This document shows, one piece after another, positions 1 through 45,117 of a stretch of 45,117 nt of DNA (the stretch's first letter is position 1; each line of letters opens with the position of its first letter). This stretch comes from Tepidimonas fonticaldi (GTDB taxonomy: Bacteria; Pseudomonadota; Gammaproteobacteria; Burkholderiales; Burkholderiaceae_C). The DNA lies in assembly GCF_007556755.1 (NCBI RefSeq), contig NZ_VJOO01000023.1, forward strand, positions 1-45,117, written 5' to 3'. The notes under the pieces were generated by a model that saw nothing but the letters and a program-made list of their open reading frames with translations, was not told the origin of the DNA and did no database searches. The translations under genes were made by a program, and so were the position numbers.

Positions 1-1323
1 AGCCAGCGCACCCACCACGGCCCCTGCGACCGGCGCGGCGGGCGGTGCCGGTGGCGACGCGGGCACCTGGGGGCCGGCTCCGTCGCCCGCGGTGGCCGCC
101 GGGGCCGCGCCGGTCGCAGGGGCCGTGGTGGGTGCGCTGGCTGGGGCCGACGCCGCCTGGCGCAGTTGCTCCAGCTCTTGCAGGTTGCGGTTCAGCTCGG
201 CGACGCGCTGCTCGGTCTCGCCGCGCTGGCGCGCTTCGGCGATCTGGGCCTCGGCCGGTGCCGGGGCGCCGGGCTTGGTCAGGGTGAGCTTGTCCTGGGC
301 GCTGGCTTGCGGTTTGTCTTCGGCCACGGCCGCCTGCACGGCGCCGGTCGCCGTGCGCGAGGCCGGGGGCGCCTCCTGCGCCGGGGCGGCGGCAGCCAGA
401 CGCCGGCGGTATTCGTTGAAGTCCCGCGTCTGCGCGGCGACGATGCGGCGCGCTTCTTGCGGATCGACAGCGGCCGCCCCCGCGGTGTCCGGCAGATCGA
501 TGACCGCGCCCGCGCGCACCAGGTTGATGTTGTTGCGGATGAAGGCCTGGGGATTGGCGCGCAGCAGCGCGACGAGCATCTGCTCCAGCGTGACGTCGGC
601 CGGCTTGTGCTCCGCGGCGATGCGACCGGCCGTTTCCCCCGGTTTGACGGTGATTTGCTTGGGCGCGGTGGCGGTCTGGGCGGCGGGCCGGTCGGTCGAC
701 GCAGCGCGCGGGGGCGTGCCGGGGGCCGCCGCCGACGGCTGGGCAGGGGGCACCGGTTGCGCCGGCCGCACGTCCGTCACGATGGGGGCGGCCGGGGTAG
801 GGGGCGCGGCCGTGACGGCCGGTGCCACCGGGGTGGGCGGGCGCAGGTTGGGCGGATCGAACAGCAGGGTGTAGCTGCGCAGCAGTTCGCCGCCCGCCCA
901 GCGGGCCTGCACCACCAGATCGAGGAAAGGCTCGGACACCGGACGGGCGCTGCGCACCACGATGACCGTGCGCCCGTCCGTGCGCCGCTGCACCTCCAGC
1001 GACACGTCCTGCAGCAGGGCGTTGAATTCCAGATTGGCGGCGCGAAAACGCTCCGCCGGTGCAATGCCGACCTGCAGGCTGGCGGCCTCGGCGTCGGTGA
1101 TGGCGGGCACCTCGATTTCGGCGCGCAGCGGCTCGCCCAGTTGCGACTGGACCGCCACGCGACCCAGCGCCAGGGCCCACGCATTGCCCGCCAGGGTCGA
1201 GGCCAGTGCCGCCGCCAAGGCGATGCCCCGCCAAGCACCGCCCGCACACCACCCCCCGCCGCCAGCCGGGCGGCCGACGGTCGGCAGGGATGGCGGGCGC
1301 GGGGAGGAGCGGGGTTTCGGCAC
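1..1323 (-). CDS. fimV: FimV family pilus-assembly / LysM protein, 3' part missing
   Basis: N-terminal 441 residues of FimV, an inner-membrane protein with a periplasmic LysM domain that supports type IV pilus assembly and polar organisation. The frame stays open to the left edge, so the C-terminal part is missing. GTG start at 1323 is preceded by AAAGGA at good spacing. The signal peptide ends near NAWA, and the mature part begins with the family hallmark LGRVAVQSQLGEPLRAEIEV. After the conserved FimV N-terminal domain come Pro/Ala-rich linkers, a LysM-like segment (about residues 218-275, ITVKPGETAGRIAAEHKP) and the start of a coiled coil (about 358-390, rich in E, Q, R and L). It lies downstream of asd, the usual Burkholderiales order. 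The pilus role is from family knowledge; twitching genes pilG-chpA lie about 21 kb away. Confidence 0.9.
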   Translation of the reverse strand, partial: MPKPRSSPRPPSLPTVGRPAGGGGWCAGGAWRGIALAAALASTLAGNAWALALGRVAVQSQLGEPLRAEIEVPAITDAEAASLQVGIAPAERFRAANLEFNALLQDVSLEVQRRTDGRTVIVVRSARPVSEPFLDLVVQARWAGGELLRSYTLLFDPPNLRPPTPVAPAVTAAPPTPAAPIVTDVRPAQPVPPAQPSAAAPGTPPRAASTDRPAAQTATAPKQITVKPGETAGRIAAEHKPADVTLEQMLVALLRANPQAFIRNNINLVRAGAVIDLPDTAGAAAVDPQEARRIVAAQTRDFNEYRRRLAAAAPAQEAPPASRTATGAVQAAVAEDKPQASAQDKLTLTKPGAPAPAEAQIAEARQRGETEQRVAELNRNLQELEQLRQAASAPASAPTTAPATGAAPAATAGDGAGPQVPASPPAPPAAPVAGAVVGALA

Positions 1324-1444
1324 AGGGATCCTTTGTGGGCGCATCACGGAAGCGGCGTCAAAACACCTTAGCATCAATGTGTTACGGCGACAAGCTGACG
1401 GCGTGCCGCAACCGCCGCGCGCCACCCGTCGCCCTCCCGCCGAT

Positions 1445-1478
1445 CCGCAGGGCGTTGCAGCCGAGCAACGCCCTGCGG
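1445..1478. other. Strong stem-loop between asd and fimV
   Basis: Perfect 14-bp inverted repeat: left arm 1445-1458, right arm 1465-1478, six-base loop AGCCGA. It sits 36 bases beyond the asd stop codon and about 120 bases before the fimV start. No T-run follows on either strand, so it is not a textbook intrinsic terminator. It could slow or end asd transcription, protect an RNA end, or separate asd and fimV expression. Confidence 0.5.
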
Positions 1479-1513
1479 GCCAGGCGCACCGGGATGCCCC
1501 GACTATACCGCCG

Positions 1514-2632
1514 TCAGGCCCCGAGCAGGATGCGCAGCATGCGGCGCAGCGGCTCGGCCGCGCCCCACAGCAGCTGGTCGCCGATCACGAAGGCCGAGAC
1601 GTACTCCGGCCCCATGTTGAGCTTGCGCACGCGGCCCACGCCCACCTGCAGCCCGCCGGTGATGGCGGCCGGGGTCAGCTCCTTGACGGTGAGGGCGCGG
1701 TCGTTCGGCACCCACTTGACCCAGGGGTTGCCGCTCTTGATGATGGCCTCGATCTCCTCCAGCGGCAGGTCGCGCTTGAGCTTGAGCGTCAGCGCCAGGC
1801 TGTGGCAGCGCATGGCGCCGATGCGCACGCACAGGCCATCGACGGGGATGGTCTGCTCGGTGCCGAGGATCTTGTTGACCTCCGCCTGGCCCTTCCACTC
1901 CTCCTTGGACTGGCCGTTGGGCAGCTGCACGTCGATCCAGGGGATGAGGCTGCCGGCCAGCGGCGCGCCGAAGAACTCGGTCGGCACGTCCTCGCGGATC
2001 GCCTGCGCGACTTTGCGATCGATCTCCAGGATCGCCGAGGCGGGGTCGGCCAGCAGGTCAGCCACCGCGCCGTGGATCACGCCCATGCCCTTGAGCAGCT
2101 CGCGCATGTTGTTGGCGCCGGCGCCGCTGGCGGCCTGGTAGGTCATGGAGCTGACCCACTCCACCAGGTTCTCGCGGAACAGGCCGCCCAGCCCCATCAG
2201 CAGGATGGAGTTGGTGCAGTTGCCGCCGATCCAGTTGCGGCCACCGGCGGCCAGCGCCTTGCGGATGACGTGCTCGTTGACCGGGTCGAGGACGATGACC
2301 GCGTCCGGCTCCATGCGCAGCGCGCTGGCCGCGTCGATCCAGTGCCCCTGCCAGCCGGCGGCACGCAGCTTGGGGAACACTTCCTTGGTGTAGTCGCCGC
2401 CCTGGCAGGTGATGACGATGTCGCACTCGGCCAGCGCGGCCAGGTCGTGCGCGTCGCGCAGCGTCTTGTGCGCCTTGGCCTGCGCCGGGGCGGGGCCGCC
2501 GGCGTTGGAGGTCGAGAAGAAGATCGGCTCGATCAGGTCGAAGTCGCCTTCGGCGATCATGCGGTCCATCAGGACCGAGCCGACCATGCCGCGCCAGCCG
2601 ACCAGGCCGACCTTGTTGCCAACGTTGCTCAT
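1514..2632 (-). CDS. asd: Aspartate-semialdehyde dehydrogenase
   Basis: Makes L-aspartate-4-semialdehyde from aspartyl phosphate with NADPH, the branch point to lysine/diaminopimelate, methionine, threonine and isoleucine. 372 residues, normal for the proteobacterial type. The N-terminal nucleotide loop is [14 protein letters not shown] (about residues 8-21). The catalytic cysteine is C139 in GGNCTNS, and the substrate-binding histidine lies in [12 protein letters not shown]. The start at 2632 (MSNVGNK) is chosen because GAAAGGG lies 8 nt upstream; the frame is open 25 codons further but that stretch is unconserved. A threonine-rich leader frame (2725-2823) precedes it. Confidence 0.97.
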
Positions 2633-2679
2633 CGCGTGTGCCCTTTCAGTAGAGGAAGTGGGGGAAACCCTTCTGCTGC

Positions 2680-2746
2680 CCGGCTCGTCTGGCCGGTGTG
2701 GGCGCACGACGAACCAGGCTGGAATCAGCCGGTAATGGTGGTCGTG
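2680..2746 (-). promoter_or_regulatory. Candidate attenuator structures in the asd 5' leader RNA
   Basis: Two pairings in the minus-strand transcript exclude each other. CACGAC inside the Thr codons (2741-2746) can pair with GUCGUG (2705-2710). GUUCGUC (2708-2714), which overlaps that second element, can pair with GACGAGC (2683-2689). A further CCGGC/GCCGG hairpin uses 2692-2696 and 2680-2684. A ribosome stalled on the Thr codons would block the first pairing and free the second, which is the logic of classical attenuation. I see no U-run terminator before asd, so the output could be Rho-dependent or act on translation. Pairings were found by eye only. Confidence 0.4.
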
Positions 2747-2823
2747 GTTTTGGTGGTGGCGCGCGCGCCCACCGCGGCCGGGGCGGCAGCGGGGTTCAGC
2801 TGGAACGGGCAGGGCGCGGGCAT
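2725..2823 (-). CDS. Candidate threonine-rich leader peptide of asd
   Basis: A 32-residue frame ending in [11 protein letters not shown] then TGA, 92 bases upstream of asd. Residues 23-31 hold seven Thr, one Lys and one Ile. This closely resembles the threonine/isoleucine run of the enterobacterial thr operon leader (thrL), and all three amino acids derive from the product of Asd. The N-terminal half is Pro/Ala-rich and may not matter. ATG at 2823 lies 9 nt after a -10-like TAGAAT, so translation may be leaderless; a GTG at codon 18 is an alternative start. That it is translated and regulates asd is inferred from codon content and position. Confidence 0.55.
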
Positions 2824-2832
2824 GATGGACCG

Positions 2833-2838
2833 ATTCTA
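2833..2838 (-). promoter_or_regulatory. -10-like hexamer upstream of the asd leader peptide
   Basis: TAGAAT on the minus strand, 5 of 6 to the sigma-70 consensus. No good -35 is seen at 16-18 bp. Transcription would start near 2826, just before the leader ATG, giving an asd leader RNA of roughly 195 nt. Confidence 0.4.
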
Positions 2839-2881
2839 CCGGATGCGACCTGATGCCACGCTGACAACCCGCGCCGGCCGG

Positions 2882-3604
2882 TCAGCGGGCCGCGCGGGCG
2901 ACCGCCCAATCGGCAAATGCCGGCAGCAGCGCGGCGGCGTGGGGGGTGGGTTGCAGGGCGTCGCGCACGCTGGCCGGATCCATGCCGTGTTGGCGCAGCG
3001 TCTCGGCCAGGTGGTCCACATAGGCTTGCACGGCGGGCAGCGAAAACTCGGGGTGGAACTGCACGCCCCAGGCACACGGGCCGACCCGAAACGCCGCGTG
3101 TGGCTCCTGCGCATGGTGGGCCAGAGCCACGGCCGTCGAGGGCAACCGCACCACGCTTTGCAGATGCACCATGGGGGCGGCAAAACGCGCAGGCAACGCC
3201 CCGAACAGCGGGTCCGTCTGCGCGGCCGGATACCGTTCGACGTTCACCGTCCCCACGTCCGGCCCTTGCGGGCGGTAGCCGACCTCGCCCCCCAGGGCGT
3301 GCGCCAACAGTTGGTGGCCGTAGCAGATGCCCAGCACGGGACATTCGGCGGCCACGGCGTCGCGCAGCCACGCGGCCAGGGCCTCGCTCCACGCCGCACG
3401 CTCCGACACCATGGCGTGCGAGCCGGTGACGATTGCGCCCGCCATGGCATCGGGCGCGGGCGGCAGGCCCGCACGGGCATCATGGACCTGCACGGGAAGC
3501 GGCCCGCCCGCCAGCCCGGCGGCGATCCAGTCCTCGAAATCGCCGTGCGTGCGGGCCAGATCCGCCAAGGTCTCGCCCGCCTTGATGATCCAGATCGGCT
3601 TCAC
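2882..3604 (-). CDS. Type 1 (class I) glutamine amidotransferase-like protein
   Basis: Stand-alone class I glutamine amidotransferase, 240 residues, similar in layout to the GuaA glutaminase domain and to GMP-synthase-like GATase1 proteins. The nucleophile is C94 in GICYGHQ, with H184 and E186 in QFHPEF completing the triad, so it should hydrolyse glutamine or a gamma-glutamyl substrate. No synthetase domain is fused or adjacent, so the ammonia acceptor is unknown. It starts 13 bases after the leuB stop and is probably cotranscribed with leu genes, though nothing links it to leucine synthesis. The start is simply the first ATG; no strong ribosome binding site decides it. Confidence 0.85.
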   Translation of the reverse strand: MKPIWIIKAGETLADLARTHGDFEDWIAAGLAGGPLPVQVHDARAGLPPAPDAMAGAIVTGSHAMVSERAAWSEALAAWLRDAVAAECPVLGICYGHQLLAHALGGEVGYRPQGPDVGTVNVERYPAAQTDPLFGALPARFAAPMVHLQSVVRLPSTAVALAHHAQEPHAAFRVGPCAWGVQFHPEFSLPAVQAYVDHLAETLRQHGMDPASVRDALQPTPHAAALLPAFADWAVARAAR

Positions 3605-3617
3605 GTCACCCCGGCGG

Positions 3618-5415
<1,798 letters not shown>

Positions 5416-5544
5416 TTACTTCTTGCCAGCGTCCTGGATGACCTGGCCACCTTTCTGGATGTCCTTGCCGAGCCCCTGAACCGTGTTGCAGCCCGCAAGC
5501 AGCAGGCCCAGACAGGCGAGGGTGCAGCACAGCGCGCGTTTCAT
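5416..5544 (-). CDS. Entericidin A/B-like small lipoprotein
   Basis: A 42-residue lipoprotein between leuC and leuD. It starts MKRALCCTLACLG and has a signal peptide with lipobox LLAGC, the lipidated cysteine being C19. The mature part NTVQGLGKDIQKGGQVIQDAGKK matches the amphipathic entericidin pattern. AGGAG lies 6 nt before the ATG at 5544. Entericidins A and B are known as a stress-linked antidote/toxin lipoprotein pair; only one is present here, so a toxin-antidote role is not implied. It is probably an envelope protein made along with leucine enzymes. Confidence 0.85.
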   Translation of the reverse strand: MKRALCCTLACLGLLLAGCNTVQGLGKDIQKGGQVIQDAGKK

Positions 5545-5560
5545 GGTGAGCTCCTGGGGG

Positions 5561-6982
5561 TTAGACGATCTGGCGTACGTCGACGAAGTGGCCGTGGATG
5601 GCGGCTGCCGCCGCCATGGCCGGGCTGACCAGGTGCGTGCGCCCGCCCGCACCCTGGCGGCCTTCGAAGTTGCGGTTACTGGTCGAGGCGCAGCGCTCGC
5701 CGGGCTCCAGCCGGTCGGCGTTCATGGCCAGGCACATCGAGCAGCCGGGCTCGCGCCACTCGAAGCCCGCGGCGCGGAAAATCTCGTGCAGTCCCTCGCG
5801 CTCGGCCTGCTCCTTGACCTGACCCGATCCGGGCACGACCATCGCGAGCTTGACGTTGCGCGCCACCTTCTGGCCGAGTTTGCGCACCACGGCCGCCGCT
5901 TCGCGCATGTCCTCGATGCGGCTGTTGGTGCACGAGCCGATGAACACCTTGTCCACGGCGATGTCGGTCAGGGGTTTGCCCGGTTGCAGGCCCATGTACT
6001 GCAGGGCGCGCTCCATGGCGCTGCGCTTGACGGGGTCCTTCTCCTTGTCGGGATCGGGCACGCGCTCGGTCACGGGCAGTACCATCTCGGGCGAGGTGCC
6101 CCAGGTGACCTGAGGCAGGATCTGGGCGGCATCCAGCTCGACCACGGCGTCCCAATGGGCATCGGGGTCGGAGTGCAGGGTGCGCCAATGGGCGACGGCC
6201 TGATCCCACTCCACCCCGCTGGGGGCCATGGGCCGACCGCGCACGTACTCGAGGGTCTTGTCGTCCACCGCCACCAGGCCGGCGCGCGCGCCCGCCTCGA
6301 TGGCCATGTTGCAGACCGTCATGCGGCCTTCCATGCTCAGCGCGCGGATGGCGCTGCCACCAAACTCGATGGTGTAGCCGGTGCCGCCGGCGGTACCGAT
6401 GCGGCCGATGATGGCCAGCACGATGTCCTTGGCCGTGCAGCCGCGCGGCAGCGTCCCCTCCACGCGGATCAGCATGTTGCGGGCCTTTTTGGCCAGCAGC
6501 GTCTGCGTGGCCAGCACATGCTCGACCTCGCTGGTGCCAATGCCATGCGCCAGCGCACCGAACGCGCCGTGGGTGCTGGTGTGGCTGTCGCCGCACACCA
6601 CCGTCATGCCGGGCAGGGTGGCGCCGTTTTCCGGCCCGATGACGTGCACGATGCCCTGCCGCTTGCTCAGGAACGGAAAATACGCCGCCGCCCCGAACTC
6701 GCGGATGTTGGCATCCAGCGTGACGATCTGCTCCTTGCTGATCGGGTCAGCGATGCCGTCGTAGCCGTGCTCCCAGCCGGTGGTGGGGGTGTTGTGGTCG
6801 GCGGTGGCGACCACCGACGACACGCGCCACGGCTTGCGGCCGGCCACGCGCAGTCCCTCGAAGGCCTGCGGGCTGGTCACCTCGTGCACCAGATGGCGGT
6901 CGATGTAGAGGATGGCGGTGCCGTCCTCCTCGGTGTGGACGACGTGCTCGTCCCAGATCTTGTCGTAAAGGGTGCGTCCCAT
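5561..6982 (-). CDS. leuC: 3-isopropylmalate dehydratase large subunit
   Basis: Catalytic Fe-S subunit of isopropylmalate isomerase in leucine synthesis. 473 residues, usual length. Signatures include [19 protein letters not shown] and the cluster cysteines in [18 protein letters not shown] and [10 protein letters not shown]. First gene of the leuC-leuD-leuB run. A -10-like TACAAT lies about 30 bases upstream. I looked for a leucine-rich leader peptide in 6983-7094 and found none. Confidence 0.97.
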
Positions 6983-7012
6983 GGCGGAGGGGATAGGCGT
7001 GGGCGGCCTGCC

Positions 7013-7018
7013 ATTGTA
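7013..7018 (-). promoter_or_regulatory. -10-like hexamer upstream of leuC
   Basis: TACAAT on the minus strand, 5 of 6 to consensus, placing the transcript start about 24 nt before leuC. The -35 region is poor. Confidence 0.35.
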
Positions 7019-7049
7019 GGCCTAGACCGCGATGAACGGGGCGCGTCGA

Positions 7050-7084
7050 CGGCGGTGCCGGGGACCATCCCGCGGGCACCGCCG
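7050..7084 (-). terminator. Stem-loop just after gltA, possible transcript end
   Basis: A 10-bp perfect stem (7050-7059 with 7075-7084) enclosing a second GGGA/TCCC stem, starting 11 bases beyond the gltA stop codon. No T-run follows on the minus strand. Its place at the end of the sdh-gltA operon, just before the leuC promoter, suits a terminator or 3'-end stabiliser. Confidence 0.4.
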
Positions 7085-7094
7085 CCCGGGTCGA

Positions 7095-8405
7095 TCAGCG
7101 CTGGGCGATCGGCACGACGTCGCGCTTGGCCGCACCGGTGAAGAGCTGGCGCGGACGGCCGATCTTGTACTCGGGGTCGCCGATCATCTCGTTGAGCTGG
7201 GCGATCCAGCCCACCGTGCGCGCCAGCGCGAAGATGCCGGTGAACAGGTTGACCGGGATGCCGATGGCGCGCTGCACGATGCCGGAGTAGAAGTCCACGT
7301 TGGGGTAGAGCTTGCGCTGCACGAAGTAGTCGTCTTCCAGCGCGATCTTCTCCAGCGTCTTGGCCAGCTTGAACAGCGGGTCGTTTTCCAGCCCCAGCTC
7401 GCCCAGCACTTCGTTGCAGGTCTCCTGCATCAGCTTGGCGCGCGGGTCGTAGTTCTTGTAGACGCGGTGGCCAAAGCCCATCAGGCGCACGCCCGAGTTC
7501 TTGTCCTTGACCTTGGCGATGAATTCACCGATCTTGTCCACGCCGCCCATGGCCTGGATTTCTTCCAGCATGTTCAGGCAGGCCTCGTTGGCGCCGCCGT
7601 GGGCCGGGCCCCACAGGCAGGCCACGCCCGCGGCGATGGCCGCAAACGGGTTGGTGCCGGAGCTGCCGCACAGGCGCACGGTGGAGGTGGAGGCGTTTTG
7701 CTCGTGGTCCGCGTGCAGGATGAAGATGCGGTCCATCGCGCGCTCGAGCACCGGGTTGACTTTGTACTCCTCGCACGGCGTGCCGAACATCATGCGCAGG
7801 AAGTTGCCCGCGTAGCTCAGGTCGTTGCGCGGATACATGTACGGCTGGCCGATGCCGTACTTGTAGGCCATGGCGACCAGGGTGGGCAGCTTGGCGATCA
7901 GGCGGATGGCCGCGATCTCGCGGTGCTGCGGGTTGTTGATGTCGGTGCTGTCGTGGTAGAAGGCCGACATGGCGCCGATCAGGCCCGTGAGCACCGCCAT
8001 CGGGTGCGCATCGCGCCGGAAGCCACGCAGGAAGAACTGCATCTGCTCGTTGACCATGGTGTGCATGGTCACGCGCTTGCTGAAGTCGGCTTTTTGGTGT
8101 TCGTTGGGCAGCTCACCGTACAGCAGCAGGTAGCAGGTCTCGAGGTAGTCGCACTGCGTGGCGAGCTGCTCGATGGGGTAGCCGCGGTAGAGCAGCTCGC
8201 CCTTGTCGCCGTCGATGTAGGTGATGGACGATTGGCACGACGCCGTGGACAGGAACCCGGGGTCGTAGGTGAACATGCCGGTCTGGGCGTAGAGCTTGCG
8301 GATGTCGATCACGTCCGGACCCACGGTGCCGGAGTAGATCGGCAGCTCGACGCTGGGCGCGCCGTTGGAAAACGACAGCGTGGCTTTGTGGTCTTGCAGT
8401 TTCAT
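7095..8405 (-). CDS. gltA: Citrate synthase
   Basis: Condenses oxaloacetate with acetyl-CoA at the entry to the TCA cycle. 436 residues, typical of the hexameric Gram-negative type, opening [15 protein letters not shown]. Catalytic regions [15 protein letters not shown] and [16 protein letters not shown] are intact. It ends the run sdhC-sdhD-sdhA-sdhB-sdhE-gltA and lies 27 bases after sdhE, so it is probably transcribed with succinate dehydrogenase. Confidence 0.98.
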
Positions 8406-8432
8406 GCGGATTCCTTGGGTCTAGCGGGGGAG

Positions 8433-8729
8433 CTACGGGGATGACGGCGCGTCGGCCCGCGGCGGGGTGCGCAGCAGGGCCAGCACGTCGACGACCTCGG
8501 GGGTCGCCAGCGCGCCGTCGGGCTCGCGGCGGCGCAGCAACAGGTCGAGCAGATCGTTGTCGCTCAGGTCCATCAGCGCTTCCAGGCCGCGGGCCTGCCG
8601 CACGGTGAGGGCCTCGCCGTGCCGATCGAAGAAGCGCTCGATGAACAGATCGTTTTCGAGCAGACCGCGGCGGCAACGCCAGCGCAGCTTGCTGAGCTGG
8701 CGTTCGTCGAGCCGTGCGCGGTCGTCCAT
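8433..8729 (-). CDS. sdhE: FAD assembly factor SdhE
   Basis: Small soluble protein that helps attach FAD covalently to SdhA. 98 residues. The family motif RGxxE is present as RGLLE (residues 21-25), followed by NDLFIERFFDRHG and a helical C-terminal half. It lies between sdhB and gltA, matching its assembly role. Confidence 0.93.
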   Translation of the reverse strand: MDDRARLDERQLSKLRWRCRRGLLENDLFIERFFDRHGEALTVRQARGLEALMDLSDNDLLDLLLRRREPDGALATPEVVDVLALLRTPPRADAPSSP

Positions 8730-8754
8730 GGCCGGGTTCGTGAGCGCGGGGCGG

Positions 8755-9456
8755 TCAGACGGCGCGGCGCACCATCAGTTCCTTGATCTTGCCGATGGCC
8801 TTGGTGGGGTTGAGGCCCTTGGGGCACACATCGACGCAGTTCATGATGGTGTGGCAGCGGAACAGCCGGTACGGGTCTTCCAGGTTGTCCAGGCGCTCGC
8901 TGGTGGCCTGGTCGCGGCTGTCGGCGATGAAGCGGTAGGCCTGCAGCAGGCCCGCCGGGCCGACGAACTTGTCCGGGTTCCACCAGAAGCTCGGACAGCT
9001 GGTGGAGCAGCTGGCGCACAGGATGCACTCGTACAGGCCGTTGAGCTCTTCGCGCTCTTCGGGCGACTGCAGGCGCTCCTTTTCGGGCGGCTGGGTCTCG
9101 TTGATCAGGTACGGCTTGATCGAGTGGTACTGCTTGAAGAACAGCGTCATGTCCACGATCAGGTCGCGCACCACGGGCAGGCCCGGCAGGGGCTTGAGCA
9201 CGATGGTGTCGGGCAGCGTGCGCAGGTTGGTCAGACACGCCAGCCCGTTCTTGCCGTTGATGTTCATCGCGTCCGAGCCGCAGACGCCCTCGCGGCACGA
9301 GCGGCGAAACGCCAGCGTCGGGTCGATTTCCTTGAGCTTGATCAGCGCGTCCAGCAGCATGCGCTCGGTGGTCAGTTCCACCTCCAGCGTCTGCATGTAG
9401 GGCTTGGCGTCCTTGTCCGGGTCGTAACGGTAGATCTTGAAGATGCGTTTGGCCAT
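8755..9456 (-). CDS. sdhB: Succinate dehydrogenase iron-sulfur subunit
   Basis: Carries electrons from SdhA to the quinone site through three Fe-S clusters. 233 residues. The [2Fe-2S] site is C54, C59 and C74 in [12 protein letters not shown] and NGLAC. The other clusters use [17 protein letters not shown] and [17 protein letters not shown]. It follows sdhA by 24 bases. Confidence 0.98.
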
Positions 9457-9480
9457 GGAAAAACCTCCGGCGTGGGGACG

Positions 9481-11286
9481 TCAGAACGTGCGGACCTTGG
9501 GCGGAATCGACTCGACCGTCAGCGGCTTGAGGTTGACCGGCTTGTAGGTCAGGGAGTTGTCGGCGCTGTGCCACAGGGTGTGCTTCATCCACACCTTGTC
9601 GTTGCGGCCCAGCGGGCACTCGGCGTCGTCCGGGCCACGCTCGTAGTCCTTGACGGTGTGCGCACCGCGGCATTCCTGGCGGGCGGCGGCGGACGTCATC
9701 GTGGCCTGGGCGGCTTCGATGAGGTTCTCGACCTCCAGCGCCTCCACGCGCGCCGTGTTGAACACCTTGGACTTGTCCTTGAGCACGATGGCGCCGACGC
9801 GCTCGCGCAGCGCGTTGATCTTGCACACCCCCTCGTCCATGCTGGCCTGGGTGCGGAAGACGCCCGCGTGCTGCTGCATGGTGGCGCGGATGTCGTTGGC
9901 CACGGCCTGCGCATACTCGCCGTCGGTGCGCGATTCCAGGCGGCTGAGCCGCTCCAGCGTGCGATCGGCGGCGTCCTTGGGCAGATCCTTGTGCTCGCGA
10001 CCGCGATCGAGGTGGGCCACGATGTGGTTGCCGGCCGCGCGGCCGAACACCAGCAGGTCCAGCAGCGAGTTGGTGCCGAGGCGGTTGGCGCCATGCACCG
10101 ACACACAGGAGCACTCGCCGACCGCGTACAGGCCGTTCACCACCTTCTGGCCGCCCTGGCCGTCCGGCACGACGACCTGGCCGTTGATGTTGGTCGGGAT
10201 GCCGCCCATCTGGTAGTGGATGGTCGGCACCACCGGGATCGGCTCCTTGGTGATGTCGACGTTGGCGAAGTTGATGCCGATCTCGTACACCGACGGCAGG
10301 CGCTTGTGGATCGTCTCCGGGCCCAGGTGGTCGAGTTTGAGCAGGATGTAGTCCTTGTTCGGCCCGCAGCCGCGGCCTTCCTTGATCTCCTGGTCCATGC
10401 AGCGGCTGACGAAGTCGCGCGGCGCCAGGTCCTTCAGCGTCGGCGCGTAGCGCTCCATGAAGCGCTCGCCGTTGCTGTTGAGCAAGATGGCGCCCTCGCC
10501 GCGGCAGCCCTCGGTCAGCAGCACGCCCGCGCCGGCCACGCCGGTCGGGTGGAACTGCCAGAACTCCATGTCCTGCAGCGGGATGCCGGCGCGCGCGGCC
10601 ATGCCCAGCCCGTCGCCGGTGTTGATGAAGGCGTTGGTGCTGGCGGCGTAGATGCGCCCGGCGCCACCGGTGGCCAGCAGCGTGGCCTTGGCCTCCAGGA
10701 TGTAGACGTCGCCGGTCTCCATCTCGAGTGCCGTCACGCCCACCACGTCGCCGTCGGCGTCGCGGATCAGGTCCAGCGCCATCCACTCGACGAAGAACGT
10801 GGTGCGCGCGGCGACGTTCTGCTGATACAGCGTGTGCAGCATCGCGTGGCCGGTGCGGTCGGCGGCGGCGCAGGCGCGCTGCACGGGCTTCTCGCCGTAG
10901 TTGGCGGTGTGGCCGCCGAACGGGCGCTGGTAGATGGTGCCGTCCGGGTTGCGGTCGAACGGCATGCCCATGTGCTCCAGCTCGTAGACGACCTTGGGCG
11001 CCTCGCGGCACATGAACTCGATGGCGTCCTGGTCACCGAGCCAGTCCGAGCCCTTGACGGTATCGTAGAAGTGGTAGTGCCAGTTGTCCTCGGACATGTT
11101 GCCCAGCGACGCGCCGATGCCGCCCTGCGCGGCGACCGTGTGCGAGCGCGTCGGGAACACCTTGGACAGCACCGCGACGTTGAGGCCGGCGCGCGCCAGT
11201 TGCAGCGACGCGCGCATGCCGGAGCCACCGGCGCCGACGATCACCACGTCGAAGCGCCGGCGGGGAAGGTTCGCAGTCAGGGTCAT
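9481..11286 (-). CDS. sdhA: Succinate dehydrogenase flavoprotein subunit
   Basis: Oxidises succinate to fumarate at a covalently bound FAD. 601 residues. The dinucleotide fold is VVIVGAGGSGMRASLQLA (about residues 14-31). The FAD-linking histidine is H49 in TRSHTVAAQGG, and the substrate region includes FHPTGVAGAG and the HGANRLGTNSLLDLLVFGR stretch. It lies 3 bases after sdhD, so translational coupling is likely. Confidence 0.98.
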   Translation of the reverse strand: MTLTANLPRRRFDVVIVGAGGSGMRASLQLARAGLNVAVLSKVFPTRSHTVAAQGGIGASLGNMSEDNWHYHFYDTVKGSDWLGDQDAIEFMCREAPKVVYELEHMGMPFDRNPDGTIYQRPFGGHTANYGEKPVQRACAAADRTGHAMLHTLYQQNVAARTTFFVEWMALDLIRDADGDVVGVTALEMETGDVYILEAKATLLATGGAGRIYAASTNAFINTGDGLGMAARAGIPLQDMEFWQFHPTGVAGAGVLLTEGCRGEGAILLNSNGERFMERYAPTLKDLAPRDFVSRCMDQEIKEGRGCGPNKDYILLKLDHLGPETIHKRLPSVYEIGINFANVDITKEPIPVVPTIHYQMGGIPTNINGQVVVPDGQGGQKVVNGLYAVGECSCVSVHGANRLGTNSLLDLLVFGRAAGNHIVAHLDRGREHKDLPKDAADRTLERLSRLESRTDGEYAQAVANDIRATMQQHAGVFRTQASMDEGVCKINALRERVGAIVLKDKSKVFNTARVEALEVENLIEAAQATMTSAAARQECRGAHTVKDYERGPDDAECPLGRNDKVWMKHTLWHSADNSLTYKPVNLKPLTVESIPPKVRTF

Positions 11287-11289
11287 GGC

Positions 11290-11655
11290 TTACAGCCTCC
11301 AAAGCACTTGAAACGCCCAGCCCGTGCAACCGACCAGCCAGACGAGGGTGAACACATGCAGGGCCAGGCGCAGGCCCACGGGTTTGACGTAGTCCATCCA
11401 GATGTCGCGCACACCCACCCAGGCGTGCCACACCAACGCGATCACCACGGCGAAGGTGAGGAACTTCATCCACTGCGCCGCAAAGATGCCGGCCCAGGTT
11501 TCGTACCCGATGGGGCCGGAGGTGAAGATGACCTGCGCCAGCAGGACCACGGTGAAGAGGGCCATGAGCACCGCCGTGACGCGCTGGACCATCCAGTCGC
11601 GCAGGCCGTAGTGGGCGCCGGTGACGACGCGCTTGGAGCCGTAGTTGACCGCCAT
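11290..11655 (-). CDS. sdhD: Succinate dehydrogenase membrane anchor subunit
   Basis: Hydrophobic anchor that with SdhC holds heme b and the quinone site. 121 residues with three membrane helices (around VTAVLMALFTVVLLAQVIF, FLTFAVVIALVWHAWVGVR and LALHVFTLVWLVGCTGWAF). The conserved heme-ligand region is WHAWVGVRDIWMDYVKP. Position between sdhC and sdhA fixes the identity. Confidence 0.94.
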   Translation of the reverse strand: MAVNYGSKRVVTGAHYGLRDWMVQRVTAVLMALFTVVLLAQVIFTSGPIGYETWAGIFAAQWMKFLTFAVVIALVWHAWVGVRDIWMDYVKPVGLRLALHVFTLVWLVGCTGWAFQVLWRL

Positions 11656-11680
11656 TTGTCGTTACTCCGTCAGGGGGGAA

Positions 11681-12112
11681 TCAGTACAGGCCGAACAGTT
11701 TGGCGCCCAGCACGACCGTCAGGCCCAGGCTCAGCGCCAGCGTGACGATGGCCGACGAGCGGCCGTAGGCCTTGTCCACCTTGTGGGTGGCGTCCATGAT
11801 GAGGTGGCGCACGCCGGCGCAGAAGTGGTGCAGATAGGCCCAGATCAGCGCCAGCGCCACCAGCTTGACGAACCAGCCGGGCACGAACCCGATCCCCGCG
11901 GAGAACGCCGCCGTGAAGCTGCCGTAGGACAGCTCCGACGACAGCGAGGTGTCCATCATCCAGACCACGAACGGCAGCAGCAAGAACATCAGGGCGCCGC
12001 TGACACGGTGCAGGATCGACACCCAGCCCGCCGGCGGCAGGCGGTACGTCGTCAGGTCCTTGAAGGCGTTGATGTTGCGGAACTCGGGCCGCGCAGGGCG
12101 CAAGGGCGTCAT
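11681..12112 (-). CDS. sdhC: Succinate dehydrogenase cytochrome b556 subunit
   Basis: First gene of sdhCDAB-sdhE-gltA. 143 residues with three membrane segments. The SdhC signature appears as SILHRVSGALMFLLLPF near residues 32-48, and the heme histidine region as YLHHFCAGVRHLIMD. The start RPEFRNINAFKDLTTYRLP is typical of betaproteobacterial SdhC. AGGAG lies 8 nt before the ATG at 12112. Confidence 0.95.
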   Translation of the reverse strand: MTPLRPARPEFRNINAFKDLTTYRLPPAGWVSILHRVSGALMFLLLPFVVWMMDTSLSSELSYGSFTAAFSAGIGFVPGWFVKLVALALIWAYLHHFCAGVRHLIMDATHKVDKAYGRSSAIVTLALSLGLTVVLGAKLFGLY

Positions 12113-12130
12113 GGGGTTTTCTCCTGGGGG

Positions 12131-12196
12131 TCAGAACGTGCCACCATGGTCGGCAAGGCCGTTGGCGGCCATGACGGCGAACTCGTTATGGTTCAT
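12131..12196 (-). CDS. Possible upstream small ORF before sdhC
   Basis: A 21-codon frame starting MNHNEFAVMAANG and ending in TGA 18 bases before the sdhC start. It lies inside the stretch that would be the sdh 5' leader if transcription begins near 12215. No clear ribosome binding site and no known family. Recorded as weak because short frames are common in such DNA. Confidence 0.15.
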   Translation of the reverse strand: MNHNEFAVMAANGLADHGGTF

Positions 12197-12221
12197 CGGG
12201 TCGCTGACGGGGAACTGTCAC

Positions 12222-12227
12222 ATTCTA
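12222..12227 (-). promoter_or_regulatory. -10-like hexamer for the sdh-gltA operon
   Basis: TAGAAT on the minus strand, about 110 bases before sdhC, in the only sizeable gap upstream of the operon (12113-12264). The -35 match is poor, which would fit a promoter needing an activator. Confidence 0.3.
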
Positions 12228-12264
12228 TTGCAATGCAGCATGACGAAGGGGTGGCGGGAAGGGG

Positions 12265-13083
12265 CTAGCTGAGCTCGTTGCGGTAGTGGTGCCGGTCGGT
12301 GCGATACAGGCCGCGGCGCAGCTCCATCGGCACACCGTTGTAGGTGTAGGCCAGGCGCTCCACGCTCAGCAGCGGGGTGCCGGCGGGGACCTGCAGGCGC
12401 TCGGCAGCCGTCTCGCTGGCGGCGACCGCCTTGATGCGTTCTTCGGCGCGCACCATGCGCACGCCAAATTGCGTCTCGAACAGGGCATACATGGGGCCGG
12501 CGTGCTCGGACAGCGTCTCCAGCGTCAGGCCGCGAAAGGCGCTGCCCGGCAGCCAGAGGTCCTCCAGAATCGTCGGGGTGCCCTGGAAGGACAGCACGCG
12601 GCTGACTTGCACCACCGCATCCCCCGCGCGCAGTTGCAAGGCGGCGGCCACCTCGGCGCTGGCGCGCATGCGCCGGCAGCCCAGCACCTCGCGCTTCGCG
12701 GGGCCTTCGCTGTCCAGCGTGCCCACATCGGGGTGCAGGCGCAGAAAGCGGTACTGGATGTGCTGCTCGGCGTGGGTGGCGACGAAGGTGCCTTTGCCTT
12801 GCCGGCGCACCAGCAGGTTGTCGGCGGCCAGCTCGTCGATGGCTTTGCGCACCGTGCCCTGGCTGACCTTGAAGCGCGCGGCCAGCTCGATTTCGCTGGG
12901 AATCAGGTCGCCGGGTTTCCACTCGCCGGCCTGCAGGCTGTGCAGGATGAGCGTCTTGATCTGCTGATAGAGCGGGCTGAAGGCGGGCGTGGAGGTGCCG
13001 GCGGCAGGCGCGGCCGCGACGGCCGAGCCCTCCGCGCCCAGGGCGGGGGTCGGGGGGCGGGCGGACAGGCCGTCGGGTTTCAT
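12265..13083 (-). CDS. GntR family regulator, HutC/UTRA type, of the TCA gene cluster
   Basis: 272-residue transcription factor. A variable Ala/Pro-rich N-terminus is followed by a winged helix (PLYQQIKTLILHSLQ to RRQGKGTFVA, about residues 38-105) with recognition-helix region ARFKVSQGTVRKAIDEL. The C-terminal UTRA domain would bind a small effector. It stands between the sdh-gltA operon and divergent mdh, so control of TCA genes is a reasonable inference; the effector is unknown. The start is placed at 13083 (MKPDGL) because the upstream ATG at 13095 lies inside the -10 hexamer. A perfect palindrome sits between its -35 and -10, implying autorepression. Confidence 0.9.
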   Translation of the reverse strand: MKPDGLSARPPTPALGAEGSAVAAAPAAGTSTPAFSPLYQQIKTLILHSLQAGEWKPGDLIPSEIELAARFKVSQGTVRKAIDELAADNLLVRRQGKGTFVATHAEQHIQYRFLRLHPDVGTLDSEGPAKREVLGCRRMRASAEVAAALQLRAGDAVVQVSRVLSFQGTPTILEDLWLPGSAFRGLTLETLSEHAGPMYALFETQFGVRMVRAEERIKAVAASETAAERLQVPAGTPLLSVERLAYTYNGVPMELRRGLYRTDRHHYRNELS

Positions 13084-13090
13084 GACCGCA

Positions 13091-13118
13091 ATCATATCTT
13101 ATATAAGACATAAGACAA
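13091..13118 (-). promoter_or_regulatory. Promoter of the GntR/UTRA regulator
   Basis: Minus strand: -35 TTGTCT (13113-13118), 16-bp spacer, -10 TATGAT (13091-13096). Only 7 nt separate the -10 from the ATG at 13083, and there is no ribosome binding site, so the message is probably leaderless. Confidence 0.55.
13097..13116. promoter_or_regulatory. Candidate GntR operator between gntR and mdh
   Basis: Perfect 12-bp palindrome TCTTATATAAGA (13097-13108) overlapping a tandem ATAAGAC repeat (13103-13109 and 13110-13116). It is an AT-rich island in GC-rich DNA, fills the spacer of the regulator promoter, and lies just upstream of the mdh -35. This fits autorepression plus possible control of mdh. 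Binding is inferred. Confidence 0.55.
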
Positions 13119-13119
13119 A

Positions 13120-13149
13120 TTGACGCCCCCGGGTTTACCAGAGTACACT
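13120..13149 (+). promoter_or_regulatory. Sigma-70-like promoter of mdh
   Basis: -35 TTGACG (13120-13125), 18-bp spacer, -10 TACACT (13144-13149). The start would be near 13156, about 32 nt before the mdh ATG. Confidence 0.6.
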
Positions 13150-13187
13150 CGCGGGGTTCATCCCCACGTTCCCCATTGGAGATTTCC

Positions 13188-14174
13188 ATGAGCAAAAAGC
13201 CCGTCCGCGTGGCCGTCACCGGTGCCGCCGGCCAGATTGGTTATGCGCTGCTGTTTCGCATCGCCTCCGGCGAGATGCTGGGCAAAGACCAGCCGGTGAT
13301 TCTGCAGTTGCTCGAGATTCCCGACGAGAAGGCGCAAAAGGCCCTCAAGGGCGTGATGATGGAGCTGGAGGACTGCGCCTTCCCGCTGCTGGCGGGCATG
13401 GAGGCGCACAGCGACCCGATGGGCGCGTTCAAGGACACCGACTACGCGCTGCTGGTCGGCGCGCGTCCGCGCGGCCCGGGCATGGAGCGCAAGGACCTGC
13501 TGGCCGCCAATGCACAAATCTTCACGGTGCAGGGCAAGGCCCTCAACGCCGTGGCGTCGCGCAACGTCAAGGTGCTGGTGGTGGGCAACCCGGCCAACAC
13601 CAACGCCTACATCGCCATGAAGTCGGCCCCGGACCTGCCGGCGAAGAACTTCACCGCCATGCTGCGCCTGGACCACAACCGGGCGCTGTCGCAGATCGCC
13701 GCCAAGACCGGCAAGCCCGTCTCCAGCATCGAAAAGCTGTGCGTGTGGGGCAACCACTCGCCGACGATGTACGCCGACTACCGCTTCGCCACCATCGAGG
13801 GCCAGTCGGTCAAGGCGATGATCAACGACGAGGACTGGAACCGCAACGTCTTCCTGCCCACCGTCGGCAAGCGCGGCGCGGCCATCATCGAGGCGCGCGG
13901 CCTGTCGTCGGCCGCTTCGGCCGCCAACGCCGCCATCGACCACATGCGCGACTGGGCGCTGGGCACGAACGGCAAGTGGGTGACCATGGGCATCCCGTCG
14001 CAGGGCTGGTACGGCATTCCGCAGGACGTGATGTTCGGCTTCCCGGTCACCTGCGCCAATGGCGAGTACACGGTGGTCGAAGGCCTGCCGATCGACGAGT
14101 TCAGCCAGCAGTGCCTGAACAAGACGCTGGCCGAGCTGGAAGAAGAGCGCCAGGGCGTCGCGCACCTGATCTGA
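13188..14174 (+). CDS. mdh: Malate dehydrogenase
   Basis: Interconverts malate and oxaloacetate with NAD(H) in the TCA cycle. 328 residues. The NAD loop is [14 protein letters not shown], and the arginine-rich loop [16 protein letters not shown] and the active-site histidine in [15 protein letters not shown] are present. The start at 13188 (MSKKPVRV) is supported by GGAG 6 nt upstream; a TTG four codons earlier overlaps that site and is rejected. First gene of mdh-CoA lyase-acnB. Confidence 0.98.
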
Positions 14175-14191
14175 CCGGGACGGACGCGCGC

Positions 14192-15205
14192 ATGCCCACG
14201 CCCCCGTCGGCCTCCTCGCGCCATCCGCGCGAGGTCTTGCTCGGGGCCCAGGCCGGGGCCGTCTGGCTGCCCGCCTGCGACCACTATGCGGGCGTCGAGG
14301 CGCGCATGCGCAAGAGCCTGGCCCTGCAGGCCGAGTGGTCCGCGCGCCACGGGACGTGTCTGTTCGACGTCACGCTGGATTGCGAGGACGGCGCCCCGGT
14401 GGGGGGCGAGGCCGATCACGCCGCGCTGGTGGTCGAACTGGTGCGCGGGCTGGACTGGGCCGCGCCGGTGCCGCCGCGCGTGGGCGTGCGGGTGCATCCG
14501 GTGGGCCATCCGGCGTTCGAGGCCGACGTGGCCGCCATCGTCGGCGCCGTCGGCGCGCGCCTGACGCACCTGATGATCCCGAAGGTCGAGTCGGTGGCCG
14601 ACGTGGCGCGCGCCGTGGCAGCGGTCGATGCGGCCGGCGCGCCCGCGCTGCCGCTGCATGTGCTGATCGAGTCGCCGGCGGCGGTGCATCGGGCGTTCGA
14701 CATCGCCGCGCAGCCGCGTGTGGCGTCGCTGAGCTTCGGGCTGATGGACTTCGTCTCGGCGCACGGCGGGGCGATCCCCGCCGCGGCGATGACGGTGCAG
14801 GGCCAGTTCGAGCACCCGCTGGTCTGTCGCGCCAAGCTGGAGATCGCCAGCGCCGCACACGCGCACGGCAAGGTGCCGTCGCACTGCGTGGTCACCGAGT
14901 TCCGCGACCGTGACGCGGTGCGGCGCGCCGCCGAGCGTGCCGCCGGGGCCTTTGGCTACACGCGCATGTGGAGCATCCACCCCGACCAGATCGAGCCCAT
15001 CGTCGCGGCGTTTCGGCCGCGGCCCGATGAGGTCGAGCAGGCCGCCGAGATCATCGACCGCGCCGCCGCGGCCGATTGGGCGCCGATATCCCACCAGGGT
15101 CATTTGCACGACCGCGCGTCTTTCCGCTACTTTTGGCAGGTGCTGGAGCGGGCCCACGCCACCGGCGTGGCGCTGCCCGAGACGGTGCGCGGCCACTTTC
15201 GATGA
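14192..15205 (+). CDS. HpcH/HpaI aldolase / citrate lyase beta-like CoA ester lyase
   Basis: 337-residue TIM-barrel enzyme of the CitE-like CoA ester lyase family, which cleaves (3S)-malyl-CoA, citramalyl-CoA and similar. Visible features are the acidic [15 protein letters not shown] near the N-terminus, the [16 protein letters not shown] arginine segment, [13 protein letters not shown] and the C-terminal [14 protein letters not shown]. It lacks partner citrate lyase subunits, so it is not part of citrate lyase itself. It sits 17 bases after mdh and 26 before acnB, suggesting a TCA or glyoxylate-linked substrate, which the sequence does not decide. The ribosome binding site is weak. Confidence 0.85.
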
Positions 15206-15231
15206 GATTTCCACCGACTGGAGCACACACC

Positions 15232-17826
15232 ATGTTGCAAGCCTATCGTGACCATGTGGCCGAGCGCGCCGCGCTGGGCATCCCGCCGCTGCCGCTGAAT
15301 GCGCAGCAGACGGCCGACCTGATCGAGCTGATCAAGAACCCGCCCGCGGGCGAGGATCCGCAGTTTCTGCTGGACCTGCTGACGCACCGCGTGCCTCCGG
15401 GGGTGGACGACGCGGCCAAGGTCAAGGCGTCGTTCCTGGCCGCGGTGGCGCACGGTGACATCCAGGTCGGGCTGATCAGCAAGGCCAAGGCGACCGAGCT
15501 GCTGGGCACGATGGTGGGCGGCTACAACGTCAAGCCGCTGATCGACCTGCTGGACGACGCCGAGGTGGCGACGATCGCAGCCGAGGGTCTGAAGAAGACG
15601 CTGCTGATGTTCGACGCCTTCCACGACGTGGCCGAGAAGGTGCAGGCCGGCAACGCACATGCGCGCGCCGTCATGCAGAGCTGGGCGGATGCGGAGTGGT
15701 TCCTGTCGCGCCCGGAGGTGCCCAAGAAGATCACCGTCACCGCCTTCAAGGTGCCCGGCGAGACCAACACCGACGACCTGTCGCCTGCGCCGGACGCCTG
15801 GAGCCGCCCGGACATCCCGCTGCACGCGCTGGCGATGCTGAAGAACAAGCGCCCGGACGCGCCGTCCGAGCCGGACGAGGACGGCAAGCGCGGCCCGATC
15901 AGCGTGCTGCAAAAGCTCAAAGAAAAGGGGCACCTGGTCGCCTACGTCGGCGACGTGGTCGGCACCGGCTCCAGCCGCAAGTCGGCCACCAACAGCGTGA
16001 TCTGGTGGACCGGGCACGACATCCCGTACGTGCCGAACAAGCGCTACGGCGGCGTGACGCTGGGCGGCAAGATCGCGCCGATCTTCTTCAACACGCAGGA
16101 AGACTCCGGCTCGCTGCCGATCGAGGTGGACGTCAGCAGGATCGAGTTCGGTGACGTCATCGACATCTACCCCTACGACGGCAAGATCGAGAAGAACGGC
16201 GAGGTCATCGCCACCTTCCAGCTCAAGAGCGAGGTGCTGCTGGACGAGGTGCGCGCCGGCGGCCGCATCAACCTGATCATCGGCCGGGGGCTGACCGCCA
16301 AGGCGCGCGAGTTCCTGGGTCTGCCGGCTTCCACGGTCTTTCGCCTGCCGAAGGCCCCGGTGGACACCGGCAAGGGCTACACGCTGGCGCAGAAGATGGT
16401 CGGCCGCGCCTGCGGACTGCCGGAAGGCAAGGGCATCCGCCCCGGCACCTACTGCGAGCCGAAGATGACCACCGTCGGCAGCCAGGACACCACCGGCCCG
16501 ATGACGCGCGACGAGCTGAAGGACCTGGCCTGCCTGGGCTTCTCGGCCGACCTGGTGATGCAGTCGTTCTGCCACACCGCGGCCTATCCGAAGCCGGTGG
16601 ACGTCAAGATGCACCGCGAGCTGCCGGCCTTCATCAGCAGCCGCGGCGGCGTCAGCCTGCGCCCAGGCGACGGCGTCATCCACTCGTGGCTCAACCGCAT
16701 GCTGCTGCCGGACACGGTCGGCACGGGCGGCGACAGCCACACGCGCTTCCCGATCGGCATCAGCTTCCCCGCCGGCTCCGGGCTGGTGGCGTTTGCCGCC
16801 GCCACCGGCGTCATGCCGCTGGACATGCCCGAGAGCGTGCTGGTGCGCTTCAAGGGCCAGATGCAGCCCGGCATCACGCTGCGTGACCTGGTGCACGCGA
16901 TTCCGCTCTACGCCATCAAGCAGGGCCTGCTGACGGTGGAGAAGAAGGGCAAGAAGAACATCTTCTCCGGCCGCATCCTGGAGATCGAGGGCCTGCCCGA
17001 TCTGAAGGTGGAGCAGGCGTTCGAGCTGTCCGACGCCTCGGCGGAGCGCTCGGCGGCGGGCTGCACGATCAAGCTCAACAAGGAACCGATCATCGAGTAC
17101 CTGCAGAGCAACATCGTGCTGCTCAAGAACATGATCGCCGACGGCTACCAGGACGCCCGCACGCTGGCGCGCCGCATCAAGGCGATGGAGGCCTGGCTGG
17201 CCAAGCCGGAGCTGCTGGAGGCCGACCCCGACGCCGAATACGCCGCGGTGATCGAGATCGACCTCAACGAGATCAAGGAGCCCATCCTGTGCTGCCCCAA
17301 CGATCCGGACGACGCCAAGTTCCTGTCCGAGGTGCAGAACACCCCGATCGATGAGGCCTTCATCGGCTCGTGCATGACCAACATCGGCCACTTCCGCGCG
17401 GCGGCCAAGCTGCTGCATGGCCAGCGCGACATCCCGGTACGCCTGTGGGTGGCGCCGCCGACCAAGATGGACCAGAACGAGCTGATCAAGGAAGGCCACT
17501 ACGCCGCCTTCGGTACGGCCGGTGCGCGCACCGAGATGCCCGGCTGCAGCCTGTGCATGGGCAACCAGGCGCAGGTGCGCGAGGGCGCGACGGTCGTCTC
17601 CACCAGCACGCGCAACTTCCCCAACCGCCTGGGCAAGAACACCAACGTGTTCCTGGCCTCGGCCGAGCTGGCGGCCATCGCGTCCCGCCTGGGGCGCCTG
17701 CCCACCCCGGCCGAGTACCACGCCGAGATGGGCGTGATCAACCAGAAGGCCGGCGAGGTGTACCGCTACATGAACTTCGACCAGATCGAGGAGTACGCGG
17801 AAACCGCCAAGGCCGTGACGGTCTGA
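15232..17826 (+). CDS. acnB: Aconitate hydratase B
   Basis: Isomerises citrate to isocitrate; AcnB-type enzymes may also act on 2-methylcitrate intermediates. 864 residues, matching AcnB, with the order HEAT-like domain, swivel, then catalytic domains. Start [21 protein letters not shown] at 15232 has GGAG 8 nt upstream. The swivel motif [14 protein letters not shown] and the Fe-S cysteines in [11 protein letters not shown] and [13 protein letters not shown] are intact. It ends at an intrinsic terminator. It completes the local set of gltA, sdh, mdh and acnB. Confidence 0.98.
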
Positions 17827-17850
17827 CCCCACGGCGTTTGCCCTGCTGAG

Positions 17851-17873
17851 CGGCCCCCTCGGGGGCCGTTTTT
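17851..17873 (+). terminator. Intrinsic terminator after acnB
   Basis: CGGCCCC (17851-17857) pairs with GGGGCCG (17862-17868) around a four-base loop, followed by TTTTT (17869-17873), 25 bases past the acnB stop. This is the clearest Rho-independent terminator in the window. Confidence 0.85.
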
Positions 17874-17902
17874 CGTGTTTCCCCTGCTCGGCGGCGTGCC
17901 GC

Positions 17903-17908
17903 TACCAT
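17903..17908 (+). promoter_or_regulatory. -10-like hexamer directly before trhP
   Basis: TACCAT ends 5 nt before the ATG at 17914, with no ribosome binding site between, consistent with a leaderless transcript. The -35 match is weak. Confidence 0.3.
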
Positions 17909-17913
17909 TACGC

Positions 17914-19371
17914 ATGACTTTGCGCATTCCCGAACTGCTGCTGCCCGCCGGCTCGCTGGCGCGCATGCGCGCGGCCTTCGACTTCGGCGCCGACGCCGTC
18001 TACGCCGGCCAGCCGCGCTATTCGCTGCGCGCGCGCAACAACGAATTCCGCCTGGAGCAGATCGCCCAGGGCATTGCCGAAGCGCACGCGCGCGGCAAGC
18101 GCTTCTTTGTGACCAGCAACCTGATCGCGCACAACGACAAGGTGCGCACCTACCTGCGCGACCTGGCGCCGGTGGTGGCGCTGCGGCCGGATGCGCTGAT
18201 CATGGCCGACGCGGGCCTGATCATGCTGGTGCGCGAGGAGATGGAGCGCGGCCGCTGGCCCGAGGTGCCGATCCACCTGTCGGTGCAGGCCAACACGACC
18301 AACTGGGCAGCGGTGAAGTTCTGGCAGCGCGCCGGGGTGTCGCGCATCATCCTGAGCCGGGAGCTGAGCCTGGAGGAGATCGCGCAGATCCGCGACGCCT
18401 GCCCGGACGTGGAGCTGGAGGTGTTCGTGCACGGGGCGCTGTGCATTGCCTACTCCGGGCGCTGCCTGCTGAGCGGCTACTTCAACCGGCGCGACCCCAA
18501 CCAGGGCACGTGCACCAACGCCTGCCGCTGGGGCTACCGCACGCACGCGGCCGGCGAGACCGACGCCGGCGACGTGCAGCCGCTGGGCGCTGTGGGCTGT
18601 GGCGCCGGATGCCGCAGCGCGGCGGGCGCGGACGGCGAGGGCGAGGCCGGCCGCTTGGGCGCCGACTTCGACTTTGCGCGCGAGCAGGCGCAGGCCGAGG
18701 CGCAGTGGGAGCCGGCGCCGTCCACCACCGGCGACGGGCGGCGCCACCCGCTCGCGGACCGCGTCTGGCTGTTGGAGGAGGCCTCGCGCCCCGGCGAGCT
18801 GATGCCGGTGATGGAGGACGAGCACGGCACCTACATCCTCAACAGCCGCGACCTGCGCGCGGTGGAGTATGTGGAGCGGCTGGTGCGCATCGGTGTCGAT
18901 TCGCTCAAGATCGAGGGCCGCACCAAGAGCGCCTACTATGTGGCGCGCACGGCGCAGGTGTACCGGCGCGCGATCGACGAAGCGGTGGCGGGCCGGCCGT
19001 TCGACCCCAGCCTGTTGGCGGAGTTGGATGGCTTGTCCAACCGCGGCTACACCAGCGGCCTGCTGGAGCGCCGGCCGGCGCAGGACTATCAAAACTACGC
19101 CAGCGGCCACTCCGCGCCCACCCGCAGTCAGTATGTGGGTGACGTCGTCGGCGTGCGTGCCGACGGCTGGGCCGAGGTGGAGACCAAAAACCGCTTTGCC
19201 GTGGGCGACCGGTTGGAGGTGATCCACCCGCGCGGCAACCGCATCGTGACGCTGGCGGCGATGCAGGACGCCGAGGGGCGCGCGATCGAGGTTGCGGCCG
19301 GTAATCCGCTGCGCGTGTGGGTGCCGCTGGAGGGGCCGGCCGACGGCGCCCTGCTGGCCCGTTTGCTCTGA
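17914..19371 (+). CDS. trhP: U32 family protein, tRNA 5-hydroxyuridine synthesis TrhP (YegQ)
   Basis: Peptidase-U32-family protein of the YegQ/TrhP branch, needed for prephenate-dependent hydroxylation of U34 in tRNAs. 485 residues against about 450 in E. coli. The opening IPELLLPAGSLARMRAAFDFGADAVYAG (seen from residue 4) is typical. The U32 signature EVFVHGALCIAYSGRCLLS is at 169-187, followed by the cysteines of GTCTNACRWGY. Residues about 209-283 hold an Ala/Gly/Glu-rich insertion before the conserved MEDEHGTYILNSRDL. The start at 17914 is chosen from homology; a longer frame upstream overlaps the acnB terminator region. It stands alone, convergent with the cyanophycinase gene. Confidence 0.9.
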   Translation: MTLRIPELLLPAGSLARMRAAFDFGADAVYAGQPRYSLRARNNEFRLEQIAQGIAEAHARGKRFFVTSNLIAHNDKVRTYLRDLAPVVALRPDALIMADAGLIMLVREEMERGRWPEVPIHLSVQANTTNWAAVKFWQRAGVSRIILSRELSLEEIAQIRDACPDVELEVFVHGALCIAYSGRCLLSGYFNRRDPNQGTCTNACRWGYRTHAAGETDAGDVQPLGAVGCGAGCRSAAGADGEGEAGRLGADFDFAREQAQAEAQWEPAPSTTGDGRRHPLADRVWLLEEASRPGELMPVMEDEHGTYILNSRDLRAVEYVERLVRIGVDSLKIEGRTKSAYYVARTAQVYRRAIDEAVAGRPFDPSLLAELDGLSNRGYTSGLLERRPAQDYQNYASGHSAPTRSQYVGDVVGVRADGWAEVETKNRFAVGDRLEVIHPRGNRIVTLAAMQDAEGRAIEVAAGNPLRVWVPLEGPADGALLARLL

Positions 19372-19387
19372 TGGGGCGCGCCGCGCC

Positions 19388-20353
19388 TCAGCCCCGGATG
19401 GGGCCGGGGCGCACCAGCAGCTCCAGCGCCTGCCGCAGGGCCGGGGGCGGGGCGGGCGTGTCGGGGTCGGTGTCCACCACCTCGTAGCGCGTGCCGGCGG
19501 GCAGCAGGTGCACCCGCACGTCCAGCAGCGTCAGCGGCTCCTCGGGGTCCACCTCGCGCACGTTGGAGCGCATTTGCCGGCCGTCCACCAGGGTCACGGC
19601 ACCGTTGCCCAGGACTTCGATGGACCGTCCGCGCTCGATCACCAACGCCGTGTCCTCGTCGATGCCCACCCCCAGCAGGTCCGGCCGCAGGGCGAGCGCC
19701 GACAGCAGCCGCCCGAGGCGGTGCCGTTCGTTGAAATGCTGGTCGATGATGGCGCTGGCGAGCAGCCCCAGGCCGATGTCGAGCGACACCGCGTCGCGGT
19801 ACGGCCGCAGCGTGGGCTCGCCGATGGCCAGCATTTGCCGCGACAGCGCCGCCGCCCCCGCGCTGGTGCCGCCGATGCAGCAGCCGCGCACATGGAAGGC
19901 CAGGTGCAGGGCGCGCGCGGCCTGCGACTCCCAAAGCACGGACATCAGCCGCCGCTGGTCCCCGCCGCTGATGTAGACGCCGTCGGCGTCCAGAATGCGC
20001 TGCACCGCCGCGGGGTCGTTGGCTTCTTCCGCCGTGCGGAAGTCGATGGGCTCGACCCGCTGCGCGCCCAGCTCGGCAAAGACGCTGCGGTAGCCCTCCC
20101 AGGCGCCGGCCGGATCGCCGCTGGCCGCGGTGAGCAGGAGCAGCCGTGCCTGCGGGCCGCCGCTGAGCTCGATGAAACGGCGCAGGATCAGGCGGTCGCG
20201 CTGGCGGTCCTCGGCCCCGCCGACCGCGATCAGATGCCCGTAGCGGCGGCGGGCCGGGGTGGCGTACCCGGCGCCGGGCAGGCCCATCAGCCCGGTCAGT
20301 CCCGCAGCCAGACCGCCCGCCAGGCCCAACACACAGTCGCGACGGGTGGGCAT
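19388..20353 (-). CDS. Cyanophycinase-like S51 peptidase, predicted exported
   Basis: 321-residue protein of peptidase family S51, which cleaves the storage polymer cyanophycin to beta-Asp-Arg. The nucleophile is S164 in GGTSAGA. IAVGGAED near residue 42 and DGVYISGGDQRRLM near 125 are family blocks. The N-terminus MPTRRDCVLGLAGGLAAGL has twin arginines and a hydrophobic stretch, so Tat-like export is likely, as in extracellular cyanophycinases. No cyanophycin synthetase is nearby. It lies 7 bases after hemL and probably shares its transcript. S51 also includes alpha-aspartyl dipeptidase, but the length fits cyanophycinase better. Confidence 0.8.
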   Translation of the reverse strand: MPTRRDCVLGLAGGLAAGLTGLMGLPGAGYATPARRRYGHLIAVGGAEDRQRDRLILRRFIELSGGPQARLLLLTAASGDPAGAWEGYRSVFAELGAQRVEPIDFRTAEEANDPAAVQRILDADGVYISGGDQRRLMSVLWESQAARALHLAFHVRGCCIGGTSAGAAALSRQMLAIGEPTLRPYRDAVSLDIGLGLLASAIIDQHFNERHRLGRLLSALALRPDLLGVGIDEDTALVIERGRSIEVLGNGAVTLVDGRQMRSNVREVDPEEPLTLLDVRVHLLPAGTRYEVVDTDPDTPAPPPALRQALELLVRPGPIRG

Positions 20354-20360
20354 GCGTGGC

Positions 20361-21656
20361 TTACAGGGTGGCCAAAACGGCGCGCGCGGCCTGCAGCGTC
20401 GCCTCGATCTCGGCCTCGCCGTGCGCGGCGCTGACGAAGCCGGCCTCGTACAGCGCCGGGGCGAAGTAGACGCCGCGCTCCAGCATCCCGTGGAAGAAGC
20501 GGTTGAAGCGCGGCGCGTCGCTGGCCATGACCTGGGCGTAGTTCTGCGGCAGCTGCGGCAGCAGGAAGAAGCCGAACATGCCGCCTTCGCTGTCGACGCT
20601 GAACGGCACGCCGGCGCGGTCGGCCTCGGCCTTGAGGCCCTCGACCAGCGCGCGCGTGCGCGCCGCGAGCTGCTCGAAGAAGCCCGGGCGCTGGATGAGG
20701 CGCAGCGTGGCCAGCCCGCAGGCGGTGGCCACCGGGTTGCCCGACAGCGTGCCGGCCTGGTAGACCGGCCCGAGCGGGGCCAGCTGCTCCATCACCGCGC
20801 GCTTGCCGCCGAAGGCCGCCAGCGGCATGCCGCCGCCGATGACTTTGCCCATCACCGTCATGTCCGGCTCGAAGCCCGGGATCAGGCGCGCGTAGAGGCT
20901 TTGCGCGCCGCCCAGCGCGACGCGAAAGCCGGTCATGACCTCGTCGAACACCAGCAGCGCGCCGTGCTGTGTGCAGAGTTCGCGGCAGCGGCGCATGAAC
21001 GGCACGCTGGCACGCACGAAGTTCATGTTGCCGGCGATCGGCTCGATCATCAGCGCGGCGATCTGCGGCCCGTGCTCGGCGAACGCCGCCTCCAGCTGCG
21101 CGACGTTGTTGTATTCGAGCACCAGCGTGTGCTGCACCACCTCCGGCGGCACACCGGCGCTGGTGGGGTGGCCGAAAGTGGCCAGCCCGGAGCCGGCCTT
21201 GACCAGCAGCGCATCCGCATGGCCGTGGTAGCAGCCCTCGAACTTGATGATCTTGGGCCGGCCGGTGGCGCCGCGCGCCAGGCGGATCGCGCTCATGCCG
21301 GCCTCGGTGCCGGAGCTGACCAGGCGCACCATCTCCAGGCTCGGCAGCAGGCGGATGATTTCTTCGGCCAACTCGATCTCGCGCTCGGTGGGCGCGCCGA
21401 ACGAAAAGCCGTCGCGCACGGCGGCCTGCACCGCCTCGAGCACCTCGGGGTGGCCGTGGCCGAGGATCATCGGCCCCCAGGAGCCGATGTAGTCGATGTA
21501 GCGCCGCCCGTCGGCGTCCCAGAAGCAGGGGCCCTCGGCGCGGGTGATGAAGCGCGGCGTGCCGCCGACGGCGCGGAAGGCGCGCACCGGCGAATTGACG
21601 CCGCCGGGGATGACGGCCTTGGCACGGTCGAACAAGAGTTGATTGCGGTCGGTCAT
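20361..21656 (-). CDS. hemL: Glutamate-1-semialdehyde 2,1-aminomutase
   Basis: PLP enzyme that makes 5-aminolevulinate in the C5 route to heme. 431 residues. The PLP lysine is K271 in [11 protein letters not shown], and the cofactor aspartate lies in [12 protein letters not shown]. Opening [20 protein letters not shown] fixes the start at 21656, whose ATG overlaps the thiD stop as ATGA. The frame is open far upstream, but that part is the thiD shadow. Confidence 0.97.
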
Positions 21657-22522
21657 GGTGAGGGAGAGGATTCGTCCGGGGCGTCGGCGCTGTCGTCGTC
21701 GGCCCAGAACAGTCGGTCGGGCACGGCGTGGCCCATGCCGGGCTGAAAGCCATTGGCCAGCGCCTGGTCCAGGTAGCCCAGCGCCTCGGCGCCGGCTTGC
21801 GAGAGCTCGCTGCCGTGTGCCAGCAGCGCGGTCAGGGCGGCGGAGAGCGTGTCCCCGGCCCCGATGAAGGTGGCGTCGATGCGCTCGAACTCGGCGTGGG
21901 CGAGCACGACCTCGGGCGAGGCCAGGTGGTTGTCGATGCGCTCGCCGCGCGCCTGGCCGGTGACCAGGGTGTAGGGCACGCCGTGCACCGCGGCGGCGCG
22001 GGCGATGTCGCGCGGGCCGGGCGGGCGCTCGTCGTCCCAATCGGGCAGCAGCCAGCGCGCCAGGGTGTGGTGGTTGCCCACCAGCACATCGGTCTGGGGC
22101 AGCACCAGGGCCTCGCAGGCTTCCAGGTAGGCCTCGCGCTCGCCGTCGGTCCACCAGGCCAGCTCGGGCAGGTAGGTGACCACGGGCAGTTCGTCGTAGT
22201 CGCTCAGGATGGCGCCGATGGCGGCCAGTCCGGCCGGGCTGCCGGCAAAGCCGACCTTGATCGCCGCCACGGACACGTCTTCCAGCACGGCGCGGGCTTG
22301 ATCGTCGATCCAGTCGGCCTCCAGCGCATAGTGGCCGTGCAGGTGGCGCGTGTCGCGCAGCCACACGCAGGTGGCCACCGGCAGCACATGGCACGACGCA
22401 CTGGCGATGGCGGTCTGGTCGGCCGCCAGTCCGCCGGCGCCGCTCGGGTCGCTGGCATTGAAGCACAGCACGCAGGGCGGGCGGGCCGGCGCTTCGCTGG
22501 CAGCGGTCGGGGTCTCGGGCAT
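21653..22522 (-). CDS. thiD: Hydroxymethylpyrimidine / phosphomethylpyrimidine kinase
   Basis: Phosphorylates HMP and HMP-phosphate in thiamine synthesis. 289 residues with the ribokinase-like fold. The substrate loop [17 protein letters not shown] is at about 22-38, and the anion hole with catalytic aspartate D224 is in [12 protein letters not shown]. First gene of thiD-hemL-cyanophycinase, divergent from rubredoxin. No TPP riboswitch was recognised in the 62-base upstream gap. Confidence 0.92.
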
Positions 22523-22541
22523 GGGGCGCGGGGGCCGTGGC

Positions 22542-22547
22542 TACAAT
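22542..22547 (+). promoter_or_regulatory. -10-like hexamer upstream of rubredoxin
   Basis: TACAAT, 5 of 6 to consensus, 37 nt before the rubredoxin ATG in the thiD-rubredoxin divergent gap. Likely the promoter for rubredoxin and perhaps the pil cluster. The -35 is weak. Confidence 0.35.
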
Positions 22548-22584
22548 GGGCCCATTCTACTTGGACGTGTCTGACCCACCTGCC

Positions 22585-22761
22585 ATGACCACCCCGAACC
22601 GTACCTGGATGTGCCTGATCTGCGGCTGGATTTACGACGAGGCGGCGGGCGACCCCGAGCATGGCATCGCGCCTGGCACCCGCTGGGAGGACGTGCCGGT
22701 CAACTGGACCTGCCCGGAATGCGGCGCGCGCAAGGAAGATTTCGAGATGGTGCAGATCTGA
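22585..22761 (+). CDS. Rubredoxin
   Basis: 58-residue single-iron electron carrier. The four iron ligands are C10 and C13 in CLICG and C43 and C46 in CPECG. Aromatic core residues W8, W15, Y17 and W34 are in place. Start at 22585 (MTTPNRTWMC) by homology. It lies between divergent thiD and pilG; rubredoxin next to pilG is common in Burkholderiales, with no known functional link. Confidence 0.95.
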   Translation: MTTPNRTWMCLICGWIYDEAAGDPEHGIAPGTRWEDVPVNWTCPECGARKEDFEMVQI

Positions 22762-22789
22762 CACCCCGCCCCCGACGCCCGCACCGGCC

Positions 22790-23197
22790 ATGGACCCCCG
22801 CCCTGCCGCGACTCGCAAGGTGCTGGTGGTCGATGACAGCCTGACGGTGCGGCGCAGCGCCGAGCGCGCCTTGCGCGGCGGGGGGCACGAGGTGTTGCTG
22901 GCGGCCGACGGCTTCGAGGCCTTGGCGCTGATCCACGACTTTGCGCCGGATCTGGTGTTCTGCGACATTCTGATGCCGCGGCTGGACGGCTACCAGACCT
23001 GCGCCATCATCAAGCGCCACCCCCGCTTTGCGGCCGTGCCGGTGGTGATGCTGTCCTCGCGCGACGGGGTGTTCGACATCGCGCGCGCGCGCCTGGCCGG
23101 CGCCAGCGATCATCTGGCCAAGCCGTTCACGGCCGAGGGGCTGCTGGAGGCGGTGGCGCGCTACGCCCCCTCCGGCGCGGTGGCCGAGGCGCCGTAG
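22790..23197 (+). CDS. pilG: Twitching motility response regulator PilG
   Basis: Single-domain CheY-like regulator of the Chp system, promoting type IV pilus extension in Pseudomonas. 135 residues. Acidic pocket D15/D16, phospho-acceptor D59 in VFCDILMPRLDGYQTC, and the conserved lysine in HLAKPF. MPRLDGYQTCAIIK is diagnostic for PilG. Start at 22790 (MDPRPAATRK), 28 bases after rubredoxin. Confidence 0.93.
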   Translation: MDPRPAATRKVLVVDDSLTVRRSAERALRGGGHEVLLAADGFEALALIHDFAPDLVFCDILMPRLDGYQTCAIIKRHPRFAAVPVVMLSSRDGVFDIARARLAGASDHLAKPFTAEGLLEAVARYAPSGAVAEAP

Positions 23198-23217
23198 CGG
23201 GCGGCGGAGCGGCGGCC

Positions 23218-23610
23218 GTGAAGGACATCCTGGTGGTCGACGATTCGCGCACCGAGCAGGTGTATCTGCGCAACCTGCTCACGCGCCACGGCTACCAGGT
23301 GCGCAGCGCCTACGATGCCGAGCAGGCGTGGCGCGCGCTCGAGGCCCAGCGGCCCGACCTGATTCTGATGGATGTGGTCATGCCGGGGACCAACGGCTTT
23401 GCGCTTACCCGCACGATTGCCCGCCACCCGGCCTATGCCGATGTGCCCATCGTCATCTGCTCCAGCAAGCGGCAAGAGACCGACCGCGTCTGGGGCCTGC
23501 GGCAGGGCGCGCGCGACTATCTCACCAAGCCGCTCGATCCGGCCGTGCTGCTCGGCAAGATCGAGGCGATCCTGGCGGACGGCGGAGACGGCGATGGCGG
23601 CGTTGGCTGA
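23218..23610 (+). CDS. pilH: Twitching motility response regulator PilH
   Basis: Second CheY-like regulator of the Chp system, acting against or downstream of PilG in pilus retraction. 130 residues, GTG start at 23218 with GGAG upstream. D8/D9 and phospho-acceptor D52 in LILMDVVMPGTNGF. The block RQETDRVWGLRQGARDYLTKP is the PilH hallmark. Its tail overlaps pilI by 17 bases. Confidence 0.93.
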   Translation: MKDILVVDDSRTEQVYLRNLLTRHGYQVRSAYDAEQAWRALEAQRPDLILMDVVMPGTNGFALTRTIARHPAYADVPIVICSSKRQETDRVWGLRQGARDYLTKPLDPAVLLGKIEAILADGGDGDGGVG

Positions 23611-24172
23611 GCACCCGGCGCAGGGGCCGCATGGCCTGACGGCGTTTCAGGCCGACCTGGCCCGGCGGCTCGCGGCCGCCGTGCGCGAGCCGGTGCGCCC
23701 CGGCTGGATGGCCTTGAGTTGGCGGGGCGTCGAGGTGCTGCTGCCGCTCACCGATGCCAGCGAGATCGTATCCCCCCTGCCGGTGCAGCCGCTGCCCCAC
23801 GCCCGGCCGTGGGTGCGGGGTGTCGCCGGGGTGCGCGGGGCGGTGGTCGCCCTCATCGACTGGGTGGCGGCGCTCGGTCTGCCGCCAGCCGGTGGCGCAG
23901 TCGGGCCGGACCGGCCCGCGCCGACCCATTGGCTGATCCTGGCCCCGGCCACCGGCTTGCCCCTGGCGCTGTGCGTGGACCGGCTGCCGGGGCTGCGCGG
24001 CCCCGCACCCCTGACGCCGGCGGCTGCGCCCGCCCCATGGCGCAAGGCCTGGCGGGACGCCGATGGCCGGGTGGTTCCCCAAATGGACGCCGCCCTGATC
24101 CGCGACCGCATCGCCCCAGCGGGGCTGCACCAGCCCGCCTGGGCACCGCCACCGAGGACCGACCATGTTTGA
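23594..24172 (+). CDS. pilI: CheW-like chemotaxis adaptor PilI
   Basis: 192-residue CheW-domain protein that couples the receptor PilJ to the kinase ChpA. Recognisable segments are the opening strand [31 protein letters not shown], the conserved [18 protein letters not shown] and a hydrophobic C-terminal half. Start at 23594 is the first ATG past the pilH coding constraint. It overlaps pilJ by 8 bases. Confidence 0.9.
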
Positions 24173-25661
24173 TGCCCTGCGCCAGCGCGCCGCCCCTTCC
24201 CGCGCCCCGGTCGTGGACGATGTGCCGTCCGGGCTCGACTCCACGCTGGGCGAGGCGGGCTCCACCCTGGGGGACTCCACCTACGCCCGTCCCTCCGCCG
24301 CCGCGCGCGGGGACCGGTCCGCCCGTCCGCCCGCGGCCCCAGCCGGTGCCGCTCGCCCGCGCGCCACGGCAGCCGAGCCCGTCGAGGCCCATCAAGCCGA
24401 CGGGGCCGGCGGGCCGGCTTTGTGGCTGGCGGGGCTGGGCACGCTGGCCATGGCCGTGTCCGCCATCGCCCCGGTGTTCGCGGGCGACGCGCTGCCGCTG
24501 CCGCTCGCCTGGTGGCCCGCGTTGACCGCGGGGGGCGGCGCGCTCGCCGTCGCGGGTCTGGCAATGGCCTGGCGCGCGCAACGGATCCGGGTGCGCCAGC
24601 GGGAGGCCGAGCTGGAGCGCACGCGGGCCCAGGCGCTGGAGCAGCAGCGCGAGGCCAAGCGGGTCAACGACGCCACCCAGGCCGCCATCCTGCGCCTGAT
24701 GAACGAACTGCAGGCGGTGGCGGAGGGCGATCTGACCCAGCAGGCATCGGTGACGGAGGACATCACCGGCGCCATCGCCGACTCGGTCAACTACACCGTG
24801 GAGGAACTGCGCACCCTCGTGGCCCAGGTGCAGGCCGCCGCGCAGCGCGTCGCCGAGACCACGGCGCGCGTGGAAAACACCTCCATCGAACTGCTGGCCG
24901 CGTCCACCGAGCAGTTGCGCGAGATCCGCGAAACCGGTCAGTCCGTGCTCGACATGTCCGGCCGCATCACCGAGGTGGCCGCGCAGGCGCAAGCCTCGGC
25001 CGATGCGGCCCGGCAGGCCCGGGCCGCCGCCGAGTCGGGCGCGCGCGCCGTGCAGGAGACCATCGGCGGCATGAGCACGATCCGCGAGCAGATCCAGGAC
25101 ACCGCCCGGCGCATCAAGCGGCTGGGCGAGTCCTCGCAGGAGATCGGGGAAATCACCGACCTGATCGCCGACATCACCGAACAGACCAATGTGCTGGCGC
25201 TCAACGCCGCCATCCAGGCCGCCAGCGCGGGCGAGGCGGGGCGGGGCTTTTCGGTCGTGGCCGAGGAGGTACAGCGGCTGGCCGAGCGCAGCGCCGACGC
25301 CACGCGCCAGATCGCCGCGCTGGTGCGCGCCATCCAGGCCGACACGCAGGACGCCGTGCTGGCGATGGAGCGCTCCACGCGCGAGGTCGTCGAAGGTGCG
25401 CGGCTGTCCGACAACGCCGGCGCGGCGCTGGCCGAAATCGACCGCCTGTCGCGGCAGGCGGCGGAGCTGGTGGAACAAATCGCCGGTTCGGCCGGTCGCG
25501 AGGCGGCGCTGGCCGGGCAGACGGCGACCAGCATCCAGCACATCCTGGGCGTCACCGAGCAGACCGGCGAGGGCACGCGCTCCACGGTGCAGCAGGTGCG
25601 CGAGCTGGCCCGCGTGGCGGACGAGCTGCGCCAGTCGGTGGCCCGCTTCAAGATCCGCTGA
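24165..25661 (+). CDS. pilJ: Type IV pilus methyl-accepting chemotaxis protein PilJ, without periplasmic sensor domain
   Basis: Receptor of the Chp system. 498 residues, well short of the roughly 680-750 usual for PilJ. A disordered Pro/Ala-rich N-terminus (1-83) is followed by two membrane helices (about 85-106 and 114-136) joined by only about 7 residues, so the paired periplasmic PilJ sensor domains are absent. A HAMP-like/coiled segment (137-200) and a full signalling domain follow, with hairpin-tip region [21 protein letters not shown] intact. The frame is unbroken and coupled to pilI and chpA, so this looks like genuine domain loss, not a pseudogene. Confidence 0.88.
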
Positions 25662-25664
25662 GAC

Positions 25665-28600
25665 GTGGCCGAGCGCGACGACGCCCCGCCATCACCGCCC
25701 ATCGCCGTGGGCGGGCCGGGGGCCGATCCGGGGCCGCTGGCGTGGCTTCGGGAGGCGCTGGAGCACACGCTGGACGCCACCCTGGCCGCGGTGCGGCAGT
25801 ATGTGGCGGCGCACGAGCGCTCCCGCGCGGGCGATCTGGCCGCGGTGGACGACAGCGAGCTGCGCTGGCAGGTCCAGGCCCTGCACCAAGCCGCCGGCGC
25901 GCTGGACATGGTGGAGCTGCCGGCCGAGGCCCGCACCGTCGCGGCCCTGCAGGCCGTGTTGGAGCGGCTGGTGCAGCGCCCGCTGGCGGCAGAGGCCGCC
26001 GTCCTCCCGCTGGTCGAGCGCGGCGTGTGGGCGCTGCGCGATCAACTGCAGCGCCACCTGCGCCAGCAGGGGCTGCCGGGGCTGGCGCTGTTCCCCACGT
26101 ACCGGGATTGGCAGCAGTGGGCGCAGGGCCGCGCGCACCCGGCCGACCTGTGGGGGGCATCCCTGCCGCCGGCGGTGGAGCCGCCCCCGGGCCCGACCGT
26201 CGCGCCTGGGCCGCGCGTGCGCACCCACCTGGAGCGGTTGGCGCTGCCGCTGTTGCGCGAGGGGCGCCCCAGCGCGGCCGCGGCCTTGGCCCGGCTGGCC
26301 GGTGGCGTGTCGCGGGCGGTGGACGATGGGGCGCAGCGGCGGTTCTGGCTGATCGCCGCCGCGGTGTTCGAGGGGCTGGCCGCCCAGCGGCTGCCGCTGG
26401 ATGTGTGGGTCAAGCGGGCGCTGGCCGCGCTGCTGCGCCAGCTGGCGGCCGAGGGGGCCGTCGGGGCGCCGAGCGCCGACGGGGCCGCATCGGCCCGCTG
26501 GGACGCCGCCGCGCGCGAGTGGCTGTACCTGGCGGCGCGCATCGACCCGGCGCCCGACGATGCGCTGCCGCATGCCGCCGTGCTGTGGCGCGCGATGGGC
26601 TGGCAGGCCCCGTTGCGGTGGGATCCCGAGCAGCGGGTGCTCGGCGCCGTGGACCCGCACGTTGTCGCCCGCGTTCAGGCTGCCGCGGCCGATGTGCAGC
26701 GCCGCTGGGAGGCGGCCGATGCTCAGGGCGGCACCGCCCCGCCGGCTGCCGCCGTGACGGCCCTGGCCGATGCCTTGGCCGACGGGCCCGATCCCTGGCC
26801 GACCCTGGCAGACGCCTGGCGGGCCTGGGCCGCACACCCCGAGGGGGCCGGCACACCGTCGAGCGAACCCGTGCTCGCGCTGCTGGGTTTGCAGGCGGAG
26901 CTGGAGTCCGTCGATCCCCTGGACCCGGCACAGGCCGACCGGCTGCGCACCCTGGCGGACCGGCTGCGTGCCGCGGCGGCAGGACAGGCGCTGCCCCCAC
27001 CGCCACCGTGGTTGAGCGAGCGCTACCGCGCCTGGAGCGAGCGCGAGGGCGCCCGGCGCCTGACGGCCGAGTGGCGCCACGAACTGGCCGCGCTCGAAGC
27101 CGCTTTCGAGGCCCTGTGGCGCCAGGGCGATGCCGCGGCATGGACCGGCCTGCGGGCGGTGCCCCAGCGCCTGCAGCGGCTGCGCGGCCATGCGGCCCTG
27201 ATGAACATGCCCGCCGTGGCCGACGCCTTGACCATCATGGACAAGGCTGTGACCGAATGGCTGGCGCAGGGCGCCTTGCCCGCCCCGGCCGAGCGGCAGG
27301 CGCAAGTCGAGCGCATTGGGGCCAACCTCGCCGCCCTGGGGGCTTGGATCGACGTGTGGGAGCGCGAGCCGGCGCTGGCGGCGCAGACCTTCGGCTTCGA
27401 TGCCGAGGCAGGGGTGTTGCGCGCGGTGCAGGCCGCCGCCACGGCCGTGCGCGCCGAGCCGGCGGCCGCCGACGCGAGCGCCGAGGCCCCTGCCGACACC
27501 GATGCCGAGTCCGACGCCCCCGACATCGACGAGCGGGCGATCTTTCTAGCCGAGGCGCGCGACCTGCTGGCCGGCATGGCCACGGCGCTCGACGCCCTGC
27601 GTGCCGCCCCCGGCGACCAAGCGGCCCTGGCGCGGCTGCGGCGGCTCTTTCATACGCTCAAGGGCAGCGCGCGGCTGGTCGGGCTGACGGCGCTTGGCGA
27701 GGCCGCCTGGCAGGCCGAGCGGCGGCTGAACACCTGGCTGGCCGAAGCGCGGCCGCTGGCGCCCGCCGAGCGGGACGCGATCGCCGCGGCGCACGCCTGT
27801 CTGGTCCCGTGGGTGGACGCCTGGGCGCATGGCGGCCCACCGGCCGACGACGCGCGGCGCCTTGCCGAGGTGGAAGCCGCGTTGCAGGGGGCCGAACCCC
27901 AGGCGGCGCAGCCCCCCGCCCCGACTGAGCCGGCGCCCATCCCGGTGCCTATGCCGGCGCCGATCCACATTGGCCCGTTGGTGCTGGATCCCGAGCTGTA
28001 CCAGGTCTTTTTGCAGGAGGCGGATGGGCATTCCCTGGCGTTGGAGCAAACGCTGGAGGATTGGGCCGACGGGGTGGGCGGCGCCGGCGAGACCGCCGAC
28101 GTGCAGGCCGCGGCCGAGCGGGCCCATGCGCTGGCCGGTCAGGCCGCCACCATCGGGCATGCCCCGCTGGCCGCGCTCGCGCGTGCGCTGGAGGAGGCGC
28201 TGCTGCGCGCCGCCACCCACCCCGCGCCGCCAGCGAACGACCGGGCCGTCGTGGCGCGTGCCGCCCGCGAGTTGCGTGGGCTGCTGCACCAACTGGCCGC
28301 GGGCTGCTACCGCGAACCCGCGGCCGACACCTTGAGTGCCTTGGCCGACTGGCCGCCGGCGCCGACCAATATTGCTCCCGACGCCCCGGCGGCGCTCGAC
28401 GACTTTCGGACGGAAGCCGCCGATCTGCTGCCGCGCCTGTCGGCCGCGCTGGTCCGGTGGGCCGGCCGGGGCGACGGTGCCGCCCAGGCGGAGCTGCTGC
28501 GCTTGCTGCACACCGCCAAAGGCGGGGCGCGCCTGGCCGGTCTGGCGGCGCTGGCCGAGCAGGCGCACGCGCTGGAAGCCCAGGTGCTGGCCGTGCCCGC

Positions 28601-30629
28601 CGACGGCCCCGTGCCGCCGGCCCTGCGCCAGGCCCTGGACGCCTGGATGGCCCAGGCCGAACAGGCGGGCCGCGGCGATTCGGCCGAACCTCCGCCCGCC
28701 GCCCCGGCCCTGCGGCCCCCGCTTTCCGCATCCGCCTCGCCCCTTTCGCCCCCCGCGCCGGGGGAGCCCGAGCCGGTGCTGCGCGTGCGGGCGGACCTGA
28801 TCGAGCGGCTGCTGGCGGGCGTGACCGACCAACTGGCCAACCGCCAGCGCCTCGGCGGGGAGCTGGGGGCGCTGCGCCGCTCGCTGCGCGACATGGCGGC
28901 CAACGTCGAGCGGCTGCGCCAGCAATGGCGCGAGCTGCAGCGCCAGACCGAATCCCAGACGCCGGCGCGCGTTTCGGGTCCCGTGCCGGACGGCTTCGAC
29001 GCCCTGGAGCTGGACCGCTACACCCGCGTGCAGGAGCTGACCCGGTTGCTGGCCGAGTCCATCGACGACGTGGCCACCGTGCAGCACCAGATGCAGCGCG
29101 CGGTGGCCGCTGCCGAAGGGCATCTGGCCGCGCAGGAGCGCCAGGCCCGCGACGGACAGCGCGCGCTGCTGGAGGCCCGGCTCGTGCCCTTCGACAGCGT
29201 GGCCGAGCGCCTGGCCCGCGGTCTGCGGCAAGCCGCCGAGGCCCGCGGCCGCACCGTCGAGTGGCACCTGGAGGGCGGTGCCGCGGTGCTGGACCGCGCC
29301 GTGCTCGAACGGCTGGTGCCGGTGCTGGAACACCTGCTGCGCAATGCGGTGGTGCACGGCATCGAGTCGCCCGAGGCTCGGGTCGCCGCGGGCAAGCCGC
29401 CCGCGGGACGCATCGCCCTTGCGTTGCAGGTGCAGGGGCAGGACCTGAGCCTGACGCTGACCGATGACGGCGCCGGGCTGGATCTGGAGGGACTGCGCCG
29501 TCGTGCCGTGGCGGCCGGTCTGCACCCGGCGGATGCGCCGTTCACGCGCGGCGACGCGGTGCGCTGTGCGCTGGCGCCGGGCATCAGCACGGCAACCCAG
29601 GTGGACGAGTGGGCGGGGCGCGGCATCGGGCTGGATGCGGTGCGCAGCGAGCTGCTCGCGCTGGGGGGGCGGATCGAGGGCTTCGAGCCCGCCGGGGGCG
29701 GGACCGGCTGGCATCTGGTGGTCCCGCTGACGACGGCGATCACCGCCGTGGTGCTGGTGCGGGTGGACGACCGGGTGATCGGCCTGCCCGTGCCCTGGGT
29801 GGAGGCGGTGCGCCGCGTCCACGGCCCGGAGCTGACCGCGGCCGAGCTGGCCGGCCAGTGGCGCGAGGGGGCGGCGCTGATGCCCTTGTTCTGGCTGGGC
29901 GCGCTGCTGGGCGTGTCGCCGCGCCCGTCCCCGCGTGCCGATCGCCGCGGCATCCCCGTGCTGGAGTGCCACAGCGCAGGCCGCCGGGTCGCGCTGCGCG
30001 TGGACGCCGTGCTGGGGCGTCAGACGGTCGTGCTGCGTCCGCTGCCGCCGTTGCTGGCGCGCCAGCCCGGGCTGGTCGGTGCCAGCGTGCTGCCCGACGG
30101 CGGTGTGGTGCTGATCTACCATCCGCTGGCGCTGATGGCCGAGTATGGCGAGGGGGCGCGCCGCTGGGCGGCCGACACGGGGGGCACCCCGGCAGCGCAG
30201 GCTGCGCGCAGCGCGTCGCCCCCTGCCGTGGCCCCTCTGGTGTTGGTGGTGGACGACTCCATCACCGTGCGCCGCGTCACCCAGCGCCTGCTGCGCCGCG
30301 CCGGCTATCGGGTGGCGTTGGCGGGCGACGGGGTCCAGGCGCTGGAGCGCCTGCGCGAGGAGGCGCCGGTCGTCGTGCTGTGCGACATCGAGATGCCGCG
30401 CATGGACGGCTTCGAGCTGGTGCGGGCCTTGCGCAACGATCCGCGCTGGACCGATCTGCCGGTGGTGATGGTCACCTCCCGCCTGGCCGACAAGCACCGC
30501 GCCCATGCCGAATCGCTGGGCGTCAACCACTACCTGGGCAAGCCCTATGCCGAGGACGAGCTGCTCGCGCTCGTCGCGGCCTATGCGCGGCTGGCGCCGC
30601 CGGGCGGGCGCGGGCTCAGCCCTTCCTGA
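25665..30629 (+). CDS. chpA: Chp system hybrid histidine kinase ChpA (PilL), multi-Hpt CheA
   Basis: 1,654-residue CheA-like kinase that phosphorylates PilG and PilH. GTG start at 25665, three bases after pilJ. The N-terminal half has Hpt-like helical modules, of which three show phosphorylatable histidines: H663 (FHTLKGSARL), H821 (AHALAGQAATIGH) and H949 (LLHTAKGGARL). Further N-terminal repeats (about 25-160 and 450-580) look degenerate. Then come a dimerisation coiled coil (about 1070-1170), the ATPase with N-box HLLRNAVVHGIE (H1223) and G-box DDGAGLD, GRGIGLDAVR, a CheW-like domain, and a C-terminal receiver with D1574 in LCDIEMPRMDGF. No ChpB or PilK methylation enzymes follow. It overlaps the convergent photolyase gene by 14 bases. 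Confidence 0.95.
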   Translation: MAERDDAPPSPPIAVGGPGADPGPLAWLREALEHTLDATLAAVRQYVAAHERSRAGDLAAVDDSELRWQVQALHQAAGALDMVELPAEARTVAALQAVLERLVQRPLAAEAAVLPLVERGVWALRDQLQRHLRQQGLPGLALFPTYRDWQQWAQGRAHPADLWGASLPPAVEPPPGPTVAPGPRVRTHLERLALPLLREGRPSAAAALARLAGGVSRAVDDGAQRRFWLIAAAVFEGLAAQRLPLDVWVKRALAALLRQLAAEGAVGAPSADGAASARWDAAAREWLYLAARIDPAPDDALPHAAVLWRAMGWQAPLRWDPEQRVLGAVDPHVVARVQAAAADVQRRWEAADAQGGTAPPAAAVTALADALADGPDPWPTLADAWRAWAAHPEGAGTPSSEPVLALLGLQAELESVDPLDPAQADRLRTLADRLRAAAAGQALPPPPPWLSERYRAWSEREGARRLTAEWRHELAALEAAFEALWRQGDAAAWTGLRAVPQRLQRLRGHAALMNMPAVADALTIMDKAVTEWLAQGALPAPAERQAQVERIGANLAALGAWIDVWEREPALAAQTFGFDAEAGVLRAVQAAATAVRAEPAAADASAEAPADTDAESDAPDIDERAIFLAEARDLLAGMATALDALRAAPGDQAALARLRRLFHTLKGSARLVGLTALGEAAWQAERRLNTWLAEARPLAPAERDAIAAAHACLVPWVDAWAHGGPPADDARRLAEVEAALQGAEPQAAQPPAPTEPAPIPVPMPAPIHIGPLVLDPELYQVFLQEADGHSLALEQTLEDWADGVGGAGETADVQAAAERAHALAGQAATIGHAPLAALARALEEALLRAATHPAPPANDRAVVARAARELRGLLHQLAAGCYREPAADTLSALADWPPAPTNIAPDAPAALDDFRTEAADLLPRLSAALVRWAGRGDGAAQAELLRLLHTAKGGARLAGLAALAEQAHALEAQVLAVPADGPVPPALRQALDAWMAQAEQAGRGDSAEPPPAAPALRPPLSASASPLSPPAPGEPEPVLRVRADLIERLLAGVTDQLANRQRLGGELGALRRSLRDMAANVERLRQQWRELQRQTESQTPARVSGPVPDGFDALELDRYTRVQELTRLLAESIDDVATVQHQMQRAVAAAEGHLAAQERQARDGQRALLEARLVPFDSVAERLARGLRQAAEARGRTVEWHLEGGAAVLDRAVLERLVPVLEHLLRNAVVHGIESPEARVAAGKPPAGRIALALQVQGQDLSLTLTDDGAGLDLEGLRRRAVAAGLHPADAPFTRGDAVRCALAPGISTATQVDEWAGRGIGLDAVRSELLALGGRIEGFEPAGGGTGWHLVVPLTTAITAVVLVRVDDRVIGLPVPWVEAVRRVHGPELTAAELAGQWREGAALMPLFWLGALLGVSPRPSPRADRRGIPVLECHSAGRRVALRVDAVLGRQTVVLRPLPPLLARQPGLVGASVLPDGGVVLIYHPLALMAEYGEGARRWAADTGGTPAAQAARSASPPAVAPLVLVVDDSITVRRVTQRLLRRAGYRVALAGDGVQALERLREEAPVVVLCDIEMPRMDGFELVRALRNDPRWTDLPVVMVTSRLADKHRAHAESLGVNHYLGKPYAEDELLALVAAYARLAPPGGRGLSPS

Positions 30630-32115
30630 CCACGGCGTAGCGCTCCAGCGTGCGGGCGCGCGCCTCGGCATGGTCCACGATCGGCATGGGATAGTCGCGC
30701 CCCAGCACCACCCCGGCGGTCTGCAGGTCGGCCGGCTTGGCCAGCCAGGGCGCGTGCAGCGCCTCGGTCGGCAGCGCGGCCAGCTCGGGCAGGTAGCGGC
30801 GGATGAATTTGCCCTGCGGATCGAACTTCTGGCTCTGGTTGACCGGGTTGAAGATGCGAAAGTACGGCTGCGCATCGCAGCCGCTGGAGGCCGCCCACTG
30901 CCAGCCGCCGTTGTTGGCCGCCAGATCGAAGTCGATCAGGTGATCCGCAAAGTACTGCTCGCCCCAGCGCCAGTCCAGTCCCAGATCCTTGGTCAGAAAG
31001 CTGGCCACCACCATGCGCAGGCGGTTGTGCATGTAGCCCGTGCGGTTGAGCTGGTGCATTGCCGCATCCACCAGCGGGTAGCCGGTGCGCCCCTCGCGCC
31101 AGGCCGCGAACAGCGCCTCGGCGTGCTTGCCGCGCTCCCAGCGGATGGCGTCGTACTCCGGCTTGAAGGCGCGGCCTTCCCCGACCTGCGGAAAATTGGC
31201 CAGGATTTGGTGGTAGAAGTCGCGCCAGATCAGCTCGTACAGCCATGCGGTCGCGCCCGCCAGCCCCTGCCGGTGCAGCCCGTGGGCCAGGCCCGCCGCG
31301 GTCCGAATGCTCAGGGTGCCAAAGCGCAGGTGCACGCTCAGGTAGCTGGGCCCCTTGACCGCTGGGAAATCGCGCGCCTGGTGGTAGTGCTCGATGCGGG
31401 TGGCGAAATCCTCCAACAATGCGCGGGCACCGCGGCTGCCGGTGCGCACCTTCAGCTCGCGCAGATTGGTGCGCGCAAAGCCCAGGCTTTCCAGCGGCGG
31501 CACGCCCGGCGGCAGATCGGCCGGGCAGGGCGCCAGCGCGTCGGCGTAGCGCTCCACCGGGTAGGCCTTGAGCTGAAAGTCGGTCAGCGCCCTGAGCCAC
31601 GCATTGCGGTACGGCGTGAACACCGTGAACGGCCGGCCGTTGCCCGTCAGCACCTCGTGCCGCTCGAAGATCACATGGTCCTTGAAGGTCTGCAGCACCG
31701 CCCCCCCGTGTGCCAGCGCGCCCAGCACCTGGGCGTCGCGCGCGCGGGCATAGGGCTCGTCGTCGTGGTTGGCAAACACCGTCTGCGCGCCAAGCTGGGC
31801 CGCTACGCGCGGGACGACCTCGGCGGCCGCGCCGTGGCGCACGATCAGCCCCACCCCGTCCACCCCGTTGGAGCGCCCCAGGGCACGCAGTTGCTCGTCC
31901 AGGTCGATCAGGCTTTCGTGGATGAACTCCACACGGCGGTCCGCCGCCAGGCCACGCGCCAGCAGCGGCTGCAAAATCGCCGTGTCGAACACGAACACAC
32001 ACCACACCCGGCGACAGTGCTTGAGCGCGTGGTAGAGCGCGGCGTTGTCCTCGGCCCGCAGGTCACGGCGAAACCACATCAGGCCGGTGTCGTAGTGTTT
32101 GGGGGCGGTGGGCAT
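30616..32115 (-). CDS. phrB: Deoxyribodipyrimidine photo-lyase
   Basis: Class I CPD photolyase that splits UV-made cyclobutane dimers with blue light. 499 residues. N-terminal antenna-binding domain opens GLMWFRRDLRAEDNAALYHAL. The C-terminal FAD domain has GRTGYPLVDAAMHQLNRTGY, MHNRLRMVVASFLTKDL and the signature around DLAANNGGWQWAASSGCDAQP, including tryptophans used for FAD reduction. It starts 5 bases after the PIN toxin stop, so it is probably expressed from the toxin-antitoxin promoter. Confidence 0.96.
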   Translation of the reverse strand: MPTAPKHYDTGLMWFRRDLRAEDNAALYHALKHCRRVWCVFVFDTAILQPLLARGLAADRRVEFIHESLIDLDEQLRALGRSNGVDGVGLIVRHGAAAEVVPRVAAQLGAQTVFANHDDEPYARARDAQVLGALAHGGAVLQTFKDHVIFERHEVLTGNGRPFTVFTPYRNAWLRALTDFQLKAYPVERYADALAPCPADLPPGVPPLESLGFARTNLRELKVRTGSRGARALLEDFATRIEHYHQARDFPAVKGPSYLSVHLRFGTLSIRTAAGLAHGLHRQGLAGATAWLYELIWRDFYHQILANFPQVGEGRAFKPEYDAIRWERGKHAEALFAAWREGRTGYPLVDAAMHQLNRTGYMHNRLRMVVASFLTKDLGLDWRWGEQYFADHLIDFDLAANNGGWQWAASSGCDAQPYFRIFNPVNQSQKFDPQGKFIRRYLPELAALPTEALHAPWLAKPADLQTAGVVLGRDYPMPIVDHAEARARTLERYAVVRKG

Positions 32116-32120
32116 GCCAG

Positions 32121-32549
32121 TCAGGGGTTGATCAGCGGCAGACAGTCAGCCGGGCTGATGATGGTGCTGCCCGGGCGCGGGTGGACGTGCAGCAGCCGGT
32201 CCCCGGTGACCAGTGCCGCGGTGGGCTCCATCGCCAGCAAGGCCCACAAATGGGCATCCCCTGGGTCGGGTGTCGTATGCAGGCGATCGTCCGGAGGGTC
32301 TCGCCACAGGGCGTTGGCAACGATCTCGGTCAAGATCGTGTCGATCTCGGCTTCGGTCAACCCATGGACTCGGCGCAGCTTGGGCCGCAGCAGGACGCAC
32401 CGGTATTCGTCCAGCAGCGCGGGCGACAGCAAAAATGGCAGGCGCCCGGCCAGCATCGCATCCAGGACCTGGGCGGTCGGGCTGTTTCGATCCCCCGTGA
32501 TCAGCCCCGCCGCCAAGACGTTGGTGTCGATGATGAAACACCGGCTCAT
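32121..32549 (-). CDS. PIN-domain toxin of a type II toxin-antitoxin pair
   Basis: 142-residue PIN-fold nuclease of the COG1569-type putative toxin family. Acidic metal-binding residues are all visible: D8 in IDTNVL, E48 in LLDEYR, D95 and D98 in DPGDAHLW, and D117 in TGDRLL, so it should be an active RNase. Start at 32549 (MSRCFIID) overlaps the antitoxin stop as ATGA. Toxicity and target are inferred from family and gene pair. Confidence 0.85.
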   Translation of the reverse strand: MSRCFIIDTNVLAAGLITGDRNSPTAQVLDAMLAGRLPFLLSPALLDEYRCVLLRPKLRRVHGLTEAEIDTILTEIVANALWRDPPDDRLHTTPDPGDAHLWALLAMEPTAALVTGDRLLHVHPRPGSTIISPADCLPLINP

Positions 32550-32782
32550 GCGCCGCGGATTCGCCGGGTTTCCTCGACGGACAGCGCTAGTGTGTCGGCC
32601 TCCGCCAGCCCCGCTCGCTGACGGGCCTGCGCCACCAAGGCGCGTGCGCTGTGCACCGGCTTGATGCCCCGCATCACCAGGCTTTCTTCGATGATTTTGT
32701 TGATCGAGCGCCCTTGACGAACGGCAGCCTCCTTGAGGGCCTGGTGCAGACCGTCGTCCAGCGTGATGGTCAGTCGGCTCAT
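32546..32782 (-). CDS. Ribbon-helix-helix antitoxin
   Basis: 78 residues. The N-terminus SRLTITLDDGLHQALKEAAVRQGRSINKIIEESL is a typical Arc/CopG-like ribbon-helix-helix DNA-binding module; the C-terminal tail HSARALVAQARQRAGL to RRIRGA would wrap the toxin. Placed directly before and overlapping the PIN gene, the usual antitoxin-first order. Likely represses its own promoter at 32810-32838. Confidence 0.82.
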   Translation of the reverse strand: MSRLTITLDDGLHQALKEAAVRQGRSINKIIEESLVMRGIKPVHSARALVAQARQRAGLAEADTLALSVEETRRIRGA

Positions 32783-32809
32783 GGCGAATGCAGCGGTGGG
32801 GGAGCTGGC

Positions 32810-32838
32810 AATCTAGCACAGGCGCACCAAGTCACCAA
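32810..32838 (-). promoter_or_regulatory. Promoter and repeat upstream of the toxin-antitoxin pair
   Basis: Minus strand -35 TTGGTG (32833-32838), 17-bp spacer, -10 TAGATT (32810-32815). The hexamer occurs twice (plus-strand CACCAA at 32825-32830 and 32833-32838), one copy being the -35 itself, a plausible antitoxin operator. Confidence 0.5.
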
Positions 32839-32857
32839 CACCGCCGAGGCCGGCCAC

Positions 32858-32863
32858 TAAAAT
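32858..32863 (+). promoter_or_regulatory. -10-like hexamer directly before yqgE
   Basis: TAAAAT ends 6 nt before the yqgE ATG, with no ribosome binding site, pointing to a leaderless yqgE-ruvX-pyr transcript. Its -35 region would overlap that of the divergent toxin-antitoxin promoter. Confidence 0.4.
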
Positions 32864-32869
32864 CGGCCC

Positions 32870-33613
32870 ATGTCCGCAGACGACGCCCCCGTCAACTTGA
32901 CGCATCACTTTTTGATCGCCATGCCCGGGCTGAATGACGAGCTGTTCGGCCGCAGCGTGGTGTATGTGTGCGAGCACACGCCCAAGGGGGCGCTGGGGTT
33001 GATCGTCAACAAGCCCAGCGGCATCACGATCGACGACTTGTTCCAGCGGCTGGACCTGCCGCTGGGTCGCCCGGACTGGGCGGGGATGCCGGTGCTGCGG
33101 GGCGGGCCGCTGCAGACCGAGCGCGGCTTTGTGCTGCACGAGGACATGGGCGAGCCGCTGCCGCTGATGGTGGCGCAGCCCCCCCGCGCGGTCGCCGACA
33201 CCCCGGCGCCGGCGTCGGCCGTGCCCGCGTTGCTGCAGGCCGCGGGCGCCGCGCCTGCGGTGGATGCGCCGGCTTCTTCCACCGGGGAGGGGGCTGCGTC
33301 GCCCAGCGGGCGCCCCACGGTCTACGCCTCGTCGCTCAAGGTGGCGGGCAGCGGCCTGGAGCTGACCACGTCGCGCGACGTGCTGGAAGCCGTCTCCGCC
33401 GGGGCGGGGCCGCGCCAGATCCTGATCACGCTGGGCTATGCCTCGTGGGGCGAGGGGCAGTTGGAGTCGGAGCTGGGCGACAACGCCTGGCTGACGGTGC
33501 CGGCCGATCCGGCTCTGCTGTTCGAGGTGCCGCTGGAGGAGCGCTACGAGCGCGCCATGGCCTTGCTGGGCGTGCAGCCGTGGATGCTGGCGCCGGGTGC
33601 GGGGCGGGCATGA
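32870..33613 (+). CDS. YqgE/AlgH family protein (UPF0301)
   Basis: 247 residues, about 60 more than E. coli YqgE. Conserved start LTHHFLIAMPGLNDELFGRSVVYVCEH, then GALGLIVNKPSGITIDDLF, LRGGPLQTERGFVLH, TTSRDVLEAV and LGYASWGEGQLESELGDNAWL. Between GFVLH and TVYASSLKV is an Ala/Pro/Ser-rich insertion (about residues 100-150). Biochemical role unknown; the family is nearly always paired with ruvX, as here with an ATGA overlap. Confidence 0.93.
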   Translation: MSADDAPVNLTHHFLIAMPGLNDELFGRSVVYVCEHTPKGALGLIVNKPSGITIDDLFQRLDLPLGRPDWAGMPVLRGGPLQTERGFVLHEDMGEPLPLMVAQPPRAVADTPAPASAVPALLQAAGAAPAVDAPASSTGEGAASPSGRPTVYASSLKVAGSGLELTTSRDVLEAVSAGAGPRQILITLGYASWGEGQLESELGDNAWLTVPADPALLFEVPLEERYERAMALLGVQPWMLAPGAGRA

Positions 33614-34020
33614 CCACCTGGGGGGCGGTGCCCGCGGGCGCGCAGACCTTTTTGGCCTTCGACTGGGGCGAGCGGCGGGTGGGTGTGGCCAGCGGCAACG
33701 CCATCACCCGCACCGCCACGCCGTTGCCCACTGTGCAGGCGCAGGGCGACGCCCGCTGGCAGCGCCTGGTCGCCGTCATCCGCGAGTGGCGGCCAGACGC
33801 CCTTGTGGTGGGGGTGCCCTGCCACCCGGACGGCACCCCGCACGAGCAGACGCAGCGCGCCCGGCGCTTTGCGCGGCAGTTGCACGGCCGCAGCGGCTTG
33901 CCGGTGGTGGAGGTGGACGAGCGCTACAGCAGCACCGAGGCACACGCCCTGGGGGCCGACGATGCCGACGCGGGCGCGGCCTGCATCATCCTGGAACAAT
34001 TTTTGAGGAGCCTGCCATGA
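33610..34020 (+). CDS. ruvX: RuvX/YqgF family putative Holliday junction resolvase
   Basis: 136-residue RNase H-fold protein of the YqgF family, linked to Holliday junction resolution and to pre-16S rRNA 5' maturation. Catalytic acidic residues are seen in FLAFDWGERRVGVASGN, in VVEVDERYSSTEAH and near the C-terminus in DDADAGAACIILEQFL. Overlaps yqgE and pyrR by ATGA at both ends. Confidence 0.93.
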   Translation: MTTWGAVPAGAQTFLAFDWGERRVGVASGNAITRTATPLPTVQAQGDARWQRLVAVIREWRPDALVVGVPCHPDGTPHEQTQRARRFARQLHGRSGLPVVEVDERYSSTEAHALGADDADAGAACIILEQFLRSLP

Positions 34021-34580
34021 CCGCCGATCCCGCCCCCGCCGCCGCGGGCGCCGCCGGTGTCCTGCCGTTGGACGCCGAGGCCCTGTATGCCGAGCTGCGC
34101 CGCGCCGTTCAGGCCCTGCTGGCCAGCGGGCCGCAGCCCACGCACCTGGTGGGCGTCGTCTCGGGCGGGGCGTGGCTGGCTGCCCGGCTGCACCGCGAGC
34201 TGGGCCTGCCCGGCGCGCCCGGCGTCATCGCCGCCACGCTGCACCGCGACGACTACGCCCAGCGCGGCCTGGCCCCGGCGGCCGCACAGACCCACCTGCC
34301 TTTCGAGGTGGAGGGCGCGCATGTGCTGCTGATCGACGACGTGCTCTACACCGGGCGCACCCTGCGCGCGGTGCTCAATGAACTGTTCGACTACGGCCGG
34401 CCGGCCAGCGTGCGGCTGGCGGTGCTGGTGGACCGTGGCGGGCGCGAGTTGCCGGTGGCCGCCGACGCCGCGGCCGTGCGGCTGCCGCTGCCCGCGCACC
34501 AGTCCTTCGAGCTGGTGCAGGATGCGGACGGGCGTTTTGGCTTCGTGCTGCTGGACCGCGCCGCCTCCCGCCTGGGCTGA
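34017..34580 (+). CDS. pyrR: Bifunctional pyr regulator / uracil phosphoribosyltransferase PyrR
   Basis: 187-residue type I phosphoribosyltransferase. The PRPP loop is VLLIDDVLYTGRTLRA, preceded by VSGGAWLAARLHREL and the TLHRDDYAQRGL flap. In Bacillus PyrR is an RNA-binding attenuator; in proteobacteria such regulation is less certain. Start ATG at 34017 overlaps the ruvX stop. The gap before pyrB is only 18 bases, so no PyrR-bound leader fits there. Confidence 0.92.
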   Translation: MTADPAPAAAGAAGVLPLDAEALYAELRRAVQALLASGPQPTHLVGVVSGGAWLAARLHRELGLPGAPGVIAATLHRDDYAQRGLAPAAAQTHLPFEVEGAHVLLIDDVLYTGRTLRAVLNELFDYGRPASVRLAVLVDRGGRELPVAADAAAVRLPLPAHQSFELVQDADGRFGFVLLDRAASRLG

Positions 34581-34598
34581 ACCCCGGAGCCCCCTGCC

Positions 34599-35552
34599 AT
34601 GAAAAACCCCCAACTCAACCGCCATGGCGAGCTGATCCACCTGCTGTCCACGGAGGGGCTGCCGCGCGCCATCCTGACCCAGATCCTGGACACGGCGGCG
34701 CAGTTCGTCAGCGTCAACGACCGCGAGGTCAAGAAGGTGCCGCTGCTGCGCGGCAAGAGCGTGTTCAACCTCTTCTTCGAGAACAGCACGCGCACCCGCA
34801 CGACCTTCGAGATCGCCGCCACGCGCCTGTCGGCCGACGTGTTCAACCTGGACATCGCGCGCTCCTCCACCGCCAAGGGCGAGACGCTGCTGGACACCAT
34901 CGCCAACCTCTCGGCGATGGCGGCCGACATCTTCGTCGTGCGTCACAGCGAATCCGGCGCGCCCTACCTGATTGCCCAGCACGTCGCGCCGCATGTGCAT
35001 GTCATCAACGCCGGCGACGGGCGCCACGCGCACCCCACGCAGGGGCTGCTGGACATGTACACCATCCGGCACTACAAAAAGGACTTCACCCAGCTCTCGG
35101 TGGCCATTGTGGGCGACGTGCTGCACTCGCGGGTGGCGCGCTCCGACATCCACGCGCTCACCACCCTGGGCTGCCCGGACGTGCGGGTGGTCGGCCCGCG
35201 CACCCTGGTGCCCAGCGACCTGTCGCACCTGGGCGTGCGTGTCTGCCATTCGCTGGAGGAGGGCATTCGCGACTGCGACGTGGTGATCGCCCTGCGGCTG
35301 CAGAACGAGCGCATGAGCGGCGCGCTGCTGCCCTCCAGCCAGGAGTTCCACCAAAGCTTCGGCCTGACGCCGGAGCGGCTGCGCTGGGCCAAGCCGGACG
35401 CCATCGTCATGCACCCCGGGCCCGTCAACCGGGGGGTGGAGATCGACTCCAGCGTCGTGGACGGCGCGCAGAGCGTGGTGCTGCCGCAGGTCACCTTCGG
35501 CATCGCGGTGCGCATGGCGGTCATGGGCATCATCGCGGGGAACGAGGCATGA
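34599..35552 (+). CDS. pyrB: Aspartate carbamoyltransferase catalytic subunit
   Basis: Joins carbamoyl phosphate and aspartate in the first committed pyrimidine step. 317 residues. Carbamoyl-phosphate site [14 protein letters not shown], then [12 protein letters not shown], and aspartate-loop region [16 protein letters not shown]. No pyrI follows; instead it overlaps a dihydroorotase-like gene by ATGA, the pyrB-pyrC' arrangement known from Pseudomonas. Confidence 0.97.
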
Positions 35553-36880
35553 AGATACTCATCCGACAGGGCCGAGTCATCGACCCCGCCAGCGGCATCG
35601 ACCGCGTGACCGACGTCGCCATCGCCGCGGGCCGCATCATCGGCATTGGCAGCGCGCCGGCCGACTTCGCGCCCAACCGCGTGATCGACGCCAGCGGCTG
35701 CTGGGTGCTGCCGGGGCTGGTCGATCTGAGCGTGCGCCTGCGCGAGCCGGGCCAGGAACACGCCGGCATGCTGGAGAGCGAGACCGCGGCGGCCGTGGCC
35801 GGTGGTGTCACCAGTCTGGTCTGCCCGCCCGACACCGACCCCGTGCTGGACGAGCCGGGCCTGGTGGACATGCTCAAGGCGCGCGCCGAAAAGCTGCACC
35901 GCGCGCGGTTGTTCCCGCTGGGTGCATTGACGCGCGGCCTGCAGGGCGAGGTGCTGGCCGAGATGGTGCAGCTCACCGAGCGGGGCTGCGTGGGCTTTGG
36001 CCAGGCGGACCGGCCGATCGTCAACACCCAGGTGCTGCAGCGCGCCTTCCAGTACGCGGCCACCTTTGGCTACACGCTGTGGCTGCGGCCGGAGGAGCCG
36101 TGGCTGTCCAAAGGCGTGATGGCCAGCGGGCCGCTGGCGACGCGCCTGGGCCTGTCCGGCGTGTCGGCGGCGTCGGAGGTGGTCGCGCTGCACACGCTGT
36201 TCGAGCTGCTGCGCGGTGTGGCCGCCGCGGCGGGGGCGGCTGCGGCGACACCGCCCGTGCGCTTGCATGTGTGCCGGCTGAGTACCGCGGCCGGCGTGGC
36301 CCTGGTGCGCCAAGCCAAGGCCGAAGGCCTGCCCGTGACCGCCGACGTCAGCGTGCACAACCTGCTGCTCACCGACACCGACATCGGCTACTACGACACC
36401 CGGCTGCGCCTGCAGCCGCCGGTGCGTCAGCAACGCGACCGCGACGCCCTGCGCCAGGCGCTGGCCGACGGCACCATCGATGCGCTGGTGTCGGACCACA
36501 ACCCCGTGTCGGCCGATGCCAAGGCGGTGCCGTTTGCCGAGGCCGAACCCGGCGCCACCGCCGTGGAGCTGCTGGCGGGCCTGGCCCTCAAGTGGGCCGA
36601 GCAGGATGGCGTGCCGGCGGTCCGCGCCGCCGAGGTGCTGACGGCCGGGCCGGCGCGCGTGCTGGGCGCGCGGCTGGGGACCCTGCAGGCCAGCGTCGGC
36701 CGCCTGGCCGTGGGCGGCGTGGCCGATGTGTGCGTGCTGGATCCGGCGGCCACCTGGCGCGTGGACCCCGCCCGGCTGCGCAGCCAGGGCCGCCACACGC
36801 CGTTCGAGGGCCACGCGCTGCCCGCGAGCGTGCGGGCCACGCTGGTCGGCGGGCATGTGGCCTTCGATGCCGCGGCCTGA
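35549..36880 (+). CDS. pyrX: Dihydroorotase-like protein (PyrC'/PyrX), probably non-catalytic
   Basis: 443-residue dihydroorotase homologue. Active enzymes have HxH after PGxxD, but here the sequence is [14 protein letters not shown] with S61 and R63. The later metal histidine in the HxxHxST motif is R243 (LHVCRLST), and the middle histidine site reads LWLRPEEPW. Only D316 in SDHNP is kept. By analogy with Pseudomonas, this partner would stabilise PyrB in a dodecameric complex. A true dihydroorotase should exist elsewhere. Many pipelines would call this pyrC. Confidence 0.9.
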
Positions 36881-37664
36881 GACGGGCCCGGCGCGGCGCG
36901 GCCGCGGGGTGCGCGCGCTGTGGCGCGGCGCCCGTCTGCTCGCCCATGTGGTTGGGGGGCTGTGGACGGTCTGGCGGCATTTTCCGCAGTGGGACGAGGC
37001 CGCCCGTGCCGCCCGCATCCAGGCGTGGTCCGCCCGCGCGCTGGCCATTTTGGGTGTCGTGCTGCGGGTGGACGGCGCGCCGCCTGCCCGCGGTCCGCTG
37101 CTCGTCGTGTCCAATCATGTGTCGTGGCTGGACATCCTGGCGATCGACGCGGCGTGGCCGTGCCGCTTCGTCTCCAAGGCCGACGTGCGGCACTGGCCCC
37201 TGCTGGGCCGGCTGGTCGCGGGGGCCGGCACGTTCTTCATCGAGCGCGACCGCAAGCGCGATGCCCTGCGGGTGGTGCACCACTTGGCCGAGCGGCTGCA
37301 GGCGGGCGATGTGCTGGCCGTGTTCCCGGAGGGCACCACCAGCGACGGCCGCTCCGTGCTGCCCTTTCACGCCAACCTGCTGCAGGCGGCGGTGGCCACG
37401 GGTGCCCCGGTCCAACCCTTGGGCCTGGCCTACCGGCCCATGGGGGCGGCGGCGGATGCCCTCGCCCGCCACGACGCCCCGGTGTATGTGGGTGATGCGA
37501 CGCTGCTCGCCTCCGTCTGGCGCGTGCTCACCGCCACCGATCTGGCCGTCCACCTGCGTTGGGGGGAGCCCCAAACGGCGGACGGGCGCGACCGCCGCAC
37601 CTGGGCTGCCGATTTGCGCGCCCATGTCGCCGTGCTGGCGGGACTGCCGCCGCCGGCCGACTGA
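36867..37664 (+). CDS. plsC: 1-acyl-sn-glycerol-3-phosphate acyltransferase
   Basis: Makes phosphatidic acid by acylating lysophosphatidic acid at the membrane. 265 residues with a hydrophobic N-terminal helix region around WRGARLLAHVVGGLWTVW. The HX4D catalytic motif is NHVSWLDILAID, then FIERDRKRDALRV, and the substrate-binding FPEGTTSDG. Start at 36867 overlaps the pyrX stop by 14 bases; a later start is possible since no ribosome binding site is clear. It may belong to the LPLAT family rather than being the housekeeping PlsC. Confidence 0.88.
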   Translation: MPRPETGPARRGRGVRALWRGARLLAHVVGGLWTVWRHFPQWDEAARAARIQAWSARALAILGVVLRVDGAPPARGPLLVVSNHVSWLDILAIDAAWPCRFVSKADVRHWPLLGRLVAGAGTFFIERDRKRDALRVVHHLAERLQAGDVLAVFPEGTTSDGRSVLPFHANLLQAAVATGAPVQPLGLAYRPMGAAADALARHDAPVYVGDATLLASVWRVLTATDLAVHLRWGEPQTADGRDRRTWAADLRAHVAVLAGLPPPAD

Positions 37665-37763
37665 CCCGCGTCACCCAACCGACAGCACCCCCGCCGCGCG
37701 TTTCGTGACAATCGGGGGACAATTGCGCTTTTACCCATCCGGGTACCCGAAGGAGCCGTCACC

Positions 37764-38324
37764 TTGCCACTGCCACCCCCTGCTGCCCGCCAGCCCATGC
37801 ACACCCGCCGCGTCGAGTTCCGCGGTTACCGGCGCGACGACGGTCTGTGGGACATCGAGGCGGAGCTGACCGACGTCAAGCCCTACGGATTCGAAATCGA
37901 GGGCGAGGGCGCCTGGTCGCCCGGCCAGCCCATCCACCACATGCACCTGCGCGTGACGCTGGACGACGCATGGACCATCCGCGACATCGCCGTCGCGATG
38001 GATGCCCATCCGCACGCGCCGTGTCCGCAGACCATGGCACCCTTGCGCGGCCTCATCGGTGAGCGCATGGGGCGCGGCTGGCGCAAGATCATCGAACAGC
38101 GCATGGGGGGCGAGCGCGGCTGCACCCATCTGCGCGACTTGCTGGTGCAACTGGCCACGGCCGCCTTCCAGACGCGGGCGCCGGACGCTTTTGCGCCAGG
38201 GGACGACGGACGCCCCCCGCCGCACTTGGGCACATGCCTGACCTGGGCGTTCGACAGCCCGGTCGTCCAGCGGCGCTACCCCTTGTTTTACCGACCGCGC
38301 GCGTCGCAGGAGGCCGTCTCGTGA
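37764..38324 (+). CDS. DUF2889 domain protein
   Basis: 186 residues of unknown function. A TTG start at 37764 is chosen because a perfect AAGGAG (37750-37755) lies 8 nt upstream; the first ATG at 37797 has none. The DUF2889 core includes TRRVEFRGYRRDDGLWDIEAELTDVKPY, MHLRVTLDDAWTIRDI and a C-terminal GCTHLRDLLVQLATAAFQT. No signal peptide. It overlaps the TerC-like gene as GTGA, so the two are translationally coupled. Confidence 0.85.
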   Translation: MPLPPPAARQPMHTRRVEFRGYRRDDGLWDIEAELTDVKPYGFEIEGEGAWSPGQPIHHMHLRVTLDDAWTIRDIAVAMDAHPHAPCPQTMAPLRGLIGERMGRGWRKIIEQRMGGERGCTHLRDLLVQLATAAFQTRAPDAFAPGDDGRPPPHLGTCLTWAFDSPVVQRRYPLFYRPRASQEAVS

Positions 38325-39349
38325 TCCGGGATTTCCGTTTTTCGCTGGTGTTTTCGGCCGTCTGCCTGGGGCTGGCGGCGTGGTGGGGGCTGCAGTCTCC
38401 CATGGGGCTGTGGACGGCCTTGTGGCTGACCGCGGTGCTGGCCATTCTGGAGGTGAGCCTCTCCTTCGACAACGCGGTCGTCAACGCCGGGGTGCTGCGC
38501 TACATGAGTCCGCTGTGGCGGCAGCTCTTCCTCACCATCGGCATCCTGATCGCGGTCTTTGGCATGCGGCTGGTGTTTCCCATCATCATCGTCGCGGTGT
38601 CGGCCGACATCGGCTGGGGCGAGACGGTGCGCCTGGCGCTGCAGCAGCCGGACGAGTACTCGCGCGTGCTCACGGGGGTCTATCCGGTCATCTCGGCCTT
38701 TGGCGGGATGTTCCTGCTGCTGGTGTTCCTCAATTTCCTGTTCGATCGCAACAAGGAGACGCACTGGCTCGGGCCGCTGGAGCGGCGCATGGTGCGGGCC
38801 GCCAAGTTCGACGAGATCAGCGTCTTCATCGCGCTGGTGGTGGTGTTTTCCACCCGCTGGTGGGTGCCGGAGGCGGAGCAGACCCGGGTGTTCGTCGCCG
38901 GCATCGCGGGCATCCTGCTTTATCTGGCCGTGGATGCCGTGGGTGCGCTCTTCGAGTCGGAGGAGGCGGGCGACGCCGCCGTCGCCGCCATGCACCGCTC
39001 GGGATTTGCCAGCTTTTTGTATCTGGAGGTGCTCGACGCCTCGTTCTCGTTCGACGGGGTGATCGGGGCGTTTGCCATCACCAAGGATGTCGTCATCATC
39101 ATGCTGGGGCTGGCCATCGGCGCCATCTTCGTGCGCTCGATGACCGTGTACCTGGTCAACCGCGGCACGCTGGAGGCCTATGTCTACCTGGAGCACGGCG
39201 CCCACTATGCGATCGGCGCGCTGGCGGCGATCATGATCCTGGGCACCGTCGCCCACGTCCCCGAGGTGGTCACCGGCCTGATCGGGGTGGGCTTCATCGC
39301 GGCGGCGGTCGCCTCGTCGGTGCGCGAGCGGCGACGCCAGAGCGGTTGA
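38321..39349 (+). CDS. TerC/DUF475 family integral membrane protein
   Basis: 342 residues, about eight or nine membrane helices. GTG start at 38321 has AGGAGG 7 nt upstream, and the GTG overlaps the previous stop. TerC-type acidic membrane motifs appear twice: LEVSLSFDNAVVNAGVL (about 46-62) and LEVLDASFSFDGVIGAFAIT (about 235-254). TerC/Alx/YkoY relatives are linked to manganese export or metalation of exported proteins, and others to tellurite resistance; DUF475 members themselves are not well assigned. Confidence 0.9.
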   Translation: MIRDFRFSLVFSAVCLGLAAWWGLQSPMGLWTALWLTAVLAILEVSLSFDNAVVNAGVLRYMSPLWRQLFLTIGILIAVFGMRLVFPIIIVAVSADIGWGETVRLALQQPDEYSRVLTGVYPVISAFGGMFLLLVFLNFLFDRNKETHWLGPLERRMVRAAKFDEISVFIALVVVFSTRWWVPEAEQTRVFVAGIAGILLYLAVDAVGALFESEEAGDAAVAAMHRSGFASFLYLEVLDASFSFDGVIGAFAITKDVVIIMLGLAIGAIFVRSMTVYLVNRGTLEAYVYLEHGAHYAIGALAAIMILGTVAHVPEVVTGLIGVGFIAAAVASSVRERRRQSG

Positions 39350-39359
39350 CGGCCGGCCG

Positions 39360-40631
39360 TCAGCCCTCCAGCAGGTCGGCCAGCGCCCGCGCCACCACCC
39401 GGGTGGCGCGCCGCAGGTCTTCCAGCACCAGGTGCTCGTCGGCCCGTTTGGCGTTGGACTCGCGCACCGTGCGCGGCCCCGCGCCGTAGATCACGCCGGG
39501 GATGCCGCGCTCCACATACAGCCGCACATCGGTGTAGAGCGGCGTGCCGACGGCGGGGATGGCCTCGCCCAGCACGGCCTGCGCATGGCGCTGCAGCGCC
39601 TGCACCAGCGGGCGGGCACCGGGCAGCGGGCGCATGGCGCGTGCCAGCAGCAGCCGGCGTACCGTCACCGTCAACGCCCGGCCGCCGCGCGGCGGCGCAA
39701 AACTGGCGGCCGCCTGGGCGATCGTGCGGCGCAGCGCGGCTTCCACCTCGGCCGGGTCTTCCTCCGGGATCATGCGGCGGTCCAGCTTGAACACCACCTT
39801 GCCGGGCACGACATTGGTGTTGGTGCCCCCTTCGATGCGGCCGATGTTCAAGTACGGGTGGGTGATGCCCTCCACCCCCGAGCGCACCGCCAGGTACTCG
39901 GCATTGAGCCGATAGAGCGCCTGCAGAATGTGCACGGCGCCCTGCAGCGCGTCCGTGCCGGTGTCGGGGATGGCGGCGTGCGCCATCTCGCCCTCCACCG
40001 TCACTTCGAGCTGCAGGCAGCCGTTGTGTGCCGTGACCACCTGGTAGCTGAAGCCGGCGGCCATCATCAGGTCGGGGCGGGTCAGGCCGCGCTCCAGCAG
40101 CCAGCCCGGCCCCAGCTCGCCGCCAAACTCCTCGTCATAGGTGAAGTGCAGCTCCACCGTGCCGCGCCTCGGGCGGGCGACGGCCTCCAGTGCCCGCACC
40201 GCATAGACGTAGGTGGCAAAGTCGCTCTTGCTCACCGCCGCCGCGCGGCCGTAGAGTTTGCCGTCCACGATCTCGCCGCCATACGGATCGTGCGTCCAGC
40301 CATCGCCCGGGGGGACCACGTCGCCGTGGGCGTTGAGCGCGATCACCGGGTGGCGCGCCGCCTCGCCGTCGCCGTAGGGCCGGCGCACGATCAGGTTGGT
40401 GATCGAGGTCAGCCCGGCGGCCTGGACCACCTCCGCGGGTACCGGGTGGCGCTCCACCGCCCAGCCCAGGGCCTCCAGGGCCGCGGCGGTCACTTCGGCA
40501 TGGCGGGCGTTGTCGCCGGGCGGGGTGTCGGTGGGCACGCGCACCAGCGTTTGCAAAAAGCGCACCTGTTCGTCGAAGTGCGCATCGATCCAGGCGTCCA
40601 GCGCAGCGTGGTCCAGGGGGGGGCGGGTCAT
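39360..40631 (-). CDS. M20 family peptidase/deacylase (ArgE/DapE-like) with altered metal ligands
   Basis: 423 residues of the M20 metallopeptidase family. H102 and D104 in ALNAHGDVVPPGDGW and the YDEE pair (E167, E168) are kept. The bridging-aspartate position in the GRxxxDxK motif is V133 (GRAAAVSK), and the C-terminal HxxxE site reads KRADE. By eye, two of five canonical metal ligands are missing. Start at 40631 (MTRPPLDHAALD) by homology. It lies 43 bases after the UraD-AllC gene and could act on a ureide or acylated amino acid; the substrate is unknown. Confidence 0.85.
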   Translation of the reverse strand: MTRPPLDHAALDAWIDAHFDEQVRFLQTLVRVPTDTPPGDNARHAEVTAAALEALGWAVERHPVPAEVVQAAGLTSITNLIVRRPYGDGEAARHPVIALNAHGDVVPPGDGWTHDPYGGEIVDGKLYGRAAAVSKSDFATYVYAVRALEAVARPRRGTVELHFTYDEEFGGELGPGWLLERGLTRPDLMMAAGFSYQVVTAHNGCLQLEVTVEGEMAHAAIPDTGTDALQGAVHILQALYRLNAEYLAVRSGVEGITHPYLNIGRIEGGTNTNVVPGKVVFKLDRRMIPEEDPAEVEAALRRTIAQAAASFAPPRGGRALTVTVRRLLLARAMRPLPGARPLVQALQRHAQAVLGEAIPAVGTPLYTDVRLYVERGIPGVIYGAGPRTVRESNAKRADEHLVLEDLRRATRVVARALADLLEG

Positions 40632-40674
40632 GGCAGTGGGGTGGCAAAGCGAGGGGAAGGGGTGGCGGGGGCGG

Positions 40675-42453
40675 TCAGGCCAACTCGGCCGCCAGATCGC
40701 GCAGCAGGCGCGCAAAGGCCTGCACCGCCAGCTCGATGTCGTCGCTGGTGGTGGACTCCAGCGGGTTGTGGCTGATGCCGCCGTTTTCGCCGCGCACGAA
40801 CAGCATGGCCTGGGGCAGGCGGCGGTGCAGCATCATCGCGTCGTGGCCGGCGCCACTGGGCAGGTGGTGCAGGGGCAGCCCCAGAGCGGCGACGGCGCGT
40901 TCCCAGCGGGCTTGCCAGGCGGGGTCGCTCGGGGCGGCGCTGGCGCGCAGCGTCTCGCGCAGCGTCAGTGTCAGGCCGCGCCGCGCGGCGATCGCATGGG
41001 CGGCCTCCAGAACGGCCTGCGCCAGGGCGTCGCGGGCGGCGTCCGTGGGGGCGCGCAGGTCCAGGCTGAAGCGGCACCGCCCGGGCACCACGTTGATCGA
41101 GCCCGCGGGCACCTCCAAGATGCCCACCGTGCCGACCGTGCCCGGGTGCTGGCGCGCCAGCCGTTCCACGGCCAGGGTCAGCTCGGCGGCGCCCGCCGCG
41201 GCGTCGCGCCGCTGCGTCATCGGGGTGGTACCGGCGTGGCAGGCCACGCCGGCGTATTCGCCCAGCCAGCGCACGCTGCCGTTGATGCCGGTGACGATGC
41301 CCAGCGGCCGGTTGGCCTCCGACAGCACCGGCCCCTGCTCGATGTGGACTTCCACGAAGCCCAGGTAGCGCCCCGGGTCGCGCGCGCAGGCGGCGATGGC
41401 GGCCTGGGTGCCGGGCAGGCCCGCGCGGCGCATGGCCTCGGCCATGGGGATGCCGTCCGCGTCCGTCAGGTCCAGCCAGGCGGGGTCGAAGGCGCCCACC
41501 AGCGGGGCCGAGCCCAAAAAGGTGGCCGGGTAGCGCTGGCCTTCCTCTTCGGCAAAGGCCACCACCTCGATGCCGAAGGGCAGGCGCTCGCCCCGCGCGT
41601 GCAGCGCCTGCACCGCCGCCAGCGGCACCGCAATGCCCAGCCGGCCGTCGTGGGGGCCGGCGCGGCGTACCGTGTCGTAATGGCTGCCGGTCAATAACCA
41701 CGGGGCATCGGGCCGCTGCCCGGCGTAGCGCCCCACCACATTGCCCACGGCGTCGGTGTCCACCGTGTCGCAGCCCGCCGCACGCATCCACCCCGCAATG
41801 TCGGCCGCGCAGGCGCGGTGCGCCGCGCTCAGGTAGGTCACGGTCAGGTGTTCCGGGTGTTCGCTGTGGCGTGCCAGGGCCGCCAGTTGGTCCCACACCG
41901 CATGGCCGGCGGTGGGCTCCCAGCCCAGCTTGTCGTGCAGGCGGATTTCCGCGATGCGGTGGATCTGCCGCAGGCACTCGCGCCGCTCGTCGTCCGGGTG
42001 CGCGTGCAGCCGGCGCTCGAAGGCGGCGATGATCTGCGCGCGCGACAACCCCCGGCCGCGCGGTCCGCGCACCGCCAGAATGAACGGCCAGCCAAAGCGG
42101 GCCCGGTACTCGGCGTTGAGCCGTTGCAGCGTGGCGTATTCCTCGGGCGTGCAGTGCGTCAGACCGGCGCGGCTTTGCTCATCGGTGGATTCGGCGGTCA
42201 GTGTGCCGGCCACCATGGCCTTGCCGGCCAGCTCCGGGTGGGCGCGGATGAGCGCCAGTTGCGCCTGCACATCGGCCCGGGCCACGACGTCGGCGCAGGC
42301 GGCGACCAGGGCCGCGGGGGTGGCGAACGGCCGCCGCGCCAGCGCAGAGCGCACGATCCACGGTGAATGTTCGTACAGCCCGTCCAGCCGCGCGCACGCC
42401 TCGTCCAGCGGGGCGGCGTTCAGGGCGTCGAGGGCGGGGATGCCGGTCGTCAT
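40675..42453 (-). CDS. Fused OHCU decarboxylase / allantoate amidohydrolase
   Basis: 592-residue two-domain enzyme. Residues 1-170 are UraD, which decarboxylates OHCU to S-allantoin, with catalytic histidine H72 in IRAHPELAGKA and EHSPWIVRSA. Residues about 195-592 are an AllC-type M20 amidohydrolase that hydrolyses allantoate, with metal ligands H258 (GSHYDT), D269 (HDGRLG), E303/E304 (AEEEG), EVHIEQGP and SGAGHDA. These are steps flanking PuuE, encoded next door, so allantoin made by the first domain passes through PuuE to the second. Its ATG overlaps the puuE stop as ATGA. Confidence 0.93.
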   Translation of the reverse strand: MTTGIPALDALNAAPLDEACARLDGLYEHSPWIVRSALARRPFATPAALVAACADVVARADVQAQLALIRAHPELAGKAMVAGTLTAESTDEQSRAGLTHCTPEEYATLQRLNAEYRARFGWPFILAVRGPRGRGLSRAQIIAAFERRLHAHPDDERRECLRQIHRIAEIRLHDKLGWEPTAGHAVWDQLAALARHSEHPEHLTVTYLSAAHRACAADIAGWMRAAGCDTVDTDAVGNVVGRYAGQRPDAPWLLTGSHYDTVRRAGPHDGRLGIAVPLAAVQALHARGERLPFGIEVVAFAEEEGQRYPATFLGSAPLVGAFDPAWLDLTDADGIPMAEAMRRAGLPGTQAAIAACARDPGRYLGFVEVHIEQGPVLSEANRPLGIVTGINGSVRWLGEYAGVACHAGTTPMTQRRDAAAGAAELTLAVERLARQHPGTVGTVGILEVPAGSINVVPGRCRFSLDLRAPTDAARDALAQAVLEAAHAIAARRGLTLTLRETLRASAAPSDPAWQARWERAVAALGLPLHHLPSGAGHDAMMLHRRLPQAMLFVRGENGGISHNPLESTTSDDIELAVQAFARLLRDLAAELA

Positions 42454-43421
42454 GCCGTGCCCTCCGATGCGGTGGGATAGGGGTGGGTGTCGCGCCAATG
42501 GCGGGCGATGTCCACGCGCCGCGCCACCCAGACGTGCGGATGCCGCTGCACATGGTCCAAAAAGCGTTGCAGTGCCCCGATGCGGCCGGGGCGCCCGAGC
42601 AGCCGGCAGTGCATGCCGATGCTCATCATCTGCGGGCGGTCCAGCCCGTCCGGATCGCCCTCGGCATACAGCGCGTCGAAGGTGTCGCGCAAATAGTGGA
42701 AGAACGGATCGGCGTGCGAATAGCCCTGCGGCAGCGAAAACCGCATGTCGTTGCAGTCCAGCGTGTACGGCACCACCAGGTGCGGCACCACGGTGCCGTC
42801 GCTGCGGCGCACGCGCATCCAGAACGGCAGGTCGTCGCCGTAGTAGTCGCTGTCGTACAGGAAGCCACCGTGGTCCACCACCAGCCGCCGCGTGTTCGGG
42901 CTGTCGCGCCCCGTGTACCAGCCCAGCGGGGGCTCGCCGGTCAGGGCGGTCTGGATGGCCACCGCCTGCGCCAGGTGGGCGCGCTCGGTGGCCTCGTCCA
43001 CCTGCTGGTAGTGGATCCACTTGAGGCCGTGGCAGGCGATTTCGTGGCCGGCGGCCCGGCAGGCGGCCGCCACCTCGGGGTGGCGCTGCAGTGCGCTGGC
43101 CACGCCAAATACGGTCAGCGGCAGACCGCGGGATTCGAACTCGCGCAGAATGCGCCAGACCCCCACGCGCGAGCCGTACTCGTAGATGCTCTCCATGCTC
43201 AGGTGGCGGTCGGGGTAGGCGGCCGGCGCGAACATTTCGGACAAAAACGTCTCGCTGGCCGCGTCGCCGTGCAGCACGCAGTTCTCGCCGCCTTCTTCGT
43301 AATTGAGGACGAATTGCACGGCGATGCGCGCGCCCCCCGGCCAGCGCGCGTGCGGCGGGCGGCGGCCATAGCCGATCAGGTCGCGCGGATAGGGGGCGGT
43401 GCTGTCGTACACGGTGGGCAT
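42450..43421 (-). CDS. puuE: Allantoinase PuuE (polysaccharide-deacetylase type)
   Basis: Opens the allantoin ring to allantoate; PuuE is the cofactor-independent allantoinase related to NodB deacetylases. 323 residues. Family blocks: DLIGYGRRPPHARWPGGARIAVQFVLNYEEGGE (split here, residues about 14-46), ASETFLSEMF, YEYGSRVGVWRI, GHEIACHGLKWIHYQ, GWYTGRDSPNTRRLV and YDSDYYGDDLPFW. It lies between the gntR/FCD gene and uraD-allC. Confidence 0.95.
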   Translation of the reverse strand: MPTVYDSTAPYPRDLIGYGRRPPHARWPGGARIAVQFVLNYEEGGENCVLHGDAASETFLSEMFAPAAYPDRHLSMESIYEYGSRVGVWRILREFESRGLPLTVFGVASALQRHPEVAAACRAAGHEIACHGLKWIHYQQVDEATERAHLAQAVAIQTALTGEPPLGWYTGRDSPNTRRLVVDHGGFLYDSDYYGDDLPFWMRVRRSDGTVVPHLVVPYTLDCNDMRFSLPQGYSHADPFFHYLRDTFDALYAEGDPDGLDRPQMMSIGMHCRLLGRPGRIGALQRFLDHVQRHPHVWVARRVDIARHWRDTHPYPTASEGTA

Positions 43422-43435
43422 GGGTCGGGCGGGGG

Positions 43436-44101
43436 TCAGGTCAGCGCGAGCGCCAAATCGGCGCTGGGCCGGGGGTGGTCGAACGACAGGCCGGCCACCA
43501 CGTGTTCCAGGTGCTCGGCCATCAGGCGCGCGGCACGCTCGCCGTCACCCGCAGCCAGCGCGTCCACGATGGCCACGTGCTCGTCGCTGGAGTGGCGGGC
43601 GGCCGGGTCGTTTTGGTACATCAGCGTGATGAGCGCGCTGCGCGAGAGCAGCTCGCCCAGTATCTCTGCCAGGACCCGATTGCCCGACAGTTCGGCCAGC
43701 CGCAGGTGGAAGTCGCCCAGCAACTGGTTGCGGCCCGCGACGTCGTGCCGGGCAATGGCGTCCTGCTCGGCCCGCAGATGCTCGCGCAGGGTGTGCAGAT
43801 CGGCGGCGCCGAGCCGTCCCGCCAGCCCGCGCACCAGGTCCACCTCCAGCGTGCGGCGCACGGCCAGCAGTTGGCGCGCCTCGTCCGCCGAGGGGGCGGC
43901 GACGAAGGCACCGCGCGCCGGCTCCAGCCGTACCAAGCGGTTTTGCGCCAACTGGTGCAGGGCCTGCCGCACCAGCGTGCGCGAGACGCCAAAGTGCGCC
44001 GCCAGACGCAGTTCGGGCAGTTTGGTGCCCGGCAGCAGCCGGTGCTCGACGATGGCGCGCGTCAGCGCATCGACGATGTCGCGGGTGCTGGTGTGGGCCA
44101 T
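43436..44101 (-). CDS. GntR family regulator, FCD type, of ureide catabolism
   Basis: 221 residues. Winged helix at about 8-75 with LRLAAHFGVSRTLVRQALHQLAQNRLV, then an all-helical FCD domain with metal-site residues likely in GDFHLRLAELSGN and the DEHVAIVDALAAGD segment. Flanked by puuE and divergent uraH, so local control of purine breakdown is likely; the inducer (allantoin, urate or similar) is unknown. A -10-like TATGAT ends 6 nt before the ATG, again without a ribosome binding site. Confidence 0.9.
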   Translation of the reverse strand: MAHTSTRDIVDALTRAIVEHRLLPGTKLPELRLAAHFGVSRTLVRQALHQLAQNRLVRLEPARGAFVAAPSADEARQLLAVRRTLEVDLVRGLAGRLGAADLHTLREHLRAEQDAIARHDVAGRNQLLGDFHLRLAELSGNRVLAEILGELLSRSALITLMYQNDPAARHSSDEHVAIVDALAAGDGERAARLMAEHLEHVVAGLSFDHPRPSADLALALT

Positions 44102-44107
44102 GGGCGC

Positions 44108-44139
44108 ATCATAGCCACAAAGCCCGCAATCTGTATACA
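44108..44139 (-). promoter_or_regulatory. Promoter and candidate operator of the GntR/FCD gene
   Basis: Minus strand -10 TATGAT (44108-44113), 18-bp spacer, -35-like TATACA (44132-44137). The 8-bp palindrome TGTATACA (44132-44139) covers the -35 and resembles the TTGTATACAA type often bound by FadR-family GntR proteins. It lies in the gntR-uraH divergent gap. Confidence 0.45.
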
Positions 44140-44174
44140 CTTTGGTGCACAACACAACCCGATCTGGAGGCGCC

Positions 44175-44528
44175 ATGGGCCTGAGCACGCACGTCCTCGA
44201 CACCATGCACGGCTGCCCGGCCGCTGGCATGGCGGTTTCCCTGTTCGCCACGGGCGCGGGCGAGCCCCGGCTGATCAAGCGCGTGGTGCTCAACGCCGAT
44301 GGGCGCAATCCGGACGGCCCGCTGCTCGCGACGGGCGAGCTGAGCGCCGGCACCTACCGGCTGGTGTTCGAGGTGGCGGACTACTTTCGGTCCCGCCAGG
44401 TGGCGCTGCCGCAGCCGCCGTTTCTGGACCGCGTGGCGCTGGATTTTGGGGTGGCCGATCCGCAGGCGCACTACCACGTGCCCCTGCTGGTCAGTCCCTG
44501 GAGCTATGCCACCTACCGCGGCAGTTGA
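44175..44528 (+). CDS. uraH: 5-hydroxyisourate hydrolase (transthyretin-like)
   Basis: Hydrolyses 5-hydroxyisourate to OHCU, the substrate of the UraD domain encoded nearby. 117 residues. N-terminal signature LSTHVLDTMHGCPAAGM with H5, the internal arginine/histidine region and the C-terminal YRGS tetrapeptide are all present. Start at 44175 has GGAGG 4 nt upstream. Divergent from the GntR/FCD gene. Its last 16 bases overlap the convergent neighbour. Confidence 0.96.
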   Translation: MGLSTHVLDTMHGCPAAGMAVSLFATGAGEPRLIKRVVLNADGRNPDGPLLATGELSAGTYRLVFEVADYFRSRQVALPQPPFLDRVALDFGVADPQAHYHVPLLVSPWSYATYRGS

Positions 44529-45103
44529 GCGGGTTGGGTCGCCGCGTCCTCGCCTTGCGCGATGCGGGTGGCGGCGCTGCCCGCCGGCGCCTTGCGTGCT
44601 GCCGTCGTGGGCGCTTGACGCGATTTGGCCGCAGCCGCCGGGCGGCTGGCCGCGGGGCTTGTGGCGGGCTTGGTCGCCCGTGCCGGCGGCGGGGGCATGC
44701 GGTCGAGCTGGCCTTCGGTCAGCGTGTCGAGCTGGAAGGTGCCGCTCTTGTCCCACAGCCAGGTGTCGGTGTAGCTGACGCCCCCCAGGCGCTGGGGGGC
44801 GGGGAAGGGGGCCGCCGCCCGTACCAGCCGTTCGATCTCGGCCTTGACGTGCGGCACGTGGTCCGGCGCGCGCATCCATTCGAAGCGCCGCAGCTCGCCG
44901 CGCGGGCCGATGTCCAGCCGCATCACGCCCACGGCCTGGATCAGCGGGGGCAGCTTGCCGCGAAACACCCGGTCGCCATAGTGTCCGTACAGGTGCTGGG
45001 CGCCGTCGCGACGGTAGTCGCGCTCGTTTGCCGCGAGGGAGACCTTACCCGTGAACGGCGGCTCTAGCGCCGGCGCCGGGGGCGGCGGCGCTAGAGCCGC
45101 CGT
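44513..45103 (-). CDS. Uncharacterised TonB-C-like protein, 5' end lost
   Basis: C-terminal 196 residues of a protein whose upstream part is missing. The recognisable core starts at LEPPFTGKVSLAANERDYRR and continues through LPPLIQAVGVMRLDIGPRGELRRFEWMR and YTDTWLWDKSGTFQLDTLTEGQ. The alternating strand pattern is like a TonB C-terminal or periplasmic fold, but I cannot assign a function. The tail is Ala/Lys/Pro-rich. Reading upstream, an in-frame TGA (45104-45106) occurs inside the terminal foldback, and no convincing start exists, so the true N-terminus is not in this window. Confidence 0.55.
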   Translation of the reverse strand, partial: TAALAPPPPAPALEPPFTGKVSLAANERDYRRDGAQHLYGHYGDRVFRGKLPPLIQAVGVMRLDIGPRGELRRFEWMRAPDHVPHVKAEIERLVRAAAPFPAPQRLGGVSYTDTWLWDKSGTFQLDTLTEGQLDRMPPPPARATKPATSPAASRPAAAAKSRQAPTTAARKAPAGSAATRIAQGEDAATQPAQLPR

Positions 45104-45117
45104 TCACGGGTAAGGTC
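45041..45117. repeat. Terminal foldback: 32-bp inverted repeat at the window end
   Basis: Arms 45041-45072 and 45086-45117 are perfect reverse complements with a 13-base spacer, and the second arm ends at the last base. The left arm is real coding sequence of the truncated gene (LEPPFTGKV); the right arm copies it in reverse and creates a stop. Likely an assembly or library artefact at a contig end. Confidence 0.85.

Follow-up and report, generated by a model that had tools for sequence, protein, structure and literature searches.

The 32-codon frame that precedes asd in Tepidimonas fonticaldi, together with the RNA that follows it, very probably constitutes a leader-peptide regulator of asd. 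A more specific reading, in which a ribosome stalling in the leader sets asd translation by threonine, lysine and isoleucine supply through sequestration of the asd Shine-Dalgarno sequence, is put forward as probable rather than near-certain. Aspartate-semialdehyde dehydrogenase (Asd) feeds the synthesis of lysine, threonine, methionine, isoleucine and cell-wall diaminopimelate; Thr, Lys and Ile are end products of the pathway it supplies.

The leader frame and its surroundings

The first-pass annotation described a Thr-rich frame of 32 codons on the strand of asd and 92 nt before it, and this frame is present in the window (the whole analyzed stretch of 45,117 nucleotides) exactly as noted. 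It holds seven Thr within the nine residues TTKTTTTIT, and its stop codon is separated by 92 nt from the start of asd at position 2632, on the minus strand like the leader. The locus thus presents a short frame in which the regulatory codons come towards the end, on the same strand as a pathway gene and directly upstream of it. In minus-strand order, its features are as follows:

3618..4688, minus strand: leuB, ending VVRALG, without the Thr/Lys/Ile tail of fused relatives
2882..3604, minus strand: glutamine amidotransferase gene (profile matches), between leuB and the leader and probably outside the device
2833..2838, minus strand: TAGAAT, a -10-like hexamer 9 nt ahead of the ATG that opens the leader
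2725..2823, minus strand: leader peptide frame, 32 codons, ATG start (open reading frame list; recurrence in relatives)
2728..2760, minus strand: regulatory codons, Thr with Lys and Ile, 11 residues (open reading frame list; per-codon conservation and synonymous variation)
1514..2632, minus strand: asd, aspartate-semialdehyde dehydrogenase, 372 aa (TIGR01745 asd_gamma, 657 bits)

The minus-strand gene order is leuC, a small lipoprotein-like gene, leuD, leuB, glutamine amidotransferase, leader and asd, the names of leuC, leuD and the lipoprotein having been assigned by eye from sequence. The frame between leuD and leuC (positions 5416-5652), which contains MKRALCCTLACLGLLLAGCNTVQGLGKDIQKGGQVIQDAGKK, presumably encodes an entericidin-like small lipoprotein. 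In one relative (locus L002), leuB lies, by eye, directly before the leader region, with no glutamine amidotransferase gene between.

Two frames in the window hold at least seven Thr in nine residues (the leader and one near 42833-42859), compared with a mean of 0.02 such frames in 60 first-order Markov random windows, of which 1/60 had any. The earlier judgment that a chance origin of the run is unlikely is borne out by this comparison; recurrence in relatives is the stronger evidence and rules chance out. The second such frame (42833-42859, minus strand) lies inside a 104-residue open frame, and two more frames carry six Thr in nine residues (11064-11090 and 7931-7957).

No second copy of the element stands out in the genome of the window. 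A pattern search for its core gave 85 matches versus 86 in a reversed control; among the eight matches inspected, one is the window's own and the other seven show no second leader element. The next-best match of covariance model R1 (see below) in this genome reaches only E 0.16. Between hom and the aminotransferase-like gene before it (named by eye), the frame list contains no forward leader frame of at least 25 aa.

Recurrence and codon content of the leader

The asd gene was taken from 30 relatives irrespective of any leader, and 17 family genomes, including that of the window, have it. In 15 of these 17 loci a Thr/Lys/Ile-rich tail precedes the same downstream RNA; the tail ends a free leader peptide in 12 and the LeuB protein in 3. 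The check on relatives proposed by the first-pass annotation, a short Thr-rich frame upstream of asd, therefore gives a free leader in 12/17 and a LeuB-fused one in 3/17. Among the 15 is L018, whose tail (KEIAIKKIITKS) is Lys/Ile-rich with few Thr. The two other loci are L020 (genome G011), with a weak tail (GKATTN), and L010 (G006, from the window's genus), where the element is absent and leuB runs nearly straight into asd. As to the lineage to which the earlier reading assigned the element, it is indeed present in the window's genus, but it is not a Tepidimonas oddity and spans the family.

Among the best 80 named asd loci, the element occurs in Tepidimonas, Tepidicella, Macromonas, Giesbergeria, Comamonas, Melaminivora, Malikia, Xylophilus, Limnohabitans and others. 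It is absent from two Comamonas records (L057 and L090) and from the listed asd records of Oxalobacteraceae, Neisseriales-type, Rhodocyclales and Gallionellaceae, the groups being named in part from record titles. Covariance model R1, built from 42 copies, matches 236/299 family genomes and 118/141 genera. Because R1 models the codons too, and the tail frame was picked as the richest one, the least biased figure for recurrence is the 15/17 given above.

Copy counts rest on a collection from which L010, L012, L013, L017, L019, L022-L038, L139, L141, L143 and near-identical duplicates had been left out; L012, L013, L017, L019 and L022-L027 were screened instead within the set of 127 asd loci described below. 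Pattern processing kept 134 distinct copies and missed 63 loci. These comprise 50 named asd loci, mostly of other families and including L057 and L090, and 13 family matches, 12 of which have the element by eye, L183 being not placeable. L020 and L227 are excluded from the counts over 132 and 144 copies.

The tail is the best-kept part of the frame. In 105 free copies (those with a separate leader peptide), the last nine codons contain on average 7.36 Thr, Lys and Ile versus 1.08 in the preceding nine, and 4.2 Thr versus 0.6; in 27 copies fused to LeuB, the corresponding means are 6.63 versus 0.37, and 3.0 versus 0.15 for Thr. These tail counts are biased upward, since the frame chosen was the stop-ending one richest in Thr/Lys/Ile. 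At least three Thr occur among the nine tail codons of 105/105 free and 21/27 fused copies, Lys in 104/105 and 26/27, and Ile in 105/105 and 26/27. The codons just before the tail drift among the 132 copies, so that the regulatory codons are kept while the remaining peptide changes. Within the tail, Thr is encoded synonymously by ACC, ACG, ACA and ACT (three or four of these codons at each of positions -4 to -6 of free leaders), and Lys by both AAA and AAG. From sequence, the tail codons look selected as codons. Their distance from the downstream RNA is also nearly fixed: a stop codon lies 13-17 nt before TCGTC in 132/132 copies (searched within 9-26 nt).

In the fused form, the tail is a C-terminal extension of LeuB (27/132 copies, or 32/142 by a slightly different rule), ending for example in MGDAVVAAITKTTIKG-stop. 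Extensions of this kind, rich in Thr/Lys/Ile, are found in L016, L018, L021, L042, L059, L097 and others, and are absent from the LeuB of the window. The distribution of free and fused forms requires at least 17 changes of form on a tree of partial Asd sequences, a quick tree with few supported branches. Selection on the LeuB tail may act through sensing and not through the enzyme.

Free leaders share a further property, namely the spacing of a putative promoter. When the region 4-25 nt ahead of the leader ATG is searched for -10-like hexamers, the best one lies 6-10 nt from the ATG in 95/103 free copies, TACAAT being the commonest. This spacing predicts that transcription begins on the ATG or a little ahead of it and suggests a leader mRNA that is leaderless or nearly so. 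A two-hexamer promoter scan returned 0 sites between 2400 and 3700, and no good -35 was seen by eye upstream of the leader. In L011, an inverted repeat (GATGCGGCGCCTCACGCCGCATC) just upstream of the leader -10 box overlaps the expected -35 region; it may act as an operator or terminate leuB transcription.

Beyond the family, a Thr/Ile/Lys tail (e.g., KTITTKTIIKR) precedes asd in 27/30 Burkholderiaceae loci (L297-L326, the best-scoring 30 of 77 matched genomes). The RNA downstream differs in these loci, often carrying TTCCCCGC/GCGGGGAA and GTCGTGCCCG or a close variant. Family f14 has the tail in 3/3 loci (L234, L236 and L247; e.g., ITTIITKKTKTIILV), and behind its leaders come stretches of CACCT type, potential partners of the Shine-Dalgarno sequence. 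In the screen of 127 asd loci, mostly from other families and unevenly sampled, 118 lack the tail and 9 have it, 4 of the latter belonging to the window's family or Comamonadaceae. The Asd proteins of the family fall into two classes of identity to that of the window (87-97% and 67-68%), which suggests that asd was replaced while the leader element stayed.

Downstream helices and the proposed switch

The RNA between the regulatory codons and asd contains the following elements:

2717..2730, minus strand: P1, a short hairpin spanning the stop codon of the leader (GGCTG / CAGCC; perfect stem test)
2708..2718, minus strand: arm A (CCTGGTTCGTC), its 5' half reachable by a ribosome on the leader stop
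2700..2707, minus strand: segment A' (GTGCGCCC), proposed anti-Shine-Dalgarno, also pairing with arm B inside the A:C hairpin
2692..2697, minus strand: arm B (ACCGGC), with which arm C can pair in place of A (covariation)
2679..2689, minus strand: arm C (GACGAGCCGGG), pairing with A or B (covariation)
2647..2676, minus strand: pyrimidine-rich spacer with a weak hairpin D and no U-tract in the window's species (folding, terminator scan)
2641..2646, minus strand: asd Shine-Dalgarno AAAGGG (sequence)

P1 forms a perfect stem of at least 5 bp in 125/132 copies versus 53/132 with its 3' side shuffled. The A:C helix is paired in 96.2% of the cells of a 103-row alignment, compared with at most 52% when one side is slid, and its covariation score is 0.200 versus 0.143 in shuffled alignments (0/500), the alignment having itself been fitted to A:C and three of its 103 rows being weak extra matches. 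Two other measures lend it no support: the number of A:C pair types (13 versus 14.0 shuffled, 497/500) and of A:C pairs changed on both sides (4 versus 3.0, 35/500). When arms are permuted among 144 copies, own arms form 10.72 of 11 A:C pairs versus 10.61 (0/5000), and 5.83 of 6 B:C pairs versus 5.70 (0/5000). The latter were counted register-free, with B in its best register, since the model alignment sets B out of register. Individual changes illustrate the dual pairing of arm C: position 8 of C is A in 14/144 copies, and both its partner in A and its partner in B are U in 14/14; A and C change together in L187 and L213; in L200 a joint change of B and C sacrifices two A:C pairs.

Segment A' is complementary to the asd Shine-Dalgarno and to the bases 3' of it. 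Its counterpart in the window (2643-2636, GGGCACAC) pairs with A' at 7/8 positions by eye and by 6 pairs in the predicted duplex. Over 94 unique combinations, the pairing energy of A' with its own Shine-Dalgarno is -10.56 versus -9.97 when permuted (0/5000), compared with 1742/5000 for a reversed-Shine-Dalgarno control. A neighboring control stretch upstream of the Shine-Dalgarno, with a tiny effect, reaches 23/5000, which indicates that relatedness inflates such permutation tests. Of independent pairs, only three fall on supported branches of the tree. Co-changed combinations include GTGTGCCC with GGGCACAC (L004 and L008), TCGCCC with GGGCGA (L018), ATGCCC with GGGCAT (L089) and GTGCGCCT with AGGCGCAT (L181); L140 is a counter-example, with GTGTGCCC and GGGCGTT and no covariation. 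Thus, Shine-Dalgarno complementarity is kept by covariation when relatedness is ignored, although some copies, L140 among them, are non-covarying. As A' pairs with B inside the predicted A:C hairpin, it cannot serve both B and the Shine-Dalgarno. The downstream helices are mutually exclusive and conserved by covariation in computations from which relatedness is not removed.

The leader's Arg-Ala codons (GCGCGC) looked by eye like a further partner of A' (GTGCGCCC), but this pairing was rejected, its own and permuted energies being no different (1293/5000). Both sequences co-occur in 75/104 free copies, and GTGCG is found within A' in 1/27 fused copies.

These elements probably form a switch. 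The Thr, Lys and Ile codons would let the translating ribosome test the supply of charged tRNA and set asd expression by the outcome. With good supply, the ribosome would reach the leader stop and cover the 5' half of arm A, so that C pairs with B; the free A' would then pair with the asd Shine-Dalgarno (GUGCGCCC with GGGCACAC in the window), closing a three-way junction and keeping asd translation low. With poor supply, it would stall in the Thr/Lys/Ile codons and leave arm A free; A:C would form, A' would be held against B in the same hairpin, and the Shine-Dalgarno would be open and asd translated. We infer in this scheme that the leader is translated, that ribosomes stall in it, the direction of the switch, and that translation is the controlled step; a response to charged tRNA is what the codon content would imply.

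Folding with a mock ribosome, masking the RNA to 12 nt before the leader stop (stalled) or to 12 nt past it (at stop), gives a partial match to this scheme. In full-length folds, A:C is dominant in 76/132 copies when stalled versus 4/132 with the ribosome at the stop, and copies with at least three A':Shine-Dalgarno pairs increase from 57/132 to 120/132; the other 12/132 stay below three with the ribosome at the stop as well. When the transcript is cut off right behind arm C, A:C is dominant in 128/132 copies when stalled and still in 101/132 at the stop; for most copies, folding thus predicts no decision at this point. Openness of the Shine-Dalgarno is 0.35 stalled versus 0.25 at the stop (of 134 copies, 54 gain and 11 lose on stalling), and unchanged in fused copies (0.32 versus 0.33). 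In the eight copies folded for the window and its genus, equilibrium folds of the full RNA at 37-60 °C have B:C with A':Shine-Dalgarno in both ribosome states. Opening on stalling is therefore seen on average in free copies, and not in fused copies or in the window's genus. With such mixed support from predicted structures, ribosome-dependent folding is the weakest link of the switch model. For 20 Burkholderiaceae copies, folding predicts an openness of 0.46 stalled versus 0.52, without gain on stalling, and the Shine-Dalgarno model does not fit them.

Classical transcription attenuation is a rather unlikely account of the element. As in the thr operon of enterobacteria, the leader ribosome would then determine whether a terminator or an antiterminator forms ahead of asd. 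Known attenuators have the same leader anatomy, and a hairpin of -5 kcal/mol or below followed by a U-tract occurs in 39/134 copies (e.g., GGGGCTTACCGCCCC-ATCTTTTG in L042) versus 5/134 after one mononucleotide shuffle each. However, the U-tract hairpin comes after the conserved arms A, B and C, with no overlap seen, no terminator separates leader and asd in the window, and the sole terminator-like site of the window-region scan falls inside asd. As a general mechanism, an intrinsic terminator is rejected, only 39/134 copies having one; transcription attenuation may operate in some lineages. The first-pass reading of Thr-sensing attenuation of asd hence stands in the kind of leader and the recurrent tail (15/17), but less well in its classical form, a terminator-like hairpin with a U-tract being absent from 8/9 copies of the window's genus, that of the window among them (L009 has one). 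Together with the fact that the covarying partner is the asd Shine-Dalgarno, which speaks against transcription attenuation, this makes translational control more likely here.

Other readings are less probable still. Rho could stop transcription in the C-rich leader when asd is untranslated or the leader ribosome is released; in the window, the stretch from arm C to the Shine-Dalgarno is rich in pyrimidines and has no U-tract, and Rho has been suggested for terminator-less leader peptides in Actinobacteria in the excerpted text of PMC1262725. Acting alone, it would leave the A':Shine-Dalgarno covariation unexplained, and Rho-dependent attenuation is accordingly rated improbable. A cis-acting RNA recognized by a protein or metabolite, with the short frame incidental, would agree with the strong conservation of the A-C core in sequence and structure (13 invariant columns in 42 copies). 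It is nonetheless very improbable: the codons look selected as codons (synonymous Thr and Lys variation), the spacing from the end of the frame to arm A hardly varies, fused copies carry similar residues on LeuB, and no Rfam family matches at the gathering threshold, three relaxed matches being far below their cut-offs. That the 32-residue product is a functional small protein is hardly credible, although many relatives share an N-terminus such as MFAARPF, because that of the window and many others differ, the tail is best kept, 27/132 copies have no free peptide, and no Pfam or NCBIfam profile matches at E 0.001.

Relation to known regulators and biological meaning

Among the full-text literature matches listed, from a search outside which most subscription papers lie, none describes an asd leader peptide in these bacteria; nor does the element match any Rfam family at the gathering threshold. 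The thrL leader of enterobacterial thrABC is a short peptide with a Thr/Ile run before its stop and alternative RNA helices downstream. Both elements thus have such a run just before the stop, upstream of an aspartate-pathway gene, and alternative helices after it. The window's element differs in serving asd rather than thrABC, in including Lys, in a probably leaderless mRNA, in having no intrinsic terminator with a U-tract before asd as a thrL-type attenuator would, and in a switch that covaries with the asd Shine-Dalgarno. Rfam Thr_leader gives no match at its gathering threshold or in the relaxed search (E up to 10).

The asd RNA motif resembles the element in preceding asd, the gene for which it is named. 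The motif of Lactobacillales is entered as RF01732 in the table of PMC2864571, as excerpted. It belongs to another phylum, and the window has no match to it at gathering or relaxed threshold. In ermC-type attenuators, drug-induced ribosome stalling in the leader opens the Shine-Dalgarno of the next gene. The opening of a downstream Shine-Dalgarno by stalling in a leader frame is also proposed here, but the stall signal there is a drug, whereas here it would be too little charged tRNA-Thr, -Lys or -Ile. PMC2965389 mentions translational attenuators of this type on antibiotic-resistance genes.

Nearest in kind are the thr-operon leader and, as far as the excerpted text describes it, the LEU element of actinobacterial leuA (PMC1262725). 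The latter also combines a leader peptide containing regulatory codons with an RNA able to close over the Shine-Dalgarno of a biosynthetic gene (PMC1262725, same excerpt). In the LEU element it is the leucine codons that bind the Shine-Dalgarno, forming the foot of a pseudoknot, and control through the peptide was judged unlikely by the authors (PMC1262725). In the element of the window, in contrast, a separate segment, A', pairs and would be released by the A/B/C switch, and the gene, the amino acids and the phylum are others than those of the excerpted account (PMC1262725).

A wider proposal, with about even prospects, is that the LeuB C-terminus of fused copies acts as a sensor for asd and couples leucine synthesis to the aspartate pathway. 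Along with the free form, it would make up a translational switch that senses Thr, Lys and Ile throughout the family and changes between two forms, a free leader that is leaderless and the tail of an enzyme. If true, the LeuB-fused form would show the recruitment of a protein's own C-terminus as a sensor. A peptide reading three end products at the branch point would, if confirmed, be a compact multi-input sensor. Translational attenuation is better known from antibiotic-induced genes, and if the switch acts on translation, a proteobacterial example responding to amino acids would be added to that mechanism.
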